Shown here piece after piece: positions 1-64,000 of a stretch of 64,000 nt of DNA. Position numbers and translations under genes: made by a program. This DNA comes from Fidelibacterota bacterium. Its GTDB lineage: Bacteria; Fidelibacterota; UBA8477; JABMPR01. Numbering within the stretch: position 1 is the first letter of the stretch; each line of letters starts with the position of its first letter. The notes beneath the pieces were generated by a model. It worked only from the letters and a program-made list of their open reading frames with translations. It did no database searches and had not been told where the DNA came from. The stretch is from positions 62,001 to 126,000 of the forward strand of contig JAERTJ010000142.1 in assembly GCA_016844945.1 (NCBI GenBank), written 5' to 3'.

Positions 1-587
1 CTGACACTATCTGGTATCCAACCTCCTGGATCCATCACCAAGCGGTAGGACACATCATAAAGATCGTCCTCAATTTTATTCATGGACCAGGAACCCACAC
101 CATAATCGATATAGACTCCTGATCTCTTATTTACCTTATAGCGTTCAAGCATTGACTCTGGGATTAACTCCCAATCCACACGTGTATCACCCTCTATAGG
201 TCTATACATCTTAAATCCGTATACACGATCTGAAATCAGTGGGATATCAACATACTGGTAACCCACCAATCCAGATTCATCTGATGTGATTAGGTCACAC
301 TCCATACTGCTGGCGCTGGTCAGAAAGCGACCATAGTTGGCTACATCTTCAATGACCTGAGCCAGGATTTCAGGGTCGATGCGAACCGCTTGTGAAACCT
401 TAACAGCTTTTACTGCTACATCGCTAACCGTCTTCTCCGCCACGGAAATACCATCCTCCGTCGTTTCCACAATTGACCAGTTTAACTCATCGTATAAGTT
501 TTCTTTCAAAGCCAGAGGCGATGATTTCAATATAGCAGGCATGGAAAAAGACAGCAGGGCTATCGCCAGGATTGTGTTTCTGGTCAT
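1..587 (-). CDS. START/SRPBCC-like secreted protein, 3'-truncated by window edge
   Basis: Minus-strand reading from ATG at 587 (MTRNTILAIALLSFSMPAILKSSPLALKENLYDELNWSIVETTEDGISVAEKTV...YGFKMYRPIEGDTRVDWELIPE...SWSMNKIEDDLYDVSYRLVMDPGGWIP) stays open to base 1. Signal peptide. ATGA overlap with the stop of the upstream gene. The + strand ORF 379..606 is antisense to it. Confidence 0.7.
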   Translation of the reverse strand, partial: MTRNTILAIALLSFSMPAILKSSPLALKENLYDELNWSIVETTEDGISVAEKTVSDVAVKAVKVSQAVRIDPEILAQVIEDVANYGRFLTSASSMECDLITSDESGLVGYQYVDIPLISDRVYGFKMYRPIEGDTRVDWELIPESMLERYKVNKRSGVYIDYGVGSWSMNKIEDDLYDVSYRLVMDPGGWIPDSV

Positions 588-1144
588 GATAATCTCCGCT
601 CAATAGCAGCATGTAATTTTACCAGCCCTGGAACCGCAATGCCCCAGAATATACCCAGCACGATAAACGTAACTGTCATGTCAGCATTGAACTGGATCGC
701 GCCAAAACGAGAGCCGGCCAGATAGGAAAGGGGACCAAAAATTGCACCTAGCAAAAAGGATAGCAGGGGTCTGGTTTTTATCCAGCCCAGCGAATGGTTT
801 AGTGTTGCAGCAAAGCCACCCCACATAGCCGTAATCCACAATGGGGCTATACCAGGAGCCATGGAGTAACCCCCGGCATAGGTGAGTAAACCAATACTGG
901 CAAAAATACTATCAGCCAGTGTTCCCAGAAGCATTGCTCCACCGATGGTTAGCATTTCGGGTTTTTGCTTGGTCAGAGAAAAATGATCAGCGACCATATA
1001 AAGCGTCATCGCCAATGGTCCCAAAAGGGGATACCCCATTACAATTCCCAGAACGGTTAGCCACCAGGCAGATTGAAACCCCAGGGCGTTGAATCCAATT
1101 TTTACTGTGGCTGTTTTGCTATTCATTTTAAACATCCTTATCAT
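584..1144 (-). CDS. DUF2878-like multi-pass membrane protein
   Basis: Hydrophobic 186 aa ORF with pattern typical of DUF2878 (LGxxMGYPLLGPLAMTLYMVADH...GTLADSIFASIGLLTY). Confidence 0.65.
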   Translation of the reverse strand: MIRMFKMNSKTATVKIGFNALGFQSAWWLTVLGIVMGYPLLGPLAMTLYMVADHFSLTKQKPEMLTIGGAMLLGTLADSIFASIGLLTYAGGYSMAPGIAPLWITAMWGGFAATLNHSLGWIKTRPLLSFLLGAIFGPLSYLAGSRFGAIQFNADMTVTFIVLGIFWGIAVPGLVKLHAAIERRLS

Positions 1145-1212
1145 TTATAACGCTCATTTCGCTCACACCATAATTAAAACGCTCAAAACGCGCATTCCAA
1201 GATATTTTTTCA

Positions 1213-1241
1213 CAAAAAAAGCCCTGGGGATAAGCCAGGGC
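1213..1241 (-). terminator. Rho-independent terminator downstream of lipocalin gene
   Basis: Minus strand reads GCCCTGG-cttatcc-CCAGGGC followed by a T run (TTTTTTT). Confidence 0.7.
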
Positions 1242-1265
1242 CATATTGTTCAATGCTGACGATGA

Positions 1266-1778
1266 TCAATTATGTTTCACATAGATCAACTTAGATGTGT
1301 CAAAGCCCAACGCCTGAGCCTTATCAACCAGCTCTTCCAGCACATATTCATCCATCATTTTTGTACGTGAAAGGATCCAGAGATAGGATGTATCGTCCCC
1401 ACAAACCAAAGCATATTGATAATCCTCATCTAATTCAATTATCCCGTATGATCCATAAAAAGGACCGAAGAATGATACTTTTAAATGTCCAATATTTGGC
1501 TCACCCACAAAAAAAGCTTTACCTTCAGCATCTCTCCACTCTTGATGCATAGCCATATACCCGCGATTTATCACTGACACCCCACCATCCTCGCGAAGAG
1601 CATATTCAGCCGTCACATTATTTAAACCTTTTTCAAACCGATGGTCAAGACGAGCGATTTCGTACCATTTCCCCAGGTAGTTATTCAGTTTAAAATTACT
1701 GACAGGTTTAACTCCCTCAGGTAATTCCACACAACTCATTACAAACAGTGAACAAAGAAGTGCTATAATTTTTTTCAT
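1266..1778 (-). CDS. blc: Lipocalin family lipoprotein
   Basis: Lipobox MSC; lipocalin motif NNYLGKWYEIARLDHRFEKGLNNVTAEY. Confidence 0.85.
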   Translation of the reverse strand: MKKIIALLCSLFVMSCVELPEGVKPVSNFKLNNYLGKWYEIARLDHRFEKGLNNVTAEYALREDGGVSVINRGYMAMHQEWRDAEGKAFFVGEPNIGHLKVSFFGPFYGSYGIIELDEDYQYALVCGDDTSYLWILSRTKMMDEYVLEELVDKAQALGFDTSKLIYVKHN

Positions 1779-1788
1779 GATAACTCCT

Positions 1789-2289
1789 TTATAATTTTTC
1801 TATAATTCTCTTTCCATAGTAAACCTGATCTACTTCAACCCCTTCGAATTCAGCCACTCGAGGTAGTTGCGCCCACATCTCGAATCCATGTTTATCCAGA
1901 AAGGCAATACTCTCCTGGTTCGTTCGTAACAGGATGGCAAACAAGTTCCTTATTCCCAGGACCTTGCATTTATCCTCAGCCTCACCCAGTAGTGCTGTTG
2001 CTACCCCTTGACGATGATGGGTCTGATCCACAAAGTAACTTATCTCAGCAGTCTGACGCAATGCCGCTCGACCCGGCCGATAAGGCGATATATACAGGTA
2101 ACCCAGGATGTGATTGACTTTTTCAGCAACTAGAATTGGATGTTGATACGGATCATGAGATTCAAACCAAGGCAGTCGACTTGCAGGCGTCGCCAGTTCT
2201 GTTGCTGCAATTTTTCGCTGCTTAACGGCTTGATTATAGATGTCAACAAGGGATGGTAAATCTCGCTTCTGGGCAATTCTGATTCTCAT
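1789..2289 (-). CDS. GNAT N-acetyltransferase (phosphinothricin acetyltransferase-like)
   Basis: MRIRIAQKRDLPSLVDIYNQAV...YFVDQTHHRQGVATALLGEAEDKCK. Confidence 0.85.
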   Translation of the reverse strand: MRIRIAQKRDLPSLVDIYNQAVKQRKIAATELATPASRLPWFESHDPYQHPILVAEKVNHILGYLYISPYRPGRAALRQTAEISYFVDQTHHRQGVATALLGEAEDKCKVLGIRNLFAILLRTNQESIAFLDKHGFEMWAQLPRVAEFEGVEVDQVYYGKRIIEKL

Positions 2290-2311
2290 AATAACTACCG
2301 AGTTTAATTAC

Positions 2312-2941
2312 TCAGGGTTGTTTCTTAAAAATATAGGGGCCTGTTACAGCTCCCCAGACCTGTGTATCCGTTGAATCAAAGCCACGATCCCAACTTGTGA
2401 GCATCTCTTTTTCAATACGCACTTCTGATGTGGCATACGCAGCACCCCGCAACTGACTGAGACAACCTTGCCCTTCCGTCCCGCCAATAAACACACCTCC
2501 CAGCGGGGTCAGCTTGATCTCGCAACCCTCTTTTATGCTTATGGAGTCAGGTGTCAGTTGAGTTAAGGCTGGTAATGTTTCCCAGGCACCTGCGAAACGC
2601 AGGGGATTGTCGAGCATGTAAACGGCGCTTTCAAGACCACCCCGTTCATCTCTGGAAAGTCGATAGACACGTTGTCTGTACGGCTTGTCCAGCGCCCAGG
2701 AGGCTGCCTGCTCTACATAAAGGTATATGGCATCTTTCTGATCTTCCCAAATGGGTACCATCTCTAAATGAATGTTATAAAAATTTGAATCCAGGCTGGA
2801 TTGCTCCAAACTATTAAAAGACCCAATCATCCAGGATTTCAACAATTGAAGTTCTTCATCATCAGCGACAGATACTGCTTTGCATCCAGTGACCCACAAA
2901 ACCATTCCCGCAAGGATGACATGTGCTACATGAGTTTTCAT
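2312..2941 (-). CDS. CpcT/CpeT-family (chromophore lyase-like fold) lipoprotein
   Basis: Lipobox VTGC; LLKSWMIGSFNSLEQS...YLYVEQAASWALDKPYRQRVYRL...GCEIKLTPLGGVFIGGTEGQGCLSQLRGAAYATSEV matches the CpcT/CpeT pattern. Confidence 0.75.
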   Translation of the reverse strand: MKTHVAHVILAGMVLWVTGCKAVSVADDEELQLLKSWMIGSFNSLEQSSLDSNFYNIHLEMVPIWEDQKDAIYLYVEQAASWALDKPYRQRVYRLSRDERGGLESAVYMLDNPLRFAGAWETLPALTQLTPDSISIKEGCEIKLTPLGGVFIGGTEGQGCLSQLRGAAYATSEVRIEKEMLTSWDRGFDSTDTQVWGAVTGPYIFKKQP

Positions 2942-2954
2942 TGGCTTTCCTTTT

Positions 2955-3353
2955 TTATCTACTCCATTCTTGATTCTGCAAGACTACTCGATATCCATCC
3001 AGATCTTCAAAAGTCCTTCCATGTACCGACCAGTAAGGATTGTAGGCCTCAACCTCTACGAAGCCCGCCTGGAGCATCATCAGACAGGCTGGATCCCATT
3101 GGGTCTGGTCAGGCATATAAAATATCAGTAATTGATCTGGATGGGGAGCGACAATCGAATCAGCACTTCTGTGCTGTGTAAACTCCAGGTGATATTGATA
3201 TTCCTTATGGCCAAGCATCACACCATTAAAACCGCAATGATCCTCAAACCTACCAAGCTCAACAAAACCCAGTCCCTGTTTATACATATCAACGATAGAT
3301 TTTAGGTCATTCGTCGGGCGTGCAATTCGAACTTTTGTGTCCTGCCTTAACAT
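2955..3353 (-). CDS. VOC (glyoxalase/bleomycin resistance) family protein
   Basis: VRIARPTNDLKSIVDMYKQGLGFVELGRFEDHCGFNGVMLG...; likely ATG start at 3353 rather than the ORF-track TTG at 3365. Confidence 0.8.
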   Translation of the reverse strand: MLRQDTKVRIARPTNDLKSIVDMYKQGLGFVELGRFEDHCGFNGVMLGHKEYQYHLEFTQHRSADSIVAPHPDQLLIFYMPDQTQWDPACLMMLQAGFVEVEAYNPYWSVHGRTFEDLDGYRVVLQNQEWSR

Positions 3354-3361
3354 ATGAAAGA

Positions 3362-4135
3362 TCAAGCCTCATCCAAAACGACTGGCTCGAGAGGTGTGTC
3401 AAGTGCAAGAAGTTTTAGTGTCTCCATAAGTATCCGTTTTTGCTGACCATGGTCATGAGGGTGACCCATGGTCATGCCTCGTTCCAGTTTTGTCAGAGTT
3501 GCACGGGGCGGTAAAACAGTTCGAATTACCCCGGAATGCCAACTGGTGAGGGCGGTTCTGATACCGTCTTTTTCTAACGCCCGAGCCATCAATCCCACGG
3601 ATTGAGAACAAAGCGGTCATGAAGGCACCAATAGAACGGCATCAATCGCTTCTTTTTTTACAATTTCGCGCAACTTTGCCAGGGTCTTGTTGATGACCCG
3701 GTTGACAAAAGGCTGGTAACCCATAAAGCTAACCACTGTATCGCTTAATGCTCCGATCACCCTTTCATCAACCAAAGCCTGCAGGTGTGCTAGGGGTAAT
3801 AAAACCTGCATATCTTCTCTGACAGCTGTTTGATCATAATGATCATGGGCATACTGGAGCTCATCCGGTTGAACCGTCGCGGGAAAGGTACGGATGCTAT
3901 AATCACCCAACAAATTGGCAACATTAAACGGTTTGTCTTTCCCATCCAAATAGGCACCGGCAGATGATACCAGGAGGAGTTTCGATTGCGCAAGATCCAA
4001 CCCCTCACTGGTGATTAATGTTTTATTTCTTACATATCTGTAGAGTTTCCAATCAATACTTTTGGTATCCACAAAATTCTTCAGCCAGCCCTGTTCAAAA
4101 TGAGCGGTCCAGTCTTTGTGTGTGTCTTCTGTCAT
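3362..4135 (-). CDS. GrdB-family (glycine/sarcosine/betaine/D-proline reductase selenoprotein B-like) protein with in-frame UGA read as selenocysteine (Sec173, UPLC motif); 257 aa
   Basis: ORF-track entries 3617..4135 and 3362..3598 are in the same frame, separated only by TGA at 3617-3619. Readthrough gives ...KEAIDAVLLVPS-U-PLCSQSVGLMARALEKDGIRTALTSWHSG... Flanking motifs (LVSSAG, HDHYD, FMGY, APPR-like PPRATL, GHP) fit the GrdB family. Confidence 0.85.
3589..3605 (-). promoter_or_regulatory. Putative bacterial SECIS hairpin for the GrdB-like selenoprotein
   Basis: mRNA UCAAUCC-GUG-GGAUUGA, a perfect 7-bp stem with loop GUG beginning 19 nt after the UGA. Confidence 0.7.
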
Positions 4136-4157
4136 GTCACCCTTTTGATAAATGATT

Positions 4158-5000
4158 TTAGAAGCTCATTAATGTAAATTCATAACCACGTTGTTTGAGT
4201 GTTTCGATCAGGTCATCCAGCCTATTGTATAGCTTGTCAGTGCGATTGGGATGAGTTCCCAGGTGAATCAGCAGAATAAATCCGTTCATCCCGTTTTCAG
4301 AACTGGACTCATAGTCCAGAATTTTATCAAACAAGACCTGACTTCCCATGTAACGGGTTCCCATGTCTGGTGTGGTGTAATCGGCATGAGATCGTGTGCC
4401 TGGAGAATAGTTTATCAGGGTTAGTCCAAACTCCCGGGTCCACTTTGCAATTTTCTCATTGTACCATTCATAAGGGGGCATAAAGAGCGTTGCATCAGGT
4501 TTCCGAATCCCAATTTTAGCCATCTCATCATAGTTGTGCTTAAGATCCACCATAAATTCATCTCGGGAAATCCTGAGGGAGTCGCGATCGTGCCAGGGTG
4601 CATACAACAGGTGTTGATCCGAATGGGCTCCCAGATAGTGACCCTCATCCTTTAAACCCTTGATCAGCTCCGAATTTTCTGTATTTCGATAGAAATCACC
4701 GGTAAAAAAGAAATGAGCTTGAACTTGTTGCTCTTTTAATGTGGCTCGAATTATGGTTCCACCATCATTATAATCATGACCGGTAAACATCAGGTGAATT
4801 CTTGGCAGGGTGAGATCTCCACGCACAATCGCACCGTGACTATATGTCAATTCAGGATGTTCGGGTATCTGCGATTCCGACACTGTTTTGTTCTCTGAGA
4901 AGCACGATAGTAACGTGGCTATTATAAGTGTGACCAATCCGATGATCCGCCTTAGAAACATGATGCTAGTGTTGATCATCTCACGAAGCGCCACTTTCAA
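4158..5000 (-). CDS. Polysaccharide deacetylase (NodB-homology) family lipoprotein
   Basis: HLMFTGHDYNDGGTIIRATLKEQQVQAHFFFTGDFY...EGHYLGAHSDQH...LFMPPYEWYN; lipobox-like LLSC. Confidence 0.8.
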   Translation of the reverse strand: MKVALREMINTSIMFLRRIIGLVTLIIATLLSCFSENKTVSESQIPEHPELTYSHGAIVRGDLTLPRIHLMFTGHDYNDGGTIIRATLKEQQVQAHFFFTGDFYRNTENSELIKGLKDEGHYLGAHSDQHLLYAPWHDRDSLRISRDEFMVDLKHNYDEMAKIGIRKPDATLFMPPYEWYNEKIAKWTREFGLTLINYSPGTRSHADYTTPDMGTRYMGSQVLFDKILDYESSSENGMNGFILLIHLGTHPNRTDKLYNRLDDLIETLKQRGYEFTLMSF

Positions 5001-5551
5001 GCATTCAATAGATCTAGCACCTGGTCGGTGGTCTTCACAACACAGAATTCATCATTGAGACTGGCTAGGTTGATGTCATGCATGGTTTCTGCAGAAAACA
5101 TTTTACCACCTGGACCTTCTCGTTCAAAAGTGGCTGTGGCATCTGATATCAGTGTGACCTCAAATCCCAGGTTGGCAGCCATACGTGTTGATGTTGAAAC
5201 ACAGTGATCTGTTGTTAACCCCACGATAGTCAGGGAAGACAGCTTTTGCTCGTGTAGGTAATCCTCAAGACCGGTTCCGATAAACACACTGTTTACGGTT
5301 TTAGAGAACTCCGGCTCACCTGCCTCTGGCCAGACCTCATCCTTGAAGGCATTTCCAGGTTGATCTGGGTGAAGGGGCGATTTGGGGGAGATGGAACAGT
5401 GCTTTACATGAATCACTGGCAAACCCTTTGACCGCCAGGTGGACAATAATCTGGCAATATTGGATTCTGCATCCGGATTGTTTCTGGATCCCCAGGCAGG
5501 GTTGTCAAAACCTTTTTGAACATCGATAATTAGAAGGGCGGATTTATTCAT
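4997..5551 (-). CDS. Isochorismatase-family cysteine hydrolase
   Basis: MNKSALLIIDVQKGFDNPAWGSRNNP...VGLTTDHCVSTSTRMAANLGFEVTLISDATATF; internal ATG at 5551 preferred. Confidence 0.9.
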   Translation of the reverse strand: MNKSALLIIDVQKGFDNPAWGSRNNPDAESNIARLLSTWRSKGLPVIHVKHCSISPKSPLHPDQPGNAFKDEVWPEAGEPEFSKTVNSVFIGTGLEDYLHEQKLSSLTIVGLTTDHCVSTSTRMAANLGFEVTLISDATATFEREGPGGKMFSAETMHDINLASLNDEFCVVKTTDQVLDLLNA

Positions 5552-5574
5552 GTGATTTCCTTTTCTACTGTGCC

Positions 5575-6087
5575 TTAAGTTGAATACGAACGTGGACCAA
5601 CCAATGAAACAATGAAACCAACCAGAAGTGCTAGAACACAAAACAGGCTACCCTGCCAGGGTGCCATAGCACCTGTGACTGAGGACACCTTAATTGTGGT
5701 CACCAAAATGATGGACCAAAATAAGATTCCAGACATTGGAATTACGTAGTATGACCACCGCTGATCATACGTGGCAAAAGGGAAAATAATTAAACCCACA
5801 AAACTGATTGCTACGGTAACAAAACCAGCTCCAATTATCTTAAACCCTGCTATAACAAGATACTGCAAACCAGACTCAACCTGGGACCATTCAACACCGG
5901 ATGCCTGGGCATGATATCCAAAATATTCTGTTGCGATTAAAAACTTGATACCTGCCCCTGCTGTAATCAGTGTGACGATGGAATACAAGATCACAGCTAT
6001 CCACTTCACTTTACTTGTATTAATCAGTCCATTTTGCAAAATAGTTAATATCGCTTTCTCAATAAATTCAACGCTTGACTCAACCAA
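5575..6087 (-). CDS. Uncharacterised multi-pass membrane protein
   Basis: 170 aa ORF with about 4 hydrophobic segments. Confidence 0.5.
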   Translation of the reverse strand: MVESSVEFIEKAILTILQNGLINTSKVKWIAVILYSIVTLITAGAGIKFLIATEYFGYHAQASGVEWSQVESGLQYLVIAGFKIIGAGFVTVAISFVGLIIFPFATYDQRWSYYVIPMSGILFWSIILVTTIKVSSVTGAMAPWQGSLFCVLALLVGFIVSLVGPRSYST

Positions 6088-6272
6088 CGAGGCTTGTTTT
6101 AGTCCAAATTAAGCTTCTATTTTGTTCCAAATAATTACCCTTTAAGATATGGACATCCGCTTATGAATAAACTGTTTTAAGAGATTGAACATCAATGAAA
6201 GCAGTCCGTTTTTTCTTTCAGCAGGAAGCCCTTATGTGCATCTTTTAGGACCCTTAAAAACAGGATGATATT

Positions 6273-7124
6273 ATGAAACTACTCTCATATGGATTGGATT
6301 ATAACATGGAGCCCCGTTTGGCTTTCTCGCAAAAGGGGCAAATTATTGACGTCATGCGAGCATCTCTTTGGATGAAAGAGGAGCGAGGCGCACAGGATTA
6401 TCTTAACCTTGCATCATCCATGAAGCTGTTATTACAAGACTGGGGACGATCACAGACTCTGCTAAAGCAGCTAGAAGATGTTTTTCAAACTATTGATACT
6501 GCTGGTTTGAGTGTTTTTAATCGTCCTGTGGCGCTACCTGAGAATGATGTTTCCATTTTCGCTCCCATACCTGACCCACCTGGTTTACGCTTGTTCAATG
6601 CTTTTAGAGAAGATCAAAGGTTGGGTTTCCAGTTTGGCAATACGCAGACCCTCCTGGGACATCGACAGACTTTAGCATATAGTGGACTGACAGCTCAAGT
6701 AGAACTTGCTGCCATCATAGGCTCTGACAGAAATAACACTAACCCCGAAATTGCAGGCTATACAATCATCAACAACTGGAATGACACAGCTGAAAGCCTA
6801 GGTCTTGCTGTAGGCCAGGCAACCAGTCTTGGACCCTACCTGATTACGGCTGATGAGATAAACCCACTGAAAATTGGAAACGGTTTCAATATGGATTTTC
6901 AGATCCGAGTTAATGGTGAAATCGACAAAGAGGACCGTTTTAAGACCATGAAATACAGTTTCCAGGAAATGATTCAACACGCATCTAAAACCAACATCCT
7001 CGCTGGTGATCTCTTTTGCTCAGGGAGTCCAGTCCAGATCAACAAAAGTCCCGTGGTTAAGCCAGGAGACATCTTGGAAATAGAGGTTCAAGGACTAGGG
7101 GTGCTAACAACCCCTATTGAATAG
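6273..7124 (+). CDS. Fumarylacetoacetate hydrolase (FAH)-family protein
   Basis: AELAAIIGSDRNNTNPEIAGYTIINNWNDT...CSGSPVQINKSPVVKPGDILEIEVQGLGVLTTPI. Confidence 0.75.
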   Translation: MKLLSYGLDYNMEPRLAFSQKGQIIDVMRASLWMKEERGAQDYLNLASSMKLLLQDWGRSQTLLKQLEDVFQTIDTAGLSVFNRPVALPENDVSIFAPIPDPPGLRLFNAFREDQRLGFQFGNTQTLLGHRQTLAYSGLTAQVELAAIIGSDRNNTNPEIAGYTIINNWNDTAESLGLAVGQATSLGPYLITADEINPLKIGNGFNMDFQIRVNGEIDKEDRFKTMKYSFQEMIQHASKTNILAGDLFCSGSPVQINKSPVVKPGDILEIEVQGLGVLTTPIE

Positions 7125-7127
7125 GAT

Positions 7128-7538
7128 ATGTCTGAATTCAATATTTCAGAGAATGAAGTTGAACTCAAAGCCATACGCTCTGGCGGACCAGGTGGTCAGA
7201 ATGTCAACAAGGTTGCTACGGCTATCCAATTGCGGTTTGATAGTCAACAGTCCAGCCTCCCAGATTATATCAAAGTTAGGATACTCAGGTTAAATGATCA
7301 GCGTATCAATAGCGATGGCATCATTACCATTACTGCCCGTCAGTTTCGAAACCAGGAAGCCAATCGTCTGGCAGCACTTGAACGGCTAAACAAAATCATT
7401 CAAAAAGCCGGCATTCAACCAAAAAAACGAAAAGCAACCCGTCCTACCCGGGCATCTGTCCAGAAGCGTTTAGATGCCAAAACAAAGCGTAGTCGAGTCA
7501 AGCAACTTCGAACACGGATCACGCCAGATGACGATTAA
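7128..7538 (+). CDS. arfB: Alternative ribosome-rescue factor / peptidyl-tRNA hydrolase ArfB (YaeJ)
   Basis: GGQ motif SGGPGGQNVNKVATAIQLRFD and basic C-terminal tail. Confidence 0.9.
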   Translation: MSEFNISENEVELKAIRSGGPGGQNVNKVATAIQLRFDSQQSSLPDYIKVRILRLNDQRINSDGIITITARQFRNQEANRLAALERLNKIIQKAGIQPKKRKATRPTRASVQKRLDAKTKRSRVKQLRTRITPDDD

Positions 7539-7554
7539 CGACCAGGGAGCCAAT

Positions 7555-9504
7555 ATGACAAACCAAATATTATGGACACCTTCATTGTCTCAGGTTCAAC
7601 AAACCAGGATATCTACATTCCGATATGCGATAAACGAGAAGTATGGGATACAGCTGGAATCATATGCTGATCTCTATCAGTGGTCACTGGATCACGCTGC
7701 TGATTTTTGGTCTGAAATCTGGAGCCTGGGAGAAATCATCTCGAGCGAAGAAGCAACGCGCGTTGTTGATGATATCAGTAAGATGCCAGGTGCTAAATGG
7801 TTCGAAGGAGCTCGACTCAATTATGCTGAAAACCTGCTTCGATATCGTGATGCTCGGATTGCCATCCATTTTCGTGGTGAAGACAAAATTGAGAAGTCAT
7901 TAAGCTATACTCAATTGCATGAACAGGTCGCTCGGGCAGCTCACGCGATGAAAGCAGTTGGTGTGGGTGTAGGTGATCGAGTCGCCGGGTTTATACCCAA
8001 CACCCCTGAGACTATTGTGGCCATGCTAGCCGCCTCAAGCCTGGGAGCCATTTGGTCATCATCATCTCCAGACTTTGGTATTAAGGGTGTTCTGGATCGC
8101 TTTTCCCAGATTGAACCCACAATCATTTTTGCTGCTGATGGGTATTTCTATAGTGGCAAGCAATTCGATTCGTTGGGCAAGTTGGGAGACATCCTCAAGG
8201 ATTTACCGACTGTTAAAAAGGTCGTTGTCATCAGCTATACCCAGAAACCTGATCTCTCTGAATTGCCCAATAGTTGTCACTGGGATGATTTTCTAAATAA
8301 TGATGCTACGGAGGTCAGTTTTTCACAACTCCCATTCGACCACCCCCTTTATATCATGTATTCATCAGGCACAACCGGTCTACCGAAATCCATTGTTCAT
8401 TCTGCAGGTGGGACACTGATCCAGCATATGAAAGAGCTGATGCTCCATTGCGACCTTAAACGGGAAGATACAATTTTCTATTTTACAACCTGTGGTTGGA
8501 TGATGTGGAACTGGCTGGTCAGCAGTCTGTCTGTTGGCGCCACACTTGTACTCTATGATGGAAACCCGTTTTACCCCACTCCTGACACACTCTGGAAGAT
8601 GGCTGACGATCTGGACATATCAGTCTTTGGTACCAGTGCCAAATACCTGGATGCTCTTGAAGCAAGTGGTACTCGACCAGGAAGCAGTTTTGAGTTAATC
8701 AATCTACGGGCTGTGCTTTCAACAGGATCACCTCTGTCCGAGGAAAGCTTTGATTTTGTCTACAGGGACATCAAAGAAGATGTTCTCCTGGCTTCCATTT
8801 CTGGTGGTACAGATATCGTCTCCTGTTTTGTGTTGGGCAATCCTGCGTTGCCGGTCTATAGAGGTGAACTTCAATGCAGAGGTCTGGGTATGCGTGTAGA
8901 AGCCTTTAATGATAAGGGCACAGGTGTTTTAAATGAAAGTGGTGAGTTGGTTTGTACCCAGGCTTTTCCTTCCATGCCTGTTTACTTCTGGAATGACAGA
9001 GATGGTCAAAAGTACCATCATGCCTATTTTGATGAATACCCCAACATCTGGCGACATGGGGATTACATCGAAATCAATAACCATGGGGGCGTCAGGATAT
9101 ACGGCCGCTCGGATGCAACCCTGAATCCTGGAGGTGTCAGGATTGGTACCGCAGAAATTTATGCTGTTGTGGAAAATGTAACAGGGATTGATGACAGTCT
9201 GGTTGTGGGTCAGACCTGGCAGGATGATGAGCGTGTAATCCTGTTTGTAAAGCTCCAGGAGGGAGTAATACTTGATAATGCTCTCATCTCCAAACTAAAG
9301 AAAGTTATTCGACAAAGTTGTAGTCCCAGGCATGTACCTGCACTTATCCTGGAAACCAGCGACATTCCTTACACCATAAATGGTAAAAAGGTTGAGATTG
9401 CTGTTAAGAAAATTATTCAAGGCCGGGATGTTCAAAATCGGTCTGCTCTGGCAAACCCGGAGTCATTGGAGTTGTATAAGAGTATCGAGGCTTTGGGAGG
9501 GTGA
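7555..9504 (+). CDS. Acetoacetate--CoA ligase (acetoacetyl-CoA synthetase)
   Basis: AMP-binding motif MYSSGTTGLPKSIVHSAGG; IYGRSDATLNPGGVRIGTAEIY; ADFWSEIW N-terminus. ATG at 7555 with GGGAG upstream preferred over the ORF-track start 7474. Confidence 0.9.
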   Translation: MTNQILWTPSLSQVQQTRISTFRYAINEKYGIQLESYADLYQWSLDHAADFWSEIWSLGEIISSEEATRVVDDISKMPGAKWFEGARLNYAENLLRYRDARIAIHFRGEDKIEKSLSYTQLHEQVARAAHAMKAVGVGVGDRVAGFIPNTPETIVAMLAASSLGAIWSSSSPDFGIKGVLDRFSQIEPTIIFAADGYFYSGKQFDSLGKLGDILKDLPTVKKVVVISYTQKPDLSELPNSCHWDDFLNNDATEVSFSQLPFDHPLYIMYSSGTTGLPKSIVHSAGGTLIQHMKELMLHCDLKREDTIFYFTTCGWMMWNWLVSSLSVGATLVLYDGNPFYPTPDTLWKMADDLDISVFGTSAKYLDALEASGTRPGSSFELINLRAVLSTGSPLSEESFDFVYRDIKEDVLLASISGGTDIVSCFVLGNPALPVYRGELQCRGLGMRVEAFNDKGTGVLNESGELVCTQAFPSMPVYFWNDRDGQKYHHAYFDEYPNIWRHGDYIEINNHGGVRIYGRSDATLNPGGVRIGTAEIYAVVENVTGIDDSLVVGQTWQDDERVILFVKLQEGVILDNALISKLKKVIRQSCSPRHVPALILETSDIPYTINGKKVEIAVKKIIQGRDVQNRSALANPESLELYKSIEALGG

Positions 9505-9737
9505 GGGTTTTTTGGGTATAGGGTTATAGGGGTATAAGGGGGTGAAAAAAATTTCATCTTGCTGAGCCTGTCCGCCGTAGCACGCCACTTGCGGAAGGCG
9601 GGGTTCTCAAAGCATAATTGATCCTTTTAACAATTTATATTTATAGGAGTTAGTAAATCACTCTACTCGAAATTACGCTCTATCAGGGCTTCGCCAACGC
9701 TGGCTGCAAGGCATGACGAGGTATCTCATTTGTGCCC

Positions 9738-9924
9738 ATTCGTGAAATTCGTGTCCACCCCAATTTATAAGTTCCACATACACCACAAGATTTGAATCTT
9801 TTCTCCACAACGAACGATACGAATAAACGAACAAAGCGGACTTATATCCACGTCCCATTCGTTGCTTTTGTCAATTCGTTATAAATCCAACCCATATTAT
9901 TCGTGCAATTCGTGTCCACACCCA
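9738..9924. repeat. Intergenic spacer with two direct copies of ATTCGTG(A/C)AATTCGTGTCCAC
   Basis: attcgtgaaattcgtgtccacccca at 9738-9762 and attcgtgcaattcgtgtccacaccca at 9899-9924. Confidence 0.7.
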
Positions 9925-10024
9925 AATGTCAAGTTTCACCTTTCAACCTACACAGCTAGAACTAGCAAGGCTTCGAACAGCACGACTGAAGCGAATAATG
10001 TATGATTTTGGATTGTGGAGCGGG

Positions 10025-10426
10025 TTAAGCGGGGAGTGTGAGACCTGCTTTTTTCATGGTTGTAATCAGCTTATCACGCATGACTGGTTTTACCAGGTAG
10101 GCATCTGCTTGAGATTTGAATGCCTCCATGACATTCTCGCTGTCACCCAACGCTGATACCATGATGATTTTTACATTGTCAGGGGGTTGAATATCTTTGA
10201 CTTCTTCAGCCTTACGTACTTTTTGAAGGACTTGTTGCCCTTCCAGTTTTGGCATCATAATGTCGAGGAAAATAGCGTCATAGGGGTTTTCATCTTCAAT
10301 AGACTTTAAGACCGCTGACAATCCCTCAATTCCATCTTCAGCCATATCGCTGGTACCGAATTCGTTGAGAAATGCATCCATTAGATTGCGAACATCTTTT
10401 TGATCTTCAATAATTAAAAATCGCAT
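10025..10426 (-). CDS. Single-domain response regulator (CheY-like receiver)
   Basis: MRFLIIEDQKDVRNLMDAFL...DAIFLDIMMPKLEGQQVLQKVR...IIMVSALGD...DAYLVKPV. Confidence 0.9.
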   Translation of the reverse strand: MRFLIIEDQKDVRNLMDAFLNEFGTSDMAEDGIEGLSAVLKSIEDENPYDAIFLDIMMPKLEGQQVLQKVRKAEEVKDIQPPDNVKIIMVSALGDSENVMEAFKSQADAYLVKPVMRDKLITTMKKAGLTLPA

Positions 10427-10600
10427 AACAGGCCTTCCCCTGGAGTGTTGAATTATTGCTCGCAAAGATACATTCAGAGACCTATAAATGCAATTGGCGG
10501 ATACGCATGGGCTTAGAAATATCTGCCAAAATAAAATGATCACCCCAGGTTTGGACTTTTGCGTATATTAGTCACATATTTTCAGGACAGGATGGTATTC

Positions 10601-10795
10601 ATGGATACACAGCCAGAGAAAAAAACCTCACGGAAACGACCCGTCAACTATATCGGCGCAGGATTGGCAATCGGTGCAGGAGTAGGAACGGCCCTGGATA
10701 ATATTGCAGTCGGGATTGCAATTGGACTTGCTATCGGCGCAGGGTTGAGTCGAAAATACGAATCTAAAAATGAAGACCAGACTCCTGAAGACTGA
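10601..10795 (+). CDS. Small glycine-zipper-like protein
   Basis: YIGAGLAIGAGVGTALDNIAVGIAIGLAIGAGLSR; ATG at 10601 preferred. Confidence 0.55.
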   Translation: MDTQPEKKTSRKRPVNYIGAGLAIGAGVGTALDNIAVGIAIGLAIGAGLSRKYESKNEDQTPED

Positions 10796-10813
10796 TTTTA
10801 TAGGTTTGAGTCT

Positions 10814-11845
10814 TTACCACCCTTCTAACACAACTTTCCCAAAACTGTGATCAAATTCAAGGTAATCATGGGCTTGTTGGATATCGTTAAAACTAAAAAC
10901 CTGATCTACAACAGGCGTTAACACTTTCTGCTCTGCCAGATGAAGGCATTCATAGAAATCTGAGACTGACCCCATGGTGGACCCCAGGATAGTCTGACGT
11001 TTATAAAAGAGGTGCCTGAGATTGACGGTTCCATTCACTCCCGTTGTAGCCCCACAGGTCACAATTCTGCCACTGCTTGCCAGTGATTTCATGGACTCTT
11101 CCCAGGTCGCTTCACCAACATGCTCAAAAACCACATCTGCGCCTTGACCATTGGTCAAGGCTTTCACCTGTTTCGAAAAACCTGGCTGATGGTGATCCAG
11201 AACCTCATCTGCACCCAGAGAGAAGGCTAGTTTCCGTTTCTCTTCGGTTCCACCTGTGGCAATCACCTTCGCACCCAGATGGCGTCCCATCTGGACAGCC
11301 ATGCTTCCGACACCAGACCCAGCTCCCAACACAAGTAGGGCTTCTCCTGGTTGAAGTCTTGCTCTGTTCTTCAACATATTCCAACTGGTGAGGGATGCCA
11401 ATGGAAGCGCGGCAGCTTCCGCCCAGGAAAGGGTTTTGGGCTTGGGACCAATCCCACTTACAGGAAGACATATAAATTCTCGTTGGACACCTGCTTCTGT
11501 TTCACCTAAAATGCCATAGGAGGGACATAAGTCCTCGCGACCTGAATTACATTGAGGACAATCCCCACAGAATGTACCGGGCTGTATAACGACTTCGTCA
11601 CCGGGATTCCAATCCGCTACTTCAGAACCAACCTCAACAATAACTCCTGCGCCATCGCTCCCTGGGATATGGGGCAATGGAATTTCTAAACCAGGTAATC
11701 CTCTTCGAATCCATAAATCGAGGTGATTGAGGCTGGATGATTGGATCTGTATCAAAACCTGATCCTTTTCAGGAATGGGCTTCTCCATATCAGTGATTTC
11801 CAATACAGAGCTCAATCCGTGGGATGAAAATTGTATTCCTTTCAT
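10814..11845 (-). CDS. Zinc-type alcohol dehydrogenase / quinone oxidoreductase (MDR family)
   Basis: HIPGSDGAGVIVEVG...CGDCPQCNSGREDLC...LGAGSGVGSMAVQMGRHLGAKVIATGGT. Confidence 0.9.
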   Translation of the reverse strand: MKGIQFSSHGLSSVLEITDMEKPIPEKDQVLIQIQSSSLNHLDLWIRRGLPGLEIPLPHIPGSDGAGVIVEVGSEVADWNPGDEVVIQPGTFCGDCPQCNSGREDLCPSYGILGETEAGVQREFICLPVSGIGPKPKTLSWAEAAALPLASLTSWNMLKNRARLQPGEALLVLGAGSGVGSMAVQMGRHLGAKVIATGGTEEKRKLAFSLGADEVLDHHQPGFSKQVKALTNGQGADVVFEHVGEATWEESMKSLASSGRIVTCGATTGVNGTVNLRHLFYKRQTILGSTMGSVSDFYECLHLAEQKVLTPVVDQVFSFNDIQQAHDYLEFDHSFGKVVLEGW

Positions 11846-11974
11846 GGGGCACCTCAATATTATTTAGTGGTCTAAACTGCTATATAAAAAATGCTGAATA
11901 TATGGATCAATTGAAAAGACCTTTTCTTTCGGTATCCTAAAAAATAACTTTTCACCATCAAATACGGGGTAAAA

Positions 11975-12604
11975 ATGTTAAAAAAATATCTGCTTCTATC
12001 GGTTTCGATTCTGGTGCTCACGTCTTGTTATCCCCTGGGAACCTTCCAGGGACCCGATGTACTCCCTGAGGGGGACGAAACTATGGGGGTTGGCATTAGC
12101 TATATGACCAACATCATTGCCCTCTCAGATTCAAGCGATGGCAATGAAAGCACTTTCCTGGCTGATGCGAGCCTGTTGTTCAGACGTGGATTTACAAATG
12201 ACACTGAAATTGGAATCAAGTTTGTCGGAAGACCCTGGGTTGATGGTGCCATTTTGACTGATGTAAAATGGTTGGCTATTAAAGGTCCCTATCAAGTTGC
12301 AGTAGATTTTGGTGTGTCCTATTGGGCCAACATAGATATCCAATCCTACATTGGATATCATCCAGCAATTATTGCCGGCAAAGGTGACTTGTTTGGTGTG
12401 GTTCAAGTGAACTATGTACGTTCACGCATGGGGGTCTTAAAAACCCAGGACATCTATGCCGGCAAACATTTTAAAATGAAAAACTCAACATACACGTTTA
12501 CACCTCTCGTAGGATTACATCGAAATAGTGAAGATCCTGGAAATATTTTTTATTCTTTGGGTTTTGGTTTTACCGGTCCTTTAGATGACTGGGCAAAACC
12601 TTAG
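11975..12604 (+). CDS. Uncharacterised outer-membrane-type lipoprotein
   Basis: Lipobox LTSC at N-terminus; beta-rich remainder. Confidence 0.6.
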   Translation: MLKKYLLLSVSILVLTSCYPLGTFQGPDVLPEGDETMGVGISYMTNIIALSDSSDGNESTFLADASLLFRRGFTNDTEIGIKFVGRPWVDGAILTDVKWLAIKGPYQVAVDFGVSYWANIDIQSYIGYHPAIIAGKGDLFGVVQVNYVRSRMGVLKTQDIYAGKHFKMKNSTYTFTPLVGLHRNSEDPGNIFYSLGFGFTGPLDDWAKP

Positions 12605-12608
12605 GTCT

Positions 12609-14024
12609 CTATTTTTCATACCACAGAGAACTGATTTTCGCAAAGGCACGTTTTCCACCAATTGCACGGTGGGAAATCACCACAAACAGCAAATAAGCCA
12701 GGGCTACGCCAATAGCTGCCCAGAAGTAGATGGGATTGGCTTTTGTAATACTGTATGCCGGTAAGTTTATGGATAAAATAAAAGGGATTACCAGAAAGAA
12801 GGTAACTGCGGCTGAATACATATAGTCAGTGGCAACGGGTGTTTCAAAATCAGGATCAACAACCCTTAATAATGCCAGACCTGTGGGCATGGTGCCTGTA
12901 CAGGCTCCATAAATTATCAATGCTCTGTGAAACTGGTAGTCCTCAAAAATTCGAGAGCTGATCCAAATCACAGTTATAAAGGTAACGATCCCACCTGTAA
13001 CAGATATCACCAGGATGGGCAACCAATACTGAACTACCACAGTCAAAGAGATGGCACCAACAGCGGCAGCCACCATAATATCCACACTATTTCCTGCTAT
13101 TCGTGTCAGACTACCATTATCCAGCGTATGTTCCAGCTTGAGCTTGATCATGAGGGTTTTAACGATCAGGGCAACCATAGCTGCAAAGACAAAACTGATA
13201 CCCCACAAGTTGACAGCAAGGTCATTGCCCAGGTTACCGGCGAAAGACAACAGAATTCCCAATCCCTTAAGCAGGAGGAAACTGAATAAATACACCATAA
13301 GAACGACAGCCATATTATAGCTTGCCGAATCAATAGCCTCAGATTCAGTGGTAAGCTTTGATCCAACTTGAAGCTCTTCATCGCGACCCATCACTCCAGA
13401 TCGAAAACGACGGGCACTGATATTTTTGACCTGTTCTTTGCCCAGCCATCCGCGTTTGATACCCATATTAATAAGAATCACACCACCAAAACATGCCCAC
13501 ATATACCCCACTGCAGCAAAGGTTAAGCCCACATCAGGTGCTCCCTCGAAACCCATGCTAACCCAACCTTCACCGATGGCATACGCCTGTCCCGGTCCCA
13601 GAGCAAAACCAAGTGGCATAAAAAATCCAAAGGCAGGATAAAGACTTTTCATTACCGTGCTCATAAAGAAGAAAGTCAAAAGCAAACCAACTAATGATTG
13701 CAAGGAGTATTGGGAGATGATGGAAACGGAGGTGCCAAATACGCTTTTGTCACCCTTGCGTTTTGTATAGGCTGGCTTCCTAAGACTCATTGAGATAAAT
13801 GAAATACTCAACAGGTGGTAAACGATAGCCCCTAGACCGATTTCTGACATCCCTACAGCAGGCGCTACAAAATTATAAAAAGGGAGAAGGATAAACCCGG
13901 CTGTAAGGGCGTTCGGGATAAGAAACTTTTGAAAGAAGTTAATCCGTGCACGCAGAAAAGTAGCCAGAAGGAGAGCCATTGATATGACACCAAGATCGAG
14001 AAACATATTCCATGGAAAGTTCAT
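12609..14024 (-). CDS. gltS: Sodium/glutamate symporter (GltS family)
   Basis: 471 aa, multiple TM segments; NALTAGFILLPF, GFALGPGQAYAIG, ACTGTMPTGLALLRVVDP. Confidence 0.8.
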   Translation of the reverse strand: MNFPWNMFLDLGVISMALLLATFLRARINFFQKFLIPNALTAGFILLPFYNFVAPAVGMSEIGLGAIVYHLLSISFISMSLRKPAYTKRKGDKSVFGTSVSIISQYSLQSLVGLLLTFFFMSTVMKSLYPAFGFFMPLGFALGPGQAYAIGEGWVSMGFEGAPDVGLTFAAVGYMWACFGGVILINMGIKRGWLGKEQVKNISARRFRSGVMGRDEELQVGSKLTTESEAIDSASYNMAVVLMVYLFSFLLLKGLGILLSFAGNLGNDLAVNLWGISFVFAAMVALIVKTLMIKLKLEHTLDNGSLTRIAGNSVDIMVAAAVGAISLTVVVQYWLPILVISVTGGIVTFITVIWISSRIFEDYQFHRALIIYGACTGTMPTGLALLRVVDPDFETPVATDYMYSAAVTFFLVIPFILSINLPAYSITKANPIYFWAAIGVALAYLLFVVISHRAIGGKRAFAKISSLWYEK

Positions 14025-14153
14025 AATATCATCCTGTTTTTATTTTTGCTATAGCCCAGTTGAATCTATCAGGCGGGTTCAGTTTACTTGCGTTGCTTAT
14101 TATTTCCAATGGTAAAACATTGGGGGTTGAACGAGTGTGTGTATTACTTCCCC

Positions 14154-14576
14154 TTAAAAAGTGAATGAAGCCATGGTCAGCTCCACACGCTCTTTCCATT
14201 CAATACTTTCCCAGAACTTCAATGCTGCAATGTTATCACGCCGAATAAACAAATGACATTTTTCAAGACCTATCAGCTCCAACTGTTCGAGGCTCTTCTG
14301 AACGAGAAAGCGAGCCAGACCTTGTCTTCGAAAGGGTGTGTATACAACAAGATGATGAATAAAACCTCTGCGACCATCATGTCCACACATAATGGCACCA
14401 ACAAGCTGACCACCCGATTCAGCAATAAAACTCAGACCTGGATTTCGCTCCAGAAAAAAATTGAGTCCATCGGGAGTATCTGCACGAGTGACATCTACCC
14501 CTGGTGTTTCACTCCATAAGGTATGAAGTGCATCAAAATCATCAGACACCATTTCGCGATATCTTACAGAGGGCAT
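14154..14576 (-). CDS. GNAT N-acetyltransferase
   Basis: GAIMCGHDGRRGFIHHLVVYTPFRRQGLARFLVQKSLEQL. Confidence 0.9.
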   Translation of the reverse strand: MPSVRYREMVSDDFDALHTLWSETPGVDVTRADTPDGLNFFLERNPGLSFIAESGGQLVGAIMCGHDGRRGFIHHLVVYTPFRRQGLARFLVQKSLEQLELIGLEKCHLFIRRDNIAALKFWESIEWKERVELTMASFTF

Positions 14577-14588
14577 GATTCCTCCTTG

Positions 14589-15467
14589 CTATGAAGCCTC
14601 AACAGGATTCAGAACCTGGTTTTGAAGGACTTGTTCATCTGCATGATATGAAGATCGTACCAGAGGTCCCGATTCGACATAACTAAACCCGATTTTCATT
14701 CCATAGGATTTATACTCAGCGAATTCATCGGGATGGACAAACCGGTGAACCGGTTCATGTTTTTTTGTTGGTTGCAGATATTGTCCCAGTGAGAATATCT
14801 GGCACCCTGTCTCACGCACATCGTCCATGAGTTCAAAGACTTCATCCTTGCTCTCACCAATACCCACCATGATAGAGGTTTTGGTTTGCAATCCAGCCTT
14901 GACTGACTGGCGAAGAACATCCAGAGAACGTTGATATTGAGCCTGGGGACGGATATGCCGATGGAGCCGCTCAACCGTTTCCATATTGTGGCTCATAATC
15001 TCCGGTTTGGCATCCAGGACCAGCTGAATACTGCTCGGGTCACCCTTGAAGTCTGGAGTCAATACTTCGATGGAACAGCCTGGGACCTCTGCATGAATCT
15101 GGCGAATGGTATCAGCCCAGATTGAAGCACCACCATCATCCAGTTCATCGCGATCTACAGAAGTTATGACACAGTGATGAAGACCCATTTTTTTAACAGC
15201 TTCAGCAGTCCGTCTTGGCTCGTCCATGTCAACAGCCGATGGTCGACCTGTCTTAACCGCACAGAACGCACAGGAGCGAGTACAGGTATCACCGAGAATC
15301 ATGATGGTAGCTGCTCGCCGTTCCCAACACTCGCTAATATTCGGACACATGGCTTCCTGGCAGACTGTATGCACCTTATTTTCTGAGACGATGCTTTTAA
15401 GGTCCTGGAAATTAGGGCCGCTACGCAATTTGGTTTTTAGCCAGTCTGGCTTGTTACCTCTAGGCAT
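14589..15467 (-). CDS. lipA: Lipoyl synthase (radical SAM)
   Basis: CPNISECWERRAATIMILGDTCTRSCAFCAVKTGRP; HNMETVERLHRHIRP. Confidence 0.97.
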   Translation of the reverse strand: MPRGNKPDWLKTKLRSGPNFQDLKSIVSENKVHTVCQEAMCPNISECWERRAATIMILGDTCTRSCAFCAVKTGRPSAVDMDEPRRTAEAVKKMGLHHCVITSVDRDELDDGGASIWADTIRQIHAEVPGCSIEVLTPDFKGDPSSIQLVLDAKPEIMSHNMETVERLHRHIRPQAQYQRSLDVLRQSVKAGLQTKTSIMVGIGESKDEVFELMDDVRETGCQIFSLGQYLQPTKKHEPVHRFVHPDEFAEYKSYGMKIGFSYVESGPLVRSSYHADEQVLQNQVLNPVEAS

Positions 15468-15603
15468 TTATGAAAGGACTCCCAGAATGACTCGTTTCCT
15501 TCTATCGTTTGAACATTTGTATACAAACCCTTCGACAGTCTCAAAGTGACAAACTGAAGTGTGTGCAATGCTAATCATCAATACTATCCTGTTATAAGCC
15601 CTT

Positions 15604-16893
15604 TCACGCAAGTTCCTTTGCAGGATCAATATATTCAAGGTTACTTACGATTTCTTCGAGAAATTGTCCGCCTGTGGCTCCGTCAATGAGTCGGTGATCA
15701 AAACCCAGGGTGAAAACACACATGTGACGAATGGCAATTTCATCACCCTCGTCTGCTTCAATAACAACAGGTCGTTTCTTGATTGCTCCCACTCCCAGAA
15801 TGCCAACATTGGGTTGGTTGATAATCGGATAGCCGGCTACATTTCCAAAAACACCGAAGTTGGTAATAGAGAAGGTGGCACCATCCAGATCATCTAATGT
15901 CAATTTTTTGTCTCGAGCTTTACTCACGATACCAGCAATTTCACCTGAAATCTGTAACAATGATTTGTCCTCAGCATTTCTGACCGGGGGAACGACAAGA
16001 CCATTTCCCACAGCCACAGCAATGCCAATATTCAAATGTTTATGACGAATAATTTGGGAACCATCCAGAGATGCATTTATCAAAGGGAATTTTAGAAGGG
16101 CATCGCGAACTGCTGTTGTGATAAAATGTGTGACTGTGATGGAGTGTCCATACTTAGCCTTAAAGTCCGCATTGTTCTCAGCAATGAAGCGCATGATCTC
16201 TGTCATATCCACTTCACTCACCACATAAACATGAGCAGAGGTATCAATACTCCGACGCATATGTTTAGCGATACTCTTCCGCATGGAGTCCATTTCTATG
16301 ATCTCAACATCCTCTGGGTCTAGCTTGTCTACCAATCCAGTTTCCTCCAAACCGGTTATGGGTTTTGATTGACTCTGACCAGAACCGCGTGTCTCCAGGT
16401 AAAACAGCACATCTTTCTTGGTCACACGTCCACGGAAACCACTGCCAGGTATTTTTTGGAGCTCTCCGGGTGTGATGCCTTCATTAGCTGCAATACTTTT
16501 CACCAGGGGTGAATAGCTTCTACTGTCATCAAAAATGACCGGAGTTTGGATTTTTGGGGGCTGTGGGTGTGTTTCGCGAAACACACCCACTTCTGATTCA
16601 GGGAGAGATACCTGAGTTGAAGATTCATCTTTCTTGATTTCAGGTTGAACCGAATCTGAGGTCTCCACCCGGGCAATTACTGTATCAATGTCATAGGTTT
16701 TATTGACCTCTCCAATGATTTCCACCAGTGTCCCAGACACAGGACTGGGGATTTCAGCATCCACCTTATCTGTGGCAATTTCCAGGAGGGTTTCATCCTT
16801 ATCGAGACTATCACCAATGGCTTTTTTCCACTCCAGAACCGTTCCTTCTGTAAGTGATTCACCCATCTTTGGCATGACAATATCGAAGATCAT
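15604..16893 (-). CDS. 2-oxo acid dehydrogenase E2 (dihydrolipoyl acyltransferase)
   Basis: Lipoyl domain ETLLEIATDKVDAEIPSP; catalytic C-terminus FTLGFDHRLIDGATGGQFLEEI; ATG at 16893 preferred. Confidence 0.93.
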   Translation of the reverse strand: MIFDIVMPKMGESLTEGTVLEWKKAIGDSLDKDETLLEIATDKVDAEIPSPVSGTLVEIIGEVNKTYDIDTVIARVETSDSVQPEIKKDESSTQVSLPESEVGVFRETHPQPPKIQTPVIFDDSRSYSPLVKSIAANEGITPGELQKIPGSGFRGRVTKKDVLFYLETRGSGQSQSKPITGLEETGLVDKLDPEDVEIIEMDSMRKSIAKHMRRSIDTSAHVYVVSEVDMTEIMRFIAENNADFKAKYGHSITVTHFITTAVRDALLKFPLINASLDGSQIIRHKHLNIGIAVAVGNGLVVPPVRNAEDKSLLQISGEIAGIVSKARDKKLTLDDLDGATFSITNFGVFGNVAGYPIINQPNVGILGVGAIKKRPVVIEADEGDEIAIRHMCVFTLGFDHRLIDGATGGQFLEEIVSNLEYIDPAKELA

Positions 16894-16921
16894 AAAAGCT
16901 TCCTTTTTACTGCTAATTCCA

Positions 16922-18937
16922 TCAATACTCCAACAGCCTCTCAGCTGCTTTACGGATGTCCTCTGTTTGAGGCAACACTTCATCCTCAAGATCCCAGTTA
17001 AAGGGTACGGGACTGTCCTTTGTTGCTACCCTCAGAACAGGTCCATCCAGTAATTCAAAATATTCTTCAGCAATGATAGCCGCTACTTCAGCGCCGGGTC
17101 CTGCTGTCAAGGTATCTTCATATACGACCAGGGCTTTGCTGGTTTTCTGCAGGGATTTACCGATACTATGCTTGTCCAGAGGACTCAATGTTCTCAGGTC
17201 AATAATTTCAATTGATACACCATGGCTTTTTTCCAGGATACGAGCAGCTTCCAGAGATTTGTAGACCATGAGTCCATATGTCACAATGGTCAGATCATTC
17301 CCTTCTCTAACTACAGCAGCCTGTCCAAATGGCAGGAGATAATTCTCATCGGGTTCTGGACGCTTGGCAAAACCCTGTCGATACATCCCTTTGTGTTCCA
17401 GGAAGAGGACGGGATCATCAATACGACAGGCGTATTTCAATAACCCTTTGGCATCTGCCGCATTGGATGGATAGACAATATGGATACCTGGTAGGTGCAT
17501 AAAAAAGCCCTCGATGCTCTGGCTATGACAGAGACCACCATGAATATATCCACCCACTGGTGTTCGAATAACCATGGGACAGGAATAGGTGTTATTGCTT
17601 CGATAGCGAATGGTTGCTACTTCATTACGGATCTGCATCATGGCTGTCCAGATGTAATCACCAAATTGAATTTCAACCACAGGCTTTAACCCGGCAACTG
17701 CAGCTCCAACAGCGGTTCCAACAATAGATGCTTCTGCCAGGGGTGAGTTAAAAACTCTGTCAGATCCAAAATCAGTTGAAAGTCCTTTGGTTGCTGTAAA
17801 AACGCCACCCTTCCCGTCAGCCACATCTTGGCCGTAAATGATCATGTTTTCATTGCGGGTCATTTCTTCATAGAGGGCATGATTTACGGCATCTACAATG
17901 ACCAATTCATTCCCTTTTGATGGAGGCTCTATCACTTCAACTTCCAGTAAATTCTCGTCGATCACATAGCGGGTTGCTTCTGATTTTTCAGGGTAAGGGG
18001 CTGACATGGCACGTTCGGCAACCTCATCAACTGCATCAATGACTTCATTCCAGGCAACCTGAAATTCCTCTGGACTTATAATTCCATCTATTTCACAAGA
18101 GGTTCTGAATCTTTCGATGGGATCGCGTTTTTGTTCTTCGGTCAGTTCCTCAGCATCCCTGTATTTACGATGGTCGTCGGAAGATGAGTGGGGCATGAGC
18201 CGCACCACGTTAGAAACCACAATAGCTGGTCCGTTTCCGTCACGGATGCTCTTAATCGCTTCGGTGAAGGTTTTGTGGGCTTCGAAAAAGTCAGTACCAT
18301 CAGTTTCAAACCGGTTGAGGTTTCGATAGCCACCCACCATATCATATACGGACCCTTCTGCCATCTGGGAAGCCTTGGGGACGGAGATGGCGAATCCATT
18401 ATCTTCAATATGAAACAGGACGGGGAGTTTCTCACGGCTTGCCCAATTAAGTGCTTCATGGAATTCGCCCTGACTGGTAGTTCCTTCTCCTGATGAAACA
18501 TAGACCAGGGCACCTGTATCTGATTTTTTGGCTGCCATGGCAGTACCGACTGCCTGAAGGTATTGTGTTCCTGTAGGGCTGGATTGGGATACGATATTTA
18601 ATTCTTTTTTACCATAATGCTGGGGGAGTTGGCGGCCTCCAGAGCCAGGATCATCCTGCTTAGCCAGAAAGCCCAGAAAGAGATCTTCCATGGTCATTCC
18701 AAGCCCTAGAACCATGGCTTGGTCACGGTAGTACGGGTATGACCAATCTACTTCAGGATTCATGTTCATGGCACAGGCAAGTTGAGCCCCCTCATGACCG
18801 GCTGCTCCAATATGAAAAAAGGATTTTCCCTGGCGTAAAAGGGTTAGCATTTTCTCATCAGTTCGACGAGAGGTAGCCATAATCTTGAAAATTTTGAGGA
18901 GTTCTTCTTTGGAGTAACCCCTAAAGCTTTTAGCCAC
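16922..18937 (-). CDS. 2-oxo acid dehydrogenase E1, fused alpha and beta subunits
   Basis: E1-alpha (SSGEGTTSQGEFHEALNWAS...) joined to E1-beta (NHALYEEMTRNENMIIYGQDVADGKGGVF...IRTPVGGYIHGGLCHSQSIEG) in one 671 aa ORF. Confidence 0.93.
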   Translation of the reverse strand: MAKSFRGYSKEELLKIFKIMATSRRTDEKMLTLLRQGKSFFHIGAAGHEGAQLACAMNMNPEVDWSYPYYRDQAMVLGLGMTMEDLFLGFLAKQDDPGSGGRQLPQHYGKKELNIVSQSSPTGTQYLQAVGTAMAAKKSDTGALVYVSSGEGTTSQGEFHEALNWASREKLPVLFHIEDNGFAISVPKASQMAEGSVYDMVGGYRNLNRFETDGTDFFEAHKTFTEAIKSIRDGNGPAIVVSNVVRLMPHSSSDDHRKYRDAEELTEEQKRDPIERFRTSCEIDGIISPEEFQVAWNEVIDAVDEVAERAMSAPYPEKSEATRYVIDENLLEVEVIEPPSKGNELVIVDAVNHALYEEMTRNENMIIYGQDVADGKGGVFTATKGLSTDFGSDRVFNSPLAEASIVGTAVGAAVAGLKPVVEIQFGDYIWTAMMQIRNEVATIRYRSNNTYSCPMVIRTPVGGYIHGGLCHSQSIEGFFMHLPGIHIVYPSNAADAKGLLKYACRIDDPVLFLEHKGMYRQGFAKRPEPDENYLLPFGQAAVVREGNDLTIVTYGLMVYKSLEAARILEKSHGVSIEIIDLRTLSPLDKHSIGKSLQKTSKALVVYEDTLTAGPGAEVAAIIAEEYFELLDGPVLRVATKDSPVPFNWDLEDEVLPQTEDIRKAAERLLEY

Positions 18938-18950
18938 GCAAAATCTCCAC

Positions 18951-19589
18951 TTAAATGTTTATCGTATTGTCGAATTCAAAAACAGATTGAAACGCAGAAA
19001 TCAGGGTAGGAGAGACTTCTGATAGTTCAATGTCTCGCCCCAATAGCTTTTTCATACTCACAACCCCTTTTCCCTGGATACCACAGGGTATCATGCCGTG
19101 GAAATATGACATATTAGGTCTCACATTCAAGGCAAATCCATGCATGGTGACCCAGCGGGAAAGACGCACACCCATGGCACAGATTTTTTGATTCCCCACC
19201 CAAACACCTGTCATCCCTTTGATGCGTTCTCCTGAAACATTAAAGTGTTTCAATGTCAGAATGATAACCTCTTCCAGGTTTCTCATATACCAACTGACGC
19301 TCTTTTTGTGATCCTCAAGATTGATGATGGGGTATCCAACAAGTTGTCCTGGACCATGCCAGGTGATATCACCACCGCGATCGCTCTGAATGACTTCAGC
19401 ATCCTGGGGATCAAGGAGGTTGGACCGGTCAGAGTTTTTACCAAAAGTATACACGGGGGGATGTTCAATGAGGATTAGCGTATCAGAAATATCACCGGCT
19501 AATCTACTGGCATGGGTTTGCTTCTGATACTCCCAGGCTTCTTCATAGGGTGTAATACCTTTTTGTATAATTCTTAAATCATTCACCAT
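18951..19589 (-). CDS. lipB: Octanoyltransferase
   Basis: LIEHPPVYTFGKNSDRSNLL...RGGDITWHGPGQLVGYPIINL; start likely ATG at 19589. Confidence 0.95.
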   Translation of the reverse strand: MVNDLRIIQKGITPYEEAWEYQKQTHASRLAGDISDTLILIEHPPVYTFGKNSDRSNLLDPQDAEVIQSDRGGDITWHGPGQLVGYPIINLEDHKKSVSWYMRNLEEVIILTLKHFNVSGERIKGMTGVWVGNQKICAMGVRLSRWVTMHGFALNVRPNMSYFHGMIPCGIQGKGVVSMKKLLGRDIELSEVSPTLISAFQSVFEFDNTINI

Positions 19590-19590
19590 G

Positions 19591-20058
19591 CTAAAACAGG
19601 ACTTCCAATTTCTGACAAATTGATTCCAGCAGTTCTGTATCCTTTTCTGTAAAAGGTGCTGTGGCATGTGAGTCAATATCAAGTTCTGCTACAAACACTC
19701 CATCTTTCATAATGGGAAACACAACCTCTGAGTTCACATCTACACTGCACGACAGGTAATTATCTTCTAAACTGACATCCTGTATGATTCGGCTTGTTTG
19801 GGAAACAGCAACCTGACCACAGATGCCTTTCCCAAATGCGATTTTTACATGGTCTGTGGGAGCTCCTACATAGGGTCCCAAGATCAAATTTTCGCCAGAT
19901 TCGTCAACAATATAGAAGCCTACCCAATCATAGTGGGCGATCTGTTCTGCCAGCAATTCTGAGACCCCCCTCAATACATCATCTCGGTTTTCGTGGGTTG
20001 ATATCAAGGTATCAACTGAGATAAGAATTGGCTCTATAGCAGGAAATGGTTTATTCAT
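19591..20058 (-). CDS. GAF-domain protein, free-methionine-(R)-sulfoxide-reductase-like
   Basis: WVGFYIVDESGENLILGPYVG...GKGICGQVAVSQ...NYLSCSVDVNSEVVFPI; fRMsr-type Cys pattern. Confidence 0.8.
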   Translation of the reverse strand: MNKPFPAIEPILISVDTLISTHENRDDVLRGVSELLAEQIAHYDWVGFYIVDESGENLILGPYVGAPTDHVKIAFGKGICGQVAVSQTSRIIQDVSLEDNYLSCSVDVNSEVVFPIMKDGVFVAELDIDSHATAPFTEKDTELLESICQKLEVLF

Positions 20059-20152
20059 AAAAAAATCCTCAAATTTCAGCCTTGAGTGTAAGTACTTTGA
20101 ACCTTGTTGCCAAGCAGGTTCCACCCGTTTTAATTCCGGTCATGGTAACCAT

Positions 20153-20266
20153 TGACAGTCTTCCCAATAGTTTGGGAAGCACCAAAAGCTCTATATCTCG
20201 TGGAAACTTACTGATAGCAAACAACATATTGTAGGTCTTCCCAGTTTATTGGGATTGCGACTGTCA
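20153..20266. repeat. Inverted pair of REP-like hairpins
   Basis: TGACAGTC-TTCCCAATAGTTTGGGAAG (20153-20179) opposes the reverse complement of TCTTCCCAGTTTATTGGGATTGCGACTGTCA (20236-20266). Confidence 0.65.
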
Positions 20267-20286
20267 CATTTGATTCTTAAATATGG

Positions 20287-21672
20287 CTAGAGGTGAATGC
20301 CTCGATCAAGAGCAAGACCTGAAGCCTCCATGATCATTTCAGAAAGGGTTGGATGTGCATGAATTGTTTCCAATATGGTTTCATGGGTTGCCTCAAGTGA
20401 ACGGGCAATGCCAATTTCAGCGATGAGCTCCGTGGCTTCAGCGCCGATGATGTGTGCACCCAGCAATTCTCCATATTTTGCATCATAGATCAGCTTGGTA
20501 AATCCGTCTGTTTCACCTGCAGCCATGGCTTTTCCAGAAACACGATAGGGGAATTTGCCAATCTTTATTTCATATCCGGCTTCACGAGCTGCCTTTTCAG
20601 TCAAACCAACTGAGGCTACTTGAGGGGTGCAATAGGTACAACCCGGGACATTATCATATCGCATGGGCTTTACATTCAGACCGGCAAGATGCTCAACAGC
20701 TGTGATTCCCTCATGGGAGGCCACATGTGCCAGCCAGGGCGGGCCTGCCACATCACCAATGGCATATATCCCAGCAGTCGTTGTCTGCATATAGTCATTG
20801 GTTTTAATCCAACCATTCTCCAGTTCGACACCTGCATCCTCAAGTCCCAGCTTCTCGATATTTCCCTGGACACCAATGGCAACTAGAACCTTATCCGCTT
20901 CCAGTTCTTTGACCTCACCACTTTCACTCTTCACACGGACAACTGCTTGATTTCCCGTAACAGAGATACCTTCAACTCGAGAGCTGGTAAGGGTCTTGAT
21001 CTTTTTACGTTTGAACATTTTTTGAAGTTCAGCGGACACATCATCATCTTCTATAGGAAGAATTTGGGGTAGCATCTCAATGACTGTTACCTGGCTGCCC
21101 ATGGCGGCGTAAAAATCGGCAAACTCCACACCGATGGCTCCTGCCCCAACAACAACCAATTGCTCAGGGATTGATTCAAGACTCATGGCTTCTTTGGAGG
21201 AGATAATAACCTCTCCATCAAAAGCAACACCGGGCATGGGACGTGGGCGAGCACCAGTGGCAACAATAATGTGTTCAGCGGAGATCTGCTTGTCCTCGAT
21301 AGCGATTTGATGATTTCCAAGTAAACGTGCGCTTCCATTGATGACATCCACGGTGTTCTTCTTCATCAAAAAATCAACACCTTTTGAAAGCTGACCGGCA
21401 ACCTGTCGCGAACGCTTGATAACAGAGGGAAAGTCTACCTCCACATCACCCACCTGAACGCCAAACTTCTTTGCTTTTTGAGCCGTACGCAGCACTTCGG
21501 CACTTTTCAAAAGGGCTTTAGTGGGGATGCATCCCCAATTCAGACAGATACCACCCAGGGCAGCTCGCTCAATCACCACAGCTTTTTTACCGAGTTGGGC
21601 TGCACGAATGGCGGCCACATATCCACCTGGTCCACCACCGATTATTGCGACATCATATTTTATTGATTTCAT
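20287..21672 (-). CDS. lpdA: Dihydrolipoyl dehydrogenase (E3)
   Basis: GGICLNWGCIPTKALLKSAEV; YAIGDVAGPPWLAHVASHEG; HAHPTLSE. Confidence 0.96.
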   Translation of the reverse strand: MKSIKYDVAIIGGGPGGYVAAIRAAQLGKKAVVIERAALGGICLNWGCIPTKALLKSAEVLRTAQKAKKFGVQVGDVEVDFPSVIKRSRQVAGQLSKGVDFLMKKNTVDVINGSARLLGNHQIAIEDKQISAEHIIVATGARPRPMPGVAFDGEVIISSKEAMSLESIPEQLVVVGAGAIGVEFADFYAAMGSQVTVIEMLPQILPIEDDDVSAELQKMFKRKKIKTLTSSRVEGISVTGNQAVVRVKSESGEVKELEADKVLVAIGVQGNIEKLGLEDAGVELENGWIKTNDYMQTTTAGIYAIGDVAGPPWLAHVASHEGITAVEHLAGLNVKPMRYDNVPGCTYCTPQVASVGLTEKAAREAGYEIKIGKFPYRVSGKAMAAGETDGFTKLIYDAKYGELLGAHIIGAEATELIAEIGIARSLEATHETILETIHAHPTLSEMIMEASGLALDRGIHL

Positions 21673-21719
21673 GATTGTTCCTCGTTGTAATCACAACCTT
21701 GCGAAGGCTTAGAGCCTTC

Positions 21720-22442
21720 TCAAGACTTCTCTTTAAGGTGGACCCGTAACGCCTCCAACTTCTCAACTGTTCCTATGTCAATCCAATAGGCATCACCTAT
21801 GGGAAATGAACCAATGTTTTCTCCGGCTTGAGCTGCCTTCATATACACGGGAATGGTAGAAAATATGTCACCCATGCCATCCATATATTTAAACAAGCGG
21901 GGAGATATAACTTGAATTCCCTGGAATGCCCACGCTTCGAAGGGGTCACTATTCCAGGAGATGGTATCACCTGTTTTACGGTTCTCCCACCCACACAAAT
22001 AGTTCTCTTCATTGAATCGCAGATATCTTGAGGTGTTACGATCAGCAACTGCCAGGGTTGCCAGATTATTTTGATCTACATGTTGATTGAAAAGGGCGTG
22101 CAGGTCCAGTGTCGAATAAATATCACTGTTGCAGACCAGGAAAGCTTCTTCATTCTGGAAATACTCTACCGCGTGGAGCAAGCCTCCACCTGTCTCTAGA
22201 AGTTCTTCTTCTCTGGATATATGTATGGTCATACCAAACTCTTTAGACTCAACAAAATCCACGACCTGTTCGGCGAAATGATGAACATTTATTACCAGGG
22301 TGTCAACTCCAGCTGCTTTCAGTTTCAAAATATTGTGCTCAAGGAGTGTCTTGTCACCTGCCATCACCAGACATTTTGGATGTCGGTCAGTCAGGGGTTT
22401 TAACCGAGTTCCTTTACCCGCAGCAAAAAGCATAGCTTTCAT
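21720..22442 (-). CDS. Sugar nucleotidyltransferase, MurU-like (MurNAc-1-P uridylyltransferase-like)
   Basis: MKAMLFAAGKGTRLKPLTDRHPKCLVMAGDKTLLEHN...DIYST; adjacent to the AmgK-like gene. Confidence 0.8.
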   Translation of the reverse strand: MKAMLFAAGKGTRLKPLTDRHPKCLVMAGDKTLLEHNILKLKAAGVDTLVINVHHFAEQVVDFVESKEFGMTIHISREEELLETGGGLLHAVEYFQNEEAFLVCNSDIYSTLDLHALFNQHVDQNNLATLAVADRNTSRYLRFNEENYLCGWENRKTGDTISWNSDPFEAWAFQGIQVISPRLFKYMDGMGDIFSTIPVYMKAAQAGENIGSFPIGDAYWIDIGTVEKLEALRVHLKEKS

Positions 22443-22466
22443 ATTTTACACAGCACCCATTCTTGC

Positions 22467-23885
22467 CTATTGCTCTAGCTCTCTATGGTGGAGAACTACA
22501 TCAATATCATGGGTTTCCTTCAGGTGGGCTGCCAGACGGTTGGCTGAATGCACTGAACGGTGTTGACCACCTGTACAACCAAAACTGATCATTAGATCTG
22601 TAAAGTTCTGTTCCTCATAACTGGTTACTGCAGCATCCACCATGGTGTAGATCCGTCTTAACCAGCGGTCCATATCTGGTTTGTCTGCAAACCAGTCAAC
22701 GACTTCCTGGTCGTTAGCCGATAATTTTTTATAGGCAATTTCACGACCTGGATTGGGTAAAAAACGACAATCAAAAACAAATCCGCCACCATGACCCCGG
22801 TCATCAACCGGTACACCTTTTTTAAATGAGAAGCTGGAAATGCGAACCTTGAGTCTCAGGTTTGCCTTACCAAACTCCCGAAGCGCAGAGGATTGAATAA
22901 GCTGCTGAAAAACATCCTTCATCACCGGAATTTCGATGGGTAGATCAACCTTACGCATCAAGTATTCCAGGTTTCTAATGGCATAGGGAATACTCTGGAG
23001 AAAGTGGGTTTTCCGCTCATAAAAACCTCGATACCCATAGGCTCCCATGGCTTGCATGATGCGGATAAACACAAAGGCATAATAGTGTTTTGTAAATGCC
23101 TCACGGTCAATGGGAAGGATTTCATTTACAGCATTCAGATAATGATCAAGAAGGTGTTCTCTAACCTCAAAAGGAAGGTCTGCTTTGGCATCAAAAAGGA
23201 GAGAAGCGATATCATATTGAAGAGCACCCTTACGCCCTCCCTGATAATCAATAAACCAGGGCTTACCATCTTTGAGCATGATATTTCGGGATTGAAAATC
23301 GCGATACAGAAAATGGTTTCCATCAGCTTCCAGGAGAAAGTCTGTAAACGTACGAAAATCCTGTTCCAATTTTTGCTCATTGAATCTGATGTGAGCCAAT
23401 TTTAGAAAGTAGTATTTGAAGTAGTTCAGGTCCCACATCATGGACTGACGATCAAAACTGTGGTGGGGGTATGATTTTCTATAGTCAAGACCTTCACCAC
23501 CTTTGATTTGGAATTGAGGGAGTAAGGAAACGACCTGCTCGTAAGTTTTGAGTAGTTCTGGTGGAAAATCTTTTTGCCCTTCACGAACCTTCAACAGATA
23601 GTCAAAGAGAGTCACATCACCCAGGTCTTCCTGAAGGTAGATATCACTGGACAAGTCTTCGGCGTAAATTTCCGGAACAGTCAAGCCTTTGGAGTGAAAA
23701 TGTTTTGAGAAGGAAATGAAAGCATCATTCTCGAGCCTGTCCTGGTTTTTCGCACCGATTACAGAGCGCTTCCCGTTTGTGATCCGAAAGTATTCTCTGT
23801 TAGACCCATGGGCTGGGAGTGGGCTTAAATCTTCAACCTTTTCACCAAAATGGGTTTCAAATAGCTGTTTCAACTTTTCAGGCAT
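22467..23885 (-). CDS. AmgK-like sugar kinase (aminoglycoside-phosphotransferase fold) fused to a RapZ C-terminal domain
   Basis: Kinase half: LYRDFQSRNIMLKDGKPWFIDYQGGRKGALQYDIASLL. C-terminal half: FVFDCRFLPNPGREIAYKKL...ISFGCTGGQHRSVHSANRLAAHL (RapZ-C). Confidence 0.85.
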   Translation of the reverse strand: MPEKLKQLFETHFGEKVEDLSPLPAHGSNREYFRITNGKRSVIGAKNQDRLENDAFISFSKHFHSKGLTVPEIYAEDLSSDIYLQEDLGDVTLFDYLLKVREGQKDFPPELLKTYEQVVSLLPQFQIKGGEGLDYRKSYPHHSFDRQSMMWDLNYFKYYFLKLAHIRFNEQKLEQDFRTFTDFLLEADGNHFLYRDFQSRNIMLKDGKPWFIDYQGGRKGALQYDIASLLFDAKADLPFEVREHLLDHYLNAVNEILPIDREAFTKHYYAFVFIRIMQAMGAYGYRGFYERKTHFLQSIPYAIRNLEYLMRKVDLPIEIPVMKDVFQQLIQSSALREFGKANLRLKVRISSFSFKKGVPVDDRGHGGGFVFDCRFLPNPGREIAYKKLSANDQEVVDWFADKPDMDRWLRRIYTMVDAAVTSYEEQNFTDLMISFGCTGGQHRSVHSANRLAAHLKETHDIDVVLHHRELEQ

Positions 23886-24260
23886 ATCTCTCTCTTTTAT
23901 TTCACGTCTAATTCATGGTTAATGATAAAATGTATATCTATTGAGCCACAGATTTACACGGATTATTACTGATAGTCTTTCCTGCTAGACTTATCCCTAT
24001 AAACCTATTTATTAATTTTGCGATCTTTGCGACCTCTGCGGTTAATCGCTTTCACCAAAATGGGTCTCAAATAATTGTTTCAACTTTTCAGGCATATCTC
24101 TCTCTTTTATTTCATTTCTTATTCAAGGTTAACGATTAACTCGTGAGTCACAGATTTGCACGGATTCTCACTGATAGTCTTTCCTGTTAGACTTAATCGT
24201 ATAAACCTATCTATAAGTTTTGCGTGCTTTGCGACCTCTGCGGTTAAGTGCTCTAGTGAG
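23841..24260. repeat. Diverged tandem duplication, 2 x about 210 bp
   Basis: Unit 1 from 23841 and unit 2 from 24051, both opening TTCACCAAAATGGGT(T/C)TCAAAT and ending with the GCGACCTCTGCGGTTAA spacer; constant 210-bp offset. Confidence 0.9.
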
Positions 24261-24266
24261 TCCTGC

Positions 24267-24836
24267 TTAGAGGTTCTTCATACTGATGATACTCAAAAAC
24301 TCAGCCCGAGTTTCAGCTTCATCATGAAATTCACCCAACATGGCAGAGGTTGTGGCAAAAGAGTTCTGTTTTTCTACGCCACGCATCTGCATGCAAAGAT
24401 GACGTCCCTCAAGAACAACTGCCACGCCTGCAGGGTCCAACAAGCCATTCAACGCCTCAGCAACCTGATGGGTAATCCGTTCCTGGATTTGAAGACGGCG
24501 GGAATACATTTCAAGAATTCTGGGTATTTTTGACAGGCCAATCACCTTGCCTCTGGGGATATAAGCAACATGGGCTTTTCCAAAAAAGGGCAACATGTGG
24601 TGCTCACACATACTGAAAAATTCAATATCTCTGACCACCACCATTTCTGAACACTTATCTTCAAAAATGGCATCATTCAACACCTCTTCAAGATTCTGTT
24701 CATACCCTCGAGCTATGAATTTCCAGGCTTTGGCTACGCGATGTGGGGTTCGAATCAAACCCTCTCTAGTGGGGTCTTCACCTATTTCTGTTAACAAACT
24801 ATGGGTAAGGTCTTCAAGTTTTTTCAAGTCTTCCAT
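24267..24836 (-). CDS. folE: GTP cyclohydrolase I
   Basis: [57 protein letters not shown]. Confidence 0.96.
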
Positions 24837-25642
24837 TATTTCTCCTGCCCTTCGGCTGATAATTCTAATTCAACATCCACAAGTGGATCAATCTCCAGAT
24901 AGCGTGAAAGATAATGTACACCAAGATAAAAAGGACCGGTATCAATCAGCGCGACAAACAATTTAAAGGTGTATCCTGATGCAATAAAGATGAGTAGTTG
25001 ATTAAAAATTGGTTTAGCCATATCTACTGGAAGCGCTTTGGCATAGTAGTGGGTTACCAGGATAACAGCCACCGTGTCTACGAGCTGACTGACCAGCGTG
25101 GAACCGTTGTTTCTTAACCAGAGATGTTTTCCTTTGGTTAATTTCTTCCAGAAGTGGAACATGTAAACATCCACAAATTGAGCTGCCAGATATGCAATCA
25201 TAGAAGCTGTCACAGCCCCAAACGTTAATGCCCTGACTTCATGGAATATGGGTAGTCGCCCTGCAGCATCCCTGGCAATTTCACCAGAAGCTGTCAGGGT
25301 TTCGAAACCAGGCATGATTCCTCCCAACCACATAATAAACATGACCCACAGGTTCAAAATCAAACCTACAAATACCACAAAATTTGCGCGCTTGCGTCCA
25401 TAAAGTTCACTGATTAGATCGGTAGCGAGAAAGGTTAGCGGATATGGCAATACTCCGACAGCAACTGCAAAAACAATGTCTCCCGTGCTTTCAAAATTCA
25501 AGGTGAATAACTTGATAAAGCGACTGATTCCCAGAATGTTAAGCATAGCCAGGGTTCCCAGAAACAGTCCCGCCAGGATCAGGAAAACCCGTTCTCTTCG
25601 CTGAGCAATTTCAGGCGAGGGGGTGGTATTGTTAAATATCAT
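24836..25642 (-). CDS. yhhQ: Queuosine precursor transporter (YhhQ family)
   Basis: [34 protein letters not shown]; multi-TM; next to queD. Confidence 0.88.
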
Positions 25643-25692
25643 ATTTCATCCTCTGCAAGGAGTTGTGTGATTTTTCAGGTATTTCGAAAGCT

Positions 25693-26097
25693 CTATTTTG
25701 GACCGTAATAGTCCGTATAAATGGTTGGGGTTTCCTGAAGACGGATACGATATAGCTCTCCATCCTTCAGATTTGTAGCAATCTGTTCCCAGATCCAGAC
25801 GACCATGTTTTCTGTAGAGGGTTGCTTGCCGTGAAACCAGGGGATATCCTTTTCGATCAACTTGTGGTCAACCAGAGAGATCACATGTTCTTTTACCACA
25901 TCTTTCACATGGCCAAGATCCACCAGAAATCCTGTGGCGGGATTAACCTCTCCAGTGATTGATACTGTCAGTTCATAATTATGACCATGTACATTCAAAT
26001 CCTCACCAAAAGTGGCAAGGTTCTCCGCTTCGGACATGGCAGGGTTTCCGTATTGATGTGCAGCGCAAAAGTGAAAAACTTTATTCAAAACGATCAT
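25693..26097 (-). CDS. queD: 6-carboxytetrahydropterin synthase QueD
   Basis: FHFCAAHQY...FGEDLNVHGHNYELTVSITGEVNPATGFLVDLGHVK; LVDHKLIEKDI; PSTENMVVWIWE. Confidence 0.92.
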   Translation of the reverse strand: MIVLNKVFHFCAAHQYGNPAMSEAENLATFGEDLNVHGHNYELTVSITGEVNPATGFLVDLGHVKDVVKEHVISLVDHKLIEKDIPWFHGKQPSTENMVVWIWEQIATNLKDGELYRIRLQETPTIYTDYYGPK

Positions 26098-26192
26098 GTC
26101 TGTTCCTTTGATTTTGCCTGGAATTTATTTTTAAGACTTCGAATGTCAATCATCGTACAATACAGGCACTCTTCAACCAGGCCATTGACGCT

Positions 26193-26711
26193 TTAGTAAA
26201 TAGATTCATCCTTCCAGCGGGTAATGCGCCAGATACCTTCAGGGTCTTCAATAAAATCGAATACTGCATTTCCGGAGATATTGTCATTGCCACCGATAGT
26301 CAGATCAAATGTTTTGGTCAGGCTGATCACACCTGTTTCAGACGTATCTTTTGCAATCGTAGCATTCCACACCAGTGTGAACTGATCGTAAGTTCTAAAC
26401 AATCGACCTGTAGTCCTAAGCTCAGTATCTCGACCCCAGAAGTCCTGACCCCCAGTTCCCCCTAACTCTGGATCATAGTAGAGAAAGATGAAGCTGGTGT
26501 CCAGCAGTTTGCTGTATGCAACACTGTCACGATAAATATAGGCATAACGAAAATTTTGCAGGACATCATCTGGCGATCGTTGATCTGTGAGTATGAGGCT
26601 AACCTCTCCATCCAGGGCACCTTTAGTAGGCGCAAAAGGGTTCCAACACCCCCCCAGAAACAAAACCAGAAATAGCACAAATGGTAATATAGTTTGTGGT
26701 TTTGGAGTCAC
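26193..26711 (-). CDS. Lipoprotein of unknown function
   Basis: Lipobox LGGC; contains SPDDVLQNFRYAYIYRDSVAYSKLLD, similar to the neighbour. Confidence 0.6.
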   Translation of the reverse strand: MTPKPQTILPFVLFLVLFLGGCWNPFAPTKGALDGEVSLILTDQRSPDDVLQNFRYAYIYRDSVAYSKLLDTSFIFLYYDPELGGTGGQDFWGRDTELRTTGRLFRTYDQFTLVWNATIAKDTSETGVISLTKTFDLTIGGNDNISGNAVFDFIEDPEGIWRITRWKDESIY

Positions 26712-27299
26712 TTATTGAACCTGTGTTTTTAGATCGCTCCAACAGGGGAGCGAATCAGACTTTATGTCCTGCCAGACAGAAATTTCATAGAGTAGGTCAA
26801 CATTTTGAATTAGCGTCAGGGTTGCCTGTCCCTTGATTTGTCCTGGGAGAGGAACCTGATCCTCCTCATATGAAAGTGTTAAGGAATAATCTGCAATGAT
26901 CTCATAACGATCATCGATTGGGGACAATTGCTCAACATCCCATTCAAGGCGCTGAAGCCCATCCTGGTTGAGGGATTGAAATAGTTTGGTGATGAAGTTT
27001 TCTTCCTCAACATACCCCCAATTGTCGAACACACCGGGTTGTGAGCTGGCAACACCTTGATCAGGAAAAAAGGTGAATGTTCCGCCTGATTCATCATTTG
27101 CCAGAACATCCAGGTGATAATTTTGTTTATAAGCGGGGAATGCATTTGAAAGGTTTTGGAGTACGATTTCCGGTGAGGTCGGTGGCATCCAGGCATAGGG
27201 ATCTAACTCTCCAACAGGCGGTTCAGATTCACGGGGCGTAAACAGCTCGCAGCCCATTAAAACCAGTACACTCAGGATGGAAATGGTTAACCCTCTCAT
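26712..27299 (-). CDS. Lipoprotein of unknown function, related to 26193..26711
   Basis: Lipobox LMGC; SPEIVLQNLSNAFPAYKQNYHLDVLA; immediately upstream of its possible paralogue. Confidence 0.6.
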   Translation of the reverse strand: MRGLTISILSVLVLMGCELFTPRESEPPVGELDPYAWMPPTSPEIVLQNLSNAFPAYKQNYHLDVLANDESGGTFTFFPDQGVASSQPGVFDNWGYVEEENFITKLFQSLNQDGLQRLEWDVEQLSPIDDRYEIIADYSLTLSYEEDQVPLPGQIKGQATLTLIQNVDLLYEISVWQDIKSDSLPCWSDLKTQVQ

Positions 27300-27395
27300 A
27301 AAGGCGAAACTACACGATGTTGCCTCAAAAGCAAATCAGATGTTGTGCCTTTCTTATTACGAGAGCTATTTTCAAGCAATGGAGTTAAAATAGAT

Positions 27396-28034
27396 ATGAG
27401 AATTTTTGCCTGCATGGCGAGCTCCCTGGATGGAAAGATTGGTCCGGCAGGCGTTGATCACTTTATAGCCATCGGATCTCGGTATGATCTGGAGAACCTC
27501 ATTTCTCTCAGAGATGAGGCTGATGGAATTTTGTTTGGTGCCAGCACTTTTAGAGCATGGCCAAAAATACACCGAGGAAATGACCCGACAAAAACAGCGC
27601 ACCATTTCATCATGAGTCGGAGCCTTAATATTGATTTTAATTCAGAGTTATTCCTGAATGACCACGTTCCCGTGACTCTCTTTTCAAGCTCTCTACAACC
27701 CTTTGATAGTCATTTGTTACCTGAGCACGTTCAGATTGTAACCACCCCCAATGGACCAGAACAAGTTGATCATATTTTGAGCTACATTGAGGACTGTGGT
27801 ATAAAATCACTAATGATCGAAGGGGGAGGTCAAATACTGCATCAGTTTATTGATGGGAAGGCTCTTCAAGAGCTTTTTTTGACCCTGGTACCTGCAGTCA
27901 TAGGTGATATTGATGCACCTGGACTTCTGGGAGACCTAAGCCTGAAAAAGCCCCCGCAAGTCAAAGTAATAAAAAGCAAAATGGTGGGAGATGAAATTTA
28001 CTTGCATCTCTGGCTAGACTACTCCACACCCTAG
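27396..28034 (+). CDS. RibD C-terminal / dihydrofolate reductase-like reductase
   Basis: MRIFACMASSLDGKIGPAG...DGILFGASTFRAWPKIHRG...SLMIEGGGQILHQFIDGKALQELFLTLVPAVIG. Confidence 0.88.
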   Translation: MRIFACMASSLDGKIGPAGVDHFIAIGSRYDLENLISLRDEADGILFGASTFRAWPKIHRGNDPTKTAHHFIMSRSLNIDFNSELFLNDHVPVTLFSSSLQPFDSHLLPEHVQIVTTPNGPEQVDHILSYIEDCGIKSLMIEGGGQILHQFIDGKALQELFLTLVPAVIGDIDAPGLLGDLSLKKPPQVKVIKSKMVGDEIYLHLWLDYSTP

Positions 28035-28077
28035 GCAATCATTCTTTTCAAGTCCACGTCAGTCGGAGATACTAACC

Positions 28078-28524
28078 ATGGCAGCAGAAATAGAGTTTAA
28101 AACCGGTCGTACCTTACCCCATGATCAAATCATTTCGTTATACAACTCTGTCAATTGGAGTGCTTACACGGCAGGAGAAGCGGGTTTAAGGCTTAAAGAA
28201 GCCATCAATAATTCAACCTACGTGGTGTCAGCCTGGAGTGGACAACAACTCGTCGGTATGGCACGCTGTCTCTCTGACGATGTCTCAATATTTTATCTTC
28301 AGGATATTCTTATCCGCCCTGAATTTCAACGACAGGGTTTTGGACGGAAATTGCTAAATCATTGCCTCCATCGGTTTGAACATGTCAGAATGAAAGTTCT
28401 ATTAACTGATGACGAGGAGCGACAGGTTCGCTTCTATGAGTCCATGGGGTTTCAGAATACTTCAGGCCTATCCACAACAAAATTGAATACATATGTCAGT
28501 ATTGCAGGGAAAAAACTTGAGTAG
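28078..28524 (+). CDS. GNAT N-acetyltransferase
   Basis: YLQDILIRPEFQRQGFGRKLLNHCLHRF...FYESMGFQ. Confidence 0.9.
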   Translation: MAAEIEFKTGRTLPHDQIISLYNSVNWSAYTAGEAGLRLKEAINNSTYVVSAWSGQQLVGMARCLSDDVSIFYLQDILIRPEFQRQGFGRKLLNHCLHRFEHVRMKVLLTDDEERQVRFYESMGFQNTSGLSTTKLNTYVSIAGKKLE

Positions 28525-28676
28525 ACGATGTTTTTCTGGGCGCAATCATCTCCTGTTCTGTCATGGAGATGTAAATATTTCCAGATTGGTTTAATTTTTT
28601 TACAAACTGTTTTAGCTTATGTTCTATGCACATGTAAGTATTTGTTTCTGTTGAATACCATTAAAGGGTTGGAATC

Positions 28677-30017
28677 ATGAAGTATCATATAGTTTCACTT
28701 TTACTCGTTATTGTTGGTCTACACGCTGATTACCCGGACCAGCATCGTGTCGCTCGAACCAGCGACATGTGGGATCGCATCAGCAGTAACAGTAATATTG
28801 TTCTCAATGAAGATGAAACTGCCCTGACTCTGGCAAATGGAGAGACCTTGGGGTTTTTCACGTTAACACCTGACACGCTCCCACAACCCTTCGATCGTGG
28901 TTTGCCTTCATGGAATGGGACTGCTGGAAATGATGATAGTGGCTTTAAAGTTTCTATTCGCTTCAAAGACGGAACGGACTGGTCACCCTGGCTCACCGTT
29001 GGGTTTTGGAAGGAAGACAACTGGAGCCCCTATGGAGCAACTTCTTATGCCTCTGGTCATATTGATATTGATTATGCTGTCCTTGATGATTTTCACACGA
29101 TCTGGCAATGGCGCGTTGTTATGAAACGTCAGGCTGCCAGTCATCCTTCGCCCACCATTGACAAACTCAGTTTTTTTGTAAGCGATCAGCGTACAACTGA
29201 TAATCTAGATCTTGCTGCCATTACAGCTGATGATCCTCCCGAGATATTTATCCCGACCTCTTTTGTCTGTCAATACAATGTGGATCCTGAGATTGGTGGC
29301 AGTATCTGCTCACCAACCTCCACAGTTCTGGCTCTCCGTAGTTTGGATATTGAAGTTGATGCTTATGATTTTGCCATAGATAATTATGATGATCACTGGA
29401 ATCTATTTGGTGTTTGGCCGCGAGCCGTTCAAAACGCCAGCACTTTTCCTGTTGATGCCGCTGTTACACGGTATCGTACCTGGAGCCAGGCTTATGATAC
29501 GCTTGCAGCCGGGGGGCGAGTTGTAATGTCAGTGGGTCAACCACTGTATGCCGGTCACCTCATGATGTTGGCGGGATTTGATGCCCAGGGGGATCCACTG
29601 GTACATGATCCAGCAAAACAAAATGGGTATTCCTATGAGTTTAACAAATACCAACTCTCTCAATCATGGTTTAACAAGGGTGGGGTTGGCTACACCATCT
29701 ATCCAGAAGAAACTGTTGTGGCGATAGATGGTAACCACAGGGCTCCCTTTCCTGACCAGGCAGCCTTACATCAAAATTTTCCAAACCCCTTTAACCCCAG
29801 CACCACGATTCGTTTTGAGTTAAGCTCAGCTTCAAATGTTAAAATCAATATTTATGATATTGGCGGACGGATCGTCAGCCATTTGACAAATTCAATGTAT
29901 TTGGCTGGGTCACATGGGATCACCTGGAACGCGGAAAATCTCGCAGCAGGTGTCTACCTGGTACAGCTTGAAACTAAAGGACAAACCTTTTACAAGCGTA
30001 TCACCCTCATAAAATAG
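28677..30017 (+). CDS. Secreted C39-like peptidase family protein with C-terminal sorting-like domain
   Basis: Signal peptide; CQYNVDPEIGGSICSPTSTVLALRSLDIEV, GHLMMLAGFDAQGDPLVHDPA; C-terminus LHQNFPNPFNPSTTIRFELSS...VYLVQLETKGQTFYKRITLIK. Confidence 0.8.
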   Translation: MKYHIVSLLLVIVGLHADYPDQHRVARTSDMWDRISSNSNIVLNEDETALTLANGETLGFFTLTPDTLPQPFDRGLPSWNGTAGNDDSGFKVSIRFKDGTDWSPWLTVGFWKEDNWSPYGATSYASGHIDIDYAVLDDFHTIWQWRVVMKRQAASHPSPTIDKLSFFVSDQRTTDNLDLAAITADDPPEIFIPTSFVCQYNVDPEIGGSICSPTSTVLALRSLDIEVDAYDFAIDNYDDHWNLFGVWPRAVQNASTFPVDAAVTRYRTWSQAYDTLAAGGRVVMSVGQPLYAGHLMMLAGFDAQGDPLVHDPAKQNGYSYEFNKYQLSQSWFNKGGVGYTIYPEETVVAIDGNHRAPFPDQAALHQNFPNPFNPSTTIRFELSSASNVKINIYDIGGRIVSHLTNSMYLAGSHGITWNAENLAAGVYLVQLETKGQTFYKRITLIK

Positions 30018-30067
30018 TTTGGGGTAATCCTGGTTTTGCCGAGTTAAAAGGGAAAGGGGTCGTAATA

Positions 30068-30430
30068 ATGCCAGAACTGATTGAATCTCCTACCATCATT
30101 GAAGCCGCAGGTAACAAGCCCAAGAAAATTGAAGAGTTTGTGGGTCTGGTTAACTCAAACACATCTGAGGTGAGCATCGCCCGGATGACGTCTCCCCAGG
30201 GGTGGGTGGAACCTGGACAGCGTCCAGAATTCACTGAAATCACATTGGTTTTAAGGGGGTTATTGCATCTTGAGTTTGAGGGAGGAAGCCTGGATGTTCA
30301 TACAGGCCAGTCAGTGATCACCTACCCAGGCGAATGGATGCAATACAGTACTCCAGAAGCTGATGGTGCTGAATACATAGCGGTTTGCCTGCCAGCTTTT
30401 TCACCTGACACCGTCCATAGGGATGAATGA
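30068..30430 (+). CDS. Cupin-domain protein
   Basis: QRPEFTEITLVLRGLLHLEFEGGSLDVHTGQSVITYPGEWMQY. Confidence 0.75.
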   Translation: MPELIESPTIIEAAGNKPKKIEEFVGLVNSNTSEVSIARMTSPQGWVEPGQRPEFTEITLVLRGLLHLEFEGGSLDVHTGQSVITYPGEWMQYSTPEADGAEYIAVCLPAFSPDTVHRDE

Positions 30431-30442
30431 TGTTCTGGTTGA

Positions 30443-32233
30443 TTAAAACGGCCAGAAAATTGGGGTAAGCACAGAGGCTAGAATCCAGAAAAGCAGGTTC
30501 AGAGGCGCTCCAGCCTTTACATAATCCATAAACTGATATTTACCGGGACCATACACCATGAGGTTGGTTTGATAACCAATAGGGGTCATAAAACTTGCTG
30601 ATGCAGCATAGCAAATCGCAAAAATCAAAGGTCGTGAATCAATTCCCATATTATCAGCTGCCGCAATGGCAATGGGGGTCAGTACGATGGCAGCAGCATT
30701 GTTCGAAACAACGGCTGTTGTCACGGCCGTGATGATATAGAGACTTGAGAGTAACGCATAGGGAGCCATCTTCTCCGGAAAAAACCTGGCCAACGAGGTC
30801 ACACTCTCACCGATCAGAGCTGCAGCACCACTGGTTTCCATGGCGGTTCCAAAAGGTATAAAAGCAGCTATAAAAATAATGACAGGCCAATTGATGGATC
30901 CATATGCTTCACGAGTGGAAATGTGCTGAGTAACCAGCAACAGAAAAGCGCCTGCCAGAGCTGCAGCTAAAATATCTACGACACCCGTTGCCGCAGAAAG
31001 CATGATGATGGGGATGACAATCACGGCCAACCAACGAATTCGTTTCTTTCGCATGTTGATTTCGTGGTGTTGCAGGATGATAAGGTCGGGGTCGTTACGC
31101 ATTTCAGCGATCTGGTCTGCCGGCATCAGCATGAGTAATGTATCTGCAAACCGCAAACGTATGTGAGCAATCTTTTGTTTTATGGTCATACCCCGCCGGC
31201 CAATTGCCAGTACAAATGCCTCATATCGCTTTCTGAAGTCCAAGTCACTCAGTGACTTTCCTGAAAGCGTGGATTCTGGACCAATTAACCCTTCCACCAG
31301 AACATTATCACCCTCTTGCAATTCTTTCTCACCCAGTTTGATATCAGAGAGCGCTAACACCTTTTCCTGTTGATGAAATTTCATGAAGTTATCAAGGGCA
31401 CCTTTGGTCAGGAGTATATCACCCTGTAATAGAGGCAGATCAGCAATATTGGATGTGATTTGCTCTCCATCTCGTATTACGCCCAATACTGTGATTTCAT
31501 ATTTCTCATTGATATGTCGATCTCGACAGGTGGACCCGATGAGGGGAGAATCTTTGTCAACACGAAACTCTGTGAGGTAGGTCGACATATGATATTTACC
31601 AACCAGCGTACTCACGGGAGCTCTTGCTGGTAGAAGTCGCGGTAAAATCAACAAGCTATAGAGGGAGCCAATAGCCAGAAAAACCAAACCCAACGGTAAA
31701 AACTCAAACATCCCAAGCGGCTTGATCCCATGTGCTTCTCCTACTGAACTAACCAGCAGGTTTGTAGAAGTGCCAATGAGGGTAATTGTGCCACCATATA
31801 TGGCGGCATAGGAAAGGGGTAATAATATTTTTGACGGAGATATGCGAAATTTTGATGCCATATGCATGGCGACAGGGATAAAAATAGCAACAGCAGCAAC
31901 ATTATTTATAAACCCTGAAAAGAGGCTGACGGTCACAAGAAAGAGCCCCATGCCCAGCCACTTCACCTTTTTTTCCATATCAAAAAAGTATTGAGCCAGA
32001 TTTTCAAGCACACCGGTTTTAACCAGTGCATGACTGAGCACAAACATGACAGCCACAGTCAGCACCGCTTTGTTGCTGAACCCTGCCACAGCCTGATCGC
32101 TATCAACATATCCCGTAAACCAGAGGATGAGAAGTAGACCGATACCCAGCACATCAATGGGAAGTGCTTCCATAACCAGAAGGACGAGAAGAACTATCAT
32201 CAGAATAAAAATCCCCAGAAGACTAAGGCTCAT
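30443..32233 (-). CDS. SLC13/DASS-type transporter with RCK (TrkA-C) domains
   Basis: FINNVAAVAIFIPVA, YGGTITLIGTSTNLLVSS, two TrkA-C-like insertions, ITAVTTAVVSNNAAAIVLTPIA. Confidence 0.9.
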   Translation of the reverse strand: MSLSLLGIFILMIVLLVLLVMEALPIDVLGIGLLLILWFTGYVDSDQAVAGFSNKAVLTVAVMFVLSHALVKTGVLENLAQYFFDMEKKVKWLGMGLFLVTVSLFSGFINNVAAVAIFIPVAMHMASKFRISPSKILLPLSYAAIYGGTITLIGTSTNLLVSSVGEAHGIKPLGMFEFLPLGLVFLAIGSLYSLLILPRLLPARAPVSTLVGKYHMSTYLTEFRVDKDSPLIGSTCRDRHINEKYEITVLGVIRDGEQITSNIADLPLLQGDILLTKGALDNFMKFHQQEKVLALSDIKLGEKELQEGDNVLVEGLIGPESTLSGKSLSDLDFRKRYEAFVLAIGRRGMTIKQKIAHIRLRFADTLLMLMPADQIAEMRNDPDLIILQHHEINMRKKRIRWLAVIVIPIIMLSAATGVVDILAAALAGAFLLLVTQHISTREAYGSINWPVIIFIAAFIPFGTAMETSGAAALIGESVTSLARFFPEKMAPYALLSSLYIITAVTTAVVSNNAAAIVLTPIAIAAADNMGIDSRPLIFAICYAASASFMTPIGYQTNLMVYGPGKYQFMDYVKAGAPLNLLFWILASVLTPIFWPF

Positions 32234-32550
32234 ATCATTCCTTTACCAGTTATTGTACGAAAGTGCTGAAACCCTCAACTGCAGGTCGTCACTCAGAAGA
32301 AATCCGACAGAATTTCTCATAATTAGCAAAAGTTATTGTGGCTAAATGAATTGAGCAAGGATAAACGGATAATCATAAGGGGTGAAATTTGGTAGGATAA
32401 TACACTTATTCTACCTCAAGGGGGTCTCTCTGGGTTGGTTTTCATTGATCCCTATCTAGTACGGAAAAGGCTTGGTGGGTTGGAGCCGTTTATTAAATTC
32501 CGCACTGTTATCAAACCGATGCGTTTCAAAATAAAATGAGGAAGTACCAC

Positions 32551-34839
32551 ATGAAGAAACTTGTTACCTTAACCCTTTTTGCACTGCTTTTAGTCGGCGG
32601 AGTCTATGCTGATAAAGTTGCCGTTGTTTCAAAAGTTCAGGGTGATGTACTCTTGCAAAAGGCTGAAGATTTTGACTATAACACCCCTGTTACCATGGGT
32701 ACCATCCTCAATAATAACGATCAAATAAAAGTAAATGATGGTTTTGCAGTGATGCTACTGCTTGATGATAAAAGTCAGGTCAAACTTCGTGAGAACACCG
32801 AAGTTGCCATCAACATGGTTGAAGACCTTGGCGGTTCTGGCTATCACGTCAGATTGGAATACGGGCAAGCCCTAACAAAATATGCTAAAGGTGCTGACTT
32901 TGAATTCCAACTACATACCCCAACCTCAGTTGCTTCCATTAAAGGAACTGAGTTTTGGACGGTGACAGACCCTGAAACTGGTGACCAGGTTATTGTGCTT
33001 GAAGGTCAGGTAGATGTGATGAATCAGCTCACAGGAATGATCAGTACCGCTGGTCCTGGAGAGACTGTCACCTCATCAACCGATGGTTATATCGAAACTG
33101 GAGAAACTCAAGAGGGAACAGTGCCTGAGGATCCAGACGATGGCGCAGAAGAAACTGAACAAGGTGCAGGCGAGGAAGAGGGTGAAGAAGAAACAACAGA
33201 AGAGGAAACTCTGGTTGAAGATACCCCTGATGAAACAGTGACAGGTGACACATCAGTTCCCCCATCTACTGTTGTCGAAACAACTCCTGAGCCTGAAGCT
33301 GAAGAAGAGGATGAAGATGAAGGTGACGGTGGTGGTCTGGCTATGGATGCCGGTTTTGGAGCCGTGACCATCGATGGACAACTCTACAACCAAATCGCCC
33401 TGCGTCCAGATATCTCAATAGGTAAGCTGGGTGTGGGTCTGGATGTGGTTATCTACATGGATCAGGATGGAAACATTCGTAAAGAAGAATGGGACGAATA
33501 TAAAGATATCATTGACAAGATTATGTATGTCCGCTGGGGTCAGCCTGGAGATCCATTCTTTGTTCGCGTTGGAACACTGGAGAATGTAGTTCTAGGTTAT
33601 GGTCTTTTCATGAATGGTTATTCAAATATGATGGAATATCCATCCATTAGAAAAACCGGTCATCATGTGGGTTTCAAGCTAGGCAATTTTGGTGTTGAGA
33701 ATGTTGTTGCTAACTATAAGGAATTCTCCTTTAGTGGTGAAAGTACAGGACTTGGTGTCATGGGTGTTCGCGGAACCTACTCACTGGGCAAGCTTACTTT
33801 TGGTAGCACACTGGTCATGGATAACAATCAATATCTTGGTCTGAAAGATGAAGATGGGGATTACATCCCAGACCTGGTAGATGATTTTCCAAACCATGCT
33901 AACTATTCAAAAGATACAGATGGTGATGGTAGACCAGATTGGCTATCTGACCCAATCGATATTGATGGTGACGGTGTCACAGATGAAGAATATGATATCG
34001 ATGGTGATGGTAAAACTGATAATTTTAGCGGGCAAAACTGGGATGACAACATCTACGAAAAACCCGACCCCTTTGATATCAGTGAAAATCCAAGCACTGT
34101 TGGTGGTATCAGTTTTGACATCGCCTACCCAATACTTAACATGGAAAAACTGAAGTTGATTCTTTATGCTGAGGCAGGTCAATATTTTGGTACAGCAGAC
34201 TCCATGTGGTTTGATGACAATGGTACCTTAAGAAAGAAAGAGGTTCTTTATGGCATGGGTGCTACAGCGCCTGGTCTCCGCGCCCAAATTTTCAATTTCT
34301 TAACTGCCACCGTAGAATTTCGAATCACACCAACTGGAAACTTCGTTTACGGTCTGTTTGATAAAAACTATGACCTAGAACGTGTTGGGTTCATCGATTA
34401 TGCTGGCGCAGGTTTAAAACCCAGGACACGATATGAGAAACTCTATGACAACTCTTCCATGATGGGTGTTTTTGGTAGTGTTGGCGCGGACATTATGGGT
34501 CTCGTGACACTGCAGGCTGGCTATCAGCACATGACCTCAGATGAGTCTGAAGTCAAAGGTATTCAGGGCAGCATCGGTATTGCTCCCAACCTGATTCCCA
34601 AGGTTGAGGCAGCAAATGCCTATATCCTACGTATGAACGTGGATGACCCCTGGGCTATCGAGAGTGAAGGTACGCTCATGGGCTACTATGTAACCATGGG
34701 TCTCGGTGGTGGAGCAACCCTCACCTGGGATTTCCGTCAGAGTTATATCGACCTGGATGGGAATGGAATCATCGATACAGATCCTGAATCTGGTGAGGTG
34801 GTAGCTCAGACAAGTATCGAAACGGGTTTTTCTTTCTAA
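32551..34839 (+). CDS. FecR-domain protein with acidic linker, calcium-binding (TSP3-like) repeats and probable outer-membrane beta-barrel
   Basis: Signal peptide; FecR-like VSKVQGDVLLQKAEDFDYNTPVTMGTILNNNDQIKV...SIKGTEFWTVTD; E/D/T-rich stretch; KDEDGDYIPDLVDDFPNHANYSKDTDGDGRPDWLSDPIDIDGDGVTDEEYDIDGDGKTDNF; ends ETGFSF. Confidence 0.8.
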   Translation: MKKLVTLTLFALLLVGGVYADKVAVVSKVQGDVLLQKAEDFDYNTPVTMGTILNNNDQIKVNDGFAVMLLLDDKSQVKLRENTEVAINMVEDLGGSGYHVRLEYGQALTKYAKGADFEFQLHTPTSVASIKGTEFWTVTDPETGDQVIVLEGQVDVMNQLTGMISTAGPGETVTSSTDGYIETGETQEGTVPEDPDDGAEETEQGAGEEEGEEETTEEETLVEDTPDETVTGDTSVPPSTVVETTPEPEAEEEDEDEGDGGGLAMDAGFGAVTIDGQLYNQIALRPDISIGKLGVGLDVVIYMDQDGNIRKEEWDEYKDIIDKIMYVRWGQPGDPFFVRVGTLENVVLGYGLFMNGYSNMMEYPSIRKTGHHVGFKLGNFGVENVVANYKEFSFSGESTGLGVMGVRGTYSLGKLTFGSTLVMDNNQYLGLKDEDGDYIPDLVDDFPNHANYSKDTDGDGRPDWLSDPIDIDGDGVTDEEYDIDGDGKTDNFSGQNWDDNIYEKPDPFDISENPSTVGGISFDIAYPILNMEKLKLILYAEAGQYFGTADSMWFDDNGTLRKKEVLYGMGATAPGLRAQIFNFLTATVEFRITPTGNFVYGLFDKNYDLERVGFIDYAGAGLKPRTRYEKLYDNSSMMGVFGSVGADIMGLVTLQAGYQHMTSDESEVKGIQGSIGIAPNLIPKVEAANAYILRMNVDDPWAIESEGTLMGYYVTMGLGGGATLTWDFRQSYIDLDGNGIIDTDPESGEVVAQTSIETGFSF

Positions 34840-34860
34840 GTCTGAAACTAACATAAGCTT

Positions 34861-34892
34861 AAAAAACGCCTCGGTTTTCCGGGGCGTTTTTA
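34861..34892 (+). terminator. Rho-independent terminator
   Basis: AAAAACGCCTCGG-tttt-CCGGGGCGTTTTTA. Confidence 0.85.
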
Positions 34893-35068
34893 TTACTGCC
34901 TCACCTTGAAAAGTGTTTGATCGCAGGTTTTTGAGACAGAGTCTCACTTGACCTTTCATTTAACGCCGAATAGCGAGCTGGATAACCCTTCATCGAAAAC
35001 ACAGCAAAAGCCTGGCGCTCAAGACTATAATAGCAAACAATGAAATTCAATGGTGAAGGATTGTAACA

Positions 35069-36310
35069 ATGGTTAAATCGATTCGTATTATGCTGGGGGT
35101 GTTTATTATTTCAACCGCCTCATACGCCCAGCCTGAAACCACAATTGAAACCACGAAGCTTTCCGAGACGCTCTATCATTTTAAAGTGACGACTTTTTAT
35201 CCCGTGAGCACACTTGCGTCAATCGGTCCAGATGGAATCCTGCTGGTAGACCCTGGTATGGAACAATCATCAGACGAGCTTTTAAAGACCCTGGCTGAGT
35301 TGAGTGACCAAAAGATTGTAAAGGTCATCAACACCCACTCTCACGATCATCATACCAGCATGAATAAAGTTTTGGGTGAAGATGTAGAAATCTTTGCACA
35401 TGCTGCCAGTTTAGAGTTTATGAGGGGTGATCTTGATGTTTTGGTTGAATGGCCAAAAACAGCGTTACCCTCCAAGACAATCAATTCAAAAACCAGTTTC
35501 ATTTTTAATGGAGAAGAGATATTACTTATTCCTGTTACAGGGGGTCATTGCGGTGATGATATCCTGGTTTACTTCCCTGAATCTAAAGTGGCGTGTACAG
35601 GTGGAGTGCTTAAGGCTGGGTCATACCCAATGGTAGATTTTGCACGAGGTGGGGATTTCAGGGGGTTTCCTGGTTTAGCCAGAGAAGCTTTAGAAATCTT
35701 TCCCGAAGATGTGACTTTTGTACAGTCCCATGGTGATAACTTCAATTACTCCAGAGCATTAAACTATGTGGAGCGGCTTGAGCAAAGTATTCCATTAATA
35801 AAAAATGCGTATTCATCAGGGCTTGATGCAGACAAAATGATCAAGGAAAATATTCTTCACAGTATTTCCACTGAAGACGAAGCTTTCCCCAATCGGAATT
35901 TCTGGATTAGAACCGTCTTTCGAGGGCTCTCTACAGAAAACAATGGGGTGAAAAAATCATTAACAGCCCCTCTTTACCGTGCCCTGCAAAGAGGCTCTGG
36001 ATCAGATGCTGTAAAAGTTTATAAAACAATTAAGAAGTATGAGGCAGAGGATTATGGCTTCAATGAAAATGTCCTCAACATGCTGGGGTACTATTTGCTT
36101 GGTAAAGACCGTTTGAATGATGCCATTGCAATTTTCAAGCTGAATGTTAAAGAGTATCCAAAATCCTTTAATGTCTATGACAGTCTTGGCGAAGCGTATA
36201 TGAATCGTGGCAATCTGTGGCGGGCAAAATACTATTATAAAAAATCATTACGTATCAACCCTGAAAATGAAAATGGCAGATCGATGTTAAAAAAACTCGC
36301 TAACACCTAG
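35069..36310 (+). CDS. Metallo-beta-lactamase-fold hydrolase with C-terminal TPR
   Basis: Signal peptide; VINTHSHDHHTSMNK, LIPVTGGHCGDDILVYFPESKVACTGGVL; TPR NVYDSLGEAYMNRGNLWRAKYYYKKSLRINPEN. Confidence 0.88.
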   Translation: MVKSIRIMLGVFIISTASYAQPETTIETTKLSETLYHFKVTTFYPVSTLASIGPDGILLVDPGMEQSSDELLKTLAELSDQKIVKVINTHSHDHHTSMNKVLGEDVEIFAHAASLEFMRGDLDVLVEWPKTALPSKTINSKTSFIFNGEEILLIPVTGGHCGDDILVYFPESKVACTGGVLKAGSYPMVDFARGGDFRGFPGLAREALEIFPEDVTFVQSHGDNFNYSRALNYVERLEQSIPLIKNAYSSGLDADKMIKENILHSISTEDEAFPNRNFWIRTVFRGLSTENNGVKKSLTAPLYRALQRGSGSDAVKVYKTIKKYEAEDYGFNENVLNMLGYYLLGKDRLNDAIAIFKLNVKEYPKSFNVYDSLGEAYMNRGNLWRAKYYYKKSLRINPENENGRSMLKKLANT

Positions 36311-36344
36311 CGTGCTACAAACACCACTCCGCAACACGTAACAT

Positions 36345-36377
36345 AAAAAAGACGCCTCATCCTAGAGGCGTCTTTTT
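36345..36377. terminator. Bidirectional Rho-independent terminator between convergent genes
   Basis: AAAAAAGACGCCTC-atccta-GAGGCGTCTTTTT. Confidence 0.88.
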
Positions 36378-36399
36378 ATTAACCGATTTCTGTAAAAGC

Positions 36400-37458
36400 T
36401 TAACTGGCTGAAAGAAACTTTGCTTTTTGTTCCTTGTAGTAGTTGTCTTCTGGTTGCAGCTTGATGCACTCATCCATCACAGCGACAGCTTCATCGATAC
36501 GGCCCAGTTTCCAGAGTACTTCGCCTTTTGTATCCATGATCTGGGCTTTATCCCGAGCAGCATCTTTGTCTGTGAACATCGCGATAGCTTGATTCACGCG
36601 CTCCAGGGCATTGTCCAGATTCAATTCAAGTTCTGTCATCCGCCAGGCATACCCATTGAGAAAACCAGGGCTTTCTTTTTGAACACCGGACATAAAGTCC
36701 ACATACCGACGATAGGTATCCGCTTCAGCAGCGTTATCCTTTAAACCGCGGTAAAATCTTCGCAGTGCTTCATAGGCTTTGGGGAGTACCTCTGTACTGG
36801 TTTCATTGTTAATAAAAGAGACCAGTGTCTCAGGGTCATTATTCTCATTGGCGTGATAAAGAGCCATTTTCAAAGCGGCTGTTGAGTGGATCAGGGGCTC
36901 TACTGACTCAAGAGCAAACAGCATTTCCCAATAGGTCATAGCAGCCTTTAACCCAGTAGCAGACTCAACTTTTCCTGCCAGGGACACCAATAAATCAACG
37001 TTGCCTGGCTCATCCTGTAATCGTTTGACCAGATCAGGCATGGTGTTAATCCCATTTCGAATCCTCGTCATTTCTGCCAGGTATTCTGCCGGTGGCATAT
37101 ATCCGACAATTCGGTCTATTTCGTTCCCCTCTTCATCAACAAAGATGTAAGCAGGTATTCCAGATACTCTGAATTTTTGGGCCAGTTCTTTGTTTTGGGT
37201 GGAGTCCACATTGAGGTGGTATGAGACAAAATTTTCTGATGCATATTTTATAAGTGCAGGATCAATAAATGTTTCGGCGTCCAGCCGATTACAGGAGCCT
37301 CACCATTTGGCAAAAAATTCATACCCAACGATCTTACCGTTGGTCTCTACCTGAATACTTGCATCCGTAATCCAGGGGTAGGTTGGTGCTTCCTTTTCGG
37401 CGCAGGCAAAAAGCATCAGTCCAATTATGGCACCAAACCATAGTTTGTTAGTTTTCAT
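36400..37458 (-). CDS. Thioredoxin-fold lipoprotein with TPR-like C-terminal region and in-frame UGA read as selenocysteine (Sec53, WUGSC motif); 352 aa
   Basis: ORF-track entries 37300..37485 and 36400..37209 are in the same frame. Readthrough of TGA at 37300-37302 gives ...KIVGYEFFAKW-U-GSCNRLDAETFIDPALIKYASENFVSYHLNVDSTQNKELAQKFRVSGIPAYIFVDEEGNE..., a complete Trx fold (WUxxC, cis-Pro GIPAYIFVD). Lipobox LFAC. Confidence 0.9.
37270..37293 (-). promoter_or_regulatory. Putative bacterial SECIS hairpin for the thioredoxin-like selenoprotein
   Basis: mRNA UGU-AA-UCGGC-UGGAC-GCCGA-A-ACA: 5-bp upper stem plus 3-bp lower stem, apical loop UGGAC starting 17 nt after the UGA. Confidence 0.7.
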
Positions 37459-37655
37459 GATCATCCTTTCAGTAAGTCGAATCAATTTATCGTCTTATTA
37501 AACTATTGTCATTATCAGGGGTTTGCAATGGCTCACTGTCACAAGGGGACGACTTTTCAGCCTAATGATTCAGTCGTGAACGTGTTGAGTAAACAGCCTT
37601 AACATCAAAACCAATAACCTTAATGCCTGCATGCTTCATTTTCATTCAAGTCCTG

Positions 37656-37796
37656 TTAAATTCCTTCTCCAGAACTATAGTCCTCATCTATTACTTTTAG
37701 TTCTTTTAATTTTAGCTCAAGAGCAGCAATCCGTTTTTGAGACATAATACCAAGTGCTACACCAGCCAAACCAAAAATAAAGCCAATTGTTTCCAT
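37656..37796 (-). CDS. Possible 46-aa membrane microprotein
   Basis: METIGFIFGLAGVALGIMSQKRIAALELKLKELKVIDEDYSSGEGI: one TM followed by a short coiled-coil-like stretch; not in ORF track because of length. Confidence 0.45.
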   Translation of the reverse strand: METIGFIFGLAGVALGIMSQKRIAALELKLKELKVIDEDYSSGEGI

Positions 37797-37863
37797 ATTA
37801 TTCCTTTCAGTTATCTGTGTTTCAATGAACTCCAACTAAAATTGCATCTTCTGAATGAGCTTC

Positions 37864-38202
37864 TTATAGAGTTAAAAGCTTGTCATCTGCTTGAATATAT
37901 TTAGAGAGAGTCGTTCCCATATAGTGTACATCGACACCAAACGATTTTAGGCTTGTGGTTACCTCAAATGAATCACTGCAAGCCTTACACGCCTCTACAG
38001 TCACTCCATGATTCAGCATTTCTGACACTAGCTCTTGAATCTCCTGGTCTGCAGCAACCAGTTTTGCTGAAGCGCCCCAGATAATCACGTTGATCTCATC
38101 CCACCATCCCTGGGCTTTTGCATTTACGACATACATTCCCAGCATATGAGTCACCGTGTCTTTGTTGTCTGTGGTCCAGAGGACATTGAGTCTACTCATC
38201 AT
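37864..38202 (-). CDS. DsrE/DsrF-like family protein
   Basis: MSRLNVLWTTDNKDTVTHMLGMYVVNAKAQGWWDEINVIIWGASAKLVAADQEIQELVSEMLNHGVTVEACKACSDSF. Confidence 0.75.
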   Translation of the reverse strand: MMSRLNVLWTTDNKDTVTHMLGMYVVNAKAQGWWDEINVIIWGASAKLVAADQEIQELVSEMLNHGVTVEACKACSDSFEVTTSLKSFGVDVHYMGTTLSKYIQADDKLLTL

Positions 38203-38440
38203 AGCTCCTTCTTCGCGGGTTAATTATACCCGGATTTTCTCTTTTAGGATATTGTTACCCCGTCCTTTAGGACGCTGGTAAGTCTCCTCAGCATACCTGG
38301 ACTTTAATCCAACTCTTTTGGGGCTAATGCCCAGTCTAATTTACCTGCTGGTATCCCCAGGCTAAAGCCTGCGGTAATTGATGCCAACACTATGGCTTGT
38401 CTACAACCGGGCAATAGTAAATTCATCATTTATCTCAAAC

Positions 38441-38490
38441 AAAAAAAGGCTCCGCCCCTCGAGAACCTCTGGGTGACGGAGCCTTTTAAA
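38441..38490. terminator. Stem-loop terminator downstream of the ACIII operon
   Basis: AAAAAAAGGCTCCG ... CGGAGCCTTTTAAA. Confidence 0.75.
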
Positions 38491-38506
38491 ACCAGCTAGT
38501 AAAAGT

Positions 38507-39685
38507 CTAATGAACGGTGTGATCGATAGATTTTTGAAGTTTAGGATCACCCATGGCAATGACTGGATCACTACCCATCCTGAAGAACAACCACCAGACA
38601 AAGATACCACCCATTCCCAGGAGGGTCGTGACGTGCATCCAGGATATCTGGAAATGATTATCATTGAACGTGGGGTTAACCATCCAGAAATGATCTACAA
38701 AGTGCATAAAGATGATCAGGCTTGCTAAGGAGACAATTAACACAGGAACCCGTTTGACAGCCCTGAATGCCAACATGATAAAGGGAACAATAAAATGGAA
38801 GATGATAAGAAACAGACTCACACCCTTCCAGCCATGCTCCCAACGATGGATAAACCAGAGGGTTTCTTCTGGAATATTACCATACCAGATCAGGAAGTAT
38901 TGAGAACCACCGATGTAGGCCCACCACGCCGTGAAAGCGAACAGGAATTTACCAAAATCATGGGTGTGTTCAGCAGTCACTATGTCACCTGCACCATTTC
39001 TCCGCAACATGATTGCCAACAGGGAGAGCAGTGCCAGGCCACCTAAAAAACCACCTGAGAACACATAGACACCAAATATTGTTGAAAACCAGTGTGGATC
39101 AAGACTCATAAGCCAATCAAAGGCAAAAACAGTAACGGTCAGAGCAAAAAGAACTGTGCCACCTGCAGCTTTACGGCGCATTTTTCCCAGACTTTCTGCA
39201 TCACCACCATCTTGTGCCAGAGAGAGTACACGGAGACCGCGAGCCAGCCAGGTCCAGATTACAAAGATGAGCACATTCCGGATGATAAAAAAGGTGGTGT
39301 TGAGATAAGGTGCCTTCCATTGAAGGATAGGATCGTGAGCCACGGCTTCCTCATGTGTCCAATGGAAAAGATCATGCATCCCAAAAAACAATGGAATCAT
39401 TAAAACGCCCATTATGGGAAGCGTACAAGCCAGGTTTTCTGCCACGCGTCGCATGACAACCCCCCAATAGGCACCGGTTATGTGATGAATCAGAACAAAG
39501 AAAAGGCCACCAAGACCAAGGGTTGTTAGAAAAGTAAAAGCTGTTAGATAGGCCTGGAAGAATTGTGCATGATCCATAAATGCGCCTACAACAGAAAGGA
39601 GCAGACCAACCACACCAACGATCAATGCTTTTTGAGCAAAGGATCCAGTCTCTAATAATTCGTATGTTTTGTTGTCGAATTTCAT
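38507..39685 (-). CDS. actF: Alternative complex III subunit ActF
   Basis: Multi-TM quinol:cytochrome c oxidoreductase subunit; last gene of the ACIII operon order; ATG at 39685 (MKFDNKTYELLETG) preferred. Confidence 0.85.
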   Translation of the reverse strand: MKFDNKTYELLETGSFAQKALIVGVVGLLLSVVGAFMDHAQFFQAYLTAFTFLTTLGLGGLFFVLIHHITGAYWGVVMRRVAENLACTLPIMGVLMIPLFFGMHDLFHWTHEEAVAHDPILQWKAPYLNTTFFIIRNVLIFVIWTWLARGLRVLSLAQDGGDAESLGKMRRKAAGGTVLFALTVTVFAFDWLMSLDPHWFSTIFGVYVFSGGFLGGLALLSLLAIMLRRNGAGDIVTAEHTHDFGKFLFAFTAWWAYIGGSQYFLIWYGNIPEETLWFIHRWEHGWKGVSLFLIIFHFIVPFIMLAFRAVKRVPVLIVSLASLIIFMHFVDHFWMVNPTFNDNHFQISWMHVTTLLGMGGIFVWWLFFRMGSDPVIAMGDPKLQKSIDHTVH

Positions 39686-39702
39686 AATGCGATCAAAACC
39701 TT

Positions 39703-40278
39703 TTAATTCTGTTGAATGGATCTGATGTAGCCAATGATTGCCCAACGATCTTCCACTGAAACCTGAGCCTTTAATGATGGCATATTTAGCCAGCCTTCAG
39801 ATATGGCATTAAACATGTGCCCATCGCTCAATTTTTTGATGCGTTCATCATGAAAATTGGCTGGTGGAATAGGATATTCGTAATACAGAATCTTCCCTTT
39901 TCCATCTGCGTTCACACCATGACAAGCGGTACAATAAATGTCATAGCGCTCTTTACCACGCTCAAGCATGTCAGAAGTAATAGCCATAGGGGCGTTCATG
40001 ATAAAGTCACCTGCGGCATCTTTACCCAGGAAATAGGCATCATCTTCCCGCAACTGACCACGGGCAACAGTCCCTTCCACGGGTGTCCTCATACTGGCAC
40101 CATCCACAAAGAAATTACTTTCTGATTGTGCCTTGTATTTACCTTGAGAATCCATATTGGGGTTCAGGTGTATCGGTGGTTTTTCTGAAAAATTTCCACG
40201 TCCACACGAGATTACCAGAATCATAATACCAACGGTTAGCATCAGACGAGACAGTGATTTTATTGTATTCATCATCAT
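39703..40278 (-). CDS. actE: Alternative complex III subunit ActE, monoheme cytochrome c lipoprotein
   Basis: Lipobox VISC; heme motif YCTACHGVNADGKG. Confidence 0.9.
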   Translation of the reverse strand: MMMNTIKSLSRLMLTVGIMILVISCGRGNFSEKPPIHLNPNMDSQGKYKAQSESNFFVDGASMRTPVEGTVARGQLREDDAYFLGKDAAGDFIMNAPMAITSDMLERGKERYDIYCTACHGVNADGKGKILYYEYPIPPANFHDERIKKLSDGHMFNAISEGWLNMPSLKAQVSVEDRWAIIGYIRSIQQN

Positions 40279-40281
40279 CTC

Positions 40282-40815
40282 CTACTCGCCTGCCACAAGT
40301 TCGACATCGGTTCCACCAATTGAACTGAGGAACTCCTGGACTTGCGTGTCATCAAACTTTTCATCATCTGATTCAATACTGACATAAAAGGCATCATCAG
40401 TCACTTTCGCAAACTTGTCTGAATAAAAAACAGGGTGGTGCAAGCGAGGCAAACGGTTCAAGTGAAACATTCCCAGCACCGCTCCAAAGGCACCAAACAA
40501 CACAAATAGGGCAAAGGTGACAATGATAAATGCCTGCCAACTGAAGAATGGTTTCCCTGATATCACCAGGGGATACTCAACTGCAGCAATCCAGTATTGA
40601 AGCCCCATTCCTATTGAGGCACCTGTAAGTGTCATGCCTCCTACGATATAACCGAGAGGAGACCGCTTGAGACCCATGGCATCATCCATTCCATGAATGG
40701 GAAAGGGTGAATGACAGTCAAACTTCTTATATCCGGCATCGCGGACTTTCTTGGCGGCTTCAATAAGCTCAGCAGGATTAGCAAAACGAGCAAGCGCTCC
40801 TAATGTTTGACTCAT
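40282..40815 (-). CDS. actD: Alternative complex III subunit ActD
   Basis: DUF3341-type: [50 protein letters not shown]. Confidence 0.93.
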
Positions 40816-42248
40816 TTGGCACCTCCACTCTGTTTGGCTGGTTTTTCATTGGAATGATAATGATGGGGGTCTGCTTCTGGCATAACACCTTTAACTTCAG
40901 CAAGAGCCACCATGGGTAGAAACCTCAAGAACAGCAGGAAGAAAGTGAAAAACAATCCAAAACTTCCCACAAAGGTCAGAATATCCCAGATGGATGGTGA
41001 GTAGTAGTCCCAACTTGAAGGCAGAAAATCTCGTGATAGGGACGTCACTGTAATAACAAATCTTTCAAACCACATACCAATATTTACAAAAATGGAAGCC
41101 ACAAACATCACAGGGATACTACGCCGTAATTTTTTGAACCAGAATATCTGCGGGGTAATCACATTACATAAGAACATGATCCAGTATGCCCAGGCATAGG
41201 GTCCAAAAGCTCTATTGATAAAAGCAAAAACTTCGAATTGATTCCCAGAATACCAGGCAATAAAGAACTCAGTCAAATAGGCATAGCCCACCATGGAGCC
41301 AGTTACTAAAATGATTTTATTCATTTTCTCAAGATGGCCGATGGTGATAATGTCTTCCAGACCATATATCTTCCGGGCAATAATTGCCAGGGTCATCACC
41401 ATACCAAAACCAGAGAACACGGCACCTGCTACGAAATAAGGTGGGAAAATTGTTGTATGCCAACCTGGTATCAAACTCGTTGCAAAGTCTGTTGCAACAA
41501 CTGAGTGGACTGAAAGTACCAGAGGGGTAGCCAACCCGGCTAACATGAGATATGCTTTTTCATAGTGCTGCCACTGACGATTTCCACCTCTCCAACCCAG
41601 GGCAAAGAAGCCGAGAACCTTTTTACGAAGCTTAGTTGCTCGATCACGAAGGGTTGCCAGATCAGGAATAAGACCAACGTACCAGAACAGGGTTGATACG
41701 GTAAAATAGGTACCAACTGCAAAAATATCCCAGAGGAGCGGGCTTCTGAAGTTGGGCCAGATCAACATCTGATTTGGTACGGGAAACATATAATATGCCA
41801 ACCAGATACGACCGACATGAATTCCCGGAAAAACCAACGCTGAAATAACGGCAAAAATAGTCATGGCTTCAGCAAAACGGTTAATCGCAGTCCGCCATTG
41901 TTGTCTCAGGAGAAACAAAATGGCTGAAATCAAGGTTCCGGCATGTCCAATACCCACCCAGAACACAAAATTTACAATTGCCCACCCCCAACCAACGGGA
42001 TTATTCAGACCCCAGATACCGGTACCTTCCCAGACCAGCCAGCCAATGGCTCCCAGGAGAACCATCAATCCAGATACAGCCATGGCAAACAATAGATACC
42101 ATTTCGGAGGGGTTTTTGTTTCAACGATGCCGCTGACTTTATCTGTCAGGGTCGTAAAGGTATGACCGCCAGTCACCAGCGGTTCTTCACCCCCGACAGC
42201 AAGTGCTGCATCGGAATCTCTTTTGGGATGTTTGTTTAATTCGCTCAC
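40812..42248 (-). CDS. actC: Alternative complex III subunit ActC (NrfD/PsrC family)
   Basis: NrfD-like multi-[40 protein letters not shown]. Confidence 0.93.
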
Positions 42249-42282
42249 TTTAGAGTTCCATATAGTTTCATTGCTTCAATCA

Positions 42283-45200
42283 CTACGCACCATGTCCATG
42301 GGCGCTATGTTCATCATCACCCATCTCAACCAGAGCAGGATTCGGGTTACGCAGTTTGGCTCCATAACTGGTACGTGGTTGCAGATTCAGTTCACCCAAT
42401 AAGGCATAATCACGGTTTTGTGCTTTAATTTTGGAAACTTCGCTGTTTGGATCATTGATGTTTCCAAAGGCAATAGCATCAGTGGGACAAGCCTGTTGAC
42501 AGGCGACGACCACATCGCCATCTTCAAGTTCTCGACCTTCGTTTTTAACCTCAATCTTAGCCACATTGATACGTTGGACACAGAAAGTACATTTCTCCAT
42601 GACTCCCCGGAACCTGACAGAAACATCAGGGTTCATAGCCATCTCAACAATCTCAGGCATATCCTTTGTGTAGTTGAAGAAGTTGAATCGACGCACTTTA
42701 TAAGGACAGTTGTTCGCACAATAACGCGTACCAATGCAGCGGTTGTAGGCCATTTCGTTCAGACCTTCCTCGCTGTGCGTGGTAGCTGCTACGGGGCAAA
42801 CACCCTCACAAGGCGCCATCTCACAGTGCTGACAGGCAATGGGCTGAAAAATCATTTCTGGATCTTCAACATCACCCGTGTAATAACGATCAAGACGAAT
42901 CCAGCTCATATCGCGGCCATTGCTGACCTCTTCTTTACCTATGACTGGAATATTGTTTTCACTCTGACAGGCAATAGTACATGCAGAACAGCCGGTACAA
43001 CTGGTGAGATCAATTGACATGCCCCACTGGTTACCATCAGAATAATCATGCTCTTTCCACAAGCCCTTGAGCTCTTGCTTCTCAGCAAAAGCCATAGCGA
43101 ATTCCGGGTCCTCCTTGTAATCAGCAAGCGTGCTTTCGCGAACGATGGTGGGCAATCTTTCCTGGATGGCATCAGCAGCCAGTTTTTCCTCATCAAAGCC
43201 ATGGTTATCCTGAACACAAGCCAGGGTATAGCTTCCAAATGCTTTTTCGGCGGAAAAACCACTTGAGATATGCATGCCTGAGGAACTTCTTAATGTACTG
43301 ACATTAGAACCCACGCCATTAGAAACACGACCAATATTGCGGCCATAACCTAACTCAAGGGCAATGGTATTATCCGCCATTCCCGGCTGAATCCAGACAG
43401 GTAGTGTCACATCGACACCATTATGGCTAATTTTCAATAGATCTTCATTTTTAACCTGGAGGTGTTTCGCAGTATTGGCACCTAATAGCGCCACATTATC
43501 CCAGGTAACCTTTGTAACGGGATCAGGTAATTCCTGCATCCAACCATTGTTGGCATATCGGCCGTCAAAACTGGTAAAAGATGCTGTGAAAATGACCTCA
43601 ATGTCAGAAACTGATGCTGACGAGGCATAGTAGCGCCCCATGGAAACAACACCCTGAGCTCTGGCTTTATTCAGGACAACAGGAGTTTCACGATTTGTTT
43701 CATAGAAACCATCATGAACAACTTTTCGCCAGGCTTTGTCAAATCCACTCTCGCCAAGAATACCTTTCCATGTCTCTTGTACCACGTCATAGGCAGTCAC
43801 TGCTTCATCAGAGATCAGGTCAGCTAAGACATCAAGATTACTTTTGCCATCAAACAGCGGAGCAATCAAGGGTTGAATGATTCCGGCGCCACCATATCCA
43901 GACACATCACCCCAACTCTCCAGAAAATGGGCGGCTGGAATGTGCCAGGATGTTTTTGAGGATGTTTCATCAACATGTGATGATAGATGGACTGAGTAAT
44001 CCACCTTACTCAAGCCCTTAAGAAAGTCCACATCAGCCGGACTTTGATAGACAGGGTTTCCACCGAGTATAACAAGTGATTGTATCTTGCCGGCATTCAT
44101 GTCTTTGCCCAGGTCTACAAATGATTTCAGGTTAGAAACTTGCATATCGGGGTTCACAGAATACGACACTGTTTTGTCGGTATTACCCAATGCATTATTC
44201 ATTAATGCAATGAGGGTGTGAACCTCTGCAGGTTGTCGTCGACCACCTACAATAAGAGATTGTCCCTTGTTAGCGATTAGATCTTTCGCCAGTTCTGAAA
44301 TCCATTTCTTATCGAATTCAGCATTAACTCTTGGGGCACTGATGTCTAACCCTTGATTGCTCAGCTCATGCGTTAGCGCTGCGGCAAACATACCGACCTG
44401 GCTATTCTGTACTCTGAGACGATGATCTGCCATACCACCTGTAATGGTGTAAGTACCTTCCACCACATAGAGACGATTCATACTGTCTTTTTCTGACTGC
44501 ACTTTGCGTCGCGATGCAAAATCTCGGGCATGGGGGATATCATTGCTATCCATCTGTAGGAAGTCTGAATCCAGAGAAAGAACGACATTGGCTTTTTTGA
44601 ACGTATAGTTGGGTTTGGCTGCTGAACCAGTAGCCGCCTCAACTCCAGCAATTATATTTTCATCGCTAACACTATCATAGGTAACCCAGCGGGCTCTTGG
44701 GTATTTTTTGATGAATGCTTCACTCAGGCGCATCATGGAAGGAGATGCAAAACCTTCTGTGAGAATTGCTAAACCTTCACCACCATTTTCTGCATACTTC
44801 TCAGCTTCTTGCATCCAGGCTCTACGATAGGCATCCCATTTGGAATTTTTACCTTTGTGCAAAACCACCTGAGATCGGTCTGGATCGTAAAGGTTGAGCA
44901 TTTCTGCCTGCATAAAAACATTGGAAGAACCACCTGAAGCTGGATGGCTTTTGTTGCCCTCAATTTTTGTGGGCCGACCTTCGTGGCTCTCTACCAGAAG
45001 ACCAAAGGATTCGGTTCCAAAAGGCATGTTGGTAGCGTAATACTGTGGTTTTCCAGGGATGACTTCTTCAGGTTTAACCACATACGGAATGATTTTCTCA
45101 ACGGGGCGACGGCAGCTGGTAAGACCAGCCAGGGCCATGGATGCCCCCATGAGACTCAAAAATTTTCTTCGTGAGACAGGGTTTTTCAGTTCATCGGCAC

Positions 45201-45330
45201 CTTCTGGAAACTCCTTCTCGACCAACTCCTTAAACTCAGGTGTTTCAGCGAGATGATCCAGACTTCGCCAATAGGTTTTTCCCTGTGTATTGGCTTTTAT
45301 TGTATTACTCATCTGTGACATCCTGTACAA
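42283..45330 (-). CDS. actB: Alternative complex III subunit ActB (molybdopterin-oxidoreductase-like plus 4Fe-4S domains)
   Basis: SRRKFLSLMGASMALAGLTSCRRP; C-terminal FeS motifs CTGCSACTIACQ, CQHCEMAPCEGVCP, CIGTRYCANNCPYKVRRF, CTFCVQRI...CQQACPTDAI. Confidence 0.95.
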   Translation of the reverse strand: MYRMSQMSNTIKANTQGKTYWRSLDHLAETPEFKELVEKEFPEGADELKNPVSRRKFLSLMGASMALAGLTSCRRPVEKIIPYVVKPEEVIPGKPQYYATNMPFGTESFGLLVESHEGRPTKIEGNKSHPASGGSSNVFMQAEMLNLYDPDRSQVVLHKGKNSKWDAYRRAWMQEAEKYAENGGEGLAILTEGFASPSMMRLSEAFIKKYPRARWVTYDSVSDENIIAGVEAATGSAAKPNYTFKKANVVLSLDSDFLQMDSNDIPHARDFASRRKVQSEKDSMNRLYVVEGTYTITGGMADHRLRVQNSQVGMFAAALTHELSNQGLDISAPRVNAEFDKKWISELAKDLIANKGQSLIVGGRRQPAEVHTLIALMNNALGNTDKTVSYSVNPDMQVSNLKSFVDLGKDMNAGKIQSLVILGGNPVYQSPADVDFLKGLSKVDYSVHLSSHVDETSSKTSWHIPAAHFLESWGDVSGYGGAGIIQPLIAPLFDGKSNLDVLADLISDEAVTAYDVVQETWKGILGESGFDKAWRKVVHDGFYETNRETPVVLNKARAQGVVSMGRYYASSASVSDIEVIFTASFTSFDGRYANNGWMQELPDPVTKVTWDNVALLGANTAKHLQVKNEDLLKISHNGVDVTLPVWIQPGMADNTIALELGYGRNIGRVSNGVGSNVSTLRSSSGMHISSGFSAEKAFGSYTLACVQDNHGFDEEKLAADAIQERLPTIVRESTLADYKEDPEFAMAFAEKQELKGLWKEHDYSDGNQWGMSIDLTSCTGCSACTIACQSENNIPVIGKEEVSNGRDMSWIRLDRYYTGDVEDPEMIFQPIACQHCEMAPCEGVCPVAATTHSEEGLNEMAYNRCIGTRYCANNCPYKVRRFNFFNYTKDMPEIVEMAMNPDVSVRFRGVMEKCTFCVQRINVAKIEVKNEGRELEDGDVVVACQQACPTDAIAFGNINDPNSEVSKIKAQNRDYALLGELNLQPRTSYGAKLRNPNPALVEMGDDEHSAHGHGA

Positions 45331-45959
45331 TCCGTGATGGGGGCTTTGATTTTTAGCCGCTCTATCTGTTTTGCTGCAAATTCAGCCTGATTGGCTGGTG
45401 GTGTCCAATTCATATTCGTAATCTCGCTGGCTGGACGCAGGTGATCCTCTGGATTGCGATGGCAGGTTAAGCACCACCCCATGCTCAATGTTTCATGCTG
45501 AGCCACCACTTCCATTTCAGCGACATTGCCATGACAGCTGGCACACCCGACACCCACATTGATGTGAGCGGAATGATCAAAATAGACATAGTCAGGTGAT
45601 TTATGAATGCGGACCCACTCCAGGGGTTTTCCACTACTAAAGCTTTCCCGAACAAGGGCCAACTTCTCGCTATCAGCCTTGATCATGTTGTGACAATTCA
45701 TACAGGTCTTCGTTGGCGGCAAACCAGCAACTGGAGAAGACTCCACACCGGTATGACAAAAACGACAGTCTAACCCGAGATCCCTGGCATGTACTTTATG
45801 ACTGTAGGGGACGGGTTGTGTAGGACGATAACCAACATCTGTATACGAGGGTGATGCATAATACCAGACCAGACCGACGATCATAATCAGAGTCAAGCCT
45901 GCACCAACGGCAACATATAGAGGCACCTTATTCGTCCATTTGGGGAATATCTGAGCCAA
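45309..45959 (-). CDS. actA: Alternative complex III subunit ActA, pentaheme cytochrome c
   Basis: Five CXXCH motifs: CRFCH, CMNCH, CASCH, CLTCH, CTGCH; N-terminal TM. Confidence 0.95.
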   Translation of the reverse strand: MAQIFPKWTNKVPLYVAVGAGLTLIMIVGLVWYYASPSYTDVGYRPTQPVPYSHKVHARDLGLDCRFCHTGVESSPVAGLPPTKTCMNCHNMIKADSEKLALVRESFSSGKPLEWVRIHKSPDYVYFDHSAHINVGVGCASCHGNVAEMEVVAQHETLSMGWCLTCHRNPEDHLRPASEITNMNWTPPANQAEFAAKQIERLKIKAPITDCTGCHR

Positions 45960-46333
45960 GATTTATCCCTTTATTTATGTTCCAATGTTTGGGTTTTTGA
46001 GAGGGCTTTTAAGTCTCTCGGAAGTTAACGCCGAGCATCCTTCGTATTCCCCTCATTTAATGGCTAGCATGATACAATCCCGTCAAAATAATGACAAGTA
46101 GTTTATCAATATCAGGGCATTAGAAATTAAGATAAATATAATCACCAAAATGGTATTGTCGGTTGCTGGTAACAACTATTTTGTAATGATTTGCTCCGGT
46201 AGTTCGTCATGCTGAGCAGAGTCGAAGCATATGCTTTCTGTTTAGATCGTTTCCACTGGAATTCTGTGAATCACACCGACTTTTGGTTCCTGGGCTACAA
46301 TCAGCCGCTCTAGCCATTGTATTATACCCTCGA

Positions 46334-46373
46334 CGGAGTTTATGCTGAATTGAGATGAAGTGCTCGGGGTGAC
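46334..46373 (+). repeat. Dispersed intergenic repeat copy A (inverted partner at 54703-54742)
   Basis: cggagtttatgctgaattgagatgaagtgctcggggtgac. Confidence 0.7.
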
Positions 46374-46408
46374 ACAAGCCTGGTATGATGGCATGAAGTA
46401 TTTTCTGA

Positions 46409-47176
46409 TTAGTTTTCTAACGATGTATCCGCAAAATGTCCCATCGCTTCACACATGAATGCAGCCAGGCCGGGTTTGAACTTCTCGTAAAAAGCCGCAA
46501 ACTCTGGATTCTCAACATACATCTGCCCCAGACCTTTATACATGACTGCAGGACAAACATAGAAGTTTTCTATCCAGGCATGATGGTCTTTGATCAAGCC
46601 CTGAACTTCAGGTGAGGTGGCTCCCATTTCCATATTGTCCGCAATAGCCTGGGTGACCCTGTCGCCCTGTTTCTGAACATTATTGAATTGATCCTTTGAC
46701 ATCTTACCAATATTGCGTCTGGATTCTGCCACTTTCTCAGGGTCATATTTTTCATCGACCTCTTTATTCCAGCGATCGATTTTTTCCTGATCGAAGCCCT
46801 TATACAGATCTTTGTCTTTTAGTGTCATGCTATAATCTCCTTGAAGCTTTTCCAGTGTTTGATCCAGGGTTTGGATTAACTGGTCCATCTGCTTGTGTTT
46901 TTGGATAAGTGTTTGGCGATGTGTTTTTAGTGCCTGTACAAAGTCAAAGTCTGGATCATCCAAAATCTTACTGATTTGCTCAAGGCTGAAATCCAATTCT
47001 CGATAGAACAATATTTGTTGTAATCGCAACAGGTCATTCTCATCGTAATATCGATACTTCTTTTCAGATCGTATTGCTGGTTTAAGAAGGCCGATCTCAT
47101 CATAGTGGTGAAGGGTTCTCACCGTTACCCCTGAAAGGTCTGCTACCTGTTTTACTCTATACTGTTTTATCGACAC
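46409..47176 (-). CDS. MerR-family regulator with TipAS effector domain
   Basis: YRVKQVADLSGVTVRTLHHYDEIGLLKPA...; C-terminal TipAS-like region. Confidence 0.93.
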   Translation of the reverse strand: MSIKQYRVKQVADLSGVTVRTLHHYDEIGLLKPAIRSEKKYRYYDENDLLRLQQILFYRELDFSLEQISKILDDPDFDFVQALKTHRQTLIQKHKQMDQLIQTLDQTLEKLQGDYSMTLKDKDLYKGFDQEKIDRWNKEVDEKYDPEKVAESRRNIGKMSKDQFNNVQKQGDRVTQAIADNMEMGATSPEVQGLIKDHHAWIENFYVCPAVMYKGLGQMYVENPEFAAFYEKFKPGLAAFMCEAMGHFADTSLEN

Positions 47177-47274
47177 AATTCACACCTATCCATTATCACT
47201 GCCTATTATAGGCTATAACGTTGGGTGAGGGTCAAGTGGTTTTCTCTCTAATGAACCAAATATCTTTAGTCGTC

Positions 47275-47333
47275 TTTGCGCCTGTCAGGTCGAAGCTACT
47301 AATGTGTAGACTGGAGGAGTGCAGCGACGAAGC
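47275..47333 (+). repeat. Dispersed intergenic repeat copy B (inverted partner at 54495-54553)
   Basis: tttgcgcctgtcaggtcgaagctactaatgtgtagactggaggagtgcagcgacgaagc. Confidence 0.8.
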
Positions 47334-47527
47334 AATCTCTTTTTTTCCCAACGAAATGAACTAAGCTTACGAACTCAATAAAAACCATTCGTTTTTTTTC
47401 GTGGGTTCGTTGTTTATGAAACCTTAAGCCAATCTGAGTAGGATTCTCACAAAGGTGTTTTTAATGCCGGTGGAGGGACAATCGTCATCCTTCGAAAGCC
47501 TCAGGAAGACGATTGGGGTACTCTTTT

Positions 47528-48304
47528 CTATCGAATTCCCAAAAGGATGGGTAGGGGTCGGTTGGTATTAAAGTTCAACTCAGGATGGCTCCTGGAATAC
47601 AGGGCTGTAGAAGAGCCTCCATCCAGATTCATGACCGAAAGGGTTTTTCCTTTAAATACAGGTAATGACAGAAGGTGCTCAGCCATTTGCTCCAAGGGAC
47701 CCACATGTCGTGTGATGATGAAATACTTCATGTCATCTTCTTTGGTGTGGGCGAGAAATGTTCTGAGATGCTGACTCTCACCATTAATTGAAGCCTTGAT
47801 AGACAGCGTGTCAATCACGTTTTCGTGAATGACCAAAGGTCCGGTTTGAAACTCTATTGATGTTGAATGAGTCATACTGGAGTCCCATAAATCAAGACCA
47901 GGAAAATCAAGATACCCCAAGTGGGTATCCAGAATTGCCATATGGGTGAGCTGCCGATCTGCTTTTATTGGTGTATGTTGAACACCCAGGATTGAAAGCC
48001 ATCCAGCATGAATGCGTGATCCCTCAAAATAGGAGCCATTGATGATATAAGAGAAGTTGTATTTTTCAGCAGCTTCGCCAAGGGATAAAGGCTGTGATGG
48101 TTCATAGATGATTTCATAATTATGGTTAAAACCAACGATGGTCATCTCATAAGCCTTCGAACTATAGATAAGAACACCCTCTTCTATCAGTGTATTCTCA
48201 TATTGAATATCTGAAGTTTCAGTCAGAAAGGTGTTGTGGGTACATTGTAACATAAACAGACTGGCGATGATGATGACACAAACTTTTGTAAACCTCTTTG
48301 ACAC
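47528..48304 (-). CDS. Phosphodiester glycosidase (NAGPA)-family lipoprotein
   Basis: YNFSYIINGSYFEGSRIHAGWLSILG...LSVMNLDGGSSTALYSRS; lipobox LQC. Confidence 0.8.
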   Translation of the reverse strand: MSKRFTKVCVIIIASLFMLQCTHNTFLTETSDIQYENTLIEEGVLIYSSKAYEMTIVGFNHNYEIIYEPSQPLSLGEAAEKYNFSYIINGSYFEGSRIHAGWLSILGVQHTPIKADRQLTHMAILDTHLGYLDFPGLDLWDSSMTHSTSIEFQTGPLVIHENVIDTLSIKASINGESQHLRTFLAHTKEDDMKYFIITRHVGPLEQMAEHLLSLPVFKGKTLSVMNLDGGSSTALYSRSHPELNFNTNRPLPILLGIR

Positions 48305-48319
48305 GTCTATTCTCTCCTG

Positions 48320-48568
48320 CTAACTGTTGGCTTTGGTATAATAACGTTTTATTCCGTTTAGGGCAATGAGTGCCCAGAAGATGTTTAGGATCAGGGGACC
48401 ATAGACACCGAAATAGTAGGTGTTCACACAAATCAACAGCGCTCCAAAAAGGTTCGCGAGTTGATAAGGAAGATCATTTGAAGTCCACCTTTTTGAAGAG
48501 TTATTAAAGTATGCCAGGAGAAGCAAGGCTGCGCCTATTATCCCCATGATTTGCATGAATGTATCCAT
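48320..48568 (-). CDS. CBU_0592-like small membrane protein
   Basis: IGIIGAALLLLAYFNNSSKRWTSNDLPYQLANLFGALLICVNTYYFGVYGPLILNIFWALIAL. Confidence 0.75.
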   Translation of the reverse strand: MDTFMQIMGIIGAALLLLAYFNNSSKRWTSNDLPYQLANLFGALLICVNTYYFGVYGPLILNIFWALIALNGIKRYYTKANS

Positions 48569-48667
48569 GAAGTGTTACCAATCTTGCAGTTTGTTGTTGG
48601 AGGCAGATCGCGATCCACCCAAACACTTTTGACTAATAAACCCGATGGCATTTATCCTGATAAGGGA

Positions 48668-49567
48668 TTATTTCCCCCGGCCGCGCATGGTGGGATCCAG
48701 GGCATCGCGGAGTCCTTCGCCAAAGAGATTAAACCCGATTACCATTACAGCTACTGCCAACCCCGGGAAAACAGAAATCCACCATTCCCCACGTAGGTGC
48801 ATACGACCAAAAGCGATCATGGAGCCCCAGCTGGGTTCCGGGGGTTGAGCCCCCAGACCAATAAACGATAGGGATGCTTCAGCCATAACAGCACCGGCTA
48901 TGCTCATGGTAAACGCCACAATAACTGGCGCCAGGCTATTGGGAACCACATGGCGCATAACGATCCGAAAGGTTGAATATCCCAGCGATCGAGCAGCGGT
49001 AACATACTCTTGCTCAACAATGGTGAGTACTTGAGCCCGCATGATTCGCGCCATACCTGGCCAACTCACCAGTCCAATAGCCAGCATGGCAACTTCAATA
49101 CTGGGTCTTGGGACGGCTGCTGTAATTCCTATCATAAAGAGCAATGCGGGAAACCCGAACATCACATCGGTAAAACGCATAATAATGGTTTCAGTCCATC
49201 CTCTAAAAAACCCGGCAATTAAACCAAGGATGGCTCCAATCAGAAGCGAAATGGAGCTGGCGATAATCCCAACCTTAAGTGAAATGCGAGCACCATAAAT
49301 GATTCGTGATAATACATCTCGCCCTTCTTCATCTGTCCCCAACCAGTGTTGGGGGGAGGGCGGGTTCAGACTGATATCAAGATCGGCGGCGTACGGGTTA
49401 TAGGGTGCCACCCATGGTGCAAACACCCCAACAAAAATCAGCAGGCAAACCAGGAAGAGACCAAACAAAGCCACCTTGTTTTTTCGGATTTGCCGAATGG
49501 TTTCTGATGTAATACTACCGCGCATAGAGAAAGACCACTTTTTTGATAATTCCCGGTATGATCGCAT
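48668..49567 (-). CDS. Peptide/nickel-type ABC transporter permease (DppC-like)
   Basis: PSPQHWLGTDEEGRDVLSRIIYGARISLKVGI...; EASLSFIGLGAQPPEPSWGSMI. Confidence 0.93.
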   Translation of the reverse strand: MRSYRELSKKWSFSMRGSITSETIRQIRKNKVALFGLFLVCLLIFVGVFAPWVAPYNPYAADLDISLNPPSPQHWLGTDEEGRDVLSRIIYGARISLKVGIIASSISLLIGAILGLIAGFFRGWTETIIMRFTDVMFGFPALLFMIGITAAVPRPSIEVAMLAIGLVSWPGMARIMRAQVLTIVEQEYVTAARSLGYSTFRIVMRHVVPNSLAPVIVAFTMSIAGAVMAEASLSFIGLGAQPPEPSWGSMIAFGRMHLRGEWWISVFPGLAVAVMVIGFNLFGEGLRDALDPTMRGRGK

Positions 49568-49597
49568 CGTGATGCAACCCCACCAAGACCCGATGCA

Positions 49598-50536
49598 TCA
49601 TGATTTTTCTTTCCCCAGTCTTATGCGCGGATCAATGACACCATACAGAATGTCCACAATAAAATTGGCTGTGACAAAAATAAGTGCAGTTACCAGAACA
49701 GCGCCCTGGATCACAGGAAAATCACGCTTGAGGATAGCATTTAACGCCAATCGACCGATCCCGGGCCAGTTAAATATGGATTCTGTGAGGACGGCACCTG
49801 ACAGATAGGATCCGAAATCGACACCAATAATAGTAATCACTGGAATAAGTGTGTTTTTGAGTGCGTGCTTGGTGACAACGATGAAATTCGAAAGCCCCTT
49901 GGCTTTGGCTGTACGGACATAGTCAGCTGACAAAACTTCCAGCATATTGGCTCTCGTAACCCGCGCAAGAAAGGCTGCACTGCGGGTTCCCAAAGTAATG
50001 GCTGGTAAGACAAGATAGGGTAGACAACCATAGCCTGTGAGATAGGGCCAGCCAACAGCTCTTGCTCCGATCACCATGAGTAGACCTACCCAGAAAACGG
50101 GTGCTGAGATACCCAGCAAGGCAATTCCCATGGTTGTTCGATCTAACCATGAGTGGGGTTTGATGGCAGATATTACACCCACTGAGATGCCCAATAACAC
50201 CGAAACAAACATAGCGCCCACCGCCAGCAACATCGTCGCAGGAAAACGCTCCATAATCATATCTATGACTGGTTTTTGAGAGATAAAAGAGACACCCAGA
50301 TCACCATGTAGCAGACCCCACAGATAGTGACCAAACTGTTTCCACAGGGAGTCATTTAAATGAAATTGCTCTCTCAAACGCTCCAATGTCTCCTCATCGT
50401 AACGCTCCCCCACCATTGAAAGAACAGGATCTCCAGGAACGATATACATCAGGATAAATGTGAGTAAAATGATCCCCAGGATGACTGGCACAAGCTGGGC
50501 AAAGCGATTTAGAATGTATTGAAGCATTGGTGGCAA
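49598..50536 (-). CDS. Peptide/nickel-type ABC transporter permease (DppB-like)
   Basis: YILNRFAQLVPVILGIILLTFILMYIVPGDP; YVRTAKAKGLSNFIVVTKHALKNTLIPVITI. Confidence 0.93.
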   Translation of the reverse strand: MPPMLQYILNRFAQLVPVILGIILLTFILMYIVPGDPVLSMVGERYDEETLERLREQFHLNDSLWKQFGHYLWGLLHGDLGVSFISQKPVIDMIMERFPATMLLAVGAMFVSVLLGISVGVISAIKPHSWLDRTTMGIALLGISAPVFWVGLLMVIGARAVGWPYLTGYGCLPYLVLPAITLGTRSAAFLARVTRANMLEVLSADYVRTAKAKGLSNFIVVTKHALKNTLIPVITIIGVDFGSYLSGAVLTESIFNWPGIGRLALNAILKRDFPVIQGAVLVTALIFVTANFIVDILYGVIDPRIRLGKEKS

Positions 50537-50753
50537 GTATAAGCAGAAGCGCGACTCCTGAAACTTGAAATTTCATCTAATTCACCGATTTCTCCACACA
50601 TCGAATGGAACACCTGATCATTCAACAGGCACAAAATTCCTGGAAATAGCAAAAACTGCTATCTGTACCAGCCTATAAGTGTCTGTATTTAAGGCGTTAA
50701 TGGCTCGGTATAGCCTTTGCTTTAATCAGTCACCTAATTAGGGGTGGCTGTGC

Positions 50754-53516
50754 ATGAATAAACACAAATCGATAATTTTTACTCTAACCATAATGGTTGG
50801 GACTTCATCCATGGTCGCCCAAACATCCTCTAGTATTCAGAACAATTCCACATTCGCGGGTAGGGAAGTCCATGAGGAAGATTCTTTAGCCCTGGTTGCA
50901 CTCTACAATGCCACAAATGGAAGTGACTGGGACATCCCCTGGATGTTGGACCTACCGATTTCAACCTGGTATGGTGTGGGAATAGATGATTCAGTTATTG
51001 TCTCGCTTGACTTAAGTGAAAACCATTTAGTTGGTCACATCCCTCTGGAGCTCTGCAGCCTTGAGTCTTTGACCTCTCTCAATCTGAGTGCTAACAATCT
51101 GAGTGGTGGTCTTCCTGAGGAGATTTCTAGTCTTGTCAATTTAAGCATCTTGAATCTCAATTATTGTTCACTGGGTGGCGTTATACCGAGCACTCTTTGG
51201 AATTTAACATCGATACGGCGAATATATCTGTCCTCCAACAACCTCAAGGGTACTCTGCCTCCTGAAGTTGCCAACAATTGGAACATTCAAACACTTGATT
51301 TAAGCTACAATAGACTCTCTGGGGTTCTCCCCCGTGAAATTGGAAATATCATAGCGCTTTATAATTTGGATCTTAGGGGAAATCTATTTTCAGGTCACAT
51401 ACCCCCTGAAATTGGCAATTTGCCCAATTTGAATACTTTAGAACTCAGTATGAATCCCTTTTCTGGTGACATTCCATCAGAGATAGGAAACCTGATTCGT
51501 CTCCGCACGCTGGAAATTCATACGACAAATCTTGATGGCGTCATTCCTCCAGAACTGGGAGCATTAACAAACCTGACCAAGCTAGCCCTTGTGGAAAATA
51601 ATCTAACTGGGGTTATCCCGGCTGAATTGGGACAACTAATAAACCTGGAAATACTTAAGCTTGATCGAAACCAACTCACGGGACCGATACCGCCTGAGCT
51701 CTGCAATTTGACAAACCTGACATATCTCAACCTTCAGCTTAATCATCTCTCTGGTTCAATACCTAATGATATTGGAAACCTCAATAAGTTGACCAAACTC
51801 CAGCTTCGGTCAAATGAACTTACTGGCAATATTCCTCCTGGAATGGGTGAACTAAAAGAGTTGTTTAGACTTGAACTTGGATACAATCAGCTCTCTGGAG
51901 CAATACCCCCAGAATTAGGTCGACTTTCTAACATACGCTATCTATCAATGGAGCACAATCAGCTCTCTGGATCCATCCCTCCTGAGATAGCACAGTTAAA
52001 ATTATTGACTCGGTTAGAGCTCAGTTCAAACCAGCTAAGTGGTGATATTCCTGCAGTAATCGTAACAATGCCGCGCTTAAACAGGCTGTTTCTCTCCGAC
52101 AACCGGTTTCAATCGATACCACCTGAAATAGGGCGGCGAACCGGATTGTTGTGGCTCTCTCTGGATCATAATCAAATTGAGGTTATCCCACCCGAACTTT
52201 GGAGACTAAGCCGTCTCTACGGCGTTGACCTTTCCTACAATCAAATTCATGAGATTAATCTACCAGAGCAACTACCAAACATGGAAAATTTAAATTGTTT
52301 AGATCTTAGTCACAACAATCTGTCTGGTGAGCTTCCATCGCGTTTTGAGAATTTTAACCCAGGCATTTTAATCAAGTTGAACTCAAACAACTTTAGCGGT
52401 GAAATCCCCACCACTTTCAGTCATTTGCGTATGGATTTGGATAGCAATGCTTTGTGCCAACCCTACCCTGAAGCTCAGTGGATTGAACTTGGATATCAGG
52501 ACCAATCGATTTGCCCGCCCATCAGAGTTTCAGAAAGTGATTCTCTCGCGCTGGTAGAGTTGTTTGAATCAACAGACGGACCCGAGTGGATTGACTCCTG
52601 GGATTTGGCCCAACCTGTTTCACAGTGGCATGGGGTTACAATTCGCAACGGGGTTGTAAAGTCCATTAACTTAGCGTTTAACAACTTGAGTGGTCGTATA
52701 CCATCTGCGCTAGGTAGGATGACAGCCCTTACAAATATTGACCTTAGCATGAACCTGCTTGTTGATGATATCCCTGCGTCTATAGGCGACCTCACTCATC
52801 TTAAGTTTCTTAATCTCAGAGAAAACCAATTGACGGGGAGTTTACCGCTTGAGCTCGGCTTGCTGGACAGTCTCAATAGTTTGGATCTGGCGTATAACCA
52901 ATTACAGGGAAGTATCCCTGTAACGCTTGCAGACATGTCTCAATTGGAGCTCCTATGGTTAAACAACAACCAGCTAAATGGTTCAATTCCTGAAGAAATA
53001 GGCAGCCTATCCAAGCTTCGTATTTTATGGTTAGACAACAATGAACTGTCCGGGGTTATTCCCTTCACACTTTGTGATCTTTTTGATAATTGGGTTTATT
53101 TTGAATGGAGTTTTTTCAGCAACAATCTATGTCCTCCATATCCACCATGCTTTGACCAGTGGTCTGAGTATTATTTAGCTGATCAAGACACTTCCACGTG
53201 TAATCCCACTGAAACAATCGACGTCCAGGTTCTCCCTGTTGAAGTTCATTTATTCTCTGCATATCCTAATCCTTTCAACCCAACGACCAGAATCAGCTTT
53301 GTATTGCCAGAACCCGCTCACACAAGCCTCACTATCTTTGATGTTCTGGGCAGAAAAGTCATCGAGCTAACCAACGCCTTTCAGAGCGAAGGGTTTTATG
53401 ATGTTTTGTGGAATGGTTATGATCAATACGGGAATCAGGTAGACGGAGGTGTTTACTTTGCACGCCTGGAAACCGACACGTATAAACAGACAATCAAGAT
53501 GGTATATTTGAAATAG
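50754..53516 (+). CDS. Secreted plant-type leucine-rich-repeat protein, two LRR modules, with C-terminal sorting-like domain
   Basis: Many LxxLxLxxNxLSGxIPxE repeats; duplicated cap (DSLALVALYNATNGSDWD... and DSLALVELFESTDGPEWI...); C-terminus SAYPNPFNPTTRISFVLPE...YKQTIKMVYLK. Confidence 0.9.
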   Translation: MNKHKSIIFTLTIMVGTSSMVAQTSSSIQNNSTFAGREVHEEDSLALVALYNATNGSDWDIPWMLDLPISTWYGVGIDDSVIVSLDLSENHLVGHIPLELCSLESLTSLNLSANNLSGGLPEEISSLVNLSILNLNYCSLGGVIPSTLWNLTSIRRIYLSSNNLKGTLPPEVANNWNIQTLDLSYNRLSGVLPREIGNIIALYNLDLRGNLFSGHIPPEIGNLPNLNTLELSMNPFSGDIPSEIGNLIRLRTLEIHTTNLDGVIPPELGALTNLTKLALVENNLTGVIPAELGQLINLEILKLDRNQLTGPIPPELCNLTNLTYLNLQLNHLSGSIPNDIGNLNKLTKLQLRSNELTGNIPPGMGELKELFRLELGYNQLSGAIPPELGRLSNIRYLSMEHNQLSGSIPPEIAQLKLLTRLELSSNQLSGDIPAVIVTMPRLNRLFLSDNRFQSIPPEIGRRTGLLWLSLDHNQIEVIPPELWRLSRLYGVDLSYNQIHEINLPEQLPNMENLNCLDLSHNNLSGELPSRFENFNPGILIKLNSNNFSGEIPTTFSHLRMDLDSNALCQPYPEAQWIELGYQDQSICPPIRVSESDSLALVELFESTDGPEWIDSWDLAQPVSQWHGVTIRNGVVKSINLAFNNLSGRIPSALGRMTALTNIDLSMNLLVDDIPASIGDLTHLKFLNLRENQLTGSLPLELGLLDSLNSLDLAYNQLQGSIPVTLADMSQLELLWLNNNQLNGSIPEEIGSLSKLRILWLDNNELSGVIPFTLCDLFDNWVYFEWSFFSNNLCPPYPPCFDQWSEYYLADQDTSTCNPTETIDVQVLPVEVHLFSAYPNPFNPTTRISFVLPEPAHTSLTIFDVLGRKVIELTNAFQSEGFYDVLWNGYDQYGNQVDGGVYFARLETDTYKQTIKMVYLK

Positions 53517-53576
53517 GACAATCACCCCTCTAATGAATGCTGTGGTATACCCGGCATTATTCATTAATCTGCCACC

Positions 53577-54383
53577 ATGGAAACCCTGGACCAAACCTTT
53601 CTCATAAAACTCGCCTTGAGCTTTCTAGTAGGATCCATCTGGATCACTTCTGTGACAGTCATTGCCGAACGCTTTGGCAGCAAAATTGGCGGGTTTATTG
53701 GCGGACTGCCATCTACCATTGTGGTGGCGTTAATTTTCATCGGATTAACACAGTCTAACATCGCAGCCTCGAGAGCTGCGGTGATGATTCCCCTTGTGAT
53801 GGGGGTTAATGGGTTCTTCATCCTTATTTATCTGGCAACGGTTCACCGGGGTTTGATTAAAGCCATCCTGGGTGCTCTGTTCTTTTGGGGTATCATGATC
53901 TGGTTTGTGATTCAGTTGGATCTAGAAGGGTTCTGGATATCCTTCACTGTATGGCTGTCAGCGCTAATTTTTTGTGTCTATATCACAGAGCGTGTCATGA
54001 ATATTGCCCACAAAGGTGGTATCCGTGTTCCATACACTATGCAGCAGATCGTTACCAGGGGTATTATCAGTGGTCTTATCATTTCCACGGCTGTTTTGAT
54101 CACCAAGCTGGCTGGACCCATGGTCGGCGGTATCTTCTCCAACTTCCCTGTGATTTTTATGTCAACACTATATATCACTCACCGTACCGGGGGTAGAGAA
54201 TTTTCCCGGGCAGTAGCCAAAACCCTTATGCTCAGCGCCATGATCAATGTGGGGGTCTATTCATTTACCGCCCATTTTGCCTATCAACATCTGGGTCTGG
54301 TCTGGGGCACATCAATAGCTATCACTGTCTCCATCATATCAGCATCTATCACCTATCGCGTTATTCGCAAGTTGACCCAATAG
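53577..54383 (+). CDS. Multi-pass membrane protein with possible internal duplication
   Basis: 268 aa; GSKIGGFIGGLPSTIVVALIF in the first half, GPMVGGIFSNFPVIFMSTLYI in the second half. Confidence 0.65.
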   Translation: METLDQTFLIKLALSFLVGSIWITSVTVIAERFGSKIGGFIGGLPSTIVVALIFIGLTQSNIAASRAAVMIPLVMGVNGFFILIYLATVHRGLIKAILGALFFWGIMIWFVIQLDLEGFWISFTVWLSALIFCVYITERVMNIAHKGGIRVPYTMQQIVTRGIISGLIISTAVLITKLAGPMVGGIFSNFPVIFMSTLYITHRTGGREFSRAVAKTLMLSAMINVGVYSFTAHFAYQHLGLVWGTSIAITVSIISASITYRVIRKLTQ

Positions 54384-54494
54384 TCTAAGTAATTCGTAGG
54401 GTTCGTTTTTTTTGTTGTGAAAAAGAGGGATAGCCTGTCTGCGCCTGTCCGCCGTACTTGAGGAAATCGGACTTAGCCGCTTCGGCATAGGCAG

Positions 54495-54553
54495 GCTTCG
54501 TTGCTACACTCCTCCAGTCTACGCTCTGGTAGCTTCGACCTGACAGGCGCAAA
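54495..54553 (-). repeat. Dispersed intergenic repeat copy B' (inverted partner of 47275-47333)
   Basis: Reverse complement reads TTTGCGCCTGTCAGGTCGAAGCTACCAGAGCGTAGACTGGAGGAGTGTAGCAACGAAGC. Confidence 0.8.
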
Positions 54554-54702
54554 TACGGGGGTGGATTATAATGAATCCTTCGATAAGTTTTCGCGAGTGA
54601 GGTACGAACGAAGTGATCCCCTTAATCGTGGCTAGATTTAGGAGATTGCCGCGTCGCTGCGCTTCTCGCAATGACAACTCTCAGGGGGTATTACCGTTCC
54701 TC

Positions 54703-54742
54703 GTCACCCCGAGCACTTCATCTCCAATCAGTATAAATTCCG
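54703..54742 (-). repeat. Dispersed intergenic repeat copy A' (inverted partner of 46334-46373)
   Basis: Reverse complement reads cggaatttatactgattggagatgaagtgctcggggtgacg. Confidence 0.7.
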
Positions 54743-54895
54743 GGGGGGGCGTATTCTTGATCAGACACAAATTCATTTCCCTCGACTCCGCTCGGGATGA
54801 CACTTTAGATTCATTTCTCTACAATGACGGTTTTCTATTCGCGAACTCGTAAAATTCGTTGTAAAAAATGTCTTCGTCTGAACTAGATTCAAGGC

Positions 54896-55942
54896 ATGGC
54901 GAAAATTGTACATGTCGGGTTTAATCGTGTTCAGCGTATCCTGCTGACCCTGGCTGCTTTTGTTGTGGTGGTTGCAGGTATGCGGGCTGCTCAAGACATT
55001 CTGATTCCTTTTCTGCTTTCATTGTTTATCGCCATCATCGTGACCCCCCTCTTAAGATGGCTTCGATCCAGGGGCATTCCGGCAGGGCTGGCAATCATTC
55101 TGATTATCCTTATGATTCTTCTGGCAGGATTTCTAATTGCTGTCCTGGTGGGATCATCTCTTACCGACTTTTCGAATAATATTCCAGTCTATCAACGGGG
55201 ACTACAGGGCAGGATTGATAGTTTTCTTCAGTTCTTTGAAGAGCGTGGTCTTAAGATCGTAGATAAGACCTTTATGGAGTTCATCGATCCCGGTGCTGCC
55301 ATGCGCCTTACTTCGCGCCTGTTAACAGGACTGGGTAATATGCTTGGAGATACTTTCCTTATCCTTTTAGTGGTCGTTTTCATGCTCCTGGAAGCAGCAA
55401 ACTTTGGCGCAAAAATGGAAGTTGCCATGCATCAGGATTCTCCTGAAATAGACCGATCCAGTATTTTTCTGGATAACATCAACCGTTATATGGTGATAAA
55501 AACCTGGACCAGTCTTGGAACCGGCCTGGTTGCCACGATCTGGCTTACCATCTGGGGGGTTGATTATGCCATCTTGTGGGGCTTGCTCACCTTTTTATTT
55601 AATTATATCCCCAATATTGGCTCCATCATGGCTGCCGTACCGCCTGTTTTACTTGCATTGATTACGGTTGGTCCCTGGACAGCAGTTGCTATCGCGCTTG
55701 GTTATCTTACCATTAATATGAGTATCGGTAGTTTTCTAGAACCCCGTTTAATGGGCAAGGGGCTTGGTCTCTCTACGCTGGTTGTCTTTCTTTCCTTGTT
55801 ATTCTGGGGATGGGTATTGGGACCTGTGGGAATGATCCTGTCTGTACCTTTGACCATGAGCATGAAAATCGCACTCTCCAGTTTTGACGAAACACAGTGG
55901 CTCAGCACCCTGCTTGGTAACACCCGCGCACAAGAAGTTTAA
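54896..55942 (+). CDS. AI-2E/PerM-family transporter
   Basis: AAQDILIPFLLSLFIAIIVTPLLRWLRSRGIPAGLAIILII; LTFLFNYIPNIGSIMAAVPPVLLAL. Confidence 0.92.
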   Translation: MAKIVHVGFNRVQRILLTLAAFVVVVAGMRAAQDILIPFLLSLFIAIIVTPLLRWLRSRGIPAGLAIILIILMILLAGFLIAVLVGSSLTDFSNNIPVYQRGLQGRIDSFLQFFEERGLKIVDKTFMEFIDPGAAMRLTSRLLTGLGNMLGDTFLILLVVVFMLLEAANFGAKMEVAMHQDSPEIDRSSIFLDNINRYMVIKTWTSLGTGLVATIWLTIWGVDYAILWGLLTFLFNYIPNIGSIMAAVPPVLLALITVGPWTAVAIALGYLTINMSIGSFLEPRLMGKGLGLSTLVVFLSLLFWGWVLGPVGMILSVPLTMSMKIALSSFDETQWLSTLLGNTRAQEV

Positions 55943-56088
55943 ACCTTAATTACCTCCCTCTACAGTCATTTTGATCCCCAACAAAGTGAGGGAAGGAATC
56001 TTGATCCTTTGTCCTGTTTGTGATGGCTGTAAGGACCAAGATCCTTCACTATGTTCAGGATGACTCTGGGTAGTGTGGGGTCTGAGAA

Positions 56089-56844
56089 TTATCCGTAAAG
56101 CTGACGTAGGACTTTGAGGGATCGCATGTGTCGGGTGGGTTCAATATGGTAGAAGGTATAGTTCCAGAGAAAGTCCCAGAGACCCCGTCTATCTGACGAG
56201 TTGAGGTCAGGTCGTTCATCACTGGCCCAGGGTTCTGCCAGAAGATACTGAATCGTTTTAATCACCTCTCCAGATATTCTCACGGTATGCTGGGTCGCTT
56301 CATGACATTTGATACATTCTGGATGTGGATGGTGTCCCCCCAGGAAGCCTTCGTGCACCAGGGGCTCCTGACAGCTCGAGCAATGACCCACATGGGGTCT
56401 GAACCCCAACTCTCGCAAAAGGTGTACATGAAAAAACCAATAAGCTTCTGCGGAAGACACATGTTTGTTGCTCAGGCGAGCCAGGGTATCAACCAATAGC
56501 TGGAATAGCCTGGGGTGGGTTTCCTCATCTTCAACGGTACGATCCAAAAGCTCTACCACAACCTGAGCGAGTGTCAGGCGGTCAAAATCCTCTTCCAGCC
56601 CAAAAAATCCATCAATTAGCTCACCAGATTTAAACATTTGTAGCTCAGATGTCGCTTTTGCATAATAAATCACCTGGATGTGCCGTGTGGGTTGAAACAA
56701 GCCCATTGACTTACTCTTGGGTGAGCGTACTCCTTTGGCAATCAGCTTTAAACGACCGACCTCACGGGAATAGAGCGTAATGATCTTACTGGTATCCCCA
56801 TGATTCAAGGTTTTGAGGACCACGGCTTCGGCTTTTTCTATCAT
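56089..56844 (-). CDS. recO: DNA repair protein RecO
   Basis: MIEKAEAVVLKTLNHGDTSKIITLYSREVGRLKLIAKGVRSPKS; zinc-type cysteines CSSCQEPL...CIKC. Confidence 0.93.
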   Translation of the reverse strand: MIEKAEAVVLKTLNHGDTSKIITLYSREVGRLKLIAKGVRSPKSKSMGLFQPTRHIQVIYYAKATSELQMFKSGELIDGFFGLEEDFDRLTLAQVVVELLDRTVEDEETHPRLFQLLVDTLARLSNKHVSSAEAYWFFHVHLLRELGFRPHVGHCSSCQEPLVHEGFLGGHHPHPECIKCHEATQHTVRISGEVIKTIQYLLAEPWASDERPDLNSSDRRGLWDFLWNYTFYHIEPTRHMRSLKVLRQLYG

Positions 56845-56963
56845 AAGTAAATATATGCTTTTTTTAACAAGTAACGGTACGAATACAACGAAAAGAGAGC
56901 GAGTTTTTAGTATTGCTGCACTACGTGCTATCTATTGATTTCGTTGTTGATCATTTATGGTTT

Positions 56964-58190
56964 TTACACGTCACAATTAAGTCGTCGAACAAAGAATAGT
57001 GCGGACAACATGGCTATTGATCCTAAAACAAAAACAGGCGTATATCCCAACCAGGCAATGACAAACCCGGAGGTTAGTGGAAAGAGCGCAATAGTCAAAT
57101 TAAAGGCACCATTAATTCCTGAGTAGAGCGCTCGATTATCATTCTCAGAAATCTCAAGCAAGACACCATCCACAGAAATTTTCTGAGCACTCATAGCCAC
57201 CCCAGAGAGAAAAAAGATAACCTGGAAAATAGCATAAGTAGCGACACCTGATAACACGAGCGCTAACAAAGGCAGGCTGGCTCCAATAATGATCCAGGTG
57301 ACCATCACCCCCTTAAAAGAGTAGCGTCTAACAATCTGTGACCACAGGACGTTGGATAGAATCATGCCAGTAATACCGATGAGTAAAAAATTCCCAATAT
57401 CCTCTGCGCCCAACGAATAGGTGTCTTTCGCCAGCACCACATAAAAGGGCATGAGGGTGGTGGCAAAACCGGTAAGGTTGTTGACGAGGATGAAATTCCT
57501 CAGGTTGGCATCTTCGCGTAAATAGCCCGGTATAAATTTGAATATTTCCACAACCGAACTGCTTTCATAACGACTGGTAACAGGCTTTTCCCGCAAAGCG
57601 ATAAAACCAAATGAAGCCAGGAAAAGAGAGAGGGCTGCAGCTATAAACAGAATCTCATAATTCATGGGGTAGGCAAATCGCTTCAATAGCTCCCGAGCAA
57701 TAATGGCTGAAACCAGTACACCCACACTGGAGAGTAACTGTCGCAGTACAAAAAATTTCTTACGCTGATCCCCGGCGATACTTTTTCCCAAAATATCCGT
57801 ATATGAAACACCTGCGAAAGCACCTGATGTTGTAAAAATAAGCATCCAGCCATACACCAGAAAAATCATATACATCGGATCGATTCTGGTAATCTGGGAA
57901 AGGGTCCAGGCAACACCTGACAGCGCAAAAACCCTGAGATAAATCCCCAGGAGTAAAAATGGCTTTTTACGAGACTTGGGTGTAAGGAAACCGGCAAATA
58001 GAAGCTGGGTCAACATGGGTGCGCCAATCATGATGGCCGTGAGAATACCTATGTGTATCTGGCTTCCACCAACTTCCAATATCAAACCAGGAAGTACGGT
58101 GTTTACCTCTGTGAAGGTAACGGTAAAGCCCAGCCAGGATGCATGCCAGACAAAGGCTTTAAAGTTGTGGCGACTGTTATCATGGCTCAT
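56964..58190 (-). CDS. MFS transporter
   Basis: 408 aa, 12-TM-like hydrophobic pattern. Confidence 0.85.
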   Translation of the reverse strand: MSHDNSRHNFKAFVWHASWLGFTVTFTEVNTVLPGLILEVGGSQIHIGILTAIMIGAPMLTQLLFAGFLTPKSRKKPFLLLGIYLRVFALSGVAWTLSQITRIDPMYMIFLVYGWMLIFTTSGAFAGVSYTDILGKSIAGDQRKKFFVLRQLLSSVGVLVSAIIARELLKRFAYPMNYEILFIAAALSLFLASFGFIALREKPVTSRYESSSVVEIFKFIPGYLREDANLRNFILVNNLTGFATTLMPFYVVLAKDTYSLGAEDIGNFLLIGITGMILSNVLWSQIVRRYSFKGVMVTWIIIGASLPLLALVLSGVATYAIFQVIFFLSGVAMSAQKISVDGVLLEISENDNRALYSGINGAFNLTIALFPLTSGFVIAWLGYTPVFVLGSIAMLSALFFVRRLNCDV

Positions 58191-58238
58191 GAGTTGCTCA
58201 CAAAAATTTCAGGTGACAAACATTTTCCCTGGGAAAGA

Positions 58239-58697
58239 TTATAAATTCAGCTTCAAGTCATCAATGGCCTGAATGGCTTCTTTGCCAAGCACTTTGATGT
58301 CATTTTCAATTTCATCTCCCTCAAGATCATCAAGTGAAAACCACCGAAGCTCGATGGACTCACCTGAATCAGGAGTCACTTCAGGTGAATCAGCCGAGGC
58401 AAAATAAATCATGTCAATATGTTGATGGTAAGGGTTGATGTTTTCCAATAGCAAATGGCGGGGTCCAGGAATTTCCTGGGCATTTTCAGAATGGATTGTC
58501 GGCATGTCATGGATGAGATCGACATCCAGACCTGTTTCTTCTTTCACTTCGCGAAGTGCAGCAATGTGAGGCAATTCATCCCGATCAATATGACCACCTG
58601 GGGGAAGCCACATTTTGAGGCTACGGTGGAGGTGTAACAGGGTTTTCCCTTGATGAACAACAAATGTGGTGGCGGTAAAGTGACGAGTAATTTCCAT
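58239..58697 (-). CDS. NUDIX hydrolase
   Basis: Nudix box GGHIDRDELPHIAALREVKEETGLDVD. Confidence 0.93.
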   Translation of the reverse strand: MEITRHFTATTFVVHQGKTLLHLHRSLKMWLPPGGHIDRDELPHIAALREVKEETGLDVDLIHDMPTIHSENAQEIPGPRHLLLENINPYHQHIDMIYFASADSPEVTPDSGESIELRWFSLDDLEGDEIENDIKVLGKEAIQAIDDLKLNL

Positions 58698-58903
58698 GTG
58701 GGCTCCTGTGTTTATGCTTTTCCCTGGTGTTAAAATGGACTGGAGTCACATGGTTTCCAAGACTCTTCCCCTATTCATTTTAGTGTTGGGGGAAGACCAT
58801 CTTTGATATAGACTTATGGGCTTGAGTAAATTGTTCTATATGACCATATTCTCTTGCTTGTTTTGACACCATAATATCAATTAAAACCATGTGTTAGAGG
58901 ACT

Positions 58904-61387
58904 TTGAAACTGAAAACCATCAAGGAAATAAAAGGCCGGGTTGAACAGAATCACACTCCAGAGCGAAAAGCATCTTCTGAGGGAAATTTTTATAAACACC
59001 CCGAATCAAATGTCATTGGTCCAGGAATGAACACACGCATTCAGCGTTTAAGAAAGCTCAGTTTCGAAGCCCAACCCAGTCTTTCCATAGAACGTGCATT
59101 ACACCAGACCGCTTTTTACAAAGCGAATTATGGCAAACACTCTATCCCTGTGCTCCGCGCACTCAGCTTTATGGATCATTGTCAGAAAAAATCGCTTTAC
59201 CTTGGTGATGATGAACTCATTGTAGGAGAACGTGGTCCTGCGCCAAAAGCCGTGCCCACTTTTCCTGAACTTACCTGTCATTCCGTTGAAGATTTTCATG
59301 TCCTCAACACACGAGAGCAACAACGTTACACCATCAGCCAATCTGATATTGATATCTACGAGCAAGAGGTCATTCCCTACTGGAAAGATCGAACTCAGCG
59401 TGAGCGCATTTTTAATCATGTTCCTGAGACCTGGAAACGCGCGTACGAAGCTGGGCTTTTCACCGAGTTCATGGAACAGCGCGCACCAGGACATACGGCA
59501 CTGGATGGTAAGATTTACTCTAAAGGGATGTTGGCATTTAAACGCGAGATCCAAAACCACCTCGAGTCATTGGATTACTTGAATGATCCAGAGGCTACAG
59601 ACAAGGCTGAAGAACTCAAAGCCATGGAACTCTCTTGTGACGCGGTTATTCTATTTGCCGAACGCCATGCTGACCTGGCTGAGAATAAGGCGAACACCGA
59701 AACAGATCCCCAACGTAAATTCGAACTTTTAAAAATTGCTGAGGTCTGCCGGCATGTTCCGGCAAATGCTCCCAGAACCTTTTGGGAAGCCTTGCAGATG
59801 TATTGGTTTGTCCATCTAGGAACCATTACCGAGTTGAATGGCTGGGATGCCATGAATCCTGGACATTTTGATCAACACCTCGCCCCTTTTTATGAACGCG
59901 AAATTGCTAAAGGATCCCTGACCCGAGAAGCAGCGAAAGAATTACTGTGTTGTACCTGGATCAAGGTCAATAACCAGACCGCCCCACCCAAGGTTGGAAT
60001 CACTGCCCGGGAAAGTGGCACCTATAATGATTTTACCAATATCAACATTGGCGGCTTGAAAAGAGATGGCTCAGATGGTGTCAGTGACGTTTCGTACATC
60101 ATGTTGGAGGTTATTGAAGAGCTCCACTTACTCCAACCTGGAACATCCGTTCATATCAGCACCAAGACACCTGATAAATTTTTACACGCGGCTTCTAAAG
60201 TGATCCGACAGGGCCATGGATACCCCTCCGTTTTCAGCCCGGAAACCTATATTTCTGAGATGGTAAAGATGGGTAAAACCCTGGAAGATGCCCGGGAGGG
60301 TGGCTGTAGTGGTTGTATCGAAGTCGGAGCGTTTGGAAAAGAGGCTTTTCTTCTTACGGGCTATCTCAATGTCCCCAAAATTCTGGAGGTCACCTTAAAC
60401 AACGGACTCGATCCGGTCACAGGCAAAATGGCTGGGATCAAAACCGGCGACCCAACAACATTTACATCCTATGAACAAGTCTATGATGCCTTTCTGAAGC
60501 AGCTCAATTACATCGTCGACCAAAAAATCAGGGTGAGCAATTATATCGATACCATGTTTGCGAAATATGCACCAGCACCATTTTTGTCAGTGGTTATTGA
60601 GGACTGTATTTCGAAGGGTCGAGACTATTACAACGGCGGTCCGCGATATAATACGAACTATATCCAATGCACGGGTCTGGGTACTGTCACGGATAGTCTC
60701 TCCACCATCAAGAAGCATGTTTTTGAGGATAAGTCCCTTGCTTTTGAAACCTTGCTCGATGCTATTTCCTGTAATTTTGAAGGACAGGAAAAACTGAGGC
60801 AAACCATCGTTAACCGAACCCCTTTCTTTGGCAATGATGATGACTACGCAGATGACATCGCCAAACAGATCTATGAAGATTTGTTGGCTGCCATTGATGG
60901 AAAGCCCAACACCAAGGGGGAGTCTTTTCACCTGAATATGTTATCAACCACCTGCCACATCTACTTTGGTAAAGTTCTGGGAGCGACACCCAATGGTCGT
61001 CTTGCCGGTAAATCCATCTCTGATGGCACCTCTCCCTCACATGGATGTGATGTTAAGGGTCCTTCTGCTGTCATCCGATCTCTAACCAAGTTGGACCATA
61101 CACGCTCTGGTGGCACCCTGTTGAACCAGCGCTTCCTCCCAAGCCTGCTCAAGCGAGATGAGGACATTGAAAAACTGGGGCACCTCATTCGTAGCTATTT
61201 CAGCATGGGCGGACACCATATTCAATTCAATATTGTAGATACTGCGACTTTGCGCGCAGCTCAAAAGAATCCTCAGGACTATAAAGACCTATTGGTTCGA
61301 ATGGCTGGGTACAGCGACTATTTCAATGATATGAATGCTGACCTGCAGCAGGAAGTCATCGACCGCACTGAAAACGAGTCTTTTTAA
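58904..61387 (+). CDS. hypD: Glycyl radical enzyme, trans-4-hydroxy-L-proline dehydratase (HypD)-like
   Basis: Active-site GGCSGCIEVGAFGKEAFLLTGYLNVPKILEVTLNNG (Cys codon 60314-60316, Glu 60320-60322); glycyl radical loop VRMAGYSDYF (Gly codon 61307-61309); long motif agreement with HypD as I recall it (FMEQRAPGHT, NNQxAPPKVGIT, DDYADxI, GGTLLNQRF). Start may be ATG 59027. Confidence 0.85.
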   Translation: MKLKTIKEIKGRVEQNHTPERKASSEGNFYKHPESNVIGPGMNTRIQRLRKLSFEAQPSLSIERALHQTAFYKANYGKHSIPVLRALSFMDHCQKKSLYLGDDELIVGERGPAPKAVPTFPELTCHSVEDFHVLNTREQQRYTISQSDIDIYEQEVIPYWKDRTQRERIFNHVPETWKRAYEAGLFTEFMEQRAPGHTALDGKIYSKGMLAFKREIQNHLESLDYLNDPEATDKAEELKAMELSCDAVILFAERHADLAENKANTETDPQRKFELLKIAEVCRHVPANAPRTFWEALQMYWFVHLGTITELNGWDAMNPGHFDQHLAPFYEREIAKGSLTREAAKELLCCTWIKVNNQTAPPKVGITARESGTYNDFTNINIGGLKRDGSDGVSDVSYIMLEVIEELHLLQPGTSVHISTKTPDKFLHAASKVIRQGHGYPSVFSPETYISEMVKMGKTLEDAREGGCSGCIEVGAFGKEAFLLTGYLNVPKILEVTLNNGLDPVTGKMAGIKTGDPTTFTSYEQVYDAFLKQLNYIVDQKIRVSNYIDTMFAKYAPAPFLSVVIEDCISKGRDYYNGGPRYNTNYIQCTGLGTVTDSLSTIKKHVFEDKSLAFETLLDAISCNFEGQEKLRQTIVNRTPFFGNDDDYADDIAKQIYEDLLAAIDGKPNTKGESFHLNMLSTTCHIYFGKVLGATPNGRLAGKSISDGTSPSHGCDVKGPSAVIRSLTKLDHTRSGGTLLNQRFLPSLLKRDEDIEKLGHLIRSYFSMGGHHIQFNIVDTATLRAAQKNPQDYKDLLVRMAGYSDYFNDMNADLQQEVIDRTENESF

Positions 61388-61411
61388 CCCCTCAGAGTTA
61401 TTGGATTCCTT

Positions 61412-62329
61412 TTGAGCTCCAGTCTGATTTTCGACTTCAAGCGCTATGCTATAAATGATGGACCCGGGGTTCGTATCACCGTCTTTTTTAAAGGGTGTCC
61501 GCTTTCTTGTTTTTGGTGTCACAATCCTGAGAGTCATGAATTCCAAACACAAAAAATGTATACTCGGGATAAATGTATGGCCTGTGGTGACTGTGTTGAA
61601 GCCTGCCCGCAAAGTGCCTGTACCCTGACATCAGATGGAATTGTCACCAACCCCGACCTTTGTCTTTTGTGCGGTAAGTGTGCTGATGTTTGTCCCACCA
61701 GAGCTACAGAAATGTCCGGGGAGCTATTATCTGTCGACCAGGTCATGACGGAAATCAGAAAAGAGCGGGTCTTGATGGATCAATCAGGTGGAGGTGTCAC
61801 ATTCTCAGGTGGAGAACCTCTCATGCATCCCGAATTACTCATTCCTTTATTGGATGCCTGTGGAAGTGAAGGCATCCATCGCTGTGTAGACACCAGTGGG
61901 TTTGCCAATCCAGAACTATTGCTAGAAGTTGCCAGCAAAACGGATTTGTTTCTTTATGATCTAAAACTAATGGACCGTGAGCAACACCTCAAGCATACGG
62001 GGGTCTCCAATGATCAGATTTTAGACAACCTCCGCCTGCTCTCCGAAACTGGGGCTGATATAAACATTCGCATTCCATTAATTACAGGGATAAATGATGA
62101 TGACGAAAACATCAAGAAAACGTCATCCTTTATTGCATCTCTTGCCGGAGTTCCCAAAAAAATCCACTTGCTGCCCTATCACCCCTCAGCTACGCACAAG
62201 CATGAAAAACTGGGACAATCAGAGGCTGTCAGAGCGATAGCCCCTCTAACCGAACCCGGCGATGAAAAACTAAACCACATCATTAAGCTTTTTAAATCAG
62301 ATAGACTCATTGCTTCAGTCGGCGGATAA
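61412..62329 (+). CDS. Glycyl radical enzyme activating enzyme (radical SAM, HypE/PflA family)
   Basis: CX3CX2C motif CPLSCFWCHNPES plus two 4Fe-4S ferredoxin motifs CMACGDCVEACP and CLLCGKCADVCP; TFSGGEPLMHPE. Confidence 0.95.
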   Translation: MSSSLIFDFKRYAINDGPGVRITVFFKGCPLSCFWCHNPESHEFQTQKMYTRDKCMACGDCVEACPQSACTLTSDGIVTNPDLCLLCGKCADVCPTRATEMSGELLSVDQVMTEIRKERVLMDQSGGGVTFSGGEPLMHPELLIPLLDACGSEGIHRCVDTSGFANPELLLEVASKTDLFLYDLKLMDREQHLKHTGVSNDQILDNLRLLSETGADINIRIPLITGINDDDENIKKTSSFIASLAGVPKKIHLLPYHPSATHKHEKLGQSEAVRAIAPLTEPGDEKLNHIIKLFKSDRLIASVGG

Positions 62330-62495
62330 GAACCAGCGCACAACCCGGGATTGTTCTTTCTTCAAAACTAACTTTTCACCCTTTTATTTAACCCAAAACC
62401 TGAAGATGTTAACTTTATCACAACGGAAGTGTTTATCGTGCTTCTATTTTGGAATAACCCCGCCCCACGTTTACTTTTAGTGCTAATCTAAAGGA

Positions 62496-63086
62496 GTGTT
62501 AACAAAAACGCAGATGAGATACCGATTTCACTTTTTACGCCCCCTTTTTATTCGTGGTGCTCTCCTTTTGCTGGTTCCCCTTCTTTCTATCCAGGGCCAG
62601 AGAATTCATGTCAACCCCGACACACGCATGAAGGCTGTCTTCCTGATCAATTTCACCAAATACATTAGCTGGACCACACTTGACACCGTTAAAAATTTTA
62701 CCATCGGGGTTTATGGGTTAGATGACATCTTACTACCTCTCAGACAGATGTCTCGAGAACGACAATCTGTAGGTCAAACGATCAAGGTGGAGCGCGTAGC
62801 AACCATAGAAGAAATCGAAGCTTGCGAAATTTTATTTGTTCCTGTAGAACAATCCGAAGCTTTTCATCTGATGCGACCTAACATTCCTCCTGAGAATATT
62901 CTCATGGTGGGTGAGTCTCTTGGCTTTGCAACGAGCGATGGTGCCATAAACTTTGTCAAACGGGAGGGGAAAATTAAACTGGAAGTTAATCGGAAGGCGC
63001 TTCAGGAGGCAAACCTGACAGCCAGCTCACATCTGCTAAAACTGGCTATACTGGTCGGTGAAGAGGATCCTGTCTACCATGATTAG
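62496..63086 (+). CDS. YfiR-like (DUF4154) periplasmic protein
   Basis: [15 protein letters not shown]...[15 protein letters not shown]...[23 protein letters not shown]...[31 protein letters not shown]. Confidence 0.88.
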
Positions 63087-64000
63087 GTTTCAGGACTTGT
63101 CCATTAAGCTTAAGCTGATTTCGGTTCAGCTTTTTACCACGCTCTTTATTCTTGCTTTTTTTGTGGGTATCTATCTGTACAGCCAATACCGACAATTCGA
63201 AACAACAGCCTCTCATCGTATGGAGACTTTATGTGAGATCCTGGGATCCAACAGCATCTCTGCCCTGCTCTTTTTTGATAATGATGCTGCTGTAGATGTT
63301 CTGGAGTCTCTGGATACCCAACCTGACATCCTCAATGCTGTGGTTTATGATCATGATGGACAGCTTTTTGCCAGGTTTGATCGGAAAAACCATGAGGACT
63401 ATGATTGGGGGAGTGTCATCTCAGAAGGAATGTTCGCTGGTGATGATGACTTTGTGCTTACAAAACGAATCATTTTTGATGGTTTAAAGGTAGGCTGGAT
63501 TGCAGTACGGCTAGACTCCAGCAATCGTAGAGTAGCCATTATTGATGCTGTATCCCAATCTTTGCTCTTGTTTATCGCAGGTTTGATTCTGGCTGGTTTG
63601 CTTTCGGTCCGCGCACAAAAACCCATTTCTGATTCCATTCTTACCCTGGCAAATACTGCAAAAAAAGTTCATGACACAGGTGATTATGCCTTGCGTGTTG
63701 AGGGCAATAAATCAAAAGATGAGATCGGGGAACTCGTTGATAGCTTTAATGAAATGCTTGAAAAAATATTGCACCATGAAAAACACCTTGAAGATCTGGT
63801 TGCTGCAAGAACGGTTGAATTGGAAGATGCAAAAACCCGGGCCGAAGAGTCTGACCATTTAAAGTCAGCCTTTCTGGCATCCATGTCTCATGAATTAAGA
63901 ACGCCTTTAAACTCTATCATTGGTTTTACTGGAATTTTATTGCAGGGCATGGCTGGTCCTCTCACCGATGAACAAAGTAAACAGCTTGGTATGGTAAAAG
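63079..64000 (+). CDS. Sensor histidine kinase (CHASE8-like sensor region, HAMP, HisKA), truncated by window edge
   Basis: [28 protein letters not shown]...[22 protein letters not shown]...[17 protein letters not shown]...[26 protein letters not shown]; overlaps the yfiR-like stop by 8 nt. Confidence 0.9.

Follow-up and report, generated by a model that had tools for sequence, protein, structure and literature searches.

Hydroxyproline is an amino acid of collagen, and trans-4-hydroxy-L-proline dehydratase (HypD), a glycyl radical enzyme (GRE), is known chiefly as a gut enzyme. In gut Clostridiales the product of HypD is reduced to proline, and a crystallographic and mutagenesis study of the Clostridioides difficile enzyme named 14 hydroxyproline-contacting and catalytic residues, i.e., F152, R156, H160, W277, D278, K326, S334, D339, F340, C434, E436, Y450, T645 and G765 (PMC7077986). 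The hydroxyproline C-N lyase HplG (PDB entry 7vua, as titled) shares with HypD the GRE fold and a role in hydroxyproline degradation, but catalyzes a different reaction.

The DNA analyzed here (the window; 64,000 nucleotides) belongs to a metagenome-assembled genome (MAG) of an uncultivated marine bacterium of the Candidatus Neomarinimicrobiota (Fidelibacterota). It contains two open reading frames of the forward strand, 58904-61387 (827 codons) and 61412-62329 (305 codons), separated by 24 bp. An earlier sequence-only reading took them for a HypD and its activase, an assignment now borne out by the equivalog score, the phylogeny and the active-site residues. The product of the first gene (58910-61387, counted from the start codon preferred below) scored 1183.5 bits against the NCBIfam HypD equivalog NF043068 (cut-off 1100), the next-best model being that of a general GRE subfamily (624 bits), with specific rival models at about 580 bits or less. 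Its best match in the PDB is C. difficile HypD (6vxc; 981 bits, next GRE 499 bits), with which it shares 51.7% identity across 783 residues, as well as having an activase partner (PMC7077986).

Both motifs quoted for the assignment are present. The Cys loop SGCIEVGAFGKEAF (60308-60349, forward strand) contains the thiyl Cys (codon 60314-60316) and the Glu of the CXE motif (codon 60320-60322), aligned to C434 and E436, respectively, and the glycyl-radical loop VRMAGYSDYF (61295-61324, forward strand; PF01228) contains the radical Gly (codon 61307-61309), aligned to G765 of the C. difficile enzyme. In the alignment, all 14 residues named above, including those that bind hydroxyproline, are identical in the window HypD, in the 84 further members of the N-terminally extended clade to which it belongs and in 15 other HypDs; outgroup GREs do not carry most of the HypD-specific ones. 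An AlphaFold2 model, built on an alignment of 27 close sequences and of mediocre quality (mean pLDDT 67.9), also had 6vxc as its best fold match. The genome showed no further PF01228 protein, whether a second GRE or a spare part of the GrcA kind.

The second gene (61412-62329, forward strand) encodes a radical-SAM GRE activase (PF04055, Fer4) with two ferredoxin-like 4Fe-4S motifs and a CX3CX2C motif at 61496-61519 (forward strand). Its best model, NF043069 (HypD activase), beat every other activase model with 349.4 bits, below the curated cut-off of 425, so the protein was classed as a GRE activase that is paired with HypD; its score for TIGR02494 exceeded the cut-off of that model (317.5 versus 174.35 bits). 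This score against its own model is the sole exception among sequence tests that otherwise agree on the identity of both proteins. An activase accompanies hypD in 72 of 81 compared loci, most of the others being interrupted at contig ends, and lies directly 3' of hypD in 71 of these 72 pairs. No other pathway neighbor is conserved in the 81 loci; hypD and the activase gene act as a two-gene cassette, in which the activase is the sole neighbor conserved across phyla. Taken whole, the locus is best explained, with high confidence, as a HypD-activase pair working by the standard mechanism.

A genome scan yielded 506 related stretches, the best 80 of which (76-86% identity) came from Neomarinimicrobiota, Bacteroidota, Desulfuromonadales and others. 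In a FastTree tree of 103 sequences, the 100 HypD rows split from three other GREs (SH-like support 100; the outgroup branches are long), and the window protein fell within the HypD clade together with C. difficile HypD, in agreement with the first reading. The N-extended HypDs form one group of 85 rows from ten phyla (support 82), with the Parabacteroides enzyme as sister. The latter (P. distasonis, plasmid record NZ_OY725750.1, annotated hypD) shows 74% identity to the window protein and the same hypD-activase order, but is devoid of the PERxAxxEGNFY extension. Environmental bacteria such as Carboxylicivirga, Lutibacter, Desulfuromusa and Draconibacterium have HypDs (76-83% identity) with both the extension motif and the gene pair; unlike the window locus, these occur in other phyla, with other flanking genes and ordinary start codons. 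We know of no assayed enzyme of the N-extended clade.

The reaction and its substrate are predicted from the sequence comparison with the C. difficile enzyme. When oxygen is absent, the radical-SAM activase would place a radical on the Gly of VRMAGYSDYF, from which it would move to the Cys of the CIE motif; the resulting thiyl would abstract a hydrogen atom from the C5 position of hydroxyproline, which on losing water would give (S)-1-pyrroline-5-carboxylate (P5C). The surroundings differ from those in C. difficile, since no P5C reductase gene adjoins the pair and the host is respiratory rather than fermenting. An alternative complex III, already noticed in the window, is encoded at 38507-45959, 13-20 kb upstream of hypD, and comprises ActD (PF11821, 209 bits) together with NrfD-like, molybdopterin-like/4Fe-4S and cytochrome c subunits. 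Heme-copper oxidase (cox) genes were detected in 18 of 19 congeners, a cox operon being located on the window's own contig about 5-9 kb past the window end, and clade-II nosZ exceeded its cut-off in 14/19, including the window's genome. N2O reductase has already been published for Marinimicrobia (PMC5688066). The oxidases and nosZ support the facultative or low-oxygen lifestyle that had been proposed, and the pair would presumably be expressed anaerobically.

The fate of P5C was considered across the same 19 congeners. P5C dehydrogenase was over the cut-off in all of them and proline dehydrogenase was present in 18, both sets including all nine HypD carriers, and proC was recognizable in two of these nine (G000 and, just below the cut-off, G014). 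Since every carrier has both dehydrogenases and few have proC, P5C is probably oxidized to glutamate and not turned into proline, the reductive route of clostridial Stickland fermentation; the conversion would most likely proceed via the genome's P5C dehydrogenase and feed respiration on N2O or trace oxygen. The absence of proC next to hypD had been pointed out before, and the flanks of the pair indeed contain none, as is the case across most of the genus, so the locus is not of the clostridial Stickland type; a search of the whole MAG, which had been recommended, did find one proC over the cut-off, on another contig. Its presence makes reduction of P5C possible in this MAG, and HypD might accordingly serve proline synthesis instead of oxidative catabolism. 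We regard this as unlikely, though worth serious consideration: proC went undetected in seven of the nine HypD-carrying congeners, while P5C dehydrogenase is present in all nine, and the reductive clostridial route is the less likely one. Most genomes of the genus are without a recognizable proC although all have P5C dehydrogenase; as MAGs are incomplete, such absences are weak evidence. The simplest reading is that of a facultative bacterium which relies on HypD in the absence of oxygen and oxidizes P5C to glutamate. A search for the proline reductase PrdA gave no match, but as the control genomes gave none either, this does not count as a sign of its absence. Peptidases of the collagenase-like family U32 were found in 15/19 congeners, which says little on collagen use because the family is broadly distributed.

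The sequence-only reading had left room for a shifted substrate, given that the window protein has CIEV and AFGKEAF where the C. difficile enzyme has CVET and CFGKEAY; VRM also replaces VRV ahead of the radical Gly. The noted differences correspond to V435I, T437V, C439A and Y445F. I435, V437 and A439 are invariant in 85/85 clade members, A439 also occurs in 13 of the 15 HypDs outside the extended clade, and the clade has either Y or F at position 445, Y445 being found in 62/85. None of the four positions is among the substrate contacts named for the C. difficile enzyme (PMC7077986). As the varying positions lie outside the contact list and all listed residues are retained, the shift is not supported, and a HypD whose substrate is altered by these changes was rejected on the residue comparison as very unlikely. 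Slightly less probable still is a hydroxyproline-related GRE of other chemistry or substrate, be it a C-N lyase of the HplG type or an N-methyl-cis-4-hydroxyproline dehydratase. The window protein does match 7vua (411 bits), 8iof (435 bits) and 8id1 (425 bits), but with under half the score obtained for HypD, and the HypD-specific residues D278, D339, S334, K326, T645 and Y450, replaced in the tested outgroup GREs, are all present; HplG-like or N-methyl-hydroxyproline chemistry was rejected on these scores and residues.

The pair is inserted between a NUDIX gene (58239-58697, reverse strand; PF00293) and a YfiR/HmsC-like gene (DUF4154; 62496-63086, forward strand), both of which lie outside the pathway. 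In eight congeners (G001, G002, G004, G005, G007, G010, G016 and G017) the two border genes are adjacent, with a gap of 142-271 bp and no hypD between them. One of these, G010, has a close HypD pair elsewhere, near folD (locus L013); as its usual site is empty, the cassette has moved or was gained twice. G017 (L005/L130, G017:C26) carries a divergent HypD (66% identity) without the extension, located after its activase, which suggests separate acquisition. The stretch 50754-53516, 5 kb upstream of the pair, encodes a long protein with leucine-rich repeats that ends, as judged by eye, in a FlgD-like sorting-type domain. Nine of the 19 genus members carry HypD. It was over the cut-off in 21 of 245 genomes of the phylum, and this patchy distribution, together with the mixed phyla in the tree, suggests repeated horizontal transfer. 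Base composition gave no foreign signal of a recent transfer (GC 0.46 for the pair versus 0.45 for its neighbors). That the pair arose by misbinning or misassembly and is foreign to the organism is practically excluded, despite an estimated MAG contamination of about 6%, by its position within a 157-kb contig, this matching GC content and above all the same gene order in independent MAGs (L131 and the loci of the congeners).

Compared with C. difficile HypD, the window protein has an N-terminal extension of 39 codons (58910-59026, forward strand), with the core PERKASSEGNFY at 58958-58993 (forward strand). Members of the extended clade have about 20-50 more N-terminal residues than the C. difficile enzyme, with a core of P[EQ]RxAxxEGNFY followed by GPGMN; in the alignment the motif is found in the 85 clade members, from ten phyla, and is missing from the 15 other HypDs. 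The motif Arg and the Asn of EGNFY each occur in 84/85 clade members, and Arg, Asn and Phe are invariant in the 27-sequence alignment. The pN/pS ratios (0.31-0.53 in the extension, 0.11-0.17 in the core) indicate purifying selection, weaker in the extension, for which AlphaFold2 gave pLDDT values below 50. Four positions of the core carry changes that mark the extended clade, and three of them (M800, Q816 and N824 in the 827-residue numbering) are near or after the radical Gly. The extension and the C-terminal marker changes co-occur as one evolutionary event, which does not in itself prove contact. The extension might pack on the glycyl-radical domain and protect or regulate the radical where the organism is exposed to oxygen, a speculative and rather improbable idea that fits its occurrence in facultative respirers and the location of three of the four marker positions near the C-terminal end.

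The ORF reported at 58904-61387 exists, but the TTG at 58904 is probably not its start, which we place at CTG 58910-58912. This codon is conserved in all eight genus members with the extended form (the window, L012-L016, L007 and L008), each with a Shine-Dalgarno-like stretch 7-10 nt ahead of it; in the window this is the probable Shine-Dalgarno sequence AGAGGA (58896-58901, forward strand), 8 nt upstream of the CTG. In L013 no ATG, GTG or TTG occurs from the upstream stop to the Met of GPGMN. The CTG also aligns with the ATG or GTG starts of L021 and L023, from Campylobacterota MAGs.

The window pair thus belongs to a known family with a standard mechanism, and is distinguished by its host, the probable oxidative outlet, the extension and the CTG start. 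The extension as the mark of a single HypD clade that spans about ten phyla, the likely CTG start of hypD at 58910 and anaerobic hydroxyproline use in Neomarinimicrobiota all appear to be undescribed in the literature searched, an earlier mention being possible. Searches linking hydroxyproline to Marinimicrobia gave a match on Latescibacteria only, and those on marine metagenomes nothing relevant. The congener records are named Neomarinimicrobiota, and some are the isolates SI036 and SI053, in which SI presumably stands for Saanich Inlet; some of the congeners would accordingly come from samples of that type. The extension motif provides a simple sequence tag for its clade and poses a structural question. 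HypD is a two-gene module in Neomarinimicrobiota and about nine other phyla, mostly of environmental bacteria, and this distribution suggests an anaerobic route outside the gut, so far little noticed, by which nitrogen and carbon from collagen are used.
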